Shown: positions 1 to 64,000 of the stretch, piece after piece
How positions within the stretch are numbered: position 1 is the stretch's first letter
Layout: the number at the start of each line of letters is the position of its first letter
NCBI GenBank assembly: GCA_032164245.1
Contig: JAVMKO010000004.1
Location: 30,915,626-30,979,625 of the forward strand
DNA from: Sternotherus odoratus
Taxonomy: Eukaryota > Chordata > Testudines > Kinosternidae
Length of the DNA: 64,000 bases
Direction: 5' to 3'
Made by a program: the position numbers and the translations under genes
Notes under the pieces: generated by a model
What the model was told of the DNA's origin: nothing
Seen by the model: only the letters and a program-made list of their open reading frames with translations
The model's database searches: none

Positions 1-1694
1 CCTGTGGAGCTTTATTAAAAATCAGCTATTGGCTGATCATCTGGTACAGAGGCTGAGTTATGCAACAGGTTACATACCAATGTTAGCAATTCTGCAATTT
101 CATATGTCAGTTTCTTCAGAACACTTTGGCAAATACCATCAGGCCCTAGTTACTTATTATTGTTTAATTTATCAATTAATTCCAAAACTTTCTCTACTGA
201 TACCTTATTGTGGCACAAAAGGAAACTTTATTTCAACCTCAGCACTACTAGCATACGCATTTGTTAGATATTGATGCACTGGTAAATTATATTATTTATT
301 CTTATACCATTGTGAGGTATGGGGGAGGGACTGTGTAATAATACCAAACAGCAAATTTACATGTAGATTATTTTGAAACTCGTTGAATTCAGTTATTTAA
401 TTGATCACTATTACAATCTCTATGTGTATTATCAAATTAACTATATTGTAGCATTACCAAGGTAATATTAATTATAAAAAGCATCCATAACTGTATTTAT
501 TATGGCCACTACTAAGTTTCCTCTTATGTGTCATATTTCTCTCTCTCTTTCTTGCGTCATAAGCATAGCCTTCTGCTCTGCATTCCATATCCTCCGTGCA
601 TAATGTAGACTACTCATGCAAAATAGCTATGAGCATTGTCAGCCTATTTACAAAATATGAATATCTAGCTTTACTAATGTGAAGATTATATTTTACTCAT
701 CTTTAAAAAACAAAACAAAACTTGCAACATGAGAGAAGGTGAGTAGAAATACATAAATCTGACTTAGAAGTCTGACAATTCACCCAATGGAGCAGTGCCA
801 TTTTTCTGCAGTGCTAAGAAACTGACTTATTCAGTATATTATTGACACAGGGTGTTTCGATGGCAAACCTTCATTTGTCATTTTATAAAGAAGCAGCAGC
901 AATGCTATTCATTTAATGTCTCTCCAAAGTAAGCATCTAAAGATCAAAAACAGCATGCCAGTTTCTCACTAGTTTCTTAGGATATTTTATTAGAAAAAAT
1001 TACATCATGCACAAGACTCAATGGTGAAGATGATTTCCTTGAGCATTGCCTTCCATGAAGCTGTCCTGCTTATTCTGCTAAATCCACTAGTTTGATCACT
1101 TATAGTGAAGGCATAGATCCTTGGTAGCCATAAGCTGACGATAACTCGGTTTTCCTGACAGTCAACAGTCAACTTCTCTTTCTAGGCACTTCATGATCGT
1201 CAAATGGCTTTCCCAAACTGCCTAGCATTGATTGACAAAAAGATGATTTCCCCAAGCTGCTTTGACTAAACTTATACCATATCTCCTGATAGACAGACAA
1301 TTAGATTTACTTTATTTTTGTTCTACTGATATATTTCTTCCAAAACCTTGGGTCTAGCAAGTACAATCAATTTCTGTTATAGGATAAAGGGTAGTTTTCC
1401 CTCCTTGCTTCCTTTCTGTTGCCTTTATTGATCTTCCCCTTATTGACTGGGGACAGTATTTTGTTGCAGCCTACTAGTATTTGATAAGGCTTAATGAAAT
1501 TGTACTGTGGTAACATTGAGAGCTCTCCAAAACTTTTAATATTTAGATGAGTCCCATTTCATCCCAGATGGCACATGTGAGAACAGTTTTATCTGGAAAT
1601 GTTGGTACTCTATGTGCAGCTCAGACAAAAATAAGTAGCGTCTTTGTAAGACAATGATTAATATATCTGAATGTGCAACAGTTAAGGCAACTAT
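1..1694. other. AT-rich non-coding background
   Basis: I see no gene, RNA or recognisable transposon here. Open frames are short (up to about 80 codons), lack codon bias and do not resemble known proteins. Confidence 0.6.
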
Positions 1695-1790
1695 TATCAG
1701 TTTTATTATTTGTATTGTGGTAGCATATAGGAGTCCCAGTCAAGGATCCCATTCTAGTGTAGGTGCTGTACAAACTGTTCCTACCCCAAC
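1695..1790 (+). repeat. Old reptile interspersed repeat tail (GCTGTACAAAC type)
   Basis: The stretch runs from a TTTATTATTTGTATTGTGG block through a GTCCCAGTCAAGGATCCCAT block to GGTGCTGTACAAAC. Two other places in the window (near 17,280 and 27,900) share the same order of blocks, which identifies a dispersed family. I recognise the pattern from sauropsid genomes but cannot give a firm family name; it behaves like the 3' part of an old SINE or LINE. It is degenerate and non-coding. Confidence 0.55.
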
Positions 1791-3489
1791 AAACTTTGTA
1801 TCAAAATTTTGTATGAGCTACGGTAACTTTAGACTTTCAGTCACCATGAATGGGTGTGAACATTTATCAGGGCCATAGAAAGGTTTTTTGGGTTTTTTTT
1901 CTACAGAACATTGATTTTTTTTTTTTTGGTTAAGGACATTCCACAATGAGAATGGGTGGTGGTTAGCTATTTGTCTGTCTTTGCTGAATTATATTTGAAA
2001 TTATTTGTTAAAAGGCTGGTATTTTATGTTGAAATCAAAATAATGCAGAACTTTATGATTTTCCAGTGGTTCCCACAAATTGTTGTCATTTGAATTAAAG
2101 GCTGAGATATAAGCACATTATTTTGCAGATTTTATCTTTTCTTTGCACATAGTTTTTTGAGCTGGCACTTGTGATCTTGTCGTCATACTTCCCATGTTTT
2201 TAGTGAGTGGTGAAATATCACCAACATCAATAACTTCAGTAATAAATGGGTTGACCAATATTATGTACAGCAACTTTCCCTCATATCTTTTTTGAGTCAG
2301 ATTTATTTATTATGGATGGATGTTTGGTCCTCTAGATTTCATAAACTGCTTTTCATTACCTTTCTGAAGAATGTATTTTTCATGGATGCTAAGAAACCAT
2401 TATGATGCCCATTTTCAGACCTTCTCATGTATAATGGTCACCATTAAAGTTTCCCTTGTTACTAACAACTCTCAGCATTGCAGATACTTCAAATAAAAAA
2501 TAATCATGGCCTGGGGATATACCACAGCATGGTAACTATTTCTAAACTGCTGAATTGTATTGGCAATCAGTAACTAAAGCATCAGCAGAAAGAGATCCTC
2601 TCCTCTTACTTTTACCACAGGGTATCATGACTTGCATCTTATGGTTATTGGCCATCCAATGGTTAATTAATTCTTGTCTAAGATTTTCCTTGGGATATTC
2701 TTTTTTTCTGTGCTTATTGGCTGTTTGTTCCACCCCTTTTATTCCTCTCCCTTGCAATCAGTTTTTTCTGCATTTTTTTTAATGTTAAGAACCTATATAA
2801 TTAATCAGAATCAAACCTTAAATGGGCTAAATTGTACAGTTCCTACTCACACAGAATGAGCACTTACTCACGCAAATAGTCCCATTGAAGCCAAAGGGAT
2901 CTACTTGCATGTGTCTGAATGAGTCTACAATCTGGCTATATGTGATACTTTACAAAGAAGTTTTTCTAGAAAATTCTTGAACATGCATGAAATTAATTAG
3001 TACTTCAATACATTAGTTGTGGGAAGAATGACCAGACTAAATGAGTTTAAAGGCTTTGTTCTTAAAGTATATATTGAGTGCAATTTTTGGATGCTTGATT
3101 TGATTATATTTATCAAACTAACAAAATGGATTAGTTGTCTTCAGTTTCATAGACATACCAGCTATGTTGGTAGCAGAAACCTGTTAGGAAAATATACATG
3201 ACTTTGTAATTTCTGTAAAGAACATGGAATTACCGGAGATTGTTTTCATACTCAGATTGATTAAAAATATGCAGGTAGTCAATTAGATGAATAACCTACC
3301 TTATTAACCAAGATTACATAAAGAAAAATGGTCTCTTCTAGTGTCAGTACTCAACTGGTATTTCAATGTTTTATGTTATACCTCATTAAATAAAATATAC
3401 TGATATGAGAATATGGGAAGATTCAGAGATTTGATCCAGTTGAACATTTAAAATGTGGGGTGGTTACCTGAAGTCTCTCATCTTTCTGA
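1791..3489. other. AT-rich background with one small relic
   Basis: No gene is visible. Around 2,870-2,935 there is a relic containing CCCATTGAAGCCAAAGGGAT, matching the CATTGAAGTCAATGG motif that recurs through the window. The overlapping 60-75-codon frames at 2,542-2,860 have no recognisable content. Confidence 0.5.
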
Positions 3490-3539
3490 GTCTAGAAAAT
3501 AGATCTGTCAGTAACAGTAGGGGGAAATAACTGTGGGGG

Positions 3540-4305
3540 TGTGACGGGGTCACCACTCGCCCCGCGGCGCCCCCGTCTGGTCGTCACGGGAATTAGCTCT
3601 TTGACCCTGGAGCGCCCTCTGTCGGCCGACGTCCACCTCTTCACTTTGGCCCCGTGTCCCTCCCGGACCCCGGAGCCCCTTGCTGAGGGGGCTGCACCCC
3701 TGCAGTACCCCCCTGGTCTTAGGTCCCCCTCCCTGGGGAACCCACCACCCACTATCCCCAACTCGCCTCAGATTGTGCCACTGTCAGTCACTACTTGCCC
3801 CCGCTCACTGGGCTGACTGCAGTCTCATGGCTACTCATCACCGGCAAGAAGGGGTTGGCCTGCTGCTTCTATTACCAGCCCTGGGCCGCCCCCTTGCAAT
3901 ACCCCAGTACCCAATGGGTCGGAACTTCTCTAGGCTCAGCAAGCTGGGGCCTTCTCGCTAGAGCTTAGGCCCCCCACTGCCTGGCCCTCGCCCTGTCCCA
4001 ATCTGGGTACTCTGATACAGGCTCCCTGCAGCCAGGCCCTGTCTCCCTCTGGTTACAGAGGAGACTGTCTTCCTCTAGATGCAGAGGAGACTGCCTGCTT
4101 CCCTGTCTCCCAGCCCTTATATCCTCGCTGGGGAGTGTTTGGGGCGTGGCCACACAGCTGAGCCAAACTCTCAATCAGCCTGGGAGTTTGCAGGCTCCAG
4201 CCTGGGAGTTTGCAGGCTCCCTGCCACAGTCCCTTCCAGCTATTTCAAACCCCTTTAGGGGCTTTTCCAGCCCCTTCCAGTAGGGGGCGGGTGGTCACCC
4301 CGCCA
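3540..4305. mobile_element. GC-rich solo LTR-like element nested in a PLE
   Basis: A 766-bp GC-rich block is embedded in AT-rich PLE sequence that continues on both sides. It begins TGTGACGGGGTCACCACTCG and ends GGTCACCCCGCCA, so it has TG...CA ends plus short imperfect inverted ends. The six flanking bases are TGGGGG on the left and TAGGGG on the right, a probable 5-6-bp target duplication with one change. These traits fit a solo LTR of a retrotransposon or endogenous retrovirus. The roughly 90-codon frames inside look like by-products of high GC. Family unnamed; a GC-rich DNA transposon with short inverted ends is the alternative. Confidence 0.5.
4177..4220. repeat. Tandem duplication, 22 bp x 2
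   Basis: Two perfect adjacent copies of a 22-bp unit beginning AGCCTGGGAGTTTGCAGG lie inside the GC-rich LTR-like element. This looks like simple local duplication. Confidence 0.85.
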
Positions 4306-4645
4306 TAGGGGTCAATTAGTTTACGGTTTTATAATGACCCAGTCACTGCAGAATTGGAATTTAATTTGCAAACTGGACACCATCCGATTAGGCCTGAATA
4401 AAGACTGGAAGTGGTTGGGTCATTACAAAACCAAAACATAATTTCCCCAATACTAATTTTCCCCTACTGTTACTCACGTCTTCTTGTCAACTGTCTGAAA
4501 TGAGCCACTTTCATTACCACTTCAAAAGTTATTTTTACTCCCTTGCTGACAATTGAATTGTCTGGTTAGACCTGACCTCACACTTGGTAAGGCAACTCAT
4601 ATCTTTTCATGTATTTATGCCTGCTCCTGTATTTTCCATTACATG

Positions 4646-4680
4646 GATCTGACAAAGTGGGTTCTAGCCCATGAAAACTT
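4646..4680 (+). other. Decayed hammerhead-ribozyme-like motif in PLE tail
   Basis: CTGACAA is followed by a stem GTGGG/CCCAT around TTCTA and then GAAA, the order of a hammerhead core (CTGANGA, stem II, GAAA). The base at the G8 position is A, which would destroy catalysis. PLE retroelements are known to carry hammerhead motifs in their terminal repeats. Probably a dead relic. Confidence 0.4.
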
Positions 4681-4736
4681 AGCCCTCTTTTTTGCTGATA
4701 CAGACTAACATGGTTACCTCTCTGAAACCATTCCAA

Positions 4737-6915
4737 TAGAAACCCCTCTCCCCAACATCTCTAATACAAACCTGTGTATCATTAGGATATAATTACTTTA
4801 AATTGGAATTTTTAGTGGTGCTATCCAAATCATTTTATATATTTTCTGAATGAAAACAAATAACAGCCAAGCAGTATCTAAATTAAATAACACCTCTAAC
4901 CATCCTTTGAAATTTCAACAACCATGATAGAATAATGAACAAGAAACAATTTTAAAGCAAGAAAATAGTTTCTTAGCCAATAGCTTCTCTTTACCACAAA
5001 CAAATTAGTACAGGAATAACTTTAAAAAACATTCTTGACTCTTCCACCTTGGGTCCCTAAAGTTATGTATACTGATGTATTCAGTGACAGGGCATTTCTC
5101 AAGACGAGAAATGTTGAAGCTGCATTGTTCAATTTTACTTTTAATCTTACAACAGAACCACCAAAGACACAAAGGAACATTTGTTTCCCAATATTTGACG
5201 CCTGAGTCCATATTTAGATTTCTATTCAGGTATATAACTTTATTTAAAAATGAAATATGATAGAACTTCAATTTGAATAATGTACATGTCATACAGAGGA
5301 TATGCCTATAAGGAGAAAAACAATTGATAACTTGGTTGCAGATTTGATACTCCTGATTTATAAGATGTTGTTATTCTCACTGGATAGATAACTTTTTTGT
5401 CACTACATTTCCTGTACATCCTTTATGCCTTGTGTAGATTGCTAAAATAGCAACAGCTGATGGAATCATTCTCAAAATATTACACCAAATTTGGTGGCAG
5501 ACTTGGGGTAAAAAAAAGTTACTGGTGATGATATTTTTCTTGGTGTGCTTTATAACTAGATTGTAAAACTTCTAATATTTTACCATGGTATTTATTGCAA
5601 GAAATAAATCTTTCAATTAATTTTTAAAAAAATTCCAATTCAAAATGTTCCTGTTTGTTAAACATTCAGAAACTCCAAATGCAGGAGAACTACAAGAGGA
5701 AAAAAGGGTCAAGAGTCAATCATGTTCCAATGTATGTCTTTTAAATAGTTAATGTAGTACAAAGTAATATATCTCTGGAATGAGACAATCGTTTGTTTTG
5801 TTATTTAGGAACACTTGTTGTCTCCGTCTCATTAAGAAAATAGATCTCTAACTTGAACCAGTAGAAATGTCAGTATGGATAACGTCTGATTCTTAAAAGG
5901 CCCATAATCAAATCTGTTTTGAATTTGAAGCCCACATGTTTGCATTTGATCATGTAGTGATGTGAACAGTGGGGTGGAATACATCATTTTCCTTTTCTGT
6001 TTTGGAGTACTTTGTGTGCCTGCAGATTTGCTGTAGCCATGAGGGGGACAATTTGGGGGAATGTTTCAGAGAATGCAGAAGCATTAAAATCCCTAATATT
6101 AATACTTAAAATACTGTGTTTATTCTACTAACTGGTATATTAACCTCAAAGATATTGAGTTTGTTGCAGTTCAGTTAAATACCCAAAAGTTTGGATGCTT
6201 GTCTGTTTCTCTCACACGCCAGGCTTCATGACACTCCCCTTGCTATACTCCTTCCATCCCCACAACTCAACAATCTTTGTCTTTCCTCATTGATGTGTCA
6301 TCTTCAATTGTGTCTGTGTGGGTGGGGGAATGTAAGGTAGTATTATCAGCTTAACAGTCTCTCCGGTGTCATATTCAATGTTGTTGTCCCAATATATTAG
6401 AGACAAGAGGGTGAGCTCTATGTAAGCTCAAAAGCTTGTCTCTTGCCAAGAGAACTGGTTCCAGTAAAAGATAGTACCTCATATAACTTGTCTCTCCTAC
6501 TTTCTCCAGTGTTCTTTTCACTTTCCTTCATGCTACTCCCCACTGCATGTGTGGTAGAATGAAGTCTCTAAACTACCCCCACTCTTTTAAAATCCCTCAA
6601 GAGACCCTTTTTTTCATTGTTTCATCTGCTAACTATTAATGTATAGGCTGATGGTCAGTCAGGTGAGTGGGTGTTTATTTAAAAATGTCTTTATTTGAAT
6701 ATAAAATATAAACAGAAAGAAACAAAACATATAAATACATGCACAAAATGGAAATAGCATATACAAAAACAAAATTCAATCTTCATTATTTGTAAAACCC
6801 GTAAAAAACCTAATTAAGCCAAAAAACATACAAACAACCTGAGGGCATGCAAAGCATCAATTATTAAAGTGACTAAATAGATAAATAAGTGAGAACATAA
6901 TCAGTAGTAGAGTGC
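4737..6915. other. AT-rich background
   Basis: No gene, RNA or clear transposon boundary. Frames such as 5,005-5,292 on the minus strand (95 codons) have AT-driven composition and no recognisable motif. Confidence 0.5.
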
Positions 6916-7335
6916 TGTGAAAGAGAGAGAGAACCTCCTCTCACTTTAAACACTGGGGTTCAAGTGAGAGGTCTCTCCTATGACCCCTTAACTTTAAGCT
7001 GCTTCCCAGCCTAAGTTAAAGCTTCCTCCCCCCCCAAAACCCACACTCTACCAGTTGGGAAATTTGGGGTCCTGCTGCCACCATTCAAGTGAATCTCCAA
7101 GACCCTGGAGGGGGGCACCTGAACTCCCCAACTCCCTTTCCCTCTCTGCCTGAGAGATCGGGACACTTAATGCTGCTTCACTCTTCCCTGATTAGCCTTG
7201 GGCAAAGCAAACACAGCACCATGACTCACTCCCTGTGAGCCTGCCAGATCCAACGTTTAGATCACTTTACTAGAATTACCAGACAATTCTTATAGGTATA
7301 AAAAGTTTAATAAAGAAAAGGATTTTTAAAGGTCT
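6916..7335 (+). mobile_element. Partial copy of the TGTAAGAG-type LTR family
   Basis: The segment starts TGTGAAAGAGAGAGAGAACC and shares ordered blocks with the LTR at 61,278-62,066: AGCTGCTTCCCAGCCTAAGT, CACACTCTACCAGT, ACCCTGGAGGGGGGCACC and the poly(A)-signal block TTTAATAAAGAAAAG near 7,305. Similarity to the other copies stops soon after that block, so the 3' part is missing, replaced or belongs to a divergent subfamily. No coding sequence is visible. Confidence 0.65.
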
Positions 7336-9549
7336 TATGTAACAAGCAAGACTGTTTTTCCACCGTATAAATTGCATAATAGGTCTAATTATTCAAGCAA
7401 AGAGCAAGGGAGAGACCTTGGAAGTCAATAGGCTAATGTTATACGTCAATCTTGGGCAAATATTGATTTGGGCTATTTCTATTCTCCTCAGTATATAGAG
7501 GGAGATCATCCTTGGATATTTCTTTTAATACGTAGTCTATATTTATAGAAACGATTTTGGGAAGATTAGGTAATTTTATACTCTCAGTCCATGTCCCTGG
7601 AAAGATACTGGTCCAGCCATGTTCTGGTGGGACTTGCTGAATCACAGAGTTGAGTTATACCCATTGTGTGATGCTTGTGCAACTGAGTCAGAGTTTTTCA
7701 GTCTTCACTGCGTGGTGCTTCACAGGTGTCTCTTAAATCAGTGTAGATCTCTTGTTTACAATTTCCCTGTGGCAGGGGTAAAAGTAATTTAAAATCTTAC
7801 CAGTAGGGGGCCTGCCTCCAGACCCCAGAAGGCCTCTGGTGGAAAGGGTGGGGCTGGGGGTCAGCCTTAGAATGCAGAAGGTTGGAAGTGAATGGACCCG
7901 AGCAGGCACTGCTATAACAATTTACACTGTTGAGGTATGATCCCTGTATCTCTACTGACTGATGTGAACTAGGGACTGATGTGAACTAGGGACTAAGGTC
8001 AAATTTACTTTACCTTGTCCCTAAATTTCATGGATCCGTTTCTGAGTCAAGGGGTGTTATCCGTACACTAGACTGCTGCCCTAGATTTCCCTAGACCTTG
8101 TGTATTGGGAAAGCAGGGTCTGGGATTGTGCCTAGTCCCAATGTAGGGGCGAGGAGTAGCCTTGTGTTTTTTTCCTTCCTCATATATAGTGGGATCAGAC
8201 ATATCAAACTCTTGGTTTTCTTCTGCAGAGTTTAGAGCAATTAGTGTACAGCCAGATCATTCATGTTGCACAAGGAGTGAGTTAGGAATGTAATGGTAAG
8301 TAAATCTTAAGTAAATCTCAGTTTTGTAATGGGACATTTTATGAAACCTAACAAAACAGAAAATGCTTTCAGGTACTTAAAAATAATAATTTCTGAAGTG
8401 ATAAAACAAGGTTTATTTTAAAACTATTACTATTGGATAGAAACCCAAGCATAACAGTGTTGTTTAATTTCACAATTACCGGTAAGCAAAATTGATTGAT
8501 TGTTTTCATTGACAAGGTTGAATGAAATATGACAAAGACAGAAAAGGGAAAAGATAATTATATTTAAAAAATATTTCACTTTCACTAGTGTAATGATTGA
8601 CAGATATGGAATATGGGTGTTTCCCTTTTAAGGGTGGCCTGGTAAATTGGGCTAACTTCTATTTAGTCAAAATGTTTCGGGGGAGGGAATCTAATTTCAT
8701 TTTTTCCATGTAACTTGCATGGGTTGGTTTTGTTACAATGTAAATGGCAGTGCCTAAGCCTAAGACCCTGCCATTAATACAGCAGTTAGGCATCATTGCA
8801 GCTATTACTGTATCAGTACAAACGTCTGAGGCACTGCAGTTAACATCACAATGCAGAAGTGTATGAAGGAACAGAAATTAATGTCAAAACATTGAAGTGT
8901 ATGAGACAATGCAATTACTGTACGATCATACCATGGATATGTGTGAGACTGCAGTTAATAGCTTGGATGTCAATGGATGCGCATAAGTCAGTGGAACAAC
9001 ATCAGATAAATGAATAAGGCATTTCAATAGTATGATATTGGCTGGCTCAAGATTTGTAAAATTTTATTGAAACTGAATTCATAACTCATCTATTAAAATG
9101 CTAGAAAGTATGGGTGCTGTGTGTTTTCAGATGTTCTTTCTCAACATTAAGTAGTTTGGATGTTTTAAGTATTTTAGTTTTGAAGATTACATATTAGAAT
9201 CTCTCCCACCCGGCAGAAACCCTTCATTTTGTTACTCATTCTGTCCTAAACATAGTAATATAATTCCCTTCCTTCCTCAGCTTATTTTGAATAATCAATA
9301 CAATTTTCTAGAAAAATATGTTCAGAAGTTTAAATTATACAGATGATAAATTGACCACATTCATTATAATTGTAGCCATTATATTTTGAAGTATTCACAC
9401 ATTTCAGCCTTACAAGTCTGTATGCATGTTAAGTCTCTTTGAACAATTAATGTCTTTCTGAAGGCAAATATTCTCATCAGTATTAGATTTACCTAATCAA
9501 AGTAGAAATTACTTTTAAAATTCTGAATTTGAGTCGTGAACCCTAAATA
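7336..9549. other. Unassigned background with a short tandem duplication
   Basis: Nothing coding. A GC-richer patch at 7,765-8,160 may be an old MITE but I cannot define its ends. At 7,957-7,990 a 17-bp unit (GACTGATGTGAACTAGG) is present twice in perfect tandem. Confidence 0.45.
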
Positions 9550-10064
9550 CAGTAAAACCTCCATTTAACGGACTAATTCGGGCGAGGGGGTGTCCGTTAA
9601 ATCAAAAAGTCCATTATTTAATAATAATAATAAAAAAACGAGCTGTCGGAGCAGAAGCCCGCCTGCCACAGGGTCGGGGCGGCAGCTCCGCAGCCCGCCC
9701 GTTGCTGGGACCCGGGTGGCAGCGGGGAGCCGTCAGCCAGCCCGCCCGGGTCCCGGCTGCTGGGACCTGGGCGGCAGCCGGGAACCGTCAGCCAGCCCGC
9801 CCGCTGGCGGGACTTGGGCGGGACCCGGCAGCCAGCCAGCCCACCCGCAGGTGGGACCCAGGTGGGAGCCGGGAGCCCACCCGCAGGCGGGAGACGGTCG
9901 GGAGACGGCAGCCAGCCCGCCCGCAGCTGGGAGCCGGGCGGGAGCCGGGAGCCGGCAGCCAGCCCGCGAGAAATGGATTTTGGATGCATCAGATTTGCTC
10001 AGAATTTTTGTCCGTTGCATCCGAAGTCCGTTAAATCGAGGTCTGTTAAATCGAGGGTTTACTG
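9550..10064. mobile_element. TA-flanked MITE (mariner/pogo type) with GC-rich interior
   Basis: The element starts CAGTAAAACCTCCATTTAAC and ends TTAAATCGAGGGTTTACTG, giving inverted termini. A TA dinucleotide flanks each end (9,548-9,549 and 10,065-10,066), as expected for Tc1/mariner/pogo insertion. Near the right end a subterminal motif GTTAAATCGAGG occurs twice. No transposase is present, so it is non-autonomous. The interior is a GC-rich minisatellite, in sharp contrast to the AT-rich flanks. Open frames inside are low-complexity Pro/Gly/Ala/Arg strings in several registers and are not genes. Confidence 0.85.
9660..9975. repeat. GC-rich minisatellite inside MITE
   Basis: Degenerate tandem units of roughly 40-50 bp repeat CAGCCAGCCCGCCCG followed by a CTGGGACCTGGGCGGCAGCC-type stretch. 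Unit length varies between copies, suggesting slippage or unequal exchange after the MITE formed. Confidence 0.75.
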
Positions 10065-10066
10065 TA

Positions 10067-10520
10067 TTCGATATCTTATTAATATAACCAACTAATTTCC
10101 TATATGCCAATGCCAAATGGATGTCTTTAAAAACTAACTGCACATGTCAGTAATAAAAATTGTCCTCATTTTTAATATTTTTCCAGAATTTTACTCTGCA
10201 GATTTATGGTTTAGAACAAAATGCAATAAAAATCCCTACTTCAAACAAAAAACACCAGGTTATTATTTTAAATTAAGAAACATATGGAGCCAAAGAATAT
10301 AATTTTGTCTGTAAATGATTAATTCATTGTAAGTACATGAACAAATATTCATTATCCTGCTCCCATTGAAATCAGTGTCAAAACCCTCATTGAGTTCAAT
10401 GGTATAGGATGAAGCTGGTAGTATCAAATGTCTCAGCTACTCATATATCAGACCTGTAGACTCTTAGAGAATCCATGTATGGGTTTCTATGGACGGTCTT
10501 TCTTCCTGACTTTTTGGACA
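10067..10520. other. Background between two MITEs
   Basis: No gene. Near 10,360-10,425 CCCATTGAAATCAGTG and CATTGAGTTCAATGG echo the palindromic relic motif seen elsewhere in the window. Confidence 0.5.
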
Positions 10521-10522
10521 TA

Positions 10523-11007
10523 CCGTATTTTTCGTCTTATAGGACGCTCCGGCCTATAAGACGCCCCCTCGTTTTTTAATAAAAAATCCGGACCAAAAAA
10601 AAAAAAAAAAGCGCCTCGCTCTCCCGTCCCCGCCGCGCGGGCGGGCTGCCGAGGTTCCCCCCTCCCCGCCGCGGGCGGGCTGCCGGGAGCGTCCCGGTTC
10701 CCCCCTCCCCGCCGCGGGCGGGCTGCCGGGAGCGTTCCTGGCAGCCTGCTCGCGGCGGGGAGGGGGAAACCGGGACGCTCCCGGCAGCCCGCCCGCGGCG
10801 AGGAGGGGGGAACCGGGACGCTCCCGGCAGCCCGCCCGCGGCGGGGAGGGGGGAACCTCGGCAGCCCGCCCGCGCGGCGGGGACGGGAGAGCGAGGCGCT
10901 TTTTTTTTTTTTTTTGCCCTATAAGACATTCGCCCTATAAGACGCACCAACTTTTTCCCCCCCGTTTTGGGGAAGAAAAAGTGCGTCTTATAGGGCGAAA
11001 AATACGG
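10523..11007. mobile_element. TA-flanked MITE (CCGTATTTTTCG termini) with giant hairpin
   Basis: The termini are CCGTATTTTTCG on the left and CGAAAAATACGG on the right, flanked by TA at 10,521-10,522 and 11,008-11,009. Subterminal motifs of the CTATAAGACGC type occur near both ends. No transposase is encoded. The middle is a long GC-rich inverted repeat bounded by 16 A on the left and 16 T on the right. I assign it to the TA-target (mariner-like) MITEs because of the TA duplication; the source family is not identified. Confidence 0.85.
10595..10915. repeat. Large GC-rich palindrome built of 43-bp units
   Basis: The left arm 10,595-10,727 and right arm 10,740-10,915 are reverse complements around a short GGGAGCGTTCCT loop. 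Each arm starts with a 16-base homopolymer (A on the left, T on the right) followed by GCGCCTCGCTCTCCCGTCCC. The arms consist of a 43-bp unit containing CCGCCGCGGGCGGGCTGCC; the right arm carries one more unit than the left. Arm identity is very high by eye. Confidence 0.9.
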
Positions 11008-11009
11008 TA

Positions 11010-12179
11010 TTCTTTTATTTTAACCATACTGTTAAAGATGGCTTTTACAGTGAGCCTTTCACAACAAATTTAATTTTTGTGGGAAATTGTGTTCGCTTTC
11101 TCTATTAAAATATGTTATTGTCATGTCTGCTAATGACCTTTATAGAACTGCTATACAGAGAGATCCTCAAGAGAATGGGTCTGATTCTCCACTGCCTTCA
11201 TTAACCCAGTTTCATATCAACGTTACTTTACTGCTATCAGTAGAGGTTAAAGCAGAGTAACTCTGGAAAATCAGATTGTTGTAAATGGTATCTCGTATTA
11301 TGTCTCCAATCGGATAATTGTAAATGATACTTTCCATTGAGTCTTGATCTGTGTATCAAAGGATCTACCCTTAACCCAATACTGTACAGTAGGAAGCAGA
11401 TAGGGATGCATGAAGTTACCTGATGGGCTTTGCAACCATTGGCTGCTGAGTTTTAGCTGTAGAGACTACACTGTATATAGGATTTAATGGGACAGAAAGA
11501 TAAAACAAGCAATTTGAAAACAAAAAAAAAAGTTTTAATATAATATTGAGACGTTTGCTAACAATCCTTCAACCAATACATTGAGTTCAAACTAAGGATT
11601 TAACATATTAGCCATATACACTCTTACTCTGTAATTTGCACTATAGCTCATTGATTGGCAAATGGGGCAGGAGTGGCTCTTAATTAAATTCATATGTGGT
11701 GCTACTGCTCTAAATTAGTGCCAAGTGACTGGGCTCAAGGTGGTGCATAAATTTCTTAAATACGGCTAACTCTCTTCCTAGAGTTAAATTAGTGACTGAG
11801 AAACATTAATCTAAGTAAACACTATATATCTTTTACAAATGACAGTTGATAATGAAGCTAGAAAGCCGCACAAAAGGTTTTTTCTTAATCATCTGACAAA
11901 GTGGAAATTTCTCATACTGTATGAGTCACTGTGAACAAGTAATATTTTGCACAGCAAACTACTAATTATATGAATAAGATTCTCCTCCTCACACTTCCCT
12001 TATGACAGTGATTAGGTAGCAATTTCATCTCTACAAATTCATATTAAATTGGATGAGAAATATAATTCCAATTTTAAAGCTACTGTTATAAATTTATCTG
12101 TCAGCCTTACAAGGTAAATTCTGCTTGATTTGACCTTTTTTTGCTTTGTAATTTATTTCACTCTGAAAAAAAGCAATCA
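11010..12179. other. AT-rich background
   Basis: No gene is visible. A relic with TCTGATTCTCCACTGCC and a weakly mirrored partner near 11,180-11,275 fits the old palindromic repeat family seen elsewhere in the window. Confidence 0.5.
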
Positions 12180-12320
12180 GTTTCCATTTTACTTAATTTT
12201 CAAGATGGATTAAGTGCCAGCAAGCAGAGAGATCGAGTAACTTGACTCATGTGGCATGAGTGGTTCAGCTGGGATTAGAACCAGCATGTTATTTGCTATA
12301 ACCACTAGACTTCACAGTGT
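12180..12320 (-). repeat. CORE-SINE/MIR-like relic
   Basis: The series GAGTAACTTGACTCA, GGGATTAGAACC and TAACCACTAGAC follows the order found in the reverse complement of MIR-type tRNA-derived SINEs. It is degenerate, with no visible target duplication. Confidence 0.5.
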
Positions 12321-12749
12321 CCTTAAAACACTAAATATGATCCATACCCTCTTTTCTATTAAATGCCTAGCTACCTATATCTACTTCTGGAGAGAGAACA
12401 GGGACAGTTGAATAGAGCAAGTAAAATTCACCTGTAGAGTAGTAGTAGTAGAATGTTAAGGAGTGTGTCTTAGAGAGATACTTAAAAGTAAAGAAGTGAA
12501 TGTCATTTCTGTGCTTGAATGCATATTTAGTTGGGCTAAATTTGTATAAGTTATGATAGATCCCTCCCACACTCCACTATAGACTTGGTGGGATAGGCCG
12601 CACTCAAGTATTTTATCATCTTTTCCTTCTAATGGATAATCTAAAAAATATCCCTGTCATCTAGTAGAGGTTTATGCTTTAGCTCATAATTCCAGTGGGA
12701 ATAGTCTGGTAGTCAAATGAAAGTTTTTGGCAGTGTACCTTGTTTGTGT
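12321..12749. other. Background
   Basis: No feature recognised. The 67-codon minus-strand frame at 12,367-12,570 has no motif. Confidence 0.5.
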
Positions 12750-13442
12750 TGTAAGAGATTTTCTTCCCCACTCTAAACTCTAGGGTAAAGATGTGGGGAT
12801 CTCGCATAAAAGACCAATTAACTCCAAGCTACTTTCCCCAGCTTAGGTTAAATCTTTTCCTCCAAAACCCTAACTTCTCCAGTTGGGGCTTGAAACCTGC
12901 TGCCACCATTAACATGATTACCCCAAAACTATGGGGTGGGGCACATTAAACCCCCCGATAGTAACACCCCCTCCCCCTTGCTACCTGGGAGAGATTGAGA
13001 ACACAGACTCCGATCCAATGCTAGGATCCCTCCAATAGAATTAACAGACAATTCTTATAACAAAAAAGGTTTAATAGAGAAAAGAGAAAAGCATGCAACT
13101 TACACAGACTTCACAGATACTCAGTTCCTAGCCTTAACCCCTCCCTTCGGATTTCTCTCCCTTATGAGGTTAAAGACACCATAGATCGATTATAAGCTTA
13201 CACACTTAACAATTTCACTTACTGCTAGGCTGACTTAGAAACTTATCAAGGGATGAGTAGGAAGGTGATTCATTACCCCAGAGCCGGGGAGAAGATGAAG
13301 ACAGGCCGAGTGCCCAAGAAAAAGTGAAACTAACTCCTTTGTCTTTAGGAATTTGCATCCCCAATACGTCATTCCCTCTTCTGCTTCAGGTTAACCCTTT
13401 ACAGGTAAAACAGTAATTCTAAGGCACTTCATACTTATGACA
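12750..13442 (+). mobile_element. Solo LTR, TGTAAGAG...TTATGACA family
   Basis: This 693-bp copy starts TGTAAGAGATTTTCTTCCCC and ends ACTTATGACA, the same ends as the 789-bp LTR at 61,278-62,066. Shared internal blocks include the AACTCCAAGCTACTTTCCCC type, CTGCTGCCACCATTAAC and a poly(A) region with TTTAATAGAG. The five flanking bases are TGTGT on the left and CATGT on the right; both derive from CGTGT by one CpG transition each, so a decayed 5-bp target duplication is plausible. No coding sequence, no second LTR, so a solo LTR. Confidence 0.75.
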
Positions 13443-14613
13443 CATGTCCATGCAATTTTTCTTTTTATTTTGTGGATGGATGAATTTCAAGATCCTAAAT
13501 TCGAAGAAACTACCTGATGACACTTTGTTACCATTGAACATCTTGAAATATGAAAACTTATCACCACTCCCTTCTTGATTCACAAGCCAGGTGACAGTGA
13601 AACTATTTTCATTGAATTTCAATTATTTTTAATATAACTTCACACTAATATTTTGGTATGGAGCATAATTAGATAGTAGGTACATATGCTAAATCTTTAT
13701 TAGTGATTTGATAGTACTCTCTAAATTGAGATATGATGATGTATGTAAAATCAGAAAGAAAAGTATATTGGCCTCTACATCTAGAAACTGTGAAGCTGCC
13801 TTATTTCCTTGCAGCCGAACATGCCGGTTTGCATAGTAAGTATTGTATTAACTGCAATCCGTAAATCCATGCCAGGAAAAATCTTAGAACAGTCTGGGCA
13901 GTAAGGTGAGTATGTCATGCACCATATCCCAGGAATGTGGAATGATATCTGAAGTGACATGTCCATTGAAATCACCTTCATGAGGTATGGCCGTGGCCAT
14001 CACAGCATCATTGGTTTCACCCTGAAACTAGAGACTCATGCAGATGACAAGTGGAAGACATTACAAACATAAATACAAGAGATTCACAAAGAAGAAATTG
14101 TCAAGGATTGCTGCAGAGGCAACAAAGAGAGACACTATTAGTAAGAAGGTAGAGCTGTGCATGAATCCCTTGGACTCCACTAAGTACCCAGAGGTAATAA
14201 TGACCATTGTCAGTGATAGAGTGGCACCACCATCAGTCAATATAGATGACACAGGTACATTTGGAATTTGCCCAATGCAAGAATGTGAACAAGCTTGAAA
14301 AGAGAAAAGCTTGAAAATCCAACCCAAATGAATTCTGAAGACTTAGCTACTAGAAGACAAATAAAATGAACCCCAAATGTATTATTTAAAAATGAAACAA
14401 ACCAAACAAAAACATCATTTTTTTGTATGACAAACAGATGATTTTTTGAGGAGACATGGTTACTTAAGTATTCAGAATCCCCAGCTTTCCCTTTTGTTTC
14501 CCCAAGGATCCTAATCAGTGTTTTGATATATGGTGGTTGTCCCCTTAACAGCCTCCTTTGACTTTACTCCTGGCAGTCAGGAAGGATAATATCAAACATG
14601 TTATGAGGGGCAT
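13443..14613. other. Unassigned sequence with a possible decayed coding stretch
   Basis: The 14,038-14,298 plus-strand frame (86 codons, basic near its start, with a YKRFTKKK run) and its upstream neighbourhood at 13,780-14,040 are less AT-driven than the flanks and could be a broken retrocopy. I do not recognise the protein, and frames change within the stretch. There is no splice-site or poly(A)-tail evidence. Confidence 0.25.
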
Positions 14614-14671
14614 ATTAGAGAGACAAGATTGGGTGAGGTCATATCTTTGATTGGGCCAACTTCTGATGGTG

Positions 14672-14945
14672 AGAGAGAAACTTTTGAGCTACACAAAACT
14701 CTTCTTCTGGTCTGGGAAAGGTACTCCAAGTGTCAACTCCGAGCTGATCATTGCAGCAGTGGAGATGTATCTGTAGGTTTTGCATCTGTTGTTCTAGCAG
14801 TATATAGTGCTATTTTGATACAAAACCTGCAAATGCAGACATCTTCACTGCTAAAAAGATTAGATCTGAGCTGACACTTTAAGTACCTTTCTCAGACCAG
14901 AAATAGAGTTCTGAGTAGCTTGAAAGATTGTCTCTCTCAATGCTC
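14672..14945. repeat. Inverted repeat within PLE
   Basis: The left arm (14,672-14,790) and the right arm (about 14,820-14,945) are reverse complements at roughly three bases in four by eye, turning near 14,800. Matching blocks are GGTCTGGGAAAGGTACT on the left and AGTACCTTTCTCAGACC on the right. Confidence 0.75.
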
Positions 14946-15228
14946 CCTCCAACACACCTTTCAAGACGTGTGGGTCCTACACATGCCTATCATCATATAT
15001 GGTGTACCTCATCCAGTGAACTAAATGCCCTAATAGCAGTGTATCTGAGTGAAACCAATCACTTCACTCTCTGAGCTCACATAGAAAAATGATAAAAAAG
15101 ACAAAAAACACCACACCAAATCACTTGTTGATGAACACTCTTCACAAAGCGATCACCCTACATCTGACCTTTGACACCTCATTCTCAAAGGAAACCTTCA
15201 CAACACTTTAAAAGATGAGTCTGGGAAC

Positions 15229-15588
15229 ATAAGAACGGCCATACTGTGTCAGACCAAAGGTCCATCAATCCCATTGCCCTGTCCTCTGACAATGGCCAAT
15301 GGCAGGTGCCCCAAAGGGAATGAACAGACAGGTTATTATCAAGTGATCCATGCCCGGTCACCCAGAATCTGCATCTCAGAAACAGAGGCTAGGGACACCA
15401 TTCCTGCCCATCCTGGCTAACAGCCATTGATGGATCTATCTTCCATGAATCTATCTAGCTCCCTTTGGAACCTCATTATAGTTCTGGCCTTCACAACACT
15501 CTCTGGCAAGGACTTCCAGAGGTTGACAGTGCGTTGTATGAAAAAAACCAAAAACTTTATTTTGTTTGTTTTAAAACTGCTACCTATT
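15229..15588 (-). mobile_element. CR1 LINE 3' fragment inserted in a PLE
   Basis: The block starts AACATAAGAACGGCCATACT and continues GTCAGACCAAAGGTCCATC, AGAGGCTAGGGACACCATTC and GACTTCCAGAGGTTGACAG, the order of a well-known turtle/crocodilian CR1 subfamily read in reverse. Its 3' end is at the left, so it lies on the minus strand and is 5'-truncated on the right. PLE sequence resumes at about 15,589. No duplication is seen at the junctions apart from a shared AAC, in keeping with CR1, which usually lacks clear target duplications. Confidence 0.85.
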
Positions 15589-15773
15589 AACTTTGTCAGA
15601 CACTAAAAATCATGTTCTTAAGAAACTGTATTTTTTGCTTATTACAACAAGATGTAACAGCTAGCCCCCATTTTTATCCTATGTCTTCAGTTCACTTTGA
15701 ATGGTCCTTTGAAGTATGTGCTAACTACTTATGCTAAACTCTGCTCATTCTTGTATTTAGCTGTGACACTGTG

Positions 15774-16045
15774 AGGCCAGGTCTACACTACACACTTATT
15801 TCAGTATAACTACGTCATTCAGGAGTATGAAAAACCCACAATCCTGAACAACATAGTTATACCAACTTTAACTCCCTGTGTAGACAGCATTGTGTTGATG
15901 GAAGAGCCTCTTGTGGAAGTGGAGTTATTAAGTCTATGGAATAGCTCTCTCCCGTTGGCTTAGAGCGTCTTCACCAGAAGTGCTACAGTGGCAAAGTGGC
16001 AATGGTGCCACTGTGCCAATGCAAGTTTGTAATATAGATTTGCCA
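15774..16045. mobile_element. MITE with AGGCCAGGTCTACACTA terminus nested in a PLE
   Basis: The left end AGGCCAGGTCTACACTACAC is partly mirrored on the right by TAATATAGATTTGCC, so the termini are inverted but eroded. PLE 3' UTR sequence stops just before it (GCTGTGACACT) and resumes after it (TTACCTTTCCCAGACATG), which shows insertion into the PLE. The terminus resembles those of the Harbinger MITEs at 38,314 and 45,235. The target duplication cannot be read. Confidence 0.65.
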
Positions 16046-16059
16046 TTATTACCTTTCCC

Positions 16060-16100
16060 AGACATGAAGAAGAGTTCTGTGTAGCTCTAAAGCTTGTCTC
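16060..16100 (+). other. Decayed hammerhead-like motif in PLE 3' end
   Basis: ATGAAGA, a GAGTT/AGCTC stem with loop, then TAAA and GCTTGTC follow the order of a hammerhead core, but the C3 position (A here) and the GAAA box (TAAA here) are mutated. A relic of the PLE motif. Confidence 0.35.
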
Positions 16101-16190
16101 TCTCTCCAACAGAAGTTGATCCGATAAAATCTTACCCAACTGTTTCTCTCGCATTGTGGGACTGACATGGCTGCAGAAACACTTTATACA

Positions 16191-18194
16191 ACATAATATA
16201 TAAAATAGACGTCCTGTTGCATTCATTCCACAAAGGCATCTTTGTGGAAAATATAAGATATAGATTCCTTGATTGACAATACAGATTAGATTGTTCTTAA
16301 GATGATTGCATTATACTAATTTCAAACAGTGCCATTGAATTTTGACTCTACCAACCTAATCAGTGGAGAGGGTAAACAGTAAAAGAAACTTCTTTGTTAC
16401 ACAGGGAACAGAGAGCTATACATACAAATCTCCAGCAGTTGTAAACTAGAGCTAGTAAAAGATACTTGGAAAATGCAGATTCACTGAATGTGAAATGTTA
16501 CATGGAAATGTGTTGGCTTTGGGAAAAATTCATTCTATAATGAAAATTGAAAACAAAGCATTTTGATAAGGTTGAAATGTTCCATCTCTACCTTTTCAGA
16601 ATATTTCAATTTTCTTATTTAAACCTACTTTTCAATGTTTTAAAATGTTGTAATATAACATAGAAAGAATATGAAAACAGAAGTTGAAATCAGAAAGAAA
16701 CATTTCAGTTTTGTTAATATGAAACACCAATTGCTCAGAAACTATTTGTTTTAATTTTGGTTCATGGGAAATTTCACAATATTCTCTTTCACTTCATTCC
16801 AGAATGGAAATTTTGAAATTGCAAAACTCCTACTGAAACAAAAAATCCCATTACCTCACAGCTTTATTGTAAACTATAAACTAATCTGAAAATGAATTTA
16901 TTTCAGACAGAGAGAGTTCAGGGATACTTTACAGTTACGGAAAATTATTGTATCATCCTCCCTTTGTACAGTTTCCTGCAGTCTGATTCTCTGAGGTAGA
17001 ATGCCCCTTGATGTAAACACTGGAGCTGTGCAGCTTCTCACCTTACATAGCACAGGGCTGTGGCTTTGTGCCATGATTTAGCCTTAAGCTTACAATAAAG
17101 ATAAAGGTTTACAATTTGTGTAATTCATTGGGGTAGCCAGGACACTGCAGTGTTTCAGAGAATAATGAATCAGGTGCTTCAGGAAGTTACATGATCTCAT
17201 CTTTTATTTCAGGATTATAAATTATGAGGTACTTCCCTATAGTATAAAATACAATAACAATTATTAATACTTTGTATTACATTAGTACCTAAGGCCCCAA
17301 CAGAGAATGGAGTGCATTATACTAGGCAATATAAAAACCTGGCTCTATTGTAGTCTATGGGATTTTAGCCATTGAATTCATGGGGGGATTAGGATTTTAC
17401 CCATAATGAGAAACAAGAATTAATAAAGTCATAATAAATGTACAAATAGGGAACTGTTAGTAGGACTGTATTTACTAAGAGCAATGCATTGAAACGGTGC
17501 TGCTGCTTCAAAATTCTTTAGCAACAAGGAGGCTGAACTGTGGTTTAGAACAGAGTTTAGAATTTGCCCATCATAAAATGAAGGTGGAAAATGCTGCTGC
17601 TGAAGGTGACATCAGCCTCCGCAGTTAAGCAGCATTTTTTTTCAAAGCTTATACGAACAAGGTCAACCTAATTTGTATGCAGTTTAAGCATATAGAGAAA
17701 ATATTAAAGGAAATTAAATTAGGATAATACATGGATGATGCACAATTTATTTATTTTTGTGTAAAGCTTCCGTCTTTCAATAATCTTTGACAATAGATTG
17801 CAGCCTGTTTTAGGGTCAATCTTCAGATGTCCTTTCAACTAGATTTCATATCTTATTGATTACAAAAGTAGTAATTCAATGCAAAAGACAAAATTAAACG
17901 AGCCATTTTATTAGATGGTTATTGCCTGATCTTGCCTGAGTAAGGAGTGAAAGATCAGGCCTGGGTTGTAGGTTTATATTTTGTAAGTTATGCTACTTTG
18001 CTTTAAAAAGTCAACATTTACCAACATTTATTCCCCAGTGGTGACTGAGAGACTACAATATCCTGTTCTAAGTGTAGTGGAAATTTAGCTGTCCCATATA
18101 TATATATATATACTGATGTTATATGTTTGTGCATATAAGCATACATATGTAGATAGATAGATATAGCTATATAGATACAAATATAGATATAAAG
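16191..18194. other. AT-rich background with small relics
   Basis: No gene. At 17,270-17,340 TTAGTACCTAAGGCCCC and ACTAGGCAATAT match the repeat tail seen at 1,695. At 17,918-17,975 a CCTGATCTTGCCTGAGTAAGG relic belongs to the dispersed short repeat. At 18,096-18,185 TA and GATA simple repeats run into the CR1 copy. Confidence 0.5.
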
Positions 18195-19905
18195 AGATGT
18201 GATCCATCTGACGAAGAAGGGAAAGAGCATCTTTATGCACTGACTGGCCAACCTAATGAGGAGGGCTTTAATCTAGGCTCAAATATGAATGAGAATATGA
18301 CAAAAGCCCACAGGTAAAAATAAAAAGGCAACCTTAACAGAAGGCTAGAAGTTGGGGAGGCATGGGAAATTAGAATAGGGTCATAGAAGCAACAAGAGGG
18401 AAATCAGTGGGGAATCTGCCCAGCATCTTAGATGTTTATACACATATGCAAGCAGCGTGGGGAATACACAGAAAGAACTAGAAGTATTAGTCTATAAGCT
18501 AAAGTGTGACTTAATTGGCATCACTTAGTGGGATAAGTCTCTTGTATGGAATATTGGTAAAGAGGGGTATAGCTTGTTGAGGAAGGACAGACCAGATAAA
18601 AAGGAACCAATTTTTACTTTACACATCAAGAATATATACACTTGTTCTGTGGTCCAGAAGGAAATGAGAGGCAGACCAGTTGAAAGTCTCTGGGTACAGA
18701 TAAAAGGAGTAAAAAACAGGGATGACATCATGGTAAGGGTGTACTATAGATAATTAAATCAGGAAGAGGAGGTGGGGAAAGCATCTATATAACCAATTAA
18801 AAGAAATGTCCATAACACAAGACCTGGTGGTAATGGAGAACTTTAACTACTCAGGTATCAGGTGGGAAAATAATACATCAAAACACAAAATTTGCAATAA
18901 ATTCCTGGAATGTATTTGAAACATTTTTTTTATTTCAGAAAATGTAGGATGTAAGTAGGGCTACTGCCATTTTAAACTGGATTCTTACCAAGAGGGAGGA
19001 ATTGGTAGGAAATCTGAAGATGGGAGCCAATTTGCATGAAAGTCACCATGAAATGATGGATTTTATTATTCAAGGAAATGAAGGAGAACGAGCAGCAGAA
19101 TAAAGACAATAACAAAAAGGAAGAGTTTGACAAATACAGAGAAGCAATAGGAAAGGTCCCATGGGAAGAAAATCTAAGGGAAAGAGGAGTTCAGGAAAAC
19201 TGGAAGTTTCTCAAAGAGATAATACTAAAGACACAGCTGTAAACTATTGTAATGTGAAGAATAAATAAGGGTATTATGAGGCTGATATGGCTTCACTAGG
19301 ATCCCGTTAAAGACTTGAAAATCAAAAAGAAACTTCACAAAAAGTGAAAACATGGATGAATTGCTAAAAAGGAGTACAAAAGAATAGAACAAATACATAG
19401 GGACAAAATCAAAAAGGCTACGGCACAAAAACACCTAGCAAGGTGCATAAAAGCAAGAGAAAGACATTCTTTAAATACATAAGGAACAATACAGAAACAA
19501 GAGATTGTAGTTCCTCTGTTTAGCAGGGAAGGAAAGCTGACATCAAGAAGACTGAGGTGTTTAGTGCATACTTTGCTTCAATCTTCACTAAAAAAAACCC
19601 AGGTTAATTTAACAAGTAAGAAGGAACACAAGCCAAAATAGGCGGTGGGGGGTGGGGGGACACAGGTTAAAGAGTATTTAGGTAAGCTAGATGTAGTCAA
19701 GTTGGCAGGGCCTTATTAAGTTCATCTCAGAGTACTTAAGGAACTAGCTGAAGTGATCTTTGAACTGTTAGCAATTATCTTTGAGAACTCATAGACGATA
19801 GGGAGTGGTTCCATAGGACCAAAGAAGAGTAAATATAGTACCTATCTTTAAAAAGGGAAACAAAGAGGATCCCAGGAATTATTGACCAGTCACCCTGATG
19901 TGGTT
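18195..19905 (+). mobile_element. Old CR1 LINE copy, endonuclease region into start of reverse transcriptase
   Basis: The plus strand follows a turtle-type CR1 in order: a 5' section with GAGGAGGGCTTTAATCTAGG, an endonuclease region with TTGGCATCACTTAGTGGGATA and AGACCTGGTGGTAATGGAGA (the Asp-Phe-Asn motif region, Asp changed to Asn), a linker with TTTAGTGCATACTTTGCTTC, and the first RT block around 19,845-19,905 (CCTATCTTTAAAAAGGGAAA). Frames are broken many times and the copy stops soon after the first RT block, so the RT core and 3' end are missing. A dead, old insertion. Confidence 0.8.
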
Positions 19906-22900
19906 GTTTTTATATAGATCTTTAGAGAGAAAATACCTGATAATATTAAGATTTGATTGCCATGAGCACATTACTATGACAAAATTTAAGAACCCTTAGA
20001 CTGGTGGTAGATGAGATAGAGTTGTATATTTCATTTGTCATATAGTTCTTCAATTTATTACATGGATATCGTCTCCATGTATGAAATGTGTGGTGTGTGT
20101 GAGAAGTTTGTACATACAATATTATAAATATTTGCAAAGTTTGTTTTGTAGTTTACTAACAATGTTTAGGATCTTTGATTTTCTCTACAATGAAGTTGGG
20201 CCTGGAACCATGGACCTAGAACTGCTAACTTTTATGGAAGGATATTGGAATATGCATCCAGATCTGTATAACAGGTGTGCTGTTTTTTATTAACTCTGTG
20301 GCTGAACAACACCCCTGGATTTCAACATCCCTGAACTTTGGGATATTCTCTAATTATTATTTTTTTCATCATTATATTATAAACATGATTTATGAATGAG
20401 ATACTTCTGTTTTGCAAACAACCTTGAAAAAAGTCTGATTTGTTTTTAGTTGTAACTTCCTAGCACATTCTTTATCTAATGCTCCTATGACATTTCTAAG
20501 GTTCTTATCACCATGGTATCTAAATATTTGCAAGTGTTATGTTTCTCAAATTACAATATGAATATCATTTACTTATTTTTATAGAGACAGAATAAAAGAG
20601 TTGATTCCTTGACAGGAAAGGACATTTTGATGGATGGATTTTGCAACTTAAGTCAATCAGTCAGTTAGTTCTTTCTGGCAAGAGAACTACAAATTTCTTA
20701 TGAAGCAGTGTACTGTATAAAAAGGTGATACAGAAGCCAAATTTAAAGTTGAAGTAATCTTTAATTCAGCCAACAATATGTGAATTCTAGAGCATGTTTT
20801 TAGGCCTAATACAGGGCTAACTGGGTAAAATTATTTAGCCTGTGTTATACAGTAGGTCAAGCTAGATGTAATCATCCCCTCTGACCTTAAAATCTATAGA
20901 TCTCTGTATAGTTGATGTACTGTATGTAACGAACACTATTGTGATGGGTTTTTTTTTTCCTGTTCAACAGCTTTAATTGAAGTTAATGGCATGACACCAG
21001 GGATGGATTTGGCTCTATATATTCTATTTTCCACCTTCCTGCCCTTTTGTCTAATCTTTCAAGAGTATGCTCTAAAACAGGTGTATCCTCTGAATCTTAA
21101 TCAATCAAGCCTCCTATTTTGAGATCCTTTTCAAGTGTAATGAGATTCCACATAAAGCTTTGATTAGTTAATCAATAAAATTATTTAAAAGTACTAGTAT
21201 CAGTAGGACTCCATTTATCACCAACTTGTAGGGGAAAAAAACAACAATCCACTCTTCCTGCCTATTGCTTACTTCCTGCTAAATATGGAGTGAAACCTAC
21301 CTGGTTCTCAGTGTTTCCTAGGAAGTGCTCAGCTCCCTCAACTTTCACTGAATCCAGGAGGAATTGAGGATGCTCAGTTGCTCTCAGGATTGGGTTCCAG
21401 GACCTAGATCACAAAAGGACTTAGGTACTTAACATAGGAGCCTAAATCCCAGAATCAGTCCCCACTGGGACTCTCAAAACCCCTGACACCGAACCCTGTA
21501 GATGCTTAAACTCGCTTGCTGCCTCAGTTTTTGCAGTAGAAGTTTTCTGGGCACCTATGTTTCTGTTTCAGTATGCTCACTGCAGCCCCATGCCAAGCAT
21601 TGAGACTGGTGTTGGTCCATTTAGCTCACCTGCTGGTGCAATCTAATAAGCCTGCTCAGAGCTCACCTGTGAATCTAAACCCAGTTCTTTCTCCATCACA
21701 CAATCCTTCATTTCTATCTCTCTATTTAGATTGATTATACAATAATCCATCATGTAAAACATTGCCAAAAGTTTTCTGAAATCCCAGTTAAACAATTCTA
21801 TTGGTTCCTTTCTTTCCACACTAATTAGGTTTCTAAGGTGTAGTTATCATCTATCCACTTAGACCTGTTAAAATGTACTAATTCAAATGTATGCGTAAAT
21901 AGGTATCCATATCATTTACAAAAGCCAGATTTTGCCAGCCTTACTCATGTTGAGTAGTACCTTACTTCACAAATACTCCTTGTCAAGTGAGGGAAGTGGA
22001 ACAATGCCATTAGATGTCAGACTTAATGCCACATTCTGATTCACACATTTACTTTGACTAACAACTTCTCCTGGTAATATGGACTACTGTGTTACTGATG
22101 AATAAAGGTATCAGAATCTGTCCATTACAGATTAGCTATTTTCTGCCTTTTTCTCATAACTTCTTTTTAAATATTAGCTGTTTTTCAGTGACCTTGTACT
22201 TTTCCCAATATTAAAGAACTTCTTGAAAAATAGGTGCCCAGGTGCTTGATCTCCTCCTGCTCCTTCTCCTGTAGCCAGCTTCCTTTGACCTTGGCTAATC
22301 CCACCATCAAAGACACCCCCCTTTCCTCCAAAAGCCTTTGTTCTTGAGTCTTTTCTTGGAACCCCCAAGTCTCTGAGATCTATGACTTTAAGACCCAGAG
22401 CAAATGCCTGATCTTTGTTCTAGTCCTGGGGAATTATTCCTTAAAATCCCAGATCCCTGAAGAAAAGTTGAAGAAAAATGGTTCTTCTAGTTTGTCAACT
22501 CATTATCTGAACTTGCCCACTTGAATAGGTGACCATCAAGATTTAAAAACCGACCCTTGCTGCTCATCTGGGATATATGTTATACAGCCCTGATAACAGA
22601 TCATGGATTCTACATACATGAAAGCATTCAATGATATAGCAATTTCATAAATTCAACCAGAATTTATAAGTTGTATGTAGATAGATTCTCCTGAGCATCA
22701 TATGTGTCATGTGGGAGAGTTAAATAAAGTTCCCTATTAACAACTCGTTAAGACTAAGCCATCTGGTGCTATGGAACAGTATGCAGTTAGAAGTGCTATT
22801 TTTCATATGTGGCAAAACTTAGGTCCTAACTACTTATAATCATTAAAGATCCCTTGGCACTTTTCATAAGTATAGAAGAGGTAGGGTTATGGCCAAATAC

Positions 22901-24365
22901 CAATTTGTGTAAATGCAATTTGCTAACCTAAATTCCTCCTGCAATTTCAACTCCTAGATGGTATTTTCCATTTCTTGTCCAAAATTGTGGTGTATTTTCA
23001 CTCTGCACTGATAAATATTTGCTGCTTTCCACTCTAGTGCTTCTTGTATTACAGTGCTGGACCCCATGTTTCCTATATGTGCATGTAACTTATTTCTTAT
23101 AAAAACAAAACCCACTATATTAAAATAATATTTTTCTATTAACTTCAATAGGCTTTGGATCAGGACTTATGACAGTAGTTTATGAGGGGAACAGCTCCAT
23201 TAATATTCTGGAAACAGTAAATCCGTAATCTCTCTTCTGGGCCTGGGCAAGAGTTTCACATCATATCTTATATATTCAGACTTTAAGGAAGGAATGCATC
23301 TAAAATTTGAGCCACATATTGTTTTGATGTGAAGAGTGAAACCTTGATAGGACCTGGGCTAATCCAAGGCAAGGGGTTGAGAGCCTGGAGAAATGGGTTC
23401 ATGGAGAAGTCTAGATAATGGATATGGTGGGGAGTGAAGGAGAGAGAGAGAGTTATCAGAGGCTTATTTTGGGGTGGGATATAAAAGACTGTACTAAACG
23501 CAAATGTTCTAATAAATTTAAGTGGGTTTCTAAAGTTCTGAATGCTCATATCTGCACTGAATCTCTGAACCTTCTGAGGTTCACATGACTCAGCATTCAT
23601 TCCTTATGTGAACAAATTGACTATTAATTTGTTTGAAAAGCGCCAGAGAATAAATGTGTGGGCTTTTCTTTTTTTCATTATGTGGTGATCAGTGTGCTTT
23701 TATTTAGCAGGTCCCCTCATAGAAAACATGAGGAGGTGGAAGGTAGCTTGTTCATGTTATAAGTCATTGATGTTCAGAAAGGGCCAAGTCTTCTTCTCAG
23801 TGCATAGTCTTAGTAGCTTGGCTGGCACTGGGAAACTCCCTGGAGGCAAGAGTAAGAAGGAATCCTCTCCTCCCTCAACTAAGTGAACAGAGATTCTGGT
23901 CTAACACACAGGTCTGAATATTGGTGGATCTTATAGCCTTGACCCTGTCAAATCTGCCTTAGCCTGATCCAAAGCCTATTGAAGTCAGTGAAAGTCTTTC
24001 CATTAACTGTGGTGGACTTTGGATCAAGCCCCTTTGACCTTCCTTATAGGGATCCCCCACTGAGCTTGACTTTCTCTCATGCAGGGCATAAAATCTACCA
24101 TAATGCAACATTTTCTCATAGTAGCAGCCCACATCTTTGTATAAAAGAATTGTACAAATCCCTCTTCTGCAGAGAATGGTGTAGAATTTGCCCCTAAGCC
24201 CAATGTTATGAATGCTGAACATCCTCAATATTGATCAAATTCATAACAATGTTCTTTATGTCTCTTGACCCCAATGAAAACAGAGTATACTTAATATATT
24301 GCACAATTGGGTAATTCTCTGTGTTGGTAATTTAGTATATAAGGTTTTTGTTGAGGTTTTTTTTT
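19906..24365. other. AT-rich background, few relics
   Basis: No gene is visible. At 21,405-21,560 ACTTAGGTACTTAACATAGG and similar text look like an old repeat of the TTAGGCACCTAA type. Microsatellite-poor. Frames are no longer than about 105 codons (23,283-23,600 minus) and not recognisable. Confidence 0.5.
20845..20910 (+). repeat. LINE/SINE 3' tail relic (CTTAAAATCTATAGATC)
   Basis: GGTCAAGCTAGATGTAATCA followed by CCCCTCTGACCTTAAAATC matches the 3' tail of CR1-like repeats that usually end in repeated ATCTATGA. The rest of the element is not visible. Confidence 0.5.
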
Positions 24366-24395
24366 GGGTGGGGTGGGGTGGGGGTGGGGGGCGGG
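24366..24395 (+). other. Potential G-quadruplex run
   Basis: Six runs of three to six G separated by single T or C bases (GGGTGGGGTGGGG and on) sit in otherwise AT-rich sequence, right after a T-run. The run pattern satisfies the usual four-tract rule. No gene is nearby. Confidence 0.7.
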
Positions 24396-24756
24396 TTAAA
24401 GCAAAATACAGCTTTTATCTAGTTTTACAGCAGCTTTTCCTAAAGGTCTTTAAATCCTTTCATTGGTCATTCCACTAAGGGTAGATTTTTTCATCGGGCT
24501 TGCGACAGAAACTAGATGTCAGTATGTCCCCTACTTTCTGAACTAGCTTTGTTAATTCCAAACCAATTTGCACATTTTTTAGTAAAAAGTAATATATACA
24601 TCGACAATCAATTTTTACTGATGTATTTTTCAGTGCAATTACATTATACTGTGTTTGGATTATATGCGCAAACACACATGCCTATTCAGTTATAATTTAT
24701 TTAATAATAAATTGTATCTTTATGTAATATGGCAATAGCTAGAGGCAAGGCCTACA

Positions 24757-24965
24757 GAGAGGAAGGATAGCCCGGAGATTAGGGTACTAGTCTCTGGCAT
24801 AGACGACCCAGCTTCAGTTCCCTGTTTTCCCACAGACTTTCTGTCTGTGTCTTTGGAGAAGTCACTTAATCTGTGCCCCAACTTGCCATTTGTTTAATGA
24901 GTATATTAGCACCACCCTTCCTCACAGTGTGGTGGTGCATTAAGGTTATGAGGTGATCAGTTATA
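24757..24965 (+). repeat. CORE-SINE/MIR-like relic
   Basis: A tRNA-like head (ATAGCCCGGAGATTAGGG, TAGTCTCTGGCATAG, CTTCAGTTCCCTG) is followed by AGTCACTTAATCTGTGCCCC and a TAATGAGTATATTAGCACC block, the order of MIR-type SINEs. Diverged and inactive. Confidence 0.65.
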
Positions 24966-25224
24966 CACTAATAGAAGCCATCAAATGAACTAATGATCCA
25001 TTGTGTCAAATAAACTAATCTTTAGAATTAAAAAGCTATGGATTTTGTTTGTTTGTTTGTTTTACCAGATCATTAATAATGCCGGCTGATTGCTGTTCTT
25101 TAAATTAATTTAAGCAGAGACAATATTCAGCTGAAGTGTGCATTATGCAACAGTTACATAATCAATATATAACAATATCAATTAGCATACCAAGCACTGT
25201 TTATGCAGCGGGGGAAAGGTCAGG

Positions 25225-25380
25225 ATTCCTAGAACTGTTTCCAGTTTGATTGTAGCTGTGTTATTCCCAGGATATGAGAGAGACAACAGAAAGCAAAAAG
25301 AAGAGTTCTATATGTCTCTAAAGCTGTTTCTTTCACCAACAGAAATTGGTCCAATAAAATATATTACTTTCCCCTGGTTG
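25225..25380. mobile_element. Short PLE end fragment with inverted turn
   Basis: ATTGTAGCTGTGTTATTCCC and AGGATATGAGAGAGACAA are the reverse of a PLE 3' end; after about 25,295 the forward end follows (AGAAGAGTTCTATATGTCTC, CACCAACAGAAATTGGTCC). The same inverted layout occurs in the larger PLE copies of this window. The hammerhead-like core has decayed. Confidence 0.6.
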
Positions 25381-28300
25381 TCCCCTAGGATTTCTAGATG
25401 GAACAATTCCTTGCTGTATGATTCTACTGCCAGAAGTTGTGTGCATGTCCCTAAATGAGAAGGCTTGGATTCTACTTTTGTGTGTTTAAAGAGCTAAGAA
25501 TGATATAATCTCAAGCACATATAAAACATGAAGTTTTGAAGTTGAGTCTTTTGGTGCCACCTTCTGGTACAAATTGTTCTATAAATACAAATTGTAACAA
25601 AGGTTTCCATGATTAATAGATAAGCTAAACGATTGTGTGCCATAAGAATATCATGCCTTCAACAGCAACATAGCTCTGTTGAATGAGGGAGGATAAAGCC
25701 ATGAATTATAGCAAATGATTGTGAGAATTATATTTAAACATCAAAACTTGCTAGTTAAGTTGTATTGATAGACAAAAGGTTATTTTCAAGCTGCAGCTAA
25801 AAACAGAATATTGAAACATAATGAAACAACCACATTCCTGTCTTAAAGCAGTTCAAATGTTTCACAATGTCTAGTTTATTCTTCATAGAACTTTTTCTCT
25901 CCAGAAAACATTAAAATATTAGGGGTGAAATCTAGACTTCATTGAAGTCAATGGGAGATTTACAATTAATTTTAGTGGGAGGGGGGATCATTTCACTCTG
26001 TCTTATAACTCTAACACAGCAGGAAATTGTTTCTGGTTAAGTATAGTTAAGCATCCTTACCTAATTGCTCTCCACTTATCACTGACACTGCTCCCATCCA
26101 GTTGTTTTCACATTAATTGCCAATGAAGATAGGGATGTTTATAGGCAACAGATATCATGTGAGATGTTTTACATCCCTGATGTAAAGTGGAGAATAAATA
26201 GGATGGATTACTGAGGATCAGTTGCAGGTGATCTTGGCTCTCTGCTGGGAAAAAGCAGATACAGGAGTGAGCACATATTCAATTCTTTCCTGGAAAATAG
26301 ACAGTGCATCACCTTCTCTTGTTTGTCCTCGTCATTGCTTTGTGAATCATTATGTCATAGTACATAGTTTTGGGGTCCAGGTTAGCTGTACAGAGAGAGC
26401 CTTTATTCTCTCTGAAAGGTGCAATCAGTATTCTGAACCCTGAAAAGGTAATGGGACAGATCCCTGACAGGTGTTCTATTAAAGTCAAGGACCGTTTACA
26501 TCAGGTTGGGCTGAAGTTGGGATGTAGTTTGAAACAGTGATTGGCTTCCTGTAGATTTTTGCAAAAGAGCCAGGCTATGTCAAGGAAGTTTTGGCTTTTC
26601 CTATCAGTACAGGGTACATCAGGCTGTAAGTGTTTCTGTAAGTTAACTGCTGCAGGTGAAAAGAAACAGACTCCTGCTTATAGACTGTGACAGGTACCCC
26701 ACTTAACAGTCCATCTTTTAAAAAAAATAGTATTAATTTGAAATGTAAATTTCATTTCTTACTGATTTAGATTTTAGATATATTTAGTTTAGTTCACTTA
26801 AGATGCTTAAAACATTTATGAACACTGGTGATTTGCTGGTTGGGAAGTTCACTGGGCTTAACTGTGCACTCAGTAGTTCCAGTGTAAATGAACAGTAACT
26901 CCACTGAAATGAATAGTGACACCTGTGTAAATCCAGTATGAGATCAGAATAATGTCTGTGCTGTTTGAAGACCCTATTAGATAACCTCAGGGTTTTCTTA
27001 AAATAAGTAAATAAGTCATCGTTTGAGAGGATAAATCAAGGACATGAATATCTTTTGCTTATGAACTTGACCTCATGGATGATGGAGTTTATAGGCAGAG
27101 GGTGTTGCACTGTGATTAGACTGATCTCTGTAGCCGGGCTCTAGGGAAGGGGCACCATGTTTTTAATAGGGAGGCTTTATCAGAACTGGAAATAGTGCTG
27201 CCTTTTCATAAGCTTCAGTGCTTCAGCAAAAGGGAAAGAGATCAGCTGCCTAGTAATTCACACATTCTGCTGCTTCCCAGAAGTGGTAACACTCGGCTGT
27301 TTTTCAGAGAAATATTAGGATATTTGCAAGAAAGACTTTGGAATGTAAAATTGCCTGACCTGATCAAGAGGCATTAGTGCTTTCTTCTATATTAGTGCTT
27401 TCCTCTGCATTCTTTCATTATTAAAGAGATTTCTATATTTCCTGAAGAAAAGGGGTGTGAACAAGTATTTATAAATAGGGTGCCTAATGGCCTACTGATT
27501 TTAATGAGAGTGAGGTGCTTAAATACCTCTGAAGATCTTGGCCTAGATGACTTGTGCCACAGCTTTTTTGTGAAGCAAGAAATAACTTGACCCTACAGCA
27601 CGGCTAGTTGCCAGATTGCAAAACTAATTAATGATTTGGACTCGGAGGATAGCTATTATGTCTATAGACATTGTTTTCTGCTTAATGTCAGTATTACTTA
27701 TTGATATTTTTGTTGTTTTGTTTAATATGCAATTGGTTCTGTTTAATTTGTACAAAACATCAACATCACCTATCAATATTATTCTGATCCGAACACTATT
27801 ACTTCATAATGGCCATAATTAAGTGTGAATGCTCTATAACATAATTTAGCAGAGTAAGCTATCAATTATTAACTGCATATTTTAAGTGGTATTTATTTGT
27901 ACTGTTATGACACCCAAAGACCACAATAGAGGATTGGGCCCCATTGTACATGGTACTACACATACATCTAATAAATATTGCTGCTATTTTTCTCCAGCGG
28001 TAGTATTTTTTAAAATATTGGGTTCTCCTCTAGGGACATGATTTTAAACATTTCTGAATATGGCGTTGGTCCTAAAGTTATATTGTTGATGGATCCTAAC
28101 TGATGTTGAGTAAACTCTTTTGCTGGATCCATGATTAATTGTTATATAGACCTGTAGTTCAACACAATAGTAGGAGAGTCCCTTGGAAACTACAGTTTGT
28201 CAGAGAAAGCATTGCAGTTGAATTCTAGATGTAATGTCCTTCTGTTTGGCCAGGTGGCTATTAAGGATCCAATCACAGTAATTTCAATTGCCGAGGAAAT

Positions 28301-31300
28301 AACCTCCAGACGCCAACCTAAATTCTTCCTAATAGAACTATTAGAAATCTGCCTGCCTAAATCTAAACTTTAGAGTTTCTTCATCACTGATGCTGAGGAA
28401 ATAGGGAATGCTGCTGCTACCACCACAGTGACTTCAGTTTGTTGTTTTGAATGTGCTTTGACACAGTGTATGAAAAGAATGCATATACAAATAAAAACAG
28501 AAACACACAGTATGAATATATTCCCTTGATTCTGCATATCTGTTTTTATTGTTGATAATTATGAAGCACTTCAGGAAATTTAAAGATGATCTATTTTTAC
28601 TAGCACGTGTACATTCTAATAAAATATTCTGCTCACTTTAATATATTTGTTCTTCCAAAAAAATATGTAATTGTTACAATTGGTGCAATTTTGTGTGTTG
28701 AAATTTAAGTAATTTTAGAGAAATAATATTAATTAATGACACTGAATGACAAAATATAGGTTTCCACAGAAAAGAGATTTGAAATTGTTGGGGTTTCATT
28801 TGAAAGGGAGAGATTATGTACTGTGTTTGAATGAAAAATGTCTCAAGTTTTTTTTAAAAAGTGGAACTAAATTATAATGATCTTGGCTTGAACTTTTGTG
28901 TAGAATACATAGGCCTATCATAGTAGCTTCTCTCATCAGATGACTATATGGGCCAACCAACCTTAATTATCAGGAATGGTTTATGCAAACTGTAATAAGC
29001 CATTTTGGCTAAGGACTTAATTTTTTCTTGTTCAGTGTAATGAGGAACATTAATAAGTGGACCGCATAAATTCCACTGTAAGAAGTCTGCAGGGCCTAGC
29101 CATGAATACTTGCTTGGAAGCACATTTTTTGATTACCATTCAGACTATTATTATTATTTATTTATTATTATTTTAGAGAGGAAAATCAAAACACACAGAA
29201 AAGAGGAAATTATTCATCCATCCACCTGCGTTAAATTGCTTTGGGGTAAATGTGTTATTAGTGTAAATGCACTGATTTTACTCACTGCCAAAGAAACTGT
29301 TTGTTACCATAACTGAATCATTAATTACAAACAACAGAATCATGATTTACAGCCGCCATTTATAATCTGATTAACACAGAGCATAATTTCCTGAAGAACT
29401 GAAGCATATTGATATACCACAAATAGATACATATAATATACATATAGCTGGAACCCTATGATCTGGGACAGTGAGCAAGCTTGTAATCTTCATATATAGT
29501 TCAAAAAGCTGTATCGATTCACCCTAAAAATGTAATAAGGTGAAAAACTCATGCAGAGATCTTACAGTGAAATTTGATGTCAGTTTTCCAATACAGTGTA
29601 GTAAATTCCATATAATCAAAGTAGCACTTCTCTTACAAGTTGGACAGCAACTAGGGAAGTACCTGAACATTAGACCTTGACAAATGATTAAACAAATTAC
29701 TTTTCAGATATTTCAATTGAGATACTGTGTGAAATTTGTTGATAGTTTTTGAAATATGTTTACAAATTATTTGCCCAGATAGCCATACTGAAATATATTT
29801 GTCAAATTATATATATATATTAACACTACTTGACCATCTGTAATCAAACTTGTTGGGTCAGATCATCTCTCCTGAAAAAGAAGTGATGGGGAATCAGCTG
29901 TCTCCATGCAACAGTCATCTATTCTGCTGTACCCTGATGGGGCAATTTGTATCTAGAGTCCATGTTGTGGGAGTATATGTACAATTGGTGGCTTGGAGGG
30001 GGGGAAACAGATCATCTTCCCCTGCAGATATGCATAGATTCCTGGAAAAGATACAACAGATGAGGGTATCATGCCCAGAGAGCCAGGGGACCATTGGGGC
30101 CAGAACAGGCAAGGAGGCACAAAGCCTCCTCACTGATTGTCCTGGTCTTCCTCAGAATTCGCCAGACTGCCTGTTTGCTTGAGATTCCAACAGATTTGGG
30201 GATAGGCTCCAGAATGGAATGATATGGGAGGAACCCTGCAAAGGATCCTCCTCCCAAAACAATGACCTGTGAGTTTTACCATGAAAGAGAATGGTATGGA
30301 GCACTGCATCTTCATCCTTAGCTGATATACCATGGAGATCATAGGTGGGCAGGAATCTCGCCTAGAAGATCCATGTCCAGAATTGACTGTTTCCTGTATT
30401 CTAAGGAGGTGTCGGGTGTTGGCTGTGTGCTCCAGTCCAGCCGGAATGTTATGTTCCAGAAAGATTTAAAAAAATCTCTGTTTAGTAAATCCCCACAAAT
30501 TTCATCAGTGCTTGTTTTGTTTAAAAATAACTCTCTGTTAAATATCTTTTCTTGCTGCTAAATACAATCCAGTACAATCCTGGGAATGAGAAATTGAAGG
30601 GAGAGAAGGATAGAGGGACTGGTGAAGTAGGCTCTGTCCTGTCCTTTGAATGCAACTGCAGCAAAATGGGATGAATTGGCAATATTTAGCCCTTCACATG
30701 CAGATACAGAGACATGGAGTACAGTCCAAGAAGGGAGAAGAAGCTGATTTCCAGCCCTTAAAAGAGCTGCTCTCTCTGCTGTAAGGATAAAGCTCTGCTG
30801 AGATCAACACACACTTCTAGGCTTCTTCATCTATAGGGTAAAAAGGTTTGCCTCAAGGAATTTGAGATTTTCAACACAGAATTGCACACTCAGCTCATGA
30901 GTGGCACAAGGATACTGCACTGGACAGAGTGAGGCAGGCAAGCTTGTCAGAACCATTCTTTATGTTTGAATACTAGGGGCAACAAGTGGGTTTGGTGAAG
31001 TAGAAAAGACTTTGTTGCTTGGCACTCAGGAAATCTTTCTCCAGCCCACTGTGGGACTCTGCAAGGATATGCTGGGGGGGGGGAGGCATGAGGGAGGGTA
31101 TTAAGGTGTTTTATCTGGCTGGGGCTCTTCTGCCCCCTGGTGGTGCCTTTTGGCCATTTTGCATGTGTTGGGATTGGGCATTCCTGTTTTTGCACAGATT
31201 CTTTCACAGTGTCAACAGAATGGCAGTCTGGTCCAGCCCCACGACTGCTTCGGAGCCACTGTAGCTCCAATGGAGATACAAGCTCAAGTACATGACTAGT

Positions 31301-31734
31301 CCATAAGCATCTCTCTCTCTCCCGTCTACTGTCTGGATGAGGAAGTTCTGTAGCTGAACACACAGATTTTCTCCAGTTGGACAAAAGGAAAGCAAGTTGT
31401 TACTGAACCACAATATTGTTTGTGAAATATTGTAGCTGGTGAAGGTGGGTGGAAAAAGTTTTAACAGCAGTTGCAGTAACCATAGCAAGACAGAACAATG
31501 AAGTTTTTCTGCCACTTAAATGAGTTAATTAGACTCAGTGCATGAATAGAATCCATGTTACCATGTGGTGTTTAAAGATAAAATAGCAGGGAAATTTCTG
31601 CAACAGAGAATGTATGTATTGAATGTTTAAAAGCATAATGCTTCTGCCAGTATATCTTAATGAAGGTAAAAATCATGAGCACAAAAAAGAAAAGATTTAA
31701 CTCTACAGAGCATACAAGGGATGCAAAAGAGGAG
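25381..31734. other. Long background stretch without genes
   Basis: No gene, RNA or complete transposon is visible over six kilobases. Small relics include CATTGAAGTCAATGGGAG (25,940), a TCCACTGAAATGAATAG stretch (26,900) and a MIR-like TATGAAGCACTTCAGG piece (28,560). Frames near 29,850-30,340 and 30,947-31,515 reach 145 codons in several overlapping registers, which argues for GC composition, and I recognise no protein. Confidence 0.5.
27888..27990 (+). repeat. Old reptile interspersed repeat tail, third copy
   Basis: TTTATTTGTACTGTTATGAC, then a GGATTGGGCCCCATTGTACA block, matches the tail family at 1,695 and 17,280. Confidence 0.5.
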
Positions 31735-31930
31735 AGGATGGATGATTTTGAGATTATGCTATTGCTCTAAAATTTAGTAAATCTGGGTTCAGTTCTTGGC
31801 TAGATCATAGACTCTCCCAGTGACTTTAAGCATAGGATGTAATCTTTCTGTCTCAAGTCCACCTTTTGTAATTTTGGAGATTATAGTAGAGTACCTCTTC
31901 TTACGCTCTTTGTCTGCTATTTATATTGTA
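31735..31930 (+). repeat. CORE-SINE/MIR-like relic
   Basis: AAATCTGGGTTCAGTTCTTG (B-box-like), CCAGTGACTTTAAGCATAGG, TTTCTGTCTCAAGTCCACC and a TATATTGTAAGC tail follow a MIR-type SINE. It lies just left of the Harbinger insertion. Confidence 0.55.
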
Positions 31931-31981
31931 AGCTTTTGGGGGCTTCACTGGGTAGTAAGAGCAAGAAAAATTTTAAAATTA

Positions 31982-32000
31982 AGGGTATGTCTTCCCTACG
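31982..32000. repeat. Left terminal inverted repeat of Harbinger
   Basis: AGGGTATGTCTTCCCTACG pairs with the reverse complement of the right end, with two mismatches. Confidence 0.9.
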
Positions 32001-32130
32001 GCAGTAGGTCGATTTCCTTTAATTTGATTTTGTAAAGCAGACTGTATACAGTCGATTTTGTCCCCACTAAGCACAGCAAAGCACAGCAAGTCGACAGTGT
32101 CTGTCCGCACAACTTTTGCAAGCGTTGACA

Positions 32131-32297
32131 TAACGAGCGTTGCACTGTGGGTACTTATCCCACAGTCCCCGGATCCCCCAGCAAGCACCATTTAGAGTGC
32201 TGCACTATGGGTAGGCATTTCCAAATTTTGCGCCCTTTTTCCGCACCGCCGACCCCCATTACGAGCGGTGCACTGTGGGCAGGTATCCCATAATTCA
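32131..32297. repeat. Subterminal repeats of Harbinger (three copies)
   Basis: GCACTGTGGGTACTTATCCC, GCACTATGGGTAGGCATTTC and GCACTGTGGGCAGGTATCCC lie at about 32,141, 32,201 and 32,268, spaced 60-67 bp apart. A related GCATTGTGGGACAGCC sits near the right end (about 36,147). In this superfamily such repeats are candidate binding sites for the Myb-like protein or the transposase; that role is inferred. They also flank the transposase start and may lie in its promoter. Confidence 0.75.
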
Positions 32298-32339
32298 CGC
32301 CCTTTCTCCGCACTGCGCTAACGCCATAGCACTGCAAGC

Positions 32340-33659
32340 ATGGAGACCGCTGATGCCACGGCTGCAGTAATGGCCGCTGTGAGGACCTCGATCACGGTTG
32401 CGGATTTCATGCTGTACCATCTGCAGAGGAATGCGATCCGGGGACAACTGCGCTTTCTGGAACCCGACAACAGTCAGCAGGAGATGGACAAGGATGTGCA
32501 AAGCAGGGACAGGGACACTGATGTTTTTGGAAGTGGGGCGACTGACAATCTGTCTAATTTGATGGCAATGGGGCAGGCTCATGCCATCGAACGCCGATTC
32601 TGGGCCAGGGAAACAAGCACTGACTGGTGGGATCGCATAGTGCTGTGGGTCTGGGATGACTCCCAATGGCTCAGAAACTTCCGCATGCGAAAGGGCACCT
32701 TCATGGAACTTTGTGACTTGCTGTCCCTGGCCCTCCGGCGCGAGAATACCAGAATGAGGGTGGCCCTCACAGTTGAGAAGCGAGTGGCGATAGCCCTCTG
32801 GAAGCTTGCAACGCCAGACCGCTACCGGTCAGTTGCGAATCAGTTTGGGGTGGGTAGATCTACAGTGGGCTTTGCTGTGATGCAAGTAAGTAGAGCAATC
32901 GTCGAGCAGCTGCTACCCAGGGTTATAAACCTAGGAAACCTGCAAGCTACAATAGATGGCTTTGCCACCATGGGATTCCCTAACTGTGGTGGGGCTATAG
33001 ATGGGACTCATATCCCTATCCTGGCACCAGACTACGAGGCCGCCGAGTACAGAAACCGGAAGGGATATTACTCAATGGTCATGCAAGCAGTGGTTGACCA
33101 CAAGGGACGTTTCACCGACCTGTACGTGGGGTGGCTGGGAAAGCTTCATGGCGCTCGTGTATTCAGGAACTCTAGGATTTTTAGACAGCTGCAGCAAGGC
33201 ACTTTCTTCCCCGACCAGAAAATTTCAGTGGGGGGGGTGGTGGAAATGCCGATCGTTATCATTGGGGACCCAGCCTATCCCCTAATGCCCTGGCTTATGA
33301 AGCCCTACACAGGAGCCCTGGACAAGGGTCAGGAGCTGTTCAATTACAGGCTGAGCAAGTGCAGAATGGCCGTAGAGTGTGCATTTGGCCGTCTGAAGGG
33401 GAGATGGCGTTCGTTACTGATTCGCTCAGACATCAGCGAGAGAAATATCCCCATTGTTATTGCTGCTTGCTCTGTGCTCCACAATGTCTGTGAGAGCAAA
33501 GGGGAAACGTTTATGGTGGGCTGGGAGGCAGAGGCAAATTTACTGTCTGCTACTTACCAGCAGCCAGACAGCAGGGAAAGTAGAAGAGCGCACCAGGGTG
33601 TGCTGCGCCTCAGGGACGCCTTGAAAGACAGTTTTATGAGTGCCCGACATGGCGTTTGA
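32340..33659 (+). CDS. Harbinger DDE transposase (HARBI1-like), intact frame
   Basis: A single open frame of 439 codons encodes a PIF/Harbinger transposase of the DDE_Tnp_4 type, which cuts the element's ends and inserts it elsewhere in the nucleus. A helix-turn-helix-like region lies around residues 135-180 (ALWKLATPDRYRSVANQFGV). The RNase H-fold triad is visible: Asp221 in GGAIDGTHIP, Asp310 in IIGDPAYPLMPW and Glu346 in VECAFGRLKGRW. The length equals what I know of turtle copies. The ATG at 32,340 is in a GCAAGCATGG context, and the frame is uninterrupted to TGA. One conserved family position is altered: the GxxHD motif before the first long helix reads GKLHGAR, Asp to Gly. The related host protein HARBI1 is domesticated, but the termini around this copy show it belongs to a transposon. 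It could still make protein. Confidence 0.93.
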   Translation: METADATAAVMAAVRTSITVADFMLYHLQRNAIRGQLRFLEPDNSQQEMDKDVQSRDRDTDVFGSGATDNLSNLMAMGQAHAIERRFWARETSTDWWDRIVLWVWDDSQWLRNFRMRKGTFMELCDLLSLALRRENTRMRVALTVEKRVAIALWKLATPDRYRSVANQFGVGRSTVGFAVMQVSRAIVEQLLPRVINLGNLQATIDGFATMGFPNCGGAIDGTHIPILAPDYEAAEYRNRKGYYSMVMQAVVDHKGRFTDLYVGWLGKLHGARVFRNSRIFRQLQQGTFFPDQKISVGGVVEMPIVIIGDPAYPLMPWLMKPYTGALDKGQELFNYRLSKCRMAVECAFGRLKGRWRSLLIRSDISERNIPIVIAACSVLHNVCESKGETFMVGWEAEANLLSATYQQPDSRESRRAHQGVLRLRDALKDSFMSARHGV

Positions 33660-33738
33660 GAACCTGCTCCCTTGTTCTGCTCTAAGCCTGCTGTCCTTGC
33701 ACCCTCTTTCCCTCCCCTCTCCCCATGCTTGCAGAGGA

Positions 33739-33744
33739 AATAAA
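33739..33744 (+). promoter_or_regulatory. Poly(A) signal for the transposase
   Basis: AATAAA lies 80 bp after the transposase stop. The opposing minus-strand gene has its own AATAAA at 33,776-33,771, so the two transcripts would end tail to tail, overlapping by a few tens of bases. Confidence 0.75.
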
Positions 33745-33911
33745 TTCACTGTTTTAAAAATCATGGTTCCTTTATTGATTCATCAGAAATACAAATACAG
33801 GGGATCACTGTCATGGTAGCCTGGAGGGAAACCAGCAGTCGCACTGGGGGAGGACCAGACGGGGGGGGGGGGGAAGAGGGGAAAGGAGGGGGGGGCAAGA
33901 CACAGCAGCTT

Positions 33912-35919
33912 TTACAAGATTTCAGAGAACGTCAGCCTGCTGCTGCTTGTGCTGGGTTCTGGGGTGGAGTGGGTCGGTCCAAGGAGCTTGCCACCCCGGG
34001 TTCTCACCCCGCGTTTGGGTGGGGAAGCTATGGGACTTGGGGAGGGGGGGAGATGGTTACACAGGGGCTGCAGAGGTGATCTTTGGCCCTGCTCCACCAG
34101 AGAGCGCAGCATGTTGCTTTGGTCCTCCATTATACGAAGCAAAGCATCCATGCGTCTTTCTTCGCGATCCTGTCGCTGCAGCCACATTTCTTCCCTCTTT
34201 TCTGCTGTGGCTCTCGATTCCTGCCTTGACTGGATCAATCTTTCCCTCCATTCCGTTTGGCGGGCTGCCTCAGCGCGCGAGTTCTCCAGTAGTTCACTGA
34301 ACATATCATCGCGCGTTCGTGTTTTCTTTTTACGCTTTCGTATATGCGATGCTTGGCGGGAGGAGCAGGACGGGGGATTCTGAGATAATTGTTCATCTGT
34401 GGGCGAATGTGGGCAAAGAAAGTTTGAAAGTTATGAGACAGATACATTCAAGGTTATGAGACAGATGCAGTCTCGGACGGTACACAATGGGAGTACTATG
34501 CCATTTGCAACCTCAGTATTCAGAGGCCTGATATGATTTCTGTACAAGGTCATGTTCTACACTAAAAGTGACTGAATAGCTCACAGAAAGGTCAGAGCAT
34601 CTCAGACACATATGCGTGCCTCAGCCCAACACGGCTTCTGAAATCACCGTGCAGCCGGCCATGGTAAGTTAAAAGCAGCACTTGCATATTGTAGAGTAAC
34701 CCCACCCCCTTCCCCCCACCGCGTTGCTCCCACTGAACCGCAAACTGCAAAACAAAGCCCATAAATCTCTCGCTAACGGCTAAGGGCTGGTTGGGGCTCT
34801 TCAGCAGAGGCAAAACGCTTGCAGACTGTTCAGATTCCCTGCTAGCTACCTCTACGGGCTGGCGGAGAGGGGGGGCGGGTGAGTGTTTTGGGGGGGCGGT
34901 TGGTCGGTCTTCAGCAGAAAAGAGTACTTTGCAGCTGGGAATCTTTATCTCCCTACTAATTGTAGTCCATATTTCAAACAGGCAACCATGAATATCATCA
35001 CTTTGCTGAGAATTTCTCAGAGAGATAGAGAGCGCATGCTCCTTGCCTCCATGCAAAGCCCTGGTCCATTCACCGCAATGCTAGCCTGCTCAATGATACC
35101 AGACTACTTACTACTTTCGTGGCGTGGGATGGTCTCCTATCACGGGGGACCACATAAGGCGGCTCTCCCCAGAAATCTGCTGCGGAAGATTCATCGCTAC
35201 CTCCTGGATAGCTTCATTGAAATGTCCGTGGAGGACTTCCAGTCAATCCCAGAGTATATTGACAGACTCTTTGAGTAGAAACTGACCAGCAATGAAAGCA
35301 CGCTAAGTCCTTAGGGCAAGTTAACCATTAATAAATGCTTCCTTTAAAAAATCACGCGTCATGTAATCCCTTAAAAAAAACACTTACCCCCCTGGGAGGC
35401 TTGGGAGGGTGCTGGCTGCAGGGTGATAAACAGCTCCTGGCTGTCTGGTAACACGGTTTCTCCGCTGGCTTCCTGCTGCTCCGTGAAATTTCCCTCCTCC
35501 TCATTGTCGTCCTCAGCAGAATCAGTCTCGTCCCTGACGATTATCCCATCGGTGGAGTCCACGCAGACCGGTGTGATGGTGGTGGGGGCGCCCCCCATTA
35601 TCTGATTTAGTTCATTGTAGAACCGGCATGTCCGCGGCGCGCCCCCTGATCACTGATCACCGTTTGCCTCCTTGGCTTTCTGGAACGCTTGTCTCAGCTC
35701 CTTAATTTTCACGCGGCACTGCTGGGCTTCCCTGTTCTGGCCCCTTTCCAGCATGGCCTTGGAGACTCTGGCAAATGTGTTGGCATTCTGTTTGTTGTTG
35801 CAGAGTTCCAACATCACAGATTCCTCTCCCCAGATAGCAATGAGATCCAACACCTCACGAGTGGACCATGCTGGAGCTCTTCTCCTCTGACTGGTCTCCA
35901 GGGCAGCTGAACTCTGCAT
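33912..35919 (-). pseudogene. Harbinger Myb/SANT-like partner gene, two exons, one premature stop
   Basis: Exon 1 is 35,919-35,388 and exon 2 is 34,396-33,912. The donor (G before GTAAGTG) and acceptor (GCCCACAG) fit consensus, and joining keeps the frame, giving 338 codons plus stop. Residues about 12-90 form a Myb/SANT-like (trihelix) DNA-binding domain with AWSTREVLDLIAIWGEE and CRVKIKELRQAFQKAKEA. An acidic stretch follows (SAEDDNEEEGNF). Exon 2 holds a basic run (RKRKKKTRTRDDM) and a long charged, coiled-coil-like region rich in Arg and Glu. In this superfamily the Myb-like protein brings the transposase to the nucleus and to the element ends. Codon 90 (35,652-35,650) is TGA in frame; the frame is open on both sides, so a single change disabled it. 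An AATAAA lies downstream at 33,776-33,771 on the minus strand. Confidence 0.85.
34988..35278 (+). CDS. Possible third Harbinger protein, 96 residues, inside the partner gene's intron
   Basis: A plus-strand frame runs from ATG (GCAACCATGA context) to TAG and is followed by AATAAA at 35,330-35,335. It lies entirely in the 991-bp intron of the minus-strand Myb-like gene. Upstream a GTGAGT donor (34,879) and a TTTCAAACAG acceptor (34,981) could remove a 103-bp 5' UTR intron, placing the ATG six bases into the next exon. The protein has charged (ISQRDRERM), hydrophobic (MIPDYLLLSWRGM) and helical (LLRKIHRYLLDSF) parts, with no membrane segment or domain I recognise. A 154-codon frame on the other strand (35,056-34,592) overlaps part of it and is the competing reading, as is chance. 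Function unknown. Confidence 0.4.
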   Translation: MNIITLLRISQRDRERMLLASMQSPGPFTAMLACSMIPDYLLLSWRGMVSYHGGPHKAALPRNLLRKIHRYLLDSFIEMSVEDFQSIPEYIDRLFE

Positions 35920-36359
35920 GGAGTCTTATGATGCTGAGCTCTGCATGGCGGCTTGTGCTGCTGATTGCTCTGAATGGCGACTGAGCTGGCGACTGAGCTG
36001 TGCAGGTGAGCTGGCCACGCTGACCAAACAGGAAATGCTATTCAAATGTTCCCGGGTCTTATCTACCTGGCCAGAGCAGCGAGTTCAGAGTGCAGTCCAG
36101 AGCGGTCACAGTGGAGCAGTGAGGCAGTCCAGAGCGGTCAGAATGGAGCATTGTGGGACAGCCTCTGGAGGCTATTAATGTCAGTTGCGTCTTCACTAGT
36201 CCACAATCGACCTTGAAATGTCGATTTTAGCGCTACTTCTCTCGTTTTGGAGGAGTACAAAAGTCGATTTTGAGGGCCCTTTAAATTGACTTTAATGGCA
36301 TGTATGTGAAGACAGGTACACGTTTAATTCGACTTAACATCGTTAAAGTCGACGTTAAG

Positions 36360-36378
36360 TCGTAGTGAAGACATGCCC
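36360..36378. repeat. Right terminal inverted repeat of Harbinger
   Basis: CGTAGTGAAGACATGCCC, the inverted partner of the left terminus, followed by TTA at 36,379-36,381. Confidence 0.9.
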
Positions 36379-36381
36379 TTA

Positions 36382-38215
36382 GATATTTTCAGATATGCCA
36401 GATCAAGAGCCAGAGGATTTGGAATGCATTAAATTAGAACCTGAAATATTTATTCTCATGGACAGATGAGAGAAATGAAGGCGTGCTAAATCAGAAAAGA
36501 TTTAAAAACCATTCAATCACACTTTCAGTGTTACACAAAACAAAGAAATACAGTGATATTTGTTTTCTTTTAAGTTAACCAAACTTTTTAGAATCTCATA
36601 AATTTCTATTCCATTTTGGGGGCAAAGTTTGGGTCAGTTATTGTATCTGCATCCTTTGAGTAATCCCTAGGCACAGCATGAAGAAATACAAATAACCAAA
36701 GAAGATGGAAGAAAATTAAGACCCTAGCCCTGCAAAGACATATGTTTAACCTTCCCTGCCAAACTGAAGCACATGCAGTAGTCTTTGCATTGTCATGGCC
36801 TGGGGCCTTCTATCAGAGAAGGAATAGGTTTTCAAGGGTCATATACTCAGAAGTATTACGAAGGCGAGCCAAAGTCAGGTAGTTGTCAGACTTAGTTGAA
36901 TGCAAAAATAGCAACATTTTGGGTGTTCAAGGATTGAAATGAGGTCTTTTAAAAAGAAATGGAACTTATAGTATTTATGTGGAAAAGTTATATGTAAACC
37001 TAAAAGGGCATCAGTGAGAGGACATGATTTGTAAGGAGGAATTAAAATTATTGGCCTAAGTAGGAGAAATCTATGCAAAATGCAAGGAGAAAGGAAGGAA
37101 GATATGACTCAGATTAGCAGATTTATGGAAAGGGAGGAAATAACACTGAGCAGTGAAGTAGTTATAATTCATAGTGAGGAATACAAGAGGAAACTGATAC
37201 ATCTCAGGAAGTATGCTGAAATCTCAGAAAGCCACAAGACCATTTTGGGGAAGTTTTAAAAGTGCTTAAACATTAGTATAGAGCACCGTAAAGAAAATAT
37301 AGGAATTGGAATTATATAAACAAAGAAGGAGTTTTAATTCCATGGAATTAAAGCAAGTATAGTTTGGTAGTAAAAAATGTGGTACACATAATTAAGAAAT
37401 TTGTGGGTACCAGAGGACACTTCCCATTATAAGATCCTGTTTTCAGTTTGACAAGCATAAATCATTTACTCTGAAATTTTACATGTTGGGCGTCTCATCA
37501 AGCTTTCTTTTTTGGAAAGTTTCAGCTAAAATGGTTCTCTTATTTATGAGAATAATATTATCATTGAAAATACACAGTTTTTACCATGTGAAAAACAAAA
37601 AAACCCACACCCATTGTTTTGTTGTGAAGCTCTAGCATCTCCTTGCCTTGGAGAAAGTACATGAAATGTGCAGGAGGAAAATTCGTGCTTTTTGCTGTTT
37701 CTATGAAATAATGTCCAAACTTAGCCAGATTATAAACCTCCAAAAATTTTAATTCACACACGCTCCAGTGAGACTTGTTAGAGTTTTGCAGCTAAAATCT
37801 CTGAAGATTCCTTACGTTCCAGCCCCTCACAGCTCTGACATATGACCAGATTCTATATGCACAAACCCCACAGTGTGACTGGGCAAACTCCAGCAGGGGC
37901 TGACTTGGACTTTTTTGTAGTTGCTCTTCCTGGGTACCAGGGGCTCCTGTGATGCTGGGCACTGGGATTGAGAGCAGAGGCACTCAAGAAGAAGTGCGTC
38001 TCCTCTGCTCAGAATTTTGTCTTGCTAATGCTCAGTCAGTGAGGAGGAAGGACATGTTTCAAATGCAGCGGGCTAGAGAATGTGGGAGTTGCAAGGAGCC
38101 AGAAGACAGAGGAGGAGCAGAGGCGAGGAGGAGTGTTTAAGGTATACATTTGCAGAGGAGAGAGGCCAGAAGCATCTCCAGTAGCACACTCAATATTACT
38201 AGACACTTCTAACAT
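36382..38215. other. AT-rich background
   Basis: No gene or transposon boundary is visible. The minus-strand frames at 36,875-37,078 and 37,561-37,983 are under 70 codons and unremarkable. Confidence 0.5.
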
Positions 38216-38560
38216 GAATATATCTGTCTTGGTTTTCCATGTGTAAAATGGGCATAATATCACCTTACTGGGGTGGTGTGAAGATAAAGACATCAATATT
38301 TGTGAAGCACTCAGGGCAGGCCTACACTACACTAAGTCGACTTGAAGTTATGACAGCTTCAGGCTTAGGTAAACTTATTGCAGTGTCTGCGCTGTGCTGG
38401 GTCAACTTCCCATTCCTGTGTTGATGGGAGAGCGAGTGGTGGTCAATTTCACTACAACTGCTTAATCGACTCCTGGTGGCTCAATTGCAACAGCGTCAAT
38501 CCACGGCAGTGGTGACAAGCCCTTAGGTGCTACAGTGTTGAGTGTCATAGGAAAAATCTC
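38216..38560 (+). repeat. MIR-like SINE split by a MITE
   Basis: TTTTCCATGTGTAAAATGGG, a TAATATCACCTTACTGGGG stretch, GTGTGAAGATAAAGACATCA and ATTTGTGAAGCACTCA follow MIR in order up to 38,313. The sequence continues after the MITE with GGTGCTACAGTGTTGAGTGT. The SINE was thus present first. Strongly diverged. Confidence 0.75.
38314..38522. mobile_element. Harbinger-type MITE inserted into a MIR-like SINE
   Basis: The left end GGGCAGGCCTACACTACACT and the right end GTGACAAGCCC are inverted but imperfect. TCA precedes and TTA follows, a 3-bp duplication with one change, matching Harbinger. The 209-bp element encodes nothing. Its terminus resembles the 4.4-kb autonomous copy (GGGYATGTC...CACTACG), so it is a likely passenger of that lineage. 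Confidence 0.75.
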
Positions 38561-38589
38561 ACAGAAAATGATAATTCTGTGTGAAAATC

Positions 38590-38720
38590 AGGGTTTGAAT
38601 AGTGTGCAGCACATCAAAACTGTCATCTGCTCTCTACAGTGGCTTCCCATAGAATTTCAAATCCAGCTCACGGTCTCAGTCCATGTCCTCAATATGCTCG
38701 CTGGTCTTTTGTCCAAGAAA
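38590..38720 (+). mobile_element. L2-like LINE fragment
   Basis: The plus-strand translation contains SLQWLPIEFQIQLTVSVHVL, resembling the C-terminal part of L2-type reverse transcriptases (LHWLPV... type). Only about 40 residues can be followed. Confidence 0.5.
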
Positions 38721-39532
38721 TCTGAAAGACCATTGAAAGCATCTAAAGAATGTGGTTGATAACTTCACTCTTATGGCACAATGGAACTTTCTCAGAAGCC
38801 AGTTCAAGATGTTGGTCCCCTATGATCTAAGAACAATCTCAATCGTCACCACCTTCCTCTCCTAATGTAAAGTATATTTTTACCTTAATTTCTCTAACAT
38901 AAACACAGATAAATATGTAAAGTTAAAAAAGCAATCTTCAAATCTTACCATAATAAGACACTCCTCTGTACATGCTTCTCACCTGGAGGTGCGGATGGGA
39001 AAACAAACAACACATGACAGATATGTAATCACATTGCTTAATGTGCTACTGGAAGGCACTCAGATGCTACCATGATAATGCAGTCTAAAAAACTCTACAG
39101 AATACAATAGACAGTGAGGCATGGGCTACAAATTTAACGATAAACACAATATTGAATAACTACTCATTCAATGAGCACTGCCATTTTTATGCACTGAATG
39201 AGGTAGAGATCATGTTTGGGGGGGAAATGGGATCATGTAATTATACACTGGTTCCAGGATTCATACTGGATGTAACTCTTGATAGCTTAACTTGCAATAT
39301 GAATATTCTTTCAATGTAATTTTGGGAGGATGTAACAGTTTATATATTGAATAAATTATCAAGAGCAGCAATAGGAATGAATAAAATACTTTTAAAAATG
39401 AATTGGACTAGAATCTGAAGGATAAAAGCAAAGGTTGCAATTCTATTTTAATGGCAGAGGAATACATTTCCTGTCTTATAGAATCCCTGGGCTTTCATAG
39501 TTTTATCTTTATTAGGCTGGGGGCACTCCAAA
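38721..39532. other. AT-rich background
   Basis: No feature recognised. Confidence 0.5.
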
Positions 39533-39834
39533 TATGCCTACATTGCAGCTGGGAGTGTGCCTCCCAGCACAGATGGGCAGACATGTTCTACCTCTGATTT
39601 GAGCTAGCATTCTAAAAATAGCATTATGGACATTTCTGTACAGGTAGTAGCATGAGCTAGCTGATCAAGTACAAGCCTGCTGGTGCCCATCACCCTGGCT
39701 CAGTATTAGGGTAGTTAGCCTATGCTGCTGCTGCAACATCCGTACTGCTATTTTTATTGTGCTAGCTTGAGAAGAGCTAATATGTTTCTGTCTACCTGTG
39801 CTGGGAGACAGTCTTCCAGCTACACCGTAGGCAT
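39533..39834. mobile_element. MITE with ATGCCTACATTGCAGCTGG terminus
   Basis: The left end ATGCCTACATTGCAGCTGGG and right end CCAGCTACACCGTAGGCAT are inverted over some 19 bases with about three mismatches. A second mirrored block (GCCTCCCAGCACAG, CTGTGCTGGGAGAC) follows on each side. It is about 300 bp and non-coding. The target duplication is unclear; the type resembles Harbinger MITEs of turtles. Confidence 0.75.
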
Positions 39835-39892
39835 TTCCTCAGGGCTAACTGATATTGTTTATTACAAACTAATTCTGTTATTTAGCCACAGC

Positions 39893-40044
39893 TAAGGTGA
39901 CCAAATGTCCTGATTTTATAGGGACAGTCCTGGTTTTTTTGGTCTTTTTCTTGTATAGGATCCTATAACAGCCCTCCTCCCCACACCCACCCACACCCAC
40001 ACACATACACTCCCTGTCCTGATTTTTCACATTTGGTCACCCTA
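39893..40044. mobile_element. hAT MITE (152 bp) with 8-bp target duplication
   Basis: The termini are TAAGGTGACCAAATGTCCTG and ACATTTGGTCACCCTA. The flanks are GCCACAGC (39,885-39,892) and GCCACAGT (40,045-40,052), an 8-bp duplication with one change, diagnostic of hAT. The ends (GGTGACCAAATGTCC) relate it to the larger element at 46,160 (GGCTGACCATA). No coding. Confidence 0.88.
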
Positions 40045-40052
40045 GCCACAGT

Positions 40053-42101
40053 CCTGAATTTGATGGTGAAAGGGTGTCAGGACCCGCTTATAAGTACTGG
40101 AAAGAACTCTGGCTCAAAGACATGATGTTATCTCTGAGCTTCCCATTTGCAATGGGGAGGGGAAAAAACTATTTTATCCCTTTCCAGGATGTAGCATATT
40201 TTACAATGTCCTTATGTGGCAGGCCATATCTGTCACTGGTGAGTGAGTTACACATCCCTGTCTGTGCCTGTTCCACGGAGATGTGAGTCTGTTGCAGATC
40301 CCAGCTGGCTCTTCAGATCAAGCTATGGATTTTCATGTATTCAGCTCTAAAGATACCTGATTCAATCTCTGGTGCTGACTTAAAAGGAGGCTGCCAAACT
40401 GACATTTAATGAGGTGGAGCCATGGCTCCTCCTCACTCCTTTTGGGAAAGTTTCTTGTGGTGGAACAAGCCAATAGCAGCCCCTGTATTCCAAAGAGGGT
40501 TAAAATCCGGCTAGTCCTTATGAAGGCAATCCAAGGAGGAGAGGGTTCCTTTCTTTCTCGACACCTAATACCATATTAGCATAAAGGGAAGCTAGCATCT
40601 AATTGTTTTTTGTTAAAACAAACCTCTCCATTAATTCTGAACTATCTGAATCAATGGGGATGAAATATTTACTTGCCATTGAGATCCATGACTACATAAA
40701 ATCAAAGAAACTGCCATTTTTCCCATTGGCCCAAGATTTTTTGGTGGGTGGTAGGGAGTGTTGGGAGAGGGGAATGGACCAAATTAGTAACAGACCCTAG
40801 TTTATCTATCTTCATGTTTGAAATGTCACAGAGCCCAAGATCCAAAAGGACTAGGGACCAGATCCTCAGCTGGCATAAGACAATGTAGCTCCATTGACAT
40901 CAGTGGACTATATCTATTTGCTTCCTCTGAGGCTTGGTCCATATATCTTCTAAAAGCATGCATCATTTTTCTAGTCAGAACAACTTAGAACATGTCCAGC
41001 TTCATGATGTGCATATGCATCACCAGCAACTCAAGCATGTAACATAGCTCTATAGCATTAATTTTTTTAAAAAAACTTAAATTATTTTATGCATATTAAT
41101 ACTCTTCATTGCTTAGCAATTTTCATTATTTTCTCAGACTTAGAACATACTTTGTGCACAAATCAGAGATTCTTGGGTCACCTATCTTCTACCTATTTCT
41201 TCCCAGGCCTTTCTGCTCTTTCATCTAGCATTCTCTTTGCTTAGCACCTAGTTGCTCTGGAACTTTACTAGCTCTGTTCCCCAGTCATTTTGGAGTTCTC
41301 TAATCTAGAGGCTTATTTACAATATGGACTCTTTTCAAGATTAATTTCCTTCATTCCTTTCACACCAAGAATTGATTTTTCCTGCTGTAGCAATGATGTC
41401 TGGGTGGACATTGAATGCTAATGTTTTCATGACAAGTAGGAATAATTCAAATTACTATCTGATATAAACAAACACACATAGTTTTATATACAGAGGCATG
41501 TGTATATTTTTCTATTCTGTTCTCAGTTTTATTTAGGGTCTTATATCTGCAACATCATCAGCAGCATATGTGCAGTGTGCCCAGCCATTTGGTAGCATGA
41601 TCATCAGCCCAATCATAGTGGTATGTGAACAACTGTCCTGTGCCATTATGTATAAGAAGCAAAATCTTTCAGTCACAGTTGATACTGACTCTAAAGGGAG
41701 TTGGATAGAATAAACAAAGACTTAATGAAAATGTGTGAAGTATTTGCAACATATCTTGAAAAACACTTTCAGTTGTAAAAGCAAATTATGTGTTTCAGCA
41801 GAAGTGAAAGAATTACTTAAAAGATACATGTGATGGAGACTATATGAATTCAGTAGAAGAATAATCTCACAGTATTTTGAAATATCATTTGTTCTACTGA
41901 AAGCAGTATGTAGTAGTCTTTTTGCAATTTTTTTTTAATATTGGCACTAGGAAAATTATGTAACTACATGACATGATTAGGAATATGTTCACAAAACACA
42001 GCATGAATAACGGAAAAAAATGTAATATAAACGAAGAACCCATTCTGCTTGGATTTTTTGCCAATATTGTACTTTTAAAGCTAATTATGCGAGGACAGTG
42101 A
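40053..42101. other. Background with one relic
   Basis: No gene. At 40,857-40,915 CCAGATCCTCAGCTGGC and TGTAGCTCCATTGACATCAG form half of an old palindromic reptile repeat. Confidence 0.5.
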
Positions 42102-42336
42102 GCAAGGGGGAAAGGGTGTTACTATAGGGGGGTTTAATGTGCCCCACTCCATAGTTTTGGAGTAATCATGTTAATGGTGGCAGCGGATTCCAAGCTCCAA
42201 CTGGAGAAGTTTGGGTTTTTTGGGGAAAAGATTTAACCTAGGCTGGGAAAGTAGCTTGGAGTTAATTGGTCTTTCATATAAGAGATCCCCACATCTTTAC
42301 CCTAGAGTTTAGAGTGGGGGAAGGTAATCTCTTACA
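42102..42336 (-). mobile_element. Truncated LTR copy, TGTAAGAG family, inverted
   Basis: In reverse this begins TGTAAGAGATTACCTTCCCC (at 42,336) and follows the first third of the LTR at 12,750 closely (AAAGATGTGGGGATCTC, AGACCAATTAACTCCAAGCT). Similarity ends at about 42,102. Only the 5' part survives. Confidence 0.8.
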
Positions 42337-43734
42337 TGGGGTATATGGTAATCTTATTGTCTACTGTGAGTAAAGGCATGGCTTACACTTAGCTACACTT
42401 CCCCTAAAGCAGAATATGGACTGAATTGTTACTAAGAGTAACCAGTTTTTCCCTGCTTCCCCTGTCCAAGAGCAGAAGCAGATTACTTCTCCCTCAATGC
42501 TGACTCAGTTTGTTGACTGGCATATTAGAGAGACAGACTCAAGGTTCCAATCATTCCCCATTTCCTGCCAACCTGCATGTGGGGAGCAGCAGGCCCATTA
42601 TGCCTGTTCTCCTCACATCTCTGACTAGCAATCTGATAGTCCACACAGAGGAGTAACAGGATACATTATGCTCCCTTCATGGGCAAATTGGGCAGGTAAC
42701 AATTGGAACTCTTGTTAAATGAGTGCAGAAGATAAATAGGGCGAACATAGTATCACTCACCCTTATATCTTTTTTTTTCTGCTGATGGCAAGATTCTCCC
42801 CCTCCTTTTTTTGTATTTGCAAGTGACATCAGTGTGATATCATCTAAAAGGTCCAATTGGAATATCAATTTTCACTGCTATAATCTGTATCATTTCATAG
42901 TTACTATATATATAATTTATTCATATTACCTCTCTGATTTAGGAAAAATAAATAATGGAGCATATATAATACAGAAACATTTAAGCAATGTAAACAGCAT
43001 TGCTTGTCTGTGCTATATCAGAGGAATGAAGAGAACATTTGTAAAATAAATGTATTTTATCGAAACAGCAGAGCTTCACGTAATGTTTCTTCCAGCTTTT
43101 TAAGACATCAGTAGTAACTGACTTAGCTTTGTCACTGTCAGCTCTAGAAATGAGAAGAAAGAGATGCAAAACTACCCATTCCATGATGTAATTGATATTT
43201 TTCAACCATATAGTGTAGAATAAGACTTATTAGTATAGTGATACTAATCAGTATCCATCAATAATAATCAGTAGAGATTTTCCATAAATCTCACCAAGAG
43301 CAATCATGCCTTTCTGGCTGGGGACCTGTTATAAAAAATTGCCTAGGTTTTCTAATCTCTGTGCTAAACAGAGCTGAAAATGCTAGCTCAAATTAGTTTG
43401 TGATAGAAGCAGATATCTCCATTTTGACATGTCTGAGCTTGAAAAGATCTGCCTATAGCAGAAAATTGGGTAAAAGCTTAGTATATCTTAATCCCAAATT
43501 CCTGATTTTGTATAAAAAGTTTATATGGACAATTTTTGTATTAATATTTAATTTTTTCTAAAACTACACCAACTATTTCACCAGAAAGTTGTACTCTACA
43601 GCTTCATCGTCCCCTCCAAAAAAGCATATTTAAGTTTGACTAAAAGAAATCCAACTTGGGGTCTTTTTCTTTATCTACTGTGTCACCTGAGAATCATGAA
43701 TGGATTTATCTACTGTGTCGCCTACTTAGATTGT
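42337..43734. other. AT-rich background
   Basis: No gene or repeat recognised. Confidence 0.5.
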
Positions 43735-43900
43735 TACTGGCAGTACATTCTCAAGTATTTTGTCCATACTAATTTTAAATGATTCAGGTGATGAGGCTTC
43801 TACTGCTTCCCTTGGGGACTATTCCACAATCTTAATAGACTTCATTGTTATGTGGCATTGTTGCTTCTCTGCTGCTTTTCAAGCACCTCCCTTTGATATC
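43735..43900 (-). mobile_element. CR1-like 3' fragment
   Basis: GATGAGGCTTCTACTGCTTC and GGGGACTATTCCACAATCTT match the conserved 3' region of CR1-type LINEs read in reverse. Diverged. Confidence 0.55.
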
Positions 43901-45004
43901 TACTTATTTGGGTTCTATAAGCACAAACAAAGCTTATATTTCTCCAGAGTGGAAGAATTTGTGAGCAGTTCATGGTCAGTGTTGCTGGTTCTAAGTCTCC
44001 TCTACTGGAACTCCTGGCATAGTAATGAGGTATGTAATCTCCAGTCATTCCTGCTGTCCATGGGAGCCACAAAAAGCCAGTGTAAGAGAAAGCTGTTATT
44101 AACACTTGCTAAGTACTAAATTGTAAATTAAACGTCTCTTCAGATTATATAATTAAGCAATTGTAATGAAGAGTTTTTAACCTGCTTTTATAGGTTTAGC
44201 TTACTCATATATGCATGTGTGTATGTGTATATATAATATATACACTATATATTATATATTATATATATAAGCTATAATGTTATAGTTTTATATAGTAATT
44301 TGACTTTTTAAAAATATTTTCTTTATTTTTGTTTTGGTTATCAATAGATCAAATAGTGCTACTCAGACCAAATTAGCTGCAGGTGGAAATCAGAAAAACA
44401 CTACTGAAATAAATAGAACTGCGCTAACTCAGACCATCAGAAAATTTAGCCTTGTATTTAACCAGTATTCTTTATCCTTTCCTAAATTTTAGGCTCTCTG
44501 AATTTTTTGTCTAGCTATATTCTAAGGCTGTATTGCAAACTCTCAAAGTCATGCACATGAACCACTGAGGCCTAAACTTGTAAAAGGGAATCATTAGGCA
44601 GTTACTGTCAACTGTTTTTAGGAGTTGGGTGGGAGGTTGGACATTGGCTGGTATTGTCAAAGGCATTACACTCTCTTCTCCCAATGAATTCAGTGTGAGT
44701 TGGGCATTTAACTCTCTTGGGTCCCTTTAAATATCCTAATGTTCATCACTTCACATACTTCATTTTTTTTTTTGTCAGCTTGTCAAGGATGAAGTTGAAG
44801 TTAATATATTACCATGTAAAATGACATTATGCTAACAATAAGGTTAAAAAATCAAGCACTCCAAAATCAAGAAATGCAAAGTTTGAAACTCAGTCATAAC
44901 GCTGCTTGCTTGTGCTTATGCCGTAAAATGTAGTTTCTTTAAAATCATTCTATATTTGTCATGTAATACGTACATAAAAGGATGAAAGCTACACCCACTA
45001 TCAT
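43901..45004. other. AT-rich background
   Basis: No feature apart from short AT-rich dinucleotide runs near 44,215-44,280. Confidence 0.5.
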
Positions 45005-45234
45005 ACCAGTGCTCTTCACTTGTCTAGCACTTTCCATCTAAGAATCAGAAAGCCCTTTAGAAGCGTTCATATATTGCCCCCCTCCCCCCCAAGATTTTTA
45101 TACATAATATACTCCTACTGTGTACATGGGGAGCTCAGGCACAGAGGAGCTACAGCAGTTGAAATAGTATAAGGATAATCAGCTCGTATTCCAGTTCAAC
45201 TGTTTGCATTTAATAGATGGATAATTACCAGTGT
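45005..45234 (-). repeat. CORE-SINE-like relic interrupted at its right by a MITE
   Basis: TGTCTAGCACTTTCCATCTA, AGAAAGCCCTTTAGAAGCG and AGCTCAGGCACAGAGGAGC follow the reverse of a MIR-like sequence (the segment ending in a CTGAGGCACAGAGAGG type). The MITE at 45,235 sits in or next to it. Confidence 0.55.
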
Positions 45235-45468
45235 GGGTATGTCTACCCTTCAATCACAGGGTGTGACTATATAGTGTGAACTCTGGTTCCCGCGCAGTGA
45301 AGTATTGGCAGCATGAGTTTCAGTGTGGGTTAGCCCCTGCACAGGAATTACCCACAACCCTGCTAGTGTGGCCTCACCGCTGCAGCCCATGCTAAATAGA
45401 TTAAAGCTGGCTGAAGTAGGTATACAGGAGCTGCAGTCACACCCTTTGATGGCAGTGTCGATATACCC
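45235..45468. mobile_element. Harbinger-type MITE with long termini
   Basis: The left end GGGTATGTCTACCCTTCAAT and right end TGGCAGTGTCGATATACCC are inverted and extend to about 34 bases, including AGGGTGTGACT on each side. TGT flanks both sides (45,232-45,234; 45,469-45,471), a perfect 3-bp duplication. The first ten bases, GGGTATGTCT, equal those of the autonomous Harbinger after its first A. Non-coding, 234 bp. Confidence 0.82.
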
Positions 45469-45471
45469 TGT

Positions 45472-46151
45472 GAGTTTTCTGAATATGGGCCTCCTCTCAA
45501 ATAGTAGGAATCACATCCTCTGCCTTTAAATCCCAGACCCTTTCCAAAGCAATTCAACCATTAGGAGGTACACAAGCCTGAGTCTGTTGATCCAGAGATC
45601 CAGCCACTGCATTAAAGACCCTGCTCCAATAATTGTCCCCTCCATCTCATCTAAACTAGTTATAAAATTCCAAAGAAGCTGGAAAAGAGAGAGAGCAAAT
45701 TAGGGTCTGCTGGGAAAACACAGATAACTGCATTATTGGTAATTAATACACAATATTATTCACAAGAATTTGCTTCCCACTTCACAGGAGAGATTCTGGA
45801 TTCTACTAAAAGAAACAGACTGACATAGAACCCCTTTCCTGTTATTATGGCTGCTTGTTAAGAGAGGAATGATTCTCCTTTCCTACTTTCAACACTGCCT
45901 TATTAAGCAAGTGAGCTTTAGAAAAGACTGCACTTTAGTTTTATGTTTCTTTAATTTCTTCAGTTATATATCATCAGCTTCTCCTCAGCATAAAATGGAA
46001 ACAAAAAATAGTTTTAAAGAGACAACTGGGACTATTCTTTTTTTTGCTCTTGACCACGACTGCATTGGATAAATGACCTGCATAGTTAGTAAGAGTAATG
46101 GAGCAACTTCTTTACTGACAAGTATACTGTATCTGTTTATAATTAGTTTTG
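45472..46151. other. Background
   Basis: No gene or repeat recognised. Confidence 0.5.
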
Positions 46152-46229
46152 CCTCTGATTAGGCTGACCATATTTCCTTGAGACAAAAACGGGACATTGG
46201 GATGGCAAAAACGGGACGGGGTTGGGGGG

Positions 46230-46430
46230 GGTCTCACCAGATGAAATCGGTGCAGTGGCTGCAGAACCTGGCCTGAGGGGCACTGGGGGGGGTGGTTGGG
46301 GGCTCTGGGGGGGCTCTAGGGGGGCTCTGGGCAGTCTGGGGGGGCTCTAGGTCCCAGGGGGGTCTCACCAGATGAAGTCAGTGCAGTGGCTGCAGAACGT
46401 GGGCTGAGGGGCGCTGGGGGGGCTCTAGGG
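46230..46430 (-). repeat. Two extra tandem copies of a PKC exon tail with splice donor
   Basis: In reverse, 46,400-46,361 reads QPTFCSHCTDFIW followed by a GTGAG donor; 46,273-46,231 reads FCSHCTDFIW followed by the same donor. Each is followed by a G/C-rich intron-like stretch (the plus strand reads GGGGGGGCTCTAGG). Both are cut short 5' of the exon tail, unlike the full copy at 46,439-46,606. They keep the canonical Phe-Ile-Trp end, which the full copy has lost. Confidence 0.8.
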
Positions 46431-46438
46431 GGGTCTCA

Positions 46439-46606
46439 CCGGATGAGGTCGGTGCAGTGGCTGCATAATGTGGGCTGCTTGCACAAGCGTGCGGTGACTT
46501 TGTGGCTCTTGACCACGTGGATCACCTTCTGGCGCAGCGCCCCCTTGCGACAGAACAGCGGCTTGGCCAGGCACTCCAGCTCGGTGGGTGAGGTGACCAG
46601 CGCCAT
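46439..46606 (-). pseudogene. PRKCG: Captured PRKCG (protein kinase C gamma) first coding exon inside a hAT element
   Basis: The minus strand reads 56 codons from ATG in a strong start context (GGGGCCATGG). It contains [13 protein letters not shown], then VKSHKVTAR and [18 protein letters not shown] is the classical PKC pseudosubstrate that keeps the kinase off, and [13 protein letters not shown] is typical of the gamma isoform. The start of the C1A zinc/diacylglycerol-binding domain follows, with ligands His35, Cys48 and Cys51 kept. The coding stretch runs into a splice donor (CCG then GTGAGACC) exactly where PKC first exons end, so the copy came from genomic DNA, not mRNA. Several residues differ from the family (Leu-Ile-Arg for Phe-Ile-Trp; Leu-Cys for Phe-Phe), suggesting decay. 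Without C1B, C2 or kinase domain it cannot be a kinase. The rest of the gene is absent. Confidence 0.87.
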
Positions 46607-46679
46607 GGCCCCACCTGGGCCCCCCAGCGCCGGGCGGGGGGGAGGTAGTGGGGGAACTGGGGGGGGATGGATGGAGGAA

Positions 46680-46970
46680 TAAGCAGAACAGGGATGGGGG
46701 ATGAAGAGGATGGAGGGAGAGAGAGAAGGGGGGATGAGGGATGAAGAGGATGGAGGGGATGGAGGGAGAGAAGGCAGGAAGGGAGAGGATGGATGGATGA
46801 GAGAAGAGATGGGGGTAGGGAGCAGGGGGGATGGAGGAGGCAAGGGACAGCGAGAAGGAGGGATGGAGAGAAGGGAGATGGAAGAGGAGGCAGTGGACGG
46901 AGGGAGAGAGAAGGGAGGAAGGAAGGGATGGAGGGATGGAGAAGGGGATAGAGAGAAGGGATGGAGGGAG
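46680..46970. repeat. Purine-rich tandem repeat block
   Basis: GGAGGGAGAG, GGATGGAG and GAAGGGATGG units repeat with periods of about 20-90 bp; a GAGGAGGCAG/GGACGGAGGG segment recurs at about 46,887 and 46,973. The plus strand is nearly all purine. Long open frames here (up to 298 codons on the minus strand) are low-complexity Ser/Pro/Leu strings and are not genes. Confidence 0.8.
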
Positions 46971-47380
46971 CGAGAGGAGGCAGCGGACGGAGGGAGAGAG
47001 CAGGGAGGAAGAGAGGGATGGAGAAGGGGGATGGAGAGAAGAGAGGGATGGAGAGAAGGAGTGAAGAAGGAGGAATAGTGAGAAGAGGAGGCAGCGGGCG
47101 GCAGGCTGAAGCCGACGGCGGAGCAGAGCTGTCTGGAGCCGCAGCCGGGGGCCGAGCGTGCCGGCGGGGGGGCCAGCAGCCCCCCCACCAGCGCGCTCGG
47201 CCCCCGGCTGCGGATCCGGACAGCTCCGCTCCGCCGTCGGCTTCAGCCCGCTGCCCGCTGCCTCCTTTTCTCTCCATTCCTCCTTCTTCCCTCCTTCTCT
47301 CCATCCCTCCCTTCTCTCCATCCCCCTTCTCCATCCCTCCCTTCCTCCCTGCTCTCTCCCTCCGTCCGCTGCCTCCTCTC
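46971..47380. repeat. Large palindrome inside hAT element
   Basis: The left arm 46,971-47,172 (purine-rich, then GCGGGCGGCAGGCTGAAGCC and CAGCCGGGGGCCGAGCG) is the reverse complement of 47,180-47,380 (CGCTCGGCCCCCGGCTG and GGCTTCAGCCCGCTGCCCGC, then pyrimidine-rich). The turn lies at CCAGCAG, 47,173-47,179. Identity is about nine in ten by eye. The arms are some 200 bp, so it could fold into a cruciform. Confidence 0.85.
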
Positions 47381-47381
47381 C

Positions 47382-47611
47382 CTACCTAAGGACTAGTACC
47401 CTGTTTCCCCGAAAGTAAGACATCCCCCGAAAATAAGACGTACTTCCAGTTTTGCCTCTCGCTGTAATATAATGTAATGTAATTTTGGGAGCAAAAATTA
47501 ATATAAGACACTGTCTTATTTTCGGGGAAACACGGTATCAGATGTCAAAATCTCCGATGAGCGCAGTTTGCTCATCGGAGATTTTGACATCTGATACTTG
47601 TCCTTAGGTAG
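47382..47611. repeat. Second hairpin, 42-bp arms, split by a MITE
   Basis: The right arm 47,570-47,611 mirrors 47,382-47,398 joined to 47,538-47,562 once the MITE and one TA are removed. Arms read CTACCTAAGGAC on the outside and TCTCCGATGAGC on the inside, around a GCAGTTT loop. Only one mismatch is visible. Confidence 0.92.
47399..47535. mobile_element. TA-inserting MITE (CCCTGTTTCCCCGAAA type), 137 bp
   Basis: The left end CCCTGTTTCCCCGAAAGTAAG and right end TTATTTTCGGGGAAACACGG are inverted over about 24 bases. TA flanks it at 47,397-47,398 and 47,536-47,537. The target TA lies in one arm of a perfect hairpin, and removing MITE plus one TA restores the hairpin. A mariner-type non-autonomous element. 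Confidence 0.92.
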
Positions 47612-47799
47612 CAAGATTCTTCACCTGAGCTCTTGCGAGTCCTGCAAAGAAAGAACCTCCCCCTAGAAAGCAGCTTGGGACCTGCCCCAAAAACGGGACA
47701 AAATTGATATTTTTGTCAAAAAGACGGGACGGTCCAAAAATATGTAAAAAACGGGACTGTCCCGTTCAAAACGGGACGTATGGTCAGCCTACCTCTGAT

Positions 47800-49810
47800 T
47801 CTGAAGGGACTTTAACTGTTGTTATGACTGCAAACGGTTAAAGAATGTGGCTGTTACAAGCCTGCACTCTGACACTTATTGGTTTTAGAAATTTGTCATT
47901 TTCATTCTGGATCACACAGTATCAGTACTGCCTTATGGTTAGGCCATAGGGATTCAGTACTTACACTACCTTCATATTTGACACTGGAAGGAACCTTTTA
48001 AGCATACTAATGGTACTTGATTAATAAATTTAAAAATGCATTTTTCATTGCTCAGATCAGAGCCTGATCTGAACCCAGTGTGTGTTATCTCATTGTCCTG
48101 TTCCAAAATAAATTTGCAATCACTTTCATCCTGGGCTGCAGGTAGTCATCATACACATATCAGAGAGGTTCTCTGTTTTCCTTTCTTCTGGGGACTTCAT
48201 CACTTGCATTCCAAATCTCACTGTTAATGTCTCTTCACATCTATTACTAACATACCTTTTCTTGACCTCAAAACATGCCGCCAATGAACCATTAAACTAC
48301 TCTTGTGTAGACATAGATTCCTGATATATTCAGTGGGGTACTGTAAAACTTCTTCTTGTAATAGGTTAACCTCATCTTGGACCACTAGCACAACCAAAAT
48401 ATTTGGTAGCCATATGTACTGAACAAAGCCTTTCTGTCCAGCAGTATTAAATAAAGAGTATTAATATGGCAAGGTGGAAGTATAAGCCATTGTCAGTGTG
48501 GTCCTTCTCAGATTTTCTACCAAATACTACTTTAATTGATGTTACTAGTATAAACATAAAAGGAGCATTACTATTAGTCTTTCCTAAATCAAAGCTATTT
48601 ACTAGTATTAAACATCAATGGTTTCTAGTCTTAGAGGCATAATGATTCCCAGTACACTGAAGTAATGGGCATTCCTGCTTTGATTGCTAACTTTATAATG
48701 GCAACATTGATCTGCATTACACCAAGAAAAAAAAACAATAGAAAACCATAACAAAAAAGCAATTAAAATGACTTTCATGGACTTGATGATTTAAACTCTG
48801 TGAGCAATGGTAAAAATATAAATGAACAGTTGCAAAAGGGAAGCTTAATCTAACTTGCTCCACTGCTAGTGCCTCAGGTCACAGTGAACTTCCAGAGCAA
48901 TATAATCATGAGTTTTATGAACCTACACTTCATAACAAGATTAGAAATAGTCTATTTGTTACTGTCCAGAAATTGAGAAAGGTTGGCAAGATCAATGTGC
49001 AGTTAGCCTTCTATATTTAAGAGCTTGACCTATAGAAAATAATGCATTCTTGACAGAAAAATCCTGAAGAACTGATTTAAATATAATTTGTTTATTAGAA
49101 AACTACTGTTAACAAAACACGTAATCACACAGTCATTTGGTACACACATAGTGAAGATAATGATCAACAATAAGAAAATCTCAAGTTTAATTATTTGGTT
49201 TGGTTTGAGGGTCTGGTTGGTTGGTTTGAAAAATTCAAATGCTTAATTGTGATATCCATGCTTTTTTAAAGAGCTGCAATATCCCATGTCTTTTTTCCAT
49301 TCTCACAAGTTAAAATGGTCCTTTCCTGGACCCTCACATTTCTTGCTTGAATTCTACCACATCCCCTGAACTCTCATATATTGACCTTCACTAAGCTGCC
49401 TCTTTTGATGATTGTTTTAGGAAATGACTCTGCCCATTGTGCTCTGGAAAAACTTCTGGGTTCAGATTTTATACACTCAGTGCTTCCTGGGATGTTTGAA
49501 TTCACTAACAACCATCTCAGCTTGGGGAAGCTCTAGAATTTGAGATCAGAATACTATCATGGGCTTAGCAGAAAAGTCCAGATCTCCTGAGTTCCTGAGG
49601 TGAATTTCAGAGGTGAATTTCAGAGGCTACTTGGGGTTCAGGAAGACAGATTGGGAAGAATTATACAGAAGGATATGAATCTAAGAACTATTGAGAGTTG
49701 GGTATCTTTACTAAATCACTTTGCACATTCCTAATAATGATTTCTTGATCAAGATAACTAAAACAGTCATGGCAATAATCACACAAATCATATTTCATCT
49801 CCCATTTCTA
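47800..49810. other. AT-rich background
   Basis: No gene or transposon is visible. A 13-bp duplication (AGGTGAATTTCAG twice) occurs at about 49,599-49,624. Confidence 0.5.
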
Positions 49811-49920
49811 AGATCATAGAATATCAGGGTTGGAAGGGACCACAGGAGGTCATCTAATCCAAACCCTGCTCAAAGCAGGACCAGTCCCCAACTAAATCAT
49901 CCCAGCCAGGGCTTAGTCAA
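49811..49920 (-). mobile_element. CR1 3' end fragment
   Basis: ATCATAGAATATCAGGGTTG, GGAGGTCATCTAATCC and AATCATCCCAGCCAGGGCTT match the 3' end of the CR1 copy at 58,088. The 3' end is on the left. Only about 110 bp survive. Confidence 0.85.
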
Positions 49921-50493
49921 TATTAGACACTTTGCTGTCTTGTTTCTGCTACCTGAAACATATACAGTATACGCTTGTTCATAAGCCTAATTTTTTTAGT
50001 AAAAAGGGAAGCATCAGAGAAAGCGGTCGGCTTATGAATGGGTATAGAGAGGGAGAGGTGGGACACAGCCCCTCCCTCCGACAGAGGGGGCAAGGAGAGG
50101 CAGCACAGCCAGCAGAGCCAGAAGGGAAGAGGGCGCCAGAGTGTCTCCACCTCTGGCCACGCTGCTCTCCCCACAGTCTTCAAATCACGTGCAGCTCTGG
50201 AGCTGGCAAGCTGCGGGCATGCCACCTGATCCCGCCTGCCAGAACACACTGCAGCCACACCACCCAGCCTGCCGGAACATGCTGCGGCCAGGTCAGAGAC
50301 ATCCTCCCCTGGGCCACTCCAGATGGGACTGGGACAGTGTGGGGGTCCAGGGTCAGGGGGGTCATGTGGGGAGTGGTCACAGGGGTTACCCCCCTGACAC
50401 CCAGCTTCTCCTCCCCCAAAACTTTCTCCACCAGTTGCTGTCCCAGCTCATCAGAGTAAGTGGCTGGCAGGCGAAGACACTTTGTTGACATAG

Positions 50494-50846
50494 AATCAGA
50501 GAGGTAGCCGTGTTAGTCTGGAATAGCAGAGGTAACAAAGTCCTGTGGCACCTTAAAGACTAACTATAAAGTTTTGAAGCATGAGCTTTCGTGGGCTAAT
50601 ACCCACTTCGTCGGATGCAAGCAGTGGAAGTGTCCAGAGGCAGGTATAGAAAAGTATCGGAGATGACAAGCTGGTTCAGCCTAATTGGACTAACCTTTTT
50701 ACCTCCCACCTGGTTCTTGCCTACTTTTCTATACCTGCCTCTGGACACTTCCACTGCTTGCATCCGACGAAGTGGGTATTAGCCCACGAAAGCTCATGCT
50801 TCAAAATTTTATAGTTAGTCTTTAAGGTGCCACAGGACTTTGTTAC
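50494..50846. mobile_element. Young hairpin retroelement, PLE-related, 14-bp target duplication
   Basis: CTTTGTTGACATAG flanks the element on both sides (50,480-50,493 and 50,847-50,860), perfect over 14 bases. Inside, arms 50,531-50,656 and 50,722-50,847 are reverse complements over 126 bp with one mismatch. The left end has AGAGGTAGCCGTGTTAGTCT, as in PLE-associated repeats at 4,736 and 62,100. Each arm contains a hammerhead-like core. Long target duplications and inverted arms fit target-primed insertion of a Penelope-related element. No protein is encoded, so it is non-autonomous. Confidence 0.82.
50760..50799 (+). other. Hammerhead-ribozyme-like motif (mirrored at 50,579-50,618 minus)
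   Basis: GCATC, then CCGACGA, a perfect stem GTGGG/CCCAC with TATTA loop, then GAAA and GCTCATGC. The order and stem agree with a hammerhead core (CTGANGA, stem II, GAAA), with GCAT/ATGC as possible stem I. The U4 position reads C, which should weaken or abolish cleavage, and stem III is not clear. Identical copies lie in both arms. Activity is untested. Confidence 0.45.
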
Positions 50847-51309
50847 CTTTGTTGACATAGGTGTACCTCCGTGCCTCCAGTTGCTCAAGGTAAACAAACC
50901 ATCTTGGCTCATCAGTGGCTTATCCTGATGGCCCAGGAGTCAAAGTTTGCCAATCCCTGAATGATAGAGTCAGTTTATGAATAGGTCGTAAACATTTTTC
51001 ATTTTTACGTATCCATCTTGGGGGGACGGGGGTAGGCTTATAAACAAACTGACTTATGATCAGGTGGGAGGCTTATAAATGAACTGGCTTATGAAGTGGC
51101 GAGGATCAAGGATATACGATTAGTTTTTTATGCTTTTTTTATGCTTTTTCCAAACACATAACTTCTCACTTTAACTCTTGAGCAGCAAATAGAGAAGTTG
51201 GTAAAAGCTCTTTGGTCCTGACTATACATACAGAAGGCATATGATGGCATAAATATTGCCTGTTCATAATAGTTAATCTGAATATGGAATTTAGTGGAAC
51301 CCTACCCCT

Positions 51310-51530
51310 GCTCACTGATGTTGTACCAAGTCAAGTGCTTTACAGAATCTAAGGGTATTGCATCAACACTGTTGTCTTTATCAACTAAACTTGTAATCTC
51401 ATCAAAAAAAGATATCAAGATAGCACAATAGTATCTATTTTCCATACCCTATATTTATGGTAATTAATTATAATTATTTTCCTTTAATTCTTTATCAGTC
51501 AAGTACTGTATCAGCTACTCAAAGGTCAGA
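51310..51530 (-). mobile_element. CR1 reverse transcriptase fragment
   Basis: CAAGTGCTTTACAGAATC, CAACTAAACTTGTAATCTCA, AAAAAAGATATCAAGATAG and CCTTTAATTCTTTATCAGTC match the RT part of an old CR1 subfamily in reverse. Diverged; no frame is kept. Confidence 0.7.
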
Positions 51531-52964
51531 GAATTTCATAAAGTACATCCTGCCTTATTAGTCTTTCATTGACAAAGTGAATTAGAGACAAGAAATTGTT
51601 AACAATAGAGTAATTGCACTAGCAATGGAAAAAATGTGGATTTTAGTAAAAGGCTATTCTGATCAGTTATACATGAGTAGCACAGTTGATGCAAAATACC
51701 ACATTATATCTGACACATATTTCATCCTTTGAATGTTCCAGGCCAGTTGAATACTGCTGACCTTTTCATCAACTGCAGATTAGAATCCTGAACAGAATTT
51801 CGTGAGGAATAGTTTGGGATTTTTTATTATTACATTTTGCTAAATGACTTCTAATATCTGGGAAAGTGTGGAACTGGAGATGACTTTTCAAGGAATATTC
51901 AGAGATGGAAATACATTGTATATCTATAATATATATAGTGTAAGTGAACCTTATTTTGTATGAGAGTAGGTGGGGTATCCTTGGAGCAATCTAAAAGGTT
52001 CCTGAGGCCTTTGATTATTCATTCAGGGAAATATTCATTCTCAATAGTTATAGATGATAACAGGCTTATAACTCTGATCCAGCAAAATGTTTGAGCACCT
52101 GTTTAACTTTAATCATATGAATAGACCCATTAAAGTTAATGGGAATGTTCATATTCTGAAAGTTAATCATGTGATTAAATGCCTTGTTGAATTTGTGTCT
52201 ATATGACAAACTATAAGTAAATATTTTCAGATTTTATGCAAGATTTGTAGTGATTTATTAAAGTCCAGATTTCATCTAACACTATTTTCTCTATCGGGAC
52301 CCTCATCTCATTTTGCAGCATGACATCATTGGTGTTCTCATGGTTTAGAACCCCTGTTATAACAATGGGGATGTTGCAGAATATGAAAAAATATATACGT
52401 TCCTGAACTGCAAAGTAGGACCTGGATGGGAATGTATAATGTAGTGTTCACATTCCCACATAGTTTGCAGCAACCTTACATAAAATATAGTTTATAATTT
52501 GGAAAAGTGACGCTTAAGTTTTCCTTTTGTAACTGGATTTTTAGCAAGTTTATTCTAGGCTTTTTATTCTTCCGTAGATATGGCTTAATTGTTTTATCGA
52601 GTAGTTTCTTATGTCAGCTCAAGAAATAAATGGGTAATATATGAACGGGATATAAAAGTTTGGGGAGGATGTTCGTTTTAATTATGTGAATGTGCCACAA
52701 TGAAAGGAATTCTTGTCATACAGAAAGCTCTAATTTTATTTTGTGCAAAAATGGGGGAGGGTTTGACATTATAGGGTAGATATTCTAGTGGGAATTTCTG
52801 ACTACATATTTAAATCCAAATCTTGATCATTTAAATTGAAAATATTTGGATAAAACCTTTTTTAAAAAACTTAATCATTATGGTTTGCTTCTTATTTGTG
52901 TATTTCTTCTTCTACTCCTACTTTTTCTTCTGTCCAGATAAACCACAATATTATTGTATCGGGT
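51531..52964. other. AT-rich background
   Basis: No gene. At 52,080-52,190 there are weakly mirrored pieces (TAAAGTTAATGGGAATG) of the dispersed palindromic relic. Confidence 0.5.
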
Positions 52965-53612
52965 TGCCTACCGTGCTCCTGGGATAAAAGGAGTGAGAAC
53001 AGCTGAGGGAGACTGGCTAGGTAGATAGCCACAAGTGTGGCCAGCTCAATCAGGGCACAGCTGGCCCTGATAAGAAGGCTGTGAGTAAAGAGCCAAAAGA
53101 ATCTCACTCCAGGGCTGGAGTGAGAAGGACCTAGCTGCCCGGGAGAGACAGGGTACCTTTGACAGAGTAGTGCTGGGGAAGGGGCAGGCTGGGCTGGGGA
53201 GTTCAGGCCTGGCTTCCTCCCAGGCTGAGGCCTGGCAGGAAGGCCTAGGAAGGCACTGGGCTGTAAGGAGACAGCTGGGGCTAGAAAGGCAGCATGTCCA
53301 ATCCCCTTGCCAATGATGAATGGCCATTACATACTGCAGTTTGCCCCAGAGTAAGGGGGGGGGAGATGATGACTGGCAGTAGCCACTGAGGCGAGGTGGG
53401 CATAAGGGAAAGGGGATCCCCCTTGGAGGGGCAACCAAGAGTGGCAGCACCCCAAGATAAGGGTGAAGTGCCTGAAATACAATGGTAGAGATCAACAAGG
53501 AAGCAGGTATTGGTGTGGAGATACCAGACAGCAGGAGGCACTCCGAGGCTGGACTAGCTAATTCCTGGACTGACCAGCAGAAGATGCCATGGCGGTGAGT
53601 AACCGCTGTGCT
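52965..53612. repeat. GC-rich interspersed repeat, LTR-like, unassigned
   Basis: The block has abrupt compositional borders and text such as AATCAGGGCACAGCTGGCCC, GAAGGCTGTGAGTAAAGAGC and AATCTCACTCCAGGGCTGG, which I associate with reptile LTR sequences. I cannot find clean TG...CA ends or a target duplication. The 150-codon minus-strand frame at 53,046-53,498 is Pro/Leu/Ser-rich and not a recognised protein. Confidence 0.4.
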
Positions 53613-54799
53613 ACAATTATGAATAAAATGACTAATTTTAATTTGAGAATCACGGTTTTTACTAGGTTTTGTACTAGCAGATTAGTGACTGAACTGGAAA
53701 CAGAAGCCAAGTCTCCTGAATGCCAATCCTAAAACTGATCCTGTTTGGTTTGAGTATGCTTATTTGCAATGCATAAAAAATCATGACATATCATCATATA
53801 TTTGTTTTGATAGTGTAGAAGGCTTTTCTTTGCCTGGTTAGCTTAAATTGTTTGTTCTGATAATTGTGTGGTCTGATGAACACAGGTGGCCTGTATCTTC
53901 ATTGATGGGACATAGTGCTGGGAAATAGTTGAATTTCAATTCCCACTTTTTGCTAGGATAGTGAGTTTAGCACCCAGTCTTCAAAGTATCCAGTGGAATT
54001 TGGGAGCAATGTGCCAAGAGGTAAATCAATTGATTTTTCTTCTGCCTCTGTTTTCCAGATCATCAATACTTTCTTCTGGGATTTTTTCCCCCAGATTCTT
54101 AATTTTAGCATTATGTCTTCAGTCAGAGAGAGATTTTACTTCAGTTCACCTCATCTAGCAACTTACTTATCCATTTTGGCATTACATCCATCCAAAGAAG
54201 AATGTAGGGGAGATAGGGTATATTCAAGTTTATTTTCCCTAACCATAGTGAGGTTGCAGGCTAACTCTTCTACAGTATGCTCATCCACAGTGCCTCTGTT
54301 AGAATCTGAAGAAGAGGACTTATTTTGCAGTTTATGGTATGTTTTGTTTCTGACCAACTAGGCAGTACTGTCTTTGTCTCTCATGTTGGGTGTAATGGGG
54401 ATCCAAATTTTTTTTTTAATGGGGATCCATTTTTTTTTTTTATTATTTTATTTTAAATCTTCCTTTGGAGTGCAGCTCAATTTCTGTGCCATTTACAGAA
54501 GTACTGTGGCCTGAATTTTTAGAGGTGTTTGGTGATAATTTGGCAAGGTGTTGAGCGGGTAAATGAGGACTAGAATCAAAACTGCCTCTAAATGCAGTTC
54601 AGTGCTTTGGCTGGCATCACATGACTCCCATGGTCCATTGTACAAAGGTGCTTTTTGTTGCACACAACTCGTATCATTAAAATAAAATATATGTCAAGCT
54701 CTCTTTTCCCTTTTCTTCCTCTGGCCACATCTTTGTTAAAAAAAAAATGTGTTGTATAGTTCCTGTTGCTATATGACAACATTCATCTCTCTTCCTCAT
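53613..54799. other. Background with a short duplication
   Basis: No gene. At 54,396-54,440 AATGGGGATCCA plus a T-run occurs twice in tandem. The 122-codon plus frame at 53,993-54,361 has no motif I recognise. Confidence 0.45.
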
Positions 54800-55340
54800 G
54801 GTCAGGGTGTAATGGATGCTGGGAGAGGCTAAGCCTCCCCAAATCTCATGCTGCCGGCAGGGGAAGGGGCTGTGGCAGATTACTGCATGGGCCCATGAGG
54901 CCTGTGCCCAAGGACCTGAATATTTTGAGCCCCTCGGAAAAATCTCCCCCCGCCACAGTGGTGGGACTAGAGGAGCTTTCATTCTCCACTGCAGCCACAG
55001 AGCTTTTCTCATCTTGGGGCTGAAGCAATGAGGGACAGGGGGCCTTGGATGAAAGCAGAGGAGTGGGGACAGAATAGGGTCAGGTACATGGGCAGAACAG
55101 GAACGGGGAACAGGGGAAGGGGTGGAACAGGGAAGGAACCCACAGCTCTGCTGCTGGGCTCCCAGCTGAGGAGGAAGGGTTCCAGAATGTCAGCCTCCCT
55201 CTGTGATCCTGACCGAGATCACAGCTGTCCCTCACACCAGTAGGGTCCACAGGAGGGCTGAGAGAAGCGAGCATGGGCGTGGCCTCAGCTGGAAGAGGCA
55301 GGCCAAGGCGCTAGCCTCCCCAGTGGAATGCTTCATCCTC
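54800..55340. repeat. GC-rich repeat, possible non-autonomous DNA element
   Basis: CTGGGAGAGGCTAAGCCTCC at the left and GCTAGCCTCCCCAGTGG at the right are partly inverted, suggesting a hAT-like MITE, but no clear 8-bp duplication is present. The interior is GC-rich with overlapping short frames in all registers and no recognisable protein. Confidence 0.4.
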
Positions 55341-58087
55341 TACCCATGCTCTTCCTTTCTCAATCTGAGAGGTGTTTCTAATCATGCTTCTATCTCAACT
55401 TATCCTCAGACCCTCTGAGGAATAAGCTATGCACATTTGTTTATCTAAGCAAGGTGTTATCCAGGATGACTAGTGCTTATTTACGAGCTACTAATGTGCT
55501 ATGTCTTATTTACTGTGCGCAAAAAGCACAAAGGTGAGAGCCTAATAAACTAATCAATGAAGTAACTAAAAACTTTAAAAAGAGACATTTTTATTATGGG
55601 TGCTTAGTGAATAGGTACTTAATTTATGTGGGTAGCATTCTAGACTGAACAGAGATTTATGAATTGCAAGTATTGGGCCAGAATCTGCCTGTCTTTTGAA
55701 AAGGATACATGGATGTGAACCTAAAGAAGTAAATTTAAGGGAGTATGAGTTGGCATAATGTACATATTAGGAAAATAAAAGGAGATGCAAGTTTCATCAG
55801 AATCAATGCACCTGAGAAATTGGCTCATTGTCTCTGAGGTTTTGTTGTTATCCAGAAATTAATGTGGTGATCCCCTGCTTAAATTAATATATTAATTAAA
55901 TAGCCCCAATCAAGTTTTCCCAAGCCTACTCATTAGCATTCTAAAAGGAACACAATGTTTTGAGTACATCTAACTTATGAACATCTAAATGTGAACTGTA
56001 TTTAAAATATGGATATATAATGTACTGGAAATATATATGATAATTTATAGTCAAGTACTTAGCCATACAATATGGCTTGAATGGTCTATGAAAACAAAAT
56101 GTATCATTCATCAAAACAAACATGGAGCTAAAAATTAAAATGTGAAAGGATTTTGGACTGAATCATGTAACAAGTAAATACACACAGTAAATGAACCATG
56201 TAATTTACTGTGGTTCAAAATACATTACCTTAAAAACATACCTCTGTCAGTTGCATTTGTTTTCCAGTTCTGGCAGTGGTGGGTAATGCTAGATCCAAAA
56301 ATAGGTGTTGTGGAAAAGAAATAGGGCAATAATGTAATGATCCAATGCAGAGTCCAAATTTGACATCGCTTCAACTGTTTGATTAATGATTTCCCTGTAT
56401 GTAGCTGTTGCATTGCTAAGTCAGTGCTTTTCTAATTGGAAAAATCTGTGTACAAATTGATGAACACTGATGACGACTTTGGCACTGCCATTAGTAAACT
56501 ATTGCATAGAGATTATAATTTAGGATATTTTACTGAACCTGAGAAATATGGAGAAAACACTGAATAAACTGCCCCCCAGAACCTCAACCCTATAATCTGT
56601 ATTAATTTTTAGGCAACATTGGGAGGAAAGGTTCAGTCTATGCTACATGTTTATTGGAAAAGATATATTGTGAAAGTTATTTGCTAATGCAATCTTTTAT
56701 GGCACTAAATTTAGATTTAATGGTTTGGCTACATGGTGTGGGAATGCGCTCTAAGGGGTGTGCTTTCTAAAGTGCACTAGCATATGTTAATTGATCTGTG
56801 GAGGCCCTCCTGCTGCATACTATAGATTCCCTAGTACACTTTAATATAGTACTGTTTCAAATAAAATTGAGTTAAAGCTCACCAGCAGGGTCTATGTGAA
56901 CCAATTAAAGCACAATACATTAGTGTGCTTTAGATAGGACTGAGTCCAGGGAGGGCTGCAGGAAGACAATGCCTCCAGGGAGGAGAAGGTAAAGACTATA
57001 TACCCTGGCCAAGGTTTGTTCTGTTCCACTTGCAATGTGTAACTTGGCTGAAGCTCTGCCAAAGAAACCATGGAACAAAGGAGGGTGGGGAGTGATTATG
57101 AGGGGTGGGTGCAACCATATTATGAGAATCTGCTGACACATGCACTTGACTGGAGAATACTTGTGCGAAGTGGGAGCTGACACCATTACAGTGAATTTGT
57201 GGCTTGTGATGCACAGGAAGTTAGACTGGATGATCATGATGATCCCTTCTGGCCATAAAGTATATGAACCTAAATGTTTATTCCAGTAAAAAGATACATA
57301 GAAGATCACCTCAAAAATAGTCTCTTAATGTTGACTTGCTTATTGGAAAAATGTTTTGTCATAGTATTTTTTAAAAAGGTGATGATAATATCTGTAGAAA
57401 GATGCCATAATTTGGTATGTAAACTGCATGAGGAAGAAAATAATGACATACCTTAGCCATAACAGTGTAAAGTTAAAGAAGACTAAAGAGTGACTTTCTG
57501 TAGTTTGTTTTTTTTCAATTGTTGGTCATCAAAAGTCTCATATTCTTCCATTCATTTGTACTGCATTTCCCCCCTTAGCATCAAATTCTTTGTGTACACT
57601 GGTAGTTTCTCTCTCATATAGTGCCCTCTAGTTAAAAAAACATGGATCTCAGGCAACTCTCTGTCTAATTTTGAATTAGAAGAGTTTGATGGAACTAACA
57701 GCAAAATAAACAAAATAAAAAATACTGAGATGATTCATTCGACTCTTTAATGGTGACCAACTAGAAAATGCTTTCCATAATAATAATAAAGGTAACAACA
57801 TGGAACTGGGTGTAATAGCAATAATCTTCCAATAAGACATGAAATAAGAGAAAATTCTATACCATAGGAGACATTCATTCATCTGCCATTCTTTACTTTG
57901 GTATGAAATTGTTTAGTGTCACTAGACTCAAAACCCTGAAAAAACAAAATGTATTTTTATCAAATTGAGAAAGACATGGAAGAAAGCAGTGTAACACATT
58001 TCAGCTTATAACCAAGCTATAAATATTTATGAAAGTATCTTTCTCAATTCTGTTCTTCCTTATCTGCTCTGTATTTGTGTTTTAGTA
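55341..58087. other. AT-rich background with MITE-like and LINE-tail relics
   Basis: No gene. 56,725-56,935 has scattered GTGCACTAG, AGTACACT and TTAGTGTGCTTTAG pieces that may be a decayed MITE. 57,205-57,275 (TTAGACTGGATGATCATGAT, then ATCCCTTCTGGCC and AAAGTATATGAACC) is a CR1-type 3' tail on the plus strand. Confidence 0.45.
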
Positions 58088-59212
58088 TTCATAGAATCAT
58101 AGAATATCAGGGTTGGAAGGGACCTCAGGAGGCCATCTAGTCCAACCCCCTGCTCAAAGTAGGACCAATCCCCAATTAAATTATCCCATCCAGGGCTTTG
58201 TCAAGCCTGACCCTAAAAACCTCTAAGGAAGGAGATTCTACCTCCCTAAGTAACCCATCCCAGTGCTTCACCACCTTCCTAGTGACTTTTTTCCCCTAAT
58301 ATCCAACCTAAACCTCTCCTACTGGAACTTGAGACCATTTCTCCTTGTTCTGTCATCCAGTACCTTTGTGAACAGTCTAGATCCATCCTCTTTGGAACCC
58401 CCTTTCATGTAGTTGAAAGCAGCTATCAAATCCCCTCTCATTCTTCTCTTCTGCAGACTAAACAATTCCAGTTCCCTCAGCCTCTCCTCATAAGTCATGT
58501 GCTCCAACTCCCTAATCATTTTTGTTTTCCCTCTCCTGGACTCTTTCCAATTTTTCCACATCCTTCTTGTAGTGTGGGGCCCAAAACTGGACACAGTACT
58601 CCAGATGAGGCCTCACCAATCCCAAATAGAGGGGAATGATCATGTCCCTTGATCTGCTGGAAATACCCCTACTTATACAACCCCAAATGCCGTTAACCTT
58701 CTTGGCAACAAGGGCACACTGTTGACTAATATCCAGCTTCTTGCCCACTGTAACTCCTGGGTCCTTTTCTGCAGAACTGCTGCCTAGCCATTCGGTCCCT
58801 AGTCTGTAGCAGTGCATGGGATTCTTCAGTCTTAAGTGCAGGAATCTGCACTTATCCTTGTTGAACCTCATCAGATTTCTTTTGGCCCAATCCTCTAACA
58901 TGTCTATGTCCCTCTTTATTCTATCCCTATCCTCCAGTGTATCTACCACTCCTCCCAGTGTAGTGTCATCTGCAAACTTGATGAGGGTGCAGTCCACACC
59001 ATCCTCCAGAACAGTAATGAAGATATTGAACAGAACCGATACTTGGAGCAGTTCACTTGATACCAGCTGCCAACTAGACATGGAGCCATTGAGACTGCCC
59101 ATTGAGCCTGACACCTAGCAACCTTGTAGTCCATTCATCCAGCCCATACTTCTTTAACTTGCTGGCAAGAATACTGTGGGAGACCATATCAAAAGCTTTG
59201 CTAAAGTCAAGG
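58088..59212 (-). mobile_element. CR1 LINE, 5'-truncated, with RT C-terminal part and 3' end
   Basis: Read in reverse, the copy covers about 1.1 kb: the last part of the reverse transcriptase, the 3' end of the frame, and the tail ATTCTATGATTCTATGA typical of CR1. The 5' truncation is near 59,212 (AGCTTTGCTAAAGTCAAGG). There is no target duplication, as usual for CR1. It is less diverged than the CR1 pieces at 18,195 or 51,310 and belongs to the same subfamily as 49,811-49,920. Confidence 0.92.
58319..59114 (-). pseudogene. CR1 reverse transcriptase C-terminal fragment, frameshifted
   Basis: The 59,114-58,512 frame shows FADDTTLGGVVDTLEDRDRI, where FADD is the RT catalytic Asp-Asp box, then [39 protein letters not shown] and VEKLERVQ, all familiar in CR1 RTs. 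The frame shifts near 58,520-58,590 and continues in another register as [20 protein letters not shown] to 58,319. The N-terminal RT and endonuclease are missing. It is truncated, not able to move itself, and represents the best-preserved LINE protein text in the window. Confidence 0.88.
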
Positions 59213-60373
<1,161 letters not shown>

Positions 60374-60381
60374 CTGTACAG

Positions 60382-60986
60382 CAGGGGTGGGCAAATGACT
60401 GCCCATGGGCCACATCTAGCCCACAGGACTTTCCTGCCCAGCCCCCGAGGCTCTCCCTGCCCCCTCTCTCGCTGTCCCCCCTCCTCCAGCGTCTCAGCAT
60501 GCTGCGTGGGCAGCACTCTGAGATGGGTGGGGCTGCATGCTCCTGCGTGGCAGTGTGGAGCCAGACATGCTGCTTTGAGCCGCATGGTCAGGGGGGGTGG
60601 ATAAGGAGCAGGGGGTGGTTGGATGGGTTGGAGGTTCTGGGGTGGTGGTCAGGGGACGGGGGTGATAGATTGGCGTGGGAGTTCTGGTGGTGGGGCCGGG
60701 GGGGGCACAAAGGGGGTCGGGGCAGTCAGGGACAGGGAGTGGGAGTGTTGGTTGGGATTCTTAGGGGCAGTTAGGATGGGAAGGGGGCGGTCAGGGGACA
60801 AGGTGCAGGGGAGGTTGGATGGGTCGGGGATTCTGAAGGGGGGAAGTTAGGGGGGAGGGAAGTGGGTGGGGATTGGATAGGGGCAGGGGTAGGCTGTTTG
60901 GGGAGGCACAGCCTTCCCTACCCAGCCCTCCATACAATTTTGCAACCCCGATGTGGCCCTCGGGCCACAAAGTTTGCCCTCCCCTT
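60382..60986. mobile_element. hAT-type non-autonomous element (CAGGGGTGGGCAAA), 605 bp
   Basis: The left end CAGGGGTGGGCAAATGACTG is a classic hAT/Charlie-type terminus; the right end CACAAAGTTTGCCCTCCCC mirrors it. GGGCCACATC on the left and GATGTGGCCCTCGGGCC on the right extend the inverted repeat. Flanks CTGTACAG (60,374-60,381) and CTGTACAC (60,987-60,994) form an 8-bp duplication with one change. The interior is G-rich on the plus strand with GGGTTGGATGGG-like text and no transposase. The 135-codon frame at 60,367-60,774 is a composition artefact. Confidence 0.9.
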
Positions 60987-61214
60987 CTGTACACTATATC
61001 ACATTGTTCTCATGGCTTTCTCATCCATGGAACTATGTCCTTTGTAAATATTCTCCAGCAAAAGGCAGTTTCACTGATTAACAGGACAATGAACATGTCT
61101 TTCTGGTTGGGAAGGAATAATGAATAACCTTACTATTATCAATTATTATCTGGTATATCTGACCTATGGACAGAGGTAATATTTGTTATTAGACCAACTT
61201 CTATTGATGAGAGA

Positions 61215-61255
61215 GACCTGCTTTTAAGCTTACATAGAGCTCTTCTTCAGGTCTG
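61215..61255 (-). other. Hammerhead-like motif in PLE end
   Basis: In reverse: CTGAAGA (fits the CTGANGA box), stem GAGCT/AGCTT with a loop, then AAAA in place of GAAA and GCAGGTC. One core base is lost, so probably inactive, but the first box is intact. Confidence 0.4.
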
Positions 61256-61277
61256 AGACATTTACTCAGAGTGTCAC

Positions 61278-62066
61278 TGTAAGAGTGTCTTCCCTCTCTC
61301 TGAACCTGGTGTACAGAGAGGGGTCTCTTCTATGCCAGACCAAATAACTACAAGCTGCTTCCCAGCCTAAGTTAAGTTTTTTTCACCCCCAACACCCACA
61401 CTCTACCAGTAGGGAAATGGGGGTACCCAAGCTTCCACCATCTGGGTGTATCTCCAAAACCCTGGAGGGGGGCACCCGGACTCCCCCAAACTCCGTCTCT
61501 CTCCCCTGAGAGCCTGGACACTTAGAGGCTGCTTCCCTTCCCCCTTCCCCCTCCCATCTGTTACCGATAGAGATGAGAAACCGCCCTGAGGCTTTCACAC
61601 TTTGAGCCTTCCTCTTAGACACACACACTTCCCTGTACCTGGGAACTGGGCTAAATCCAAAGCTAGGATTCCCTTATGAGAAGAATCAAACCTTTTTATA
61701 ACTAAAAAGATTTAATAAAGAAAAGAGAATACAGCATACACTTACAATACAACTTCACAATCTAGAGTTCCCTAACTTCCCCTTTGAAAAGGTTAGCGAC
61801 ACTCTAAATAGGTACAGAAACTTATGGAAATCAACATATTATACTCACAGCACAGCTAGTTATGAATATAGGAAGGAAAGTAGAAGTTTTCTTCCTCCAT
61901 AGCTAGAGGCGAAAACTGGGTCTCTTACCAACGCTGGAACGCAGGAAACTGAACTTAAAACTCCCTCCCTCCCTCGTGGCACGGAAGCTCTTGCGTCACT
62001 CCCTCTCAGGTAACATTAACCCCATACAGGCAGAATAACACTCTCCAGCACTTTACACTTATGACA
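61278..62066 (+). mobile_element. Solo LTR, 789 bp, with 5-bp target duplication
   Basis: TGTAAGAGTGTCTTCC begins and ACTTATGACA ends the element. GTCAC stands on both sides (61,273-61,277; 62,067-62,071), a perfect 5-bp duplication, and removing one copy with the element restores PLE text. It contains a poly(A) signal AATAAA at 61,714 and no coding sequence or second LTR, so it is a solo LTR left by recombination. It defines the family to which 6,916, 12,750 and 42,102 also belong. Retroviral versus Gypsy origin cannot be decided from the LTR alone. Confidence 0.92.
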
Positions 62067-62185
62067 GTCACAGCTAAACTTAAGGTGGCACAGACTGTTT
62101 ACAGAGTTGTAGCTGTGTTAGTCCAAAACGTTGGGGGTTGTCTCGTTAGAATTGGTAAGGCAACTTCCATCTTTTCATGTAGCAT

Positions 62186-62218
62186 GGTTATGTATGTATG
62201 TATCTATCTATCTATCTT
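62186..62218. repeat. Tetranucleotide run (TATG)n(TATC)n
   Basis: Three to four TATG units pass into four to five ATCT units within the PLE-associated repeat. Confidence 0.85.
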
Positions 62219-62240
62219 CCAACTGAATTTTCCACACCAT

Positions 62241-62276
62241 GCATCTGATGAAGTGGGTCTTAGCCCAGGAATGCTT
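62241..62276 (+). other. Hammerhead-like motif, first box intact
   Basis: GCAT, CTGATGA (perfect box), stem GTGGG/CCCAG with TCTTA, then GAAT in place of GAAA and GCTTATAC. One core base and one stem pair are lost, so probably inactive. Confidence 0.42.
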
Positions 62277-62420
62277 ATACCCCAATAAAATTGTTAGTCT
62301 CTAAGGTGCCACAAGTAATCCTTGTTTTTACAGGCTGTTAACACATTTCAAAGAACCATTCAAGGTGAAGTGGCTCATTAAACATTCCTTTTGTCATAGG
62401 AAGTACTGACAAGGCTACAA

Positions 62421-64000
62421 CAACAGTGCATACAGCTGTAGTGAAACTGAAGCAGAGGATAGTATGGAAGTAACATCATATTGGATAATAGCTAACAAAT
62501 ATATGTATTAAGACTATTCTGGAATTGCATAGCATCATTTAGAAAGTGCGGACATTCACAAGGCATACTGATATTTCACTTGCTGCCACTAATTGTAAAT
62601 CTGTCAGCTGAGTTGGCTCGCATACTCTGCCCTTTTGAGGTTATGGAACAAAAACTCAGTGCTGATGAGGCACATTTATGCCAAGAACTACAAGAAATTA
62701 TTTTTCTTCATTGATCACTGGAATGCAGCCAAGCTTGTTTCAAAAAGGAAAAGAGCATTGCCACATTAAAATGTGCAGTGAACTTTCCAACCAAGCTGTC
62801 TGCTCCATCCTCACTGCGATGATTGACCAAACCTATGGTAAAATTACTTGAATCCATATTTAAAAGCTAACGTGTACATAATACTTTAATTAGAGAAAGA
62901 CAACAATCTTAGGAGGGAGGCTAGGCTGTTAATAAACCAACTTCTCTATGACAATAATGTCCTTGTTCTCTAATCCTTCTCTCTAATGAGCAAATTGATA
63001 AAAATATACTTCTGAAATCAGAGATTAGCTTTGCCTTAGTCTTGTGAAAGGCAGAACTTCAGGATGTTTAATAAGCAGCATACACTGTGTGAGACTAGGC
63101 AAGAGCATGGGACAGAAACAGTGTAGACTCCCAATACATTCTTTCTTATCAAACAAATTACAAATCATGACTTCTCCACTACACAGAATTTTTAAAAAAG
63201 AACTGTAATATTTTTTGGAAGTAATCAGATGAGACTACTGTAAAGAGGGTTATAAATTCTGTTTATCTGAATAAGTAGCTAGGTCTTGGAGCTATGTAAT
63301 GTCGTTTTTCTTAGCAGCTGAGCATAATACCAGTCAATTCTTTTCTTCCTCACTCTCTTCTCTTACTGAATTATTTCTTAGATGTAGAACTGCTGTCTAC
63401 AAGTTATATCTACACATACAAAGAAAATATTACGGTGGCACAAAAACAGTCCATTAAGTAAGACTGGTGTGCAAACAGATCCATAGCTCAGTGACTGATA
63501 AGATCATTGAAAGTATGTTCTGTATATTTACCCTGGTGTACATGTAAAATGTATCTGCTGATAAATGCTTCAGTGTAGACCACTGGAATTCCCTACTGGC
63601 ATAAACACCTTAAAAATGTTAGCCCATTGGTTGAATATTCATGTGTAAGGCACTAATTTTGTACATACAGTACACAATATATGAAATTTGTTAGCTATTT
63701 GTCATATTATGTGTGAGATAGTAGGGTTATTCTGTGGAATCTTGTCGCTGTCAACACTGCTCACATCACTGCTCCTGCTGACATCTCATCTCTTCTCCCC
63801 TGGCACTCTCCCTCTCAGCTTACAATATTGAGATAAACCTTTGGCATTGCTGGAGTTCTGAGAGTTTCACTTTCTAAGCTTAATAGTAGTTTAATGTGGT
63901 GGGTTGGGGGGGGGCAGTTGTCTATGAAATTTCCTAGGGTGTTGGTTGGTTTGTTTTCAGGTTGGGACACTACATCACTTCCTCGATTGCAGTACAGTGA
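62421..64000. other. AT-rich background to window end
   Basis: No gene, RNA or transposon boundary is visible. A GTTGGGGGGGGGCAG G-run occurs at about 63,903. Confidence 0.5.

Follow-up and report, generated by a model that had tools for sequence, protein, structure and literature searches.

Structure of the element in the window

The window, a 64,000-nucleotide stretch of the Sternotherus odoratus genome analysed as a whole, contains a complete transposable element with a G+C content of 59%, as against 40% for the window. In this copy positions 46160-46172 and 47779-47791 are exact reverse complements of each other over 13 bp, and the same 8 bp flank the element on both sides. An earlier, sequence-only reading of this stretch had proposed inverted termini with identical 8-bp flanks, and both were found where it had placed them. 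The features, in order of position, are as follows.

46152..46159, left target site duplication CCTCTGAT, 8 bp
46160..47791, complete non-autonomous hAT-type element, 1,632 bp, which recurs in the host genome apart from one nested insertion
46160..46172, left terminal inverted repeat TAGGCTGACCATA, 13 bp
46160..46223, left terminal block of 64 bp, also present in relatives without PRKCG; the capture junction adjoins it
46232..46280, minus strand, first tandem partial copy of the exon 3′ end and donor, reading PQARFCSHCTDFIW with the donor next; limits approximate
46363..46411, minus strand, second tandem partial copy of the exon 3′ end and donor, reading PQPTFCSHCTDFIW with the donor next; limits approximate
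46434..46439, minus strand, retained splice donor GTGAGA of the captured PRKCG exon 1, also present in other copies
46440..46606, minus strand, captured PRKCG coding exon 1, decayed; 167 nt, phase 2, 55 residues plus two bases
46607..46660, minus strand, GC-rich stretch adjoining the ATG upstream, putative PRKCG 5′ UTR
46660..47173, purine-rich tract and GC-rich core, within which the left arm of a foldback starts at 46965
47179..47387, right arm of a 209-nt inverted repeat, 92% complementary to 46965-47173
47399..47535, nested 137-bp MITE with CCCTGTTTCCCCGAAA / TTTCGGGGAAACACGG ends and a TA duplication
47535..47597, subterminal palindrome with perfect arms of 28 nt
47682..47791, right terminal block with CGGGAC repeats, kept in relatives, where 69-104 bp are matched
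47779..47791, right terminal inverted repeat TATGGTCAGCCTA, 13 bp
47792..47799, right target site duplication CCTCTGAT, the same 8 bp as the left flank

The right half of the element is thus laid out as a foldback of the purine-rich and GC-rich block, with arms of 209 nt that match at 92%. The nested MITE is missing in all seven of the other copies that were aligned (L002-L008), each of which has the empty site. No Rfam family reached the gathering threshold in the window.

The full exon starts at 46606, ends at 46440 and is followed by its donor at 46439-46434. Its start context, GGGGCCATGG, is as strong as had been claimed. The 56-codon minus-strand stretch running into a donor is also present, but the exon itself has 167 nt, and codon 56 borrows the first base of the donor. 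Between the full exon and the left terminus sit the two partial exon copies, which still encode FCSHCTDFIW, and the GC-rich sequence at 46607-46660 is probably captured PRKCG 5′ UTR. The 56 amino acids encoded by the window exon match PKC beta residues 20-58 with an E value of 2.1e-15; a Pfam search with the same peptide returned no family, presumably due to the half C1 domain being too short. Relative to the turtle sequence described below, the window copy carries the changes E31V, F37V, F41L, F42C, F47L, F54L and W56R, and it is a member of a decayed subfamily.

Copy number and evidence of transposition

Copies were collected in two ways. With the element as query, the host genome gave 3,775 first-look candidates, 40 of which were scored; all 40 were examined, and their termini were located with BLAST. 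Both ends are present in 37 of these 40 copies, and complete copies range from 1,192 to 1,877 bp. The 8-bp duplications of the two-ended copies are exact in 30, differ by one mismatch in four and do not match in three, and each of the 34 matching duplications is different from all the others. In 37/37 two-ended copies the exon sits inside the termini; that all 40 copies contain it is partly owed to a query that contained the exon.

The second set was found at the protein level, with residues 1-290 of human PRKCG as query; 135 places were scored, and all but four of them cover approximately residues 15-58, i.e. exon 1. Thirty loci were returned, 29 of them exon-1 copies and one a C2-domain exon. 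The 5′ end of the element is present in every one of the 29. Twenty-five could be assembled to both ends; the duplications agree to within one mismatch in 22 of them and do not match in three, and in 24 the termini enclose the exon. The 3′ end of one copy, L063, was misassigned; this copy stays among the 25 and is left out of the distance and junction counts.

Genome-wide, a 33-mer from the exon occurs with up to three mismatches at 870 places (441 and 429 by strand), and a 36-mer from the 5′ end of the element at 3,001 places (1,530 and 1,471 by strand); the reversed control gave 0 in both cases. Since the PRKCG composite recurs with different target duplications, it has moved as a unit many times. 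The sequence-only reading is borne out here: many copies have the termini and the exon in common, the exon falls inside the element boundaries in other copies as well, and the locus is not an assembly chimera, the same structure being found with 34 different target duplications.

Origin of the captured exon

The 29 less decayed copies give an exon consensus that agrees at 56/56 residues with the N-terminal end of a Natator depressus protein (P0205); its record carries no protein name, and with its C1 and C2 domains the protein is PRKCG by content. The same consensus is identical at 55/56 residues to Pelodiscus sinensis PRKCG (P0085). In a search with the full-length protein, scored on residues 1-60, neither alpha nor beta was named before rank 34, and all isoform names above that rank were gamma (best 120 of 970 hits). 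PKC alpha and beta differ in the pseudosubstrate region from the element, whose exon is gamma-type in both its N-terminus and its pseudosubstrate. Judged by these matches the source of the exon is PRKCG of a turtle, which agrees with the gene named in the sequence-only reading. A gecko protein (P0001) was considered as a possible element copy and ruled out, as it shares the squamate-type N-terminus of P0087.

The native PRKCG exons from C1B onward were located on contig C43. A gap of 200 Ns lies at C43:2,694,018-2,694,217, ~1.4 kb upstream of these exons, and the C43 stretch that was read, to ~17 kb upstream, contains no native exon 1-3 motifs. Native exon 1 may be hidden among the exon-1 protein hits beyond the 29 inspected (135 scored, all but four exon-1).

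Age of the family and changes in the exon

Besides the seven amino-acid changes listed above, two synonymous changes separate the exon consensus of the window subfamily from that of the less decayed copies, and intermediate exon states occur in L014, L016, L018 and L028. The median distance to consensus outside CpG is 0.012 in the first set (34 copies, without L014, L016 and L031) and 0.019 in the second (24 copies, two of them outliers whose right half differs). As these distances are small, both bursts are recent. Larger values were obtained for L043 and L065 (0.29-0.30) and for L014 and L016 (0.16-0.18); all four have a right half that differs from that of other copies, so their distances are not ages.

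Across the 40 first-set copies the exon has 90 nonsynonymous and 40 synonymous changes, against an opportunity of 487:185; without three divergent copies the numbers are 77 and 34. These counts are confined to the copies collected by DNA search, 40 in all and themselves the best matches to the window copy, and within the family the changes look near neutral. No first-set exon has an indel, and 38 of 40 are free of stop codons, while two have a stop. In the second set, two of 29 exons have a gap (L059 and L067), and the well-kept frames of these less decayed copies are partly a selection effect, since they were found by their similarity to PRKCG protein. The sequence-only reading had suggested that an expressed copy could make a peptide of pseudosubstrate plus half of C1A. 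A rate of change close to neutral gives this idea no support.

One observation from the window lineage stands apart. Six of its seven nonsynonymous changes fall at aromatic codons, which make up seven of the 56 codons of the exon, giving a post hoc binomial value of ~5e-5 that does not weight CpG sites. This bias is not predicted by plain drift, and it keeps the peptide reading alive at a low probability.

The capture junction and a second kinase exon

Allowing for point changes and for the length of the G-run, the left junction reads GGGGTT, a G-run and TCTCACC in 61/61 elements, where TCTCACC is the donor in reverse. In the simplest copies (L055, L060, L062 and L069) the G-run alone separates the left block from the full exon's donor. 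In relatives without PRKCG, GGGGTT is followed by ATGTAATATTC (L076, L077, L083 and others). The left block of such relatives runs on as ATGTAATATTCTG, and because it continues differently there, GGGGTT marks the left breakpoint.

A further sample, which is not random, covers 26 places on C1 where the 5′ end is exact and an exact copy of the exon 33-mer is missing from the neighbourhood. PRKCG sequence is present in 11 of the 26, as the full exon in six, in a version that escapes the exact 33-mer, and as the exon end alone in five. The other 15 are without it. Three such PRKCG-free elements, L076, L077 and L078, match the PRKCG type only over 61-64 bp on the left and 69-104 bp on the right. 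A second captured exon was found in eight of the 26 places (seven full, one partial), and seven have neither exon. L075 holds content other than that of either type.

The peptide of the second exon identifies it as coding exon 1 of a GRK4/5/6-type kinase. In PDB, GRK5 and GRK6 match a 20-residue peptide from L077 at every position (E 3e-6) and equally well, and GRK4 matches it more weakly. Like the PRKCG exon, the GRK exon is encoded on the minus strand, and its donor faces the left terminus. In L077 it reads MELENIVANTVLLKARE, followed by GGTGGGG, a candidate donor. The same 17 GRK residues are encoded in L085 and L098, and the other four full copies differ by two to three changes. A 42-mer represents this exon (CTTGAGCAGCACGGTGTTGGCGACGATGTTCTCCAGCTCCAT). 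The 8-bp duplication is exact in L078 and has a single mismatch in L077, and L077 as a whole has 60% G+C. The ends are shared and the cargo is different; therefore the same terminal blocks frame two host first exons. Both exons keep a start codon and a donor, that of the GRK exon being the candidate just given.

Proposed origin and alternative explanations

We propose that this is a multicopy Pack-TIR, in which PRKCG exon 1 and its donor were captured by a hAT-type element, amplified and carried along as a passenger, and we hold this with high confidence. As a whole, the explanation that very probably fits best is a large, recently active, non-autonomous family of hAT type in the turtle genome. 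The interpretation given by the sequence-only reading was largely right.

In our model, a stretch of turtle PRKCG would have been copied once, at the DNA level, into a pre-existing element, most likely by template switching during repair or replication; capture may also have taken several steps. Amplification would then have been driven by transposase acting in trans, with the terminal blocks alone required. Drift after capture would account for the tandem duplication of the exon 3′ end, the right half may have been exchanged between element lineages, and the window lineage would have lost six of the seven aromatic residues. Given the near-neutral changes, we take the captured exons to be most likely passenger DNA in a parasitic non-autonomous family moved in trans, whose start codons and donors could at most feed occasional chimeric transcripts.

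The exon might instead be maintained by selection, either as a translated peptide of pseudosubstrate plus half C1A or through donation of an exon to host genes. It would agree with this that most copies still have the start codon, the donor and the reading frame (first set: indels in 0/40, no stop in 38/40). The same holds for the window lineage, where six out of seven nonsynonymous changes fell on aromatic residues, with the first zinc ligands and the greater part of the pseudosubstrate preserved; transcribed Pack-TIRs have also been reported by Tan et al. (PMC8277862). Set against these points are the near-neutral changes (90:40 for an opportunity of 487:185), the youth of the copies, for which intact frames are expected, and the gap in two of 29 second-set exons. 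In addition, a protein search for the decayed exon in proteins of ~147-469 aa gave only two, both native-type. We therefore regard selection on the exon as quite unlikely. Lower still, a slim chance, is the probability we give to a serial carrier of first exons whose PRKCG peptide is made and has been selected to lose the aromatic residues of the half C1A while keeping the pseudosubstrate. Were this true, the terminal blocks would repeatedly have taken up GC-rich first exons of signalling kinases, PRKCG and a GRK at least, with start codons and with donors facing the same terminus, and probably more than 1,000 such exons would be scattered through the genome, as extrapolated from the exon and 5′-end counts and the sample.

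The remaining alternatives leave the passenger reading in place and concern how the exon arrived and what carried it. Retroduplication, with a processed PRKCG transcript reverse-transcribed into the element, would suit the shortness of the captured fragment and the few intron bases that follow the exon in the simplest copies. It does not suit the GTGAG donor kept directly 3′ of the exon, the lack of an exon 2 joined to exon 1, or the GC-rich sequence that goes on upstream of the ATG, and we consider it highly improbable beside a copy made at the DNA level. As to superfamily, the assignment to hAT is drawn from the duplication length and the short termini, and P and Merlin elements also make 8-bp target duplications. 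The combination of 8-bp duplications with short TAGG-type termini is typical of hAT, and of the 370 animal Pack-TIRs of Tan et al. 208 are hAT (PMC8277862); we consider another superfamily quite unlikely. An assembly chimera, or a segmental duplication of the native PRKCG locus, might be suspected from the gap in the native region; it has next to no probability given that exon matches are dispersed and number in the hundreds, and that different 8-bp duplications abut the termini in 34/37 and 22/25 copies.

With capture, amplification and passenger status as the preferred reading, the family is of use in several ways. Copies with the PRKCG exon, the GRK exon, neither, and intermediates form a series along which capture, amplification and decay can be followed. 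Their dispersed start codons with donors make a large natural test of whether host genes ever recruit such sequences as new first exons. Annotators should also be warned that PRKCG-like N-terminal matches in a genome of this kind are mostly transposon copies.

Comparison with known gene-capturing transposons

The sequence-only reading had called the element a hAT MITE. Its 8-bp duplications and short termini uphold the first half of that name. A classical MITE is a few hundred bp long, AT-rich and without gene content. The complete copies described here span 1,192-1,877 bp, and the window copy has 59% G+C and an exon inside, so a Pack-type non-autonomous element is the better name. Three features of a multicopy Pack-TIR are found: a gene piece between the termini, repeated movement, and relatives without the PRKCG piece.

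That inverted-repeat DNA transposons capture pieces of host genes and amplify them is well established in plants. The Pack-MULEs of rice are non-autonomous inverted-repeat elements of the Mutator superfamily that carry gene fragments with a GC-rich bias. The turtle element resembles them in being a non-autonomous inverted-repeat element with a gene fragment and GC-rich content, and differs in that theirs is a Mutator system of plants.

Among the matches listed from titles and abstracts of the open-licence literature, none describes a PRKCG or other PKC exon in a transposon. In animals, gene-piece capture by inverted-repeat transposons was surveyed in 2021 by Tan et al., who report 370 Pack-TIRs in 100 animal genomes, 208 of them hAT (PMC8277862); the string 'PRKC' is absent from the main text of that paper. 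Four of the Pack-TIRs surveyed were multicopy, three in frog and one in alligator, and multicopy Pack-TIRs tend toward GC-rich captures (PMC8277862). One of them, Pack-hAT-N8_XT, carries the 5′ UTR of CAPSL in the western clawed frog in three dispersed copies (PMC8277862). Like it, the turtle element has hAT-type termini around a host gene fragment and distinct target duplications that indicate repeated transposition. Unlike it, the turtle element has 870 exon matches in place of three copies, carries a protein-coding first exon with its donor, and has relatives with the first exon of a second kinase.

Host coding sequence at hundreds of copies has a parallel in Pseudocercospora fijiensis, where a hAT transposon amplified a captured histone H3 (PMC6710886); there the host is a fungus and the cargo is histone gene sequence, not a first exon with its donor. 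Turmoil-1 of C. elegans is a DNA transposon with transduplicated protein-coding pieces (PMC2572040), which differs in having those pieces within its terminal repeats and in being a different element in a different host. The kind of element is thus known, a multicopy Pack-TIR, and the turtle case is unusual in its scale in a vertebrate, in carrying a first coding exon together with its donor, and in the second kinase exon framed by the same ends.

A second kinase exon in related elements

A first coding exon of the GRK4/5/6 type is carried by relatives of the hAT-type element that holds the PRKCG exon (host-genome loci L077, L078, L084, L085, L091, L094 and L098), and in partial form by L080. 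At L077 the exon reads MELENIVANTVLLKARE. It points the same way as the PRKCG exon does, has a candidate donor, and is a second capture by the element's own family. Locus L075 begins with the 5′ block common to the family and then passes into unrelated sequence, whose minus strand holds long open frames. On contig C9, two similar copies of the PRKCG-bearing element (L026 and L027) lie ~6 kb apart, inverted relative to each other and each with its own target duplication, and differ by 8 mismatches in 1,858 aligned bases, plus indels; the pair looks like a recent local insertion.

Decay of the PRKCG exon and the native locus

When the exon at window 46440-46606 was compared with the exon consensus of the less decayed copies (L041-L070), six of the seven nonsynonymous changes were found to hit aromatic residues. 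At the native locus on contig C43, no PRKCG exons 1-3 were found upstream of the exon for the second C1 domain (C1B) in the stretch read, to ~17 kb; a 200-N gap (C43:2,694,018-2,694,217, in L072) lies ~1.4 kb upstream of the C1B exon. In P0001, a predicted 79-aa protein of the gecko Sphaerodactylus townsendi, PRKCG exon 1 is fused with unrelated sequence, probably a gene-model artefact.

Other features in the window

9550-10064, inverted-repeat element, ends CAGTAAAACCTC / GGTTTACTG
10520-11010, inverted-repeat element, ends ATACCGTATTTTTCG / CGAAAAATACGGTAT
32352-33659 (+), open frame of 435 aa, DDE_Tnp_4 (PF13359), E 5.9e-33
33912-34430 (-), second open frame, adjoining the first on the opposite strand
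58512-59114 (-), reverse transcriptase fragment, RVT_1
59829-59945, pure AT dinucleotide run, 117 bp

The 435-aa frame is that of a PIF/Harbinger-type transposase, around which no obvious long terminal repeats were seen within window 31800-35300. The RVT_1 fragment, whose 28.4 bits fall slightly below the curated cut-off of 29.6, is a remnant of a degraded retroelement. Both inverted-repeat elements have long interiors of GC-rich tandem sequence and, like the main element, may carry foreign GC-rich DNA.
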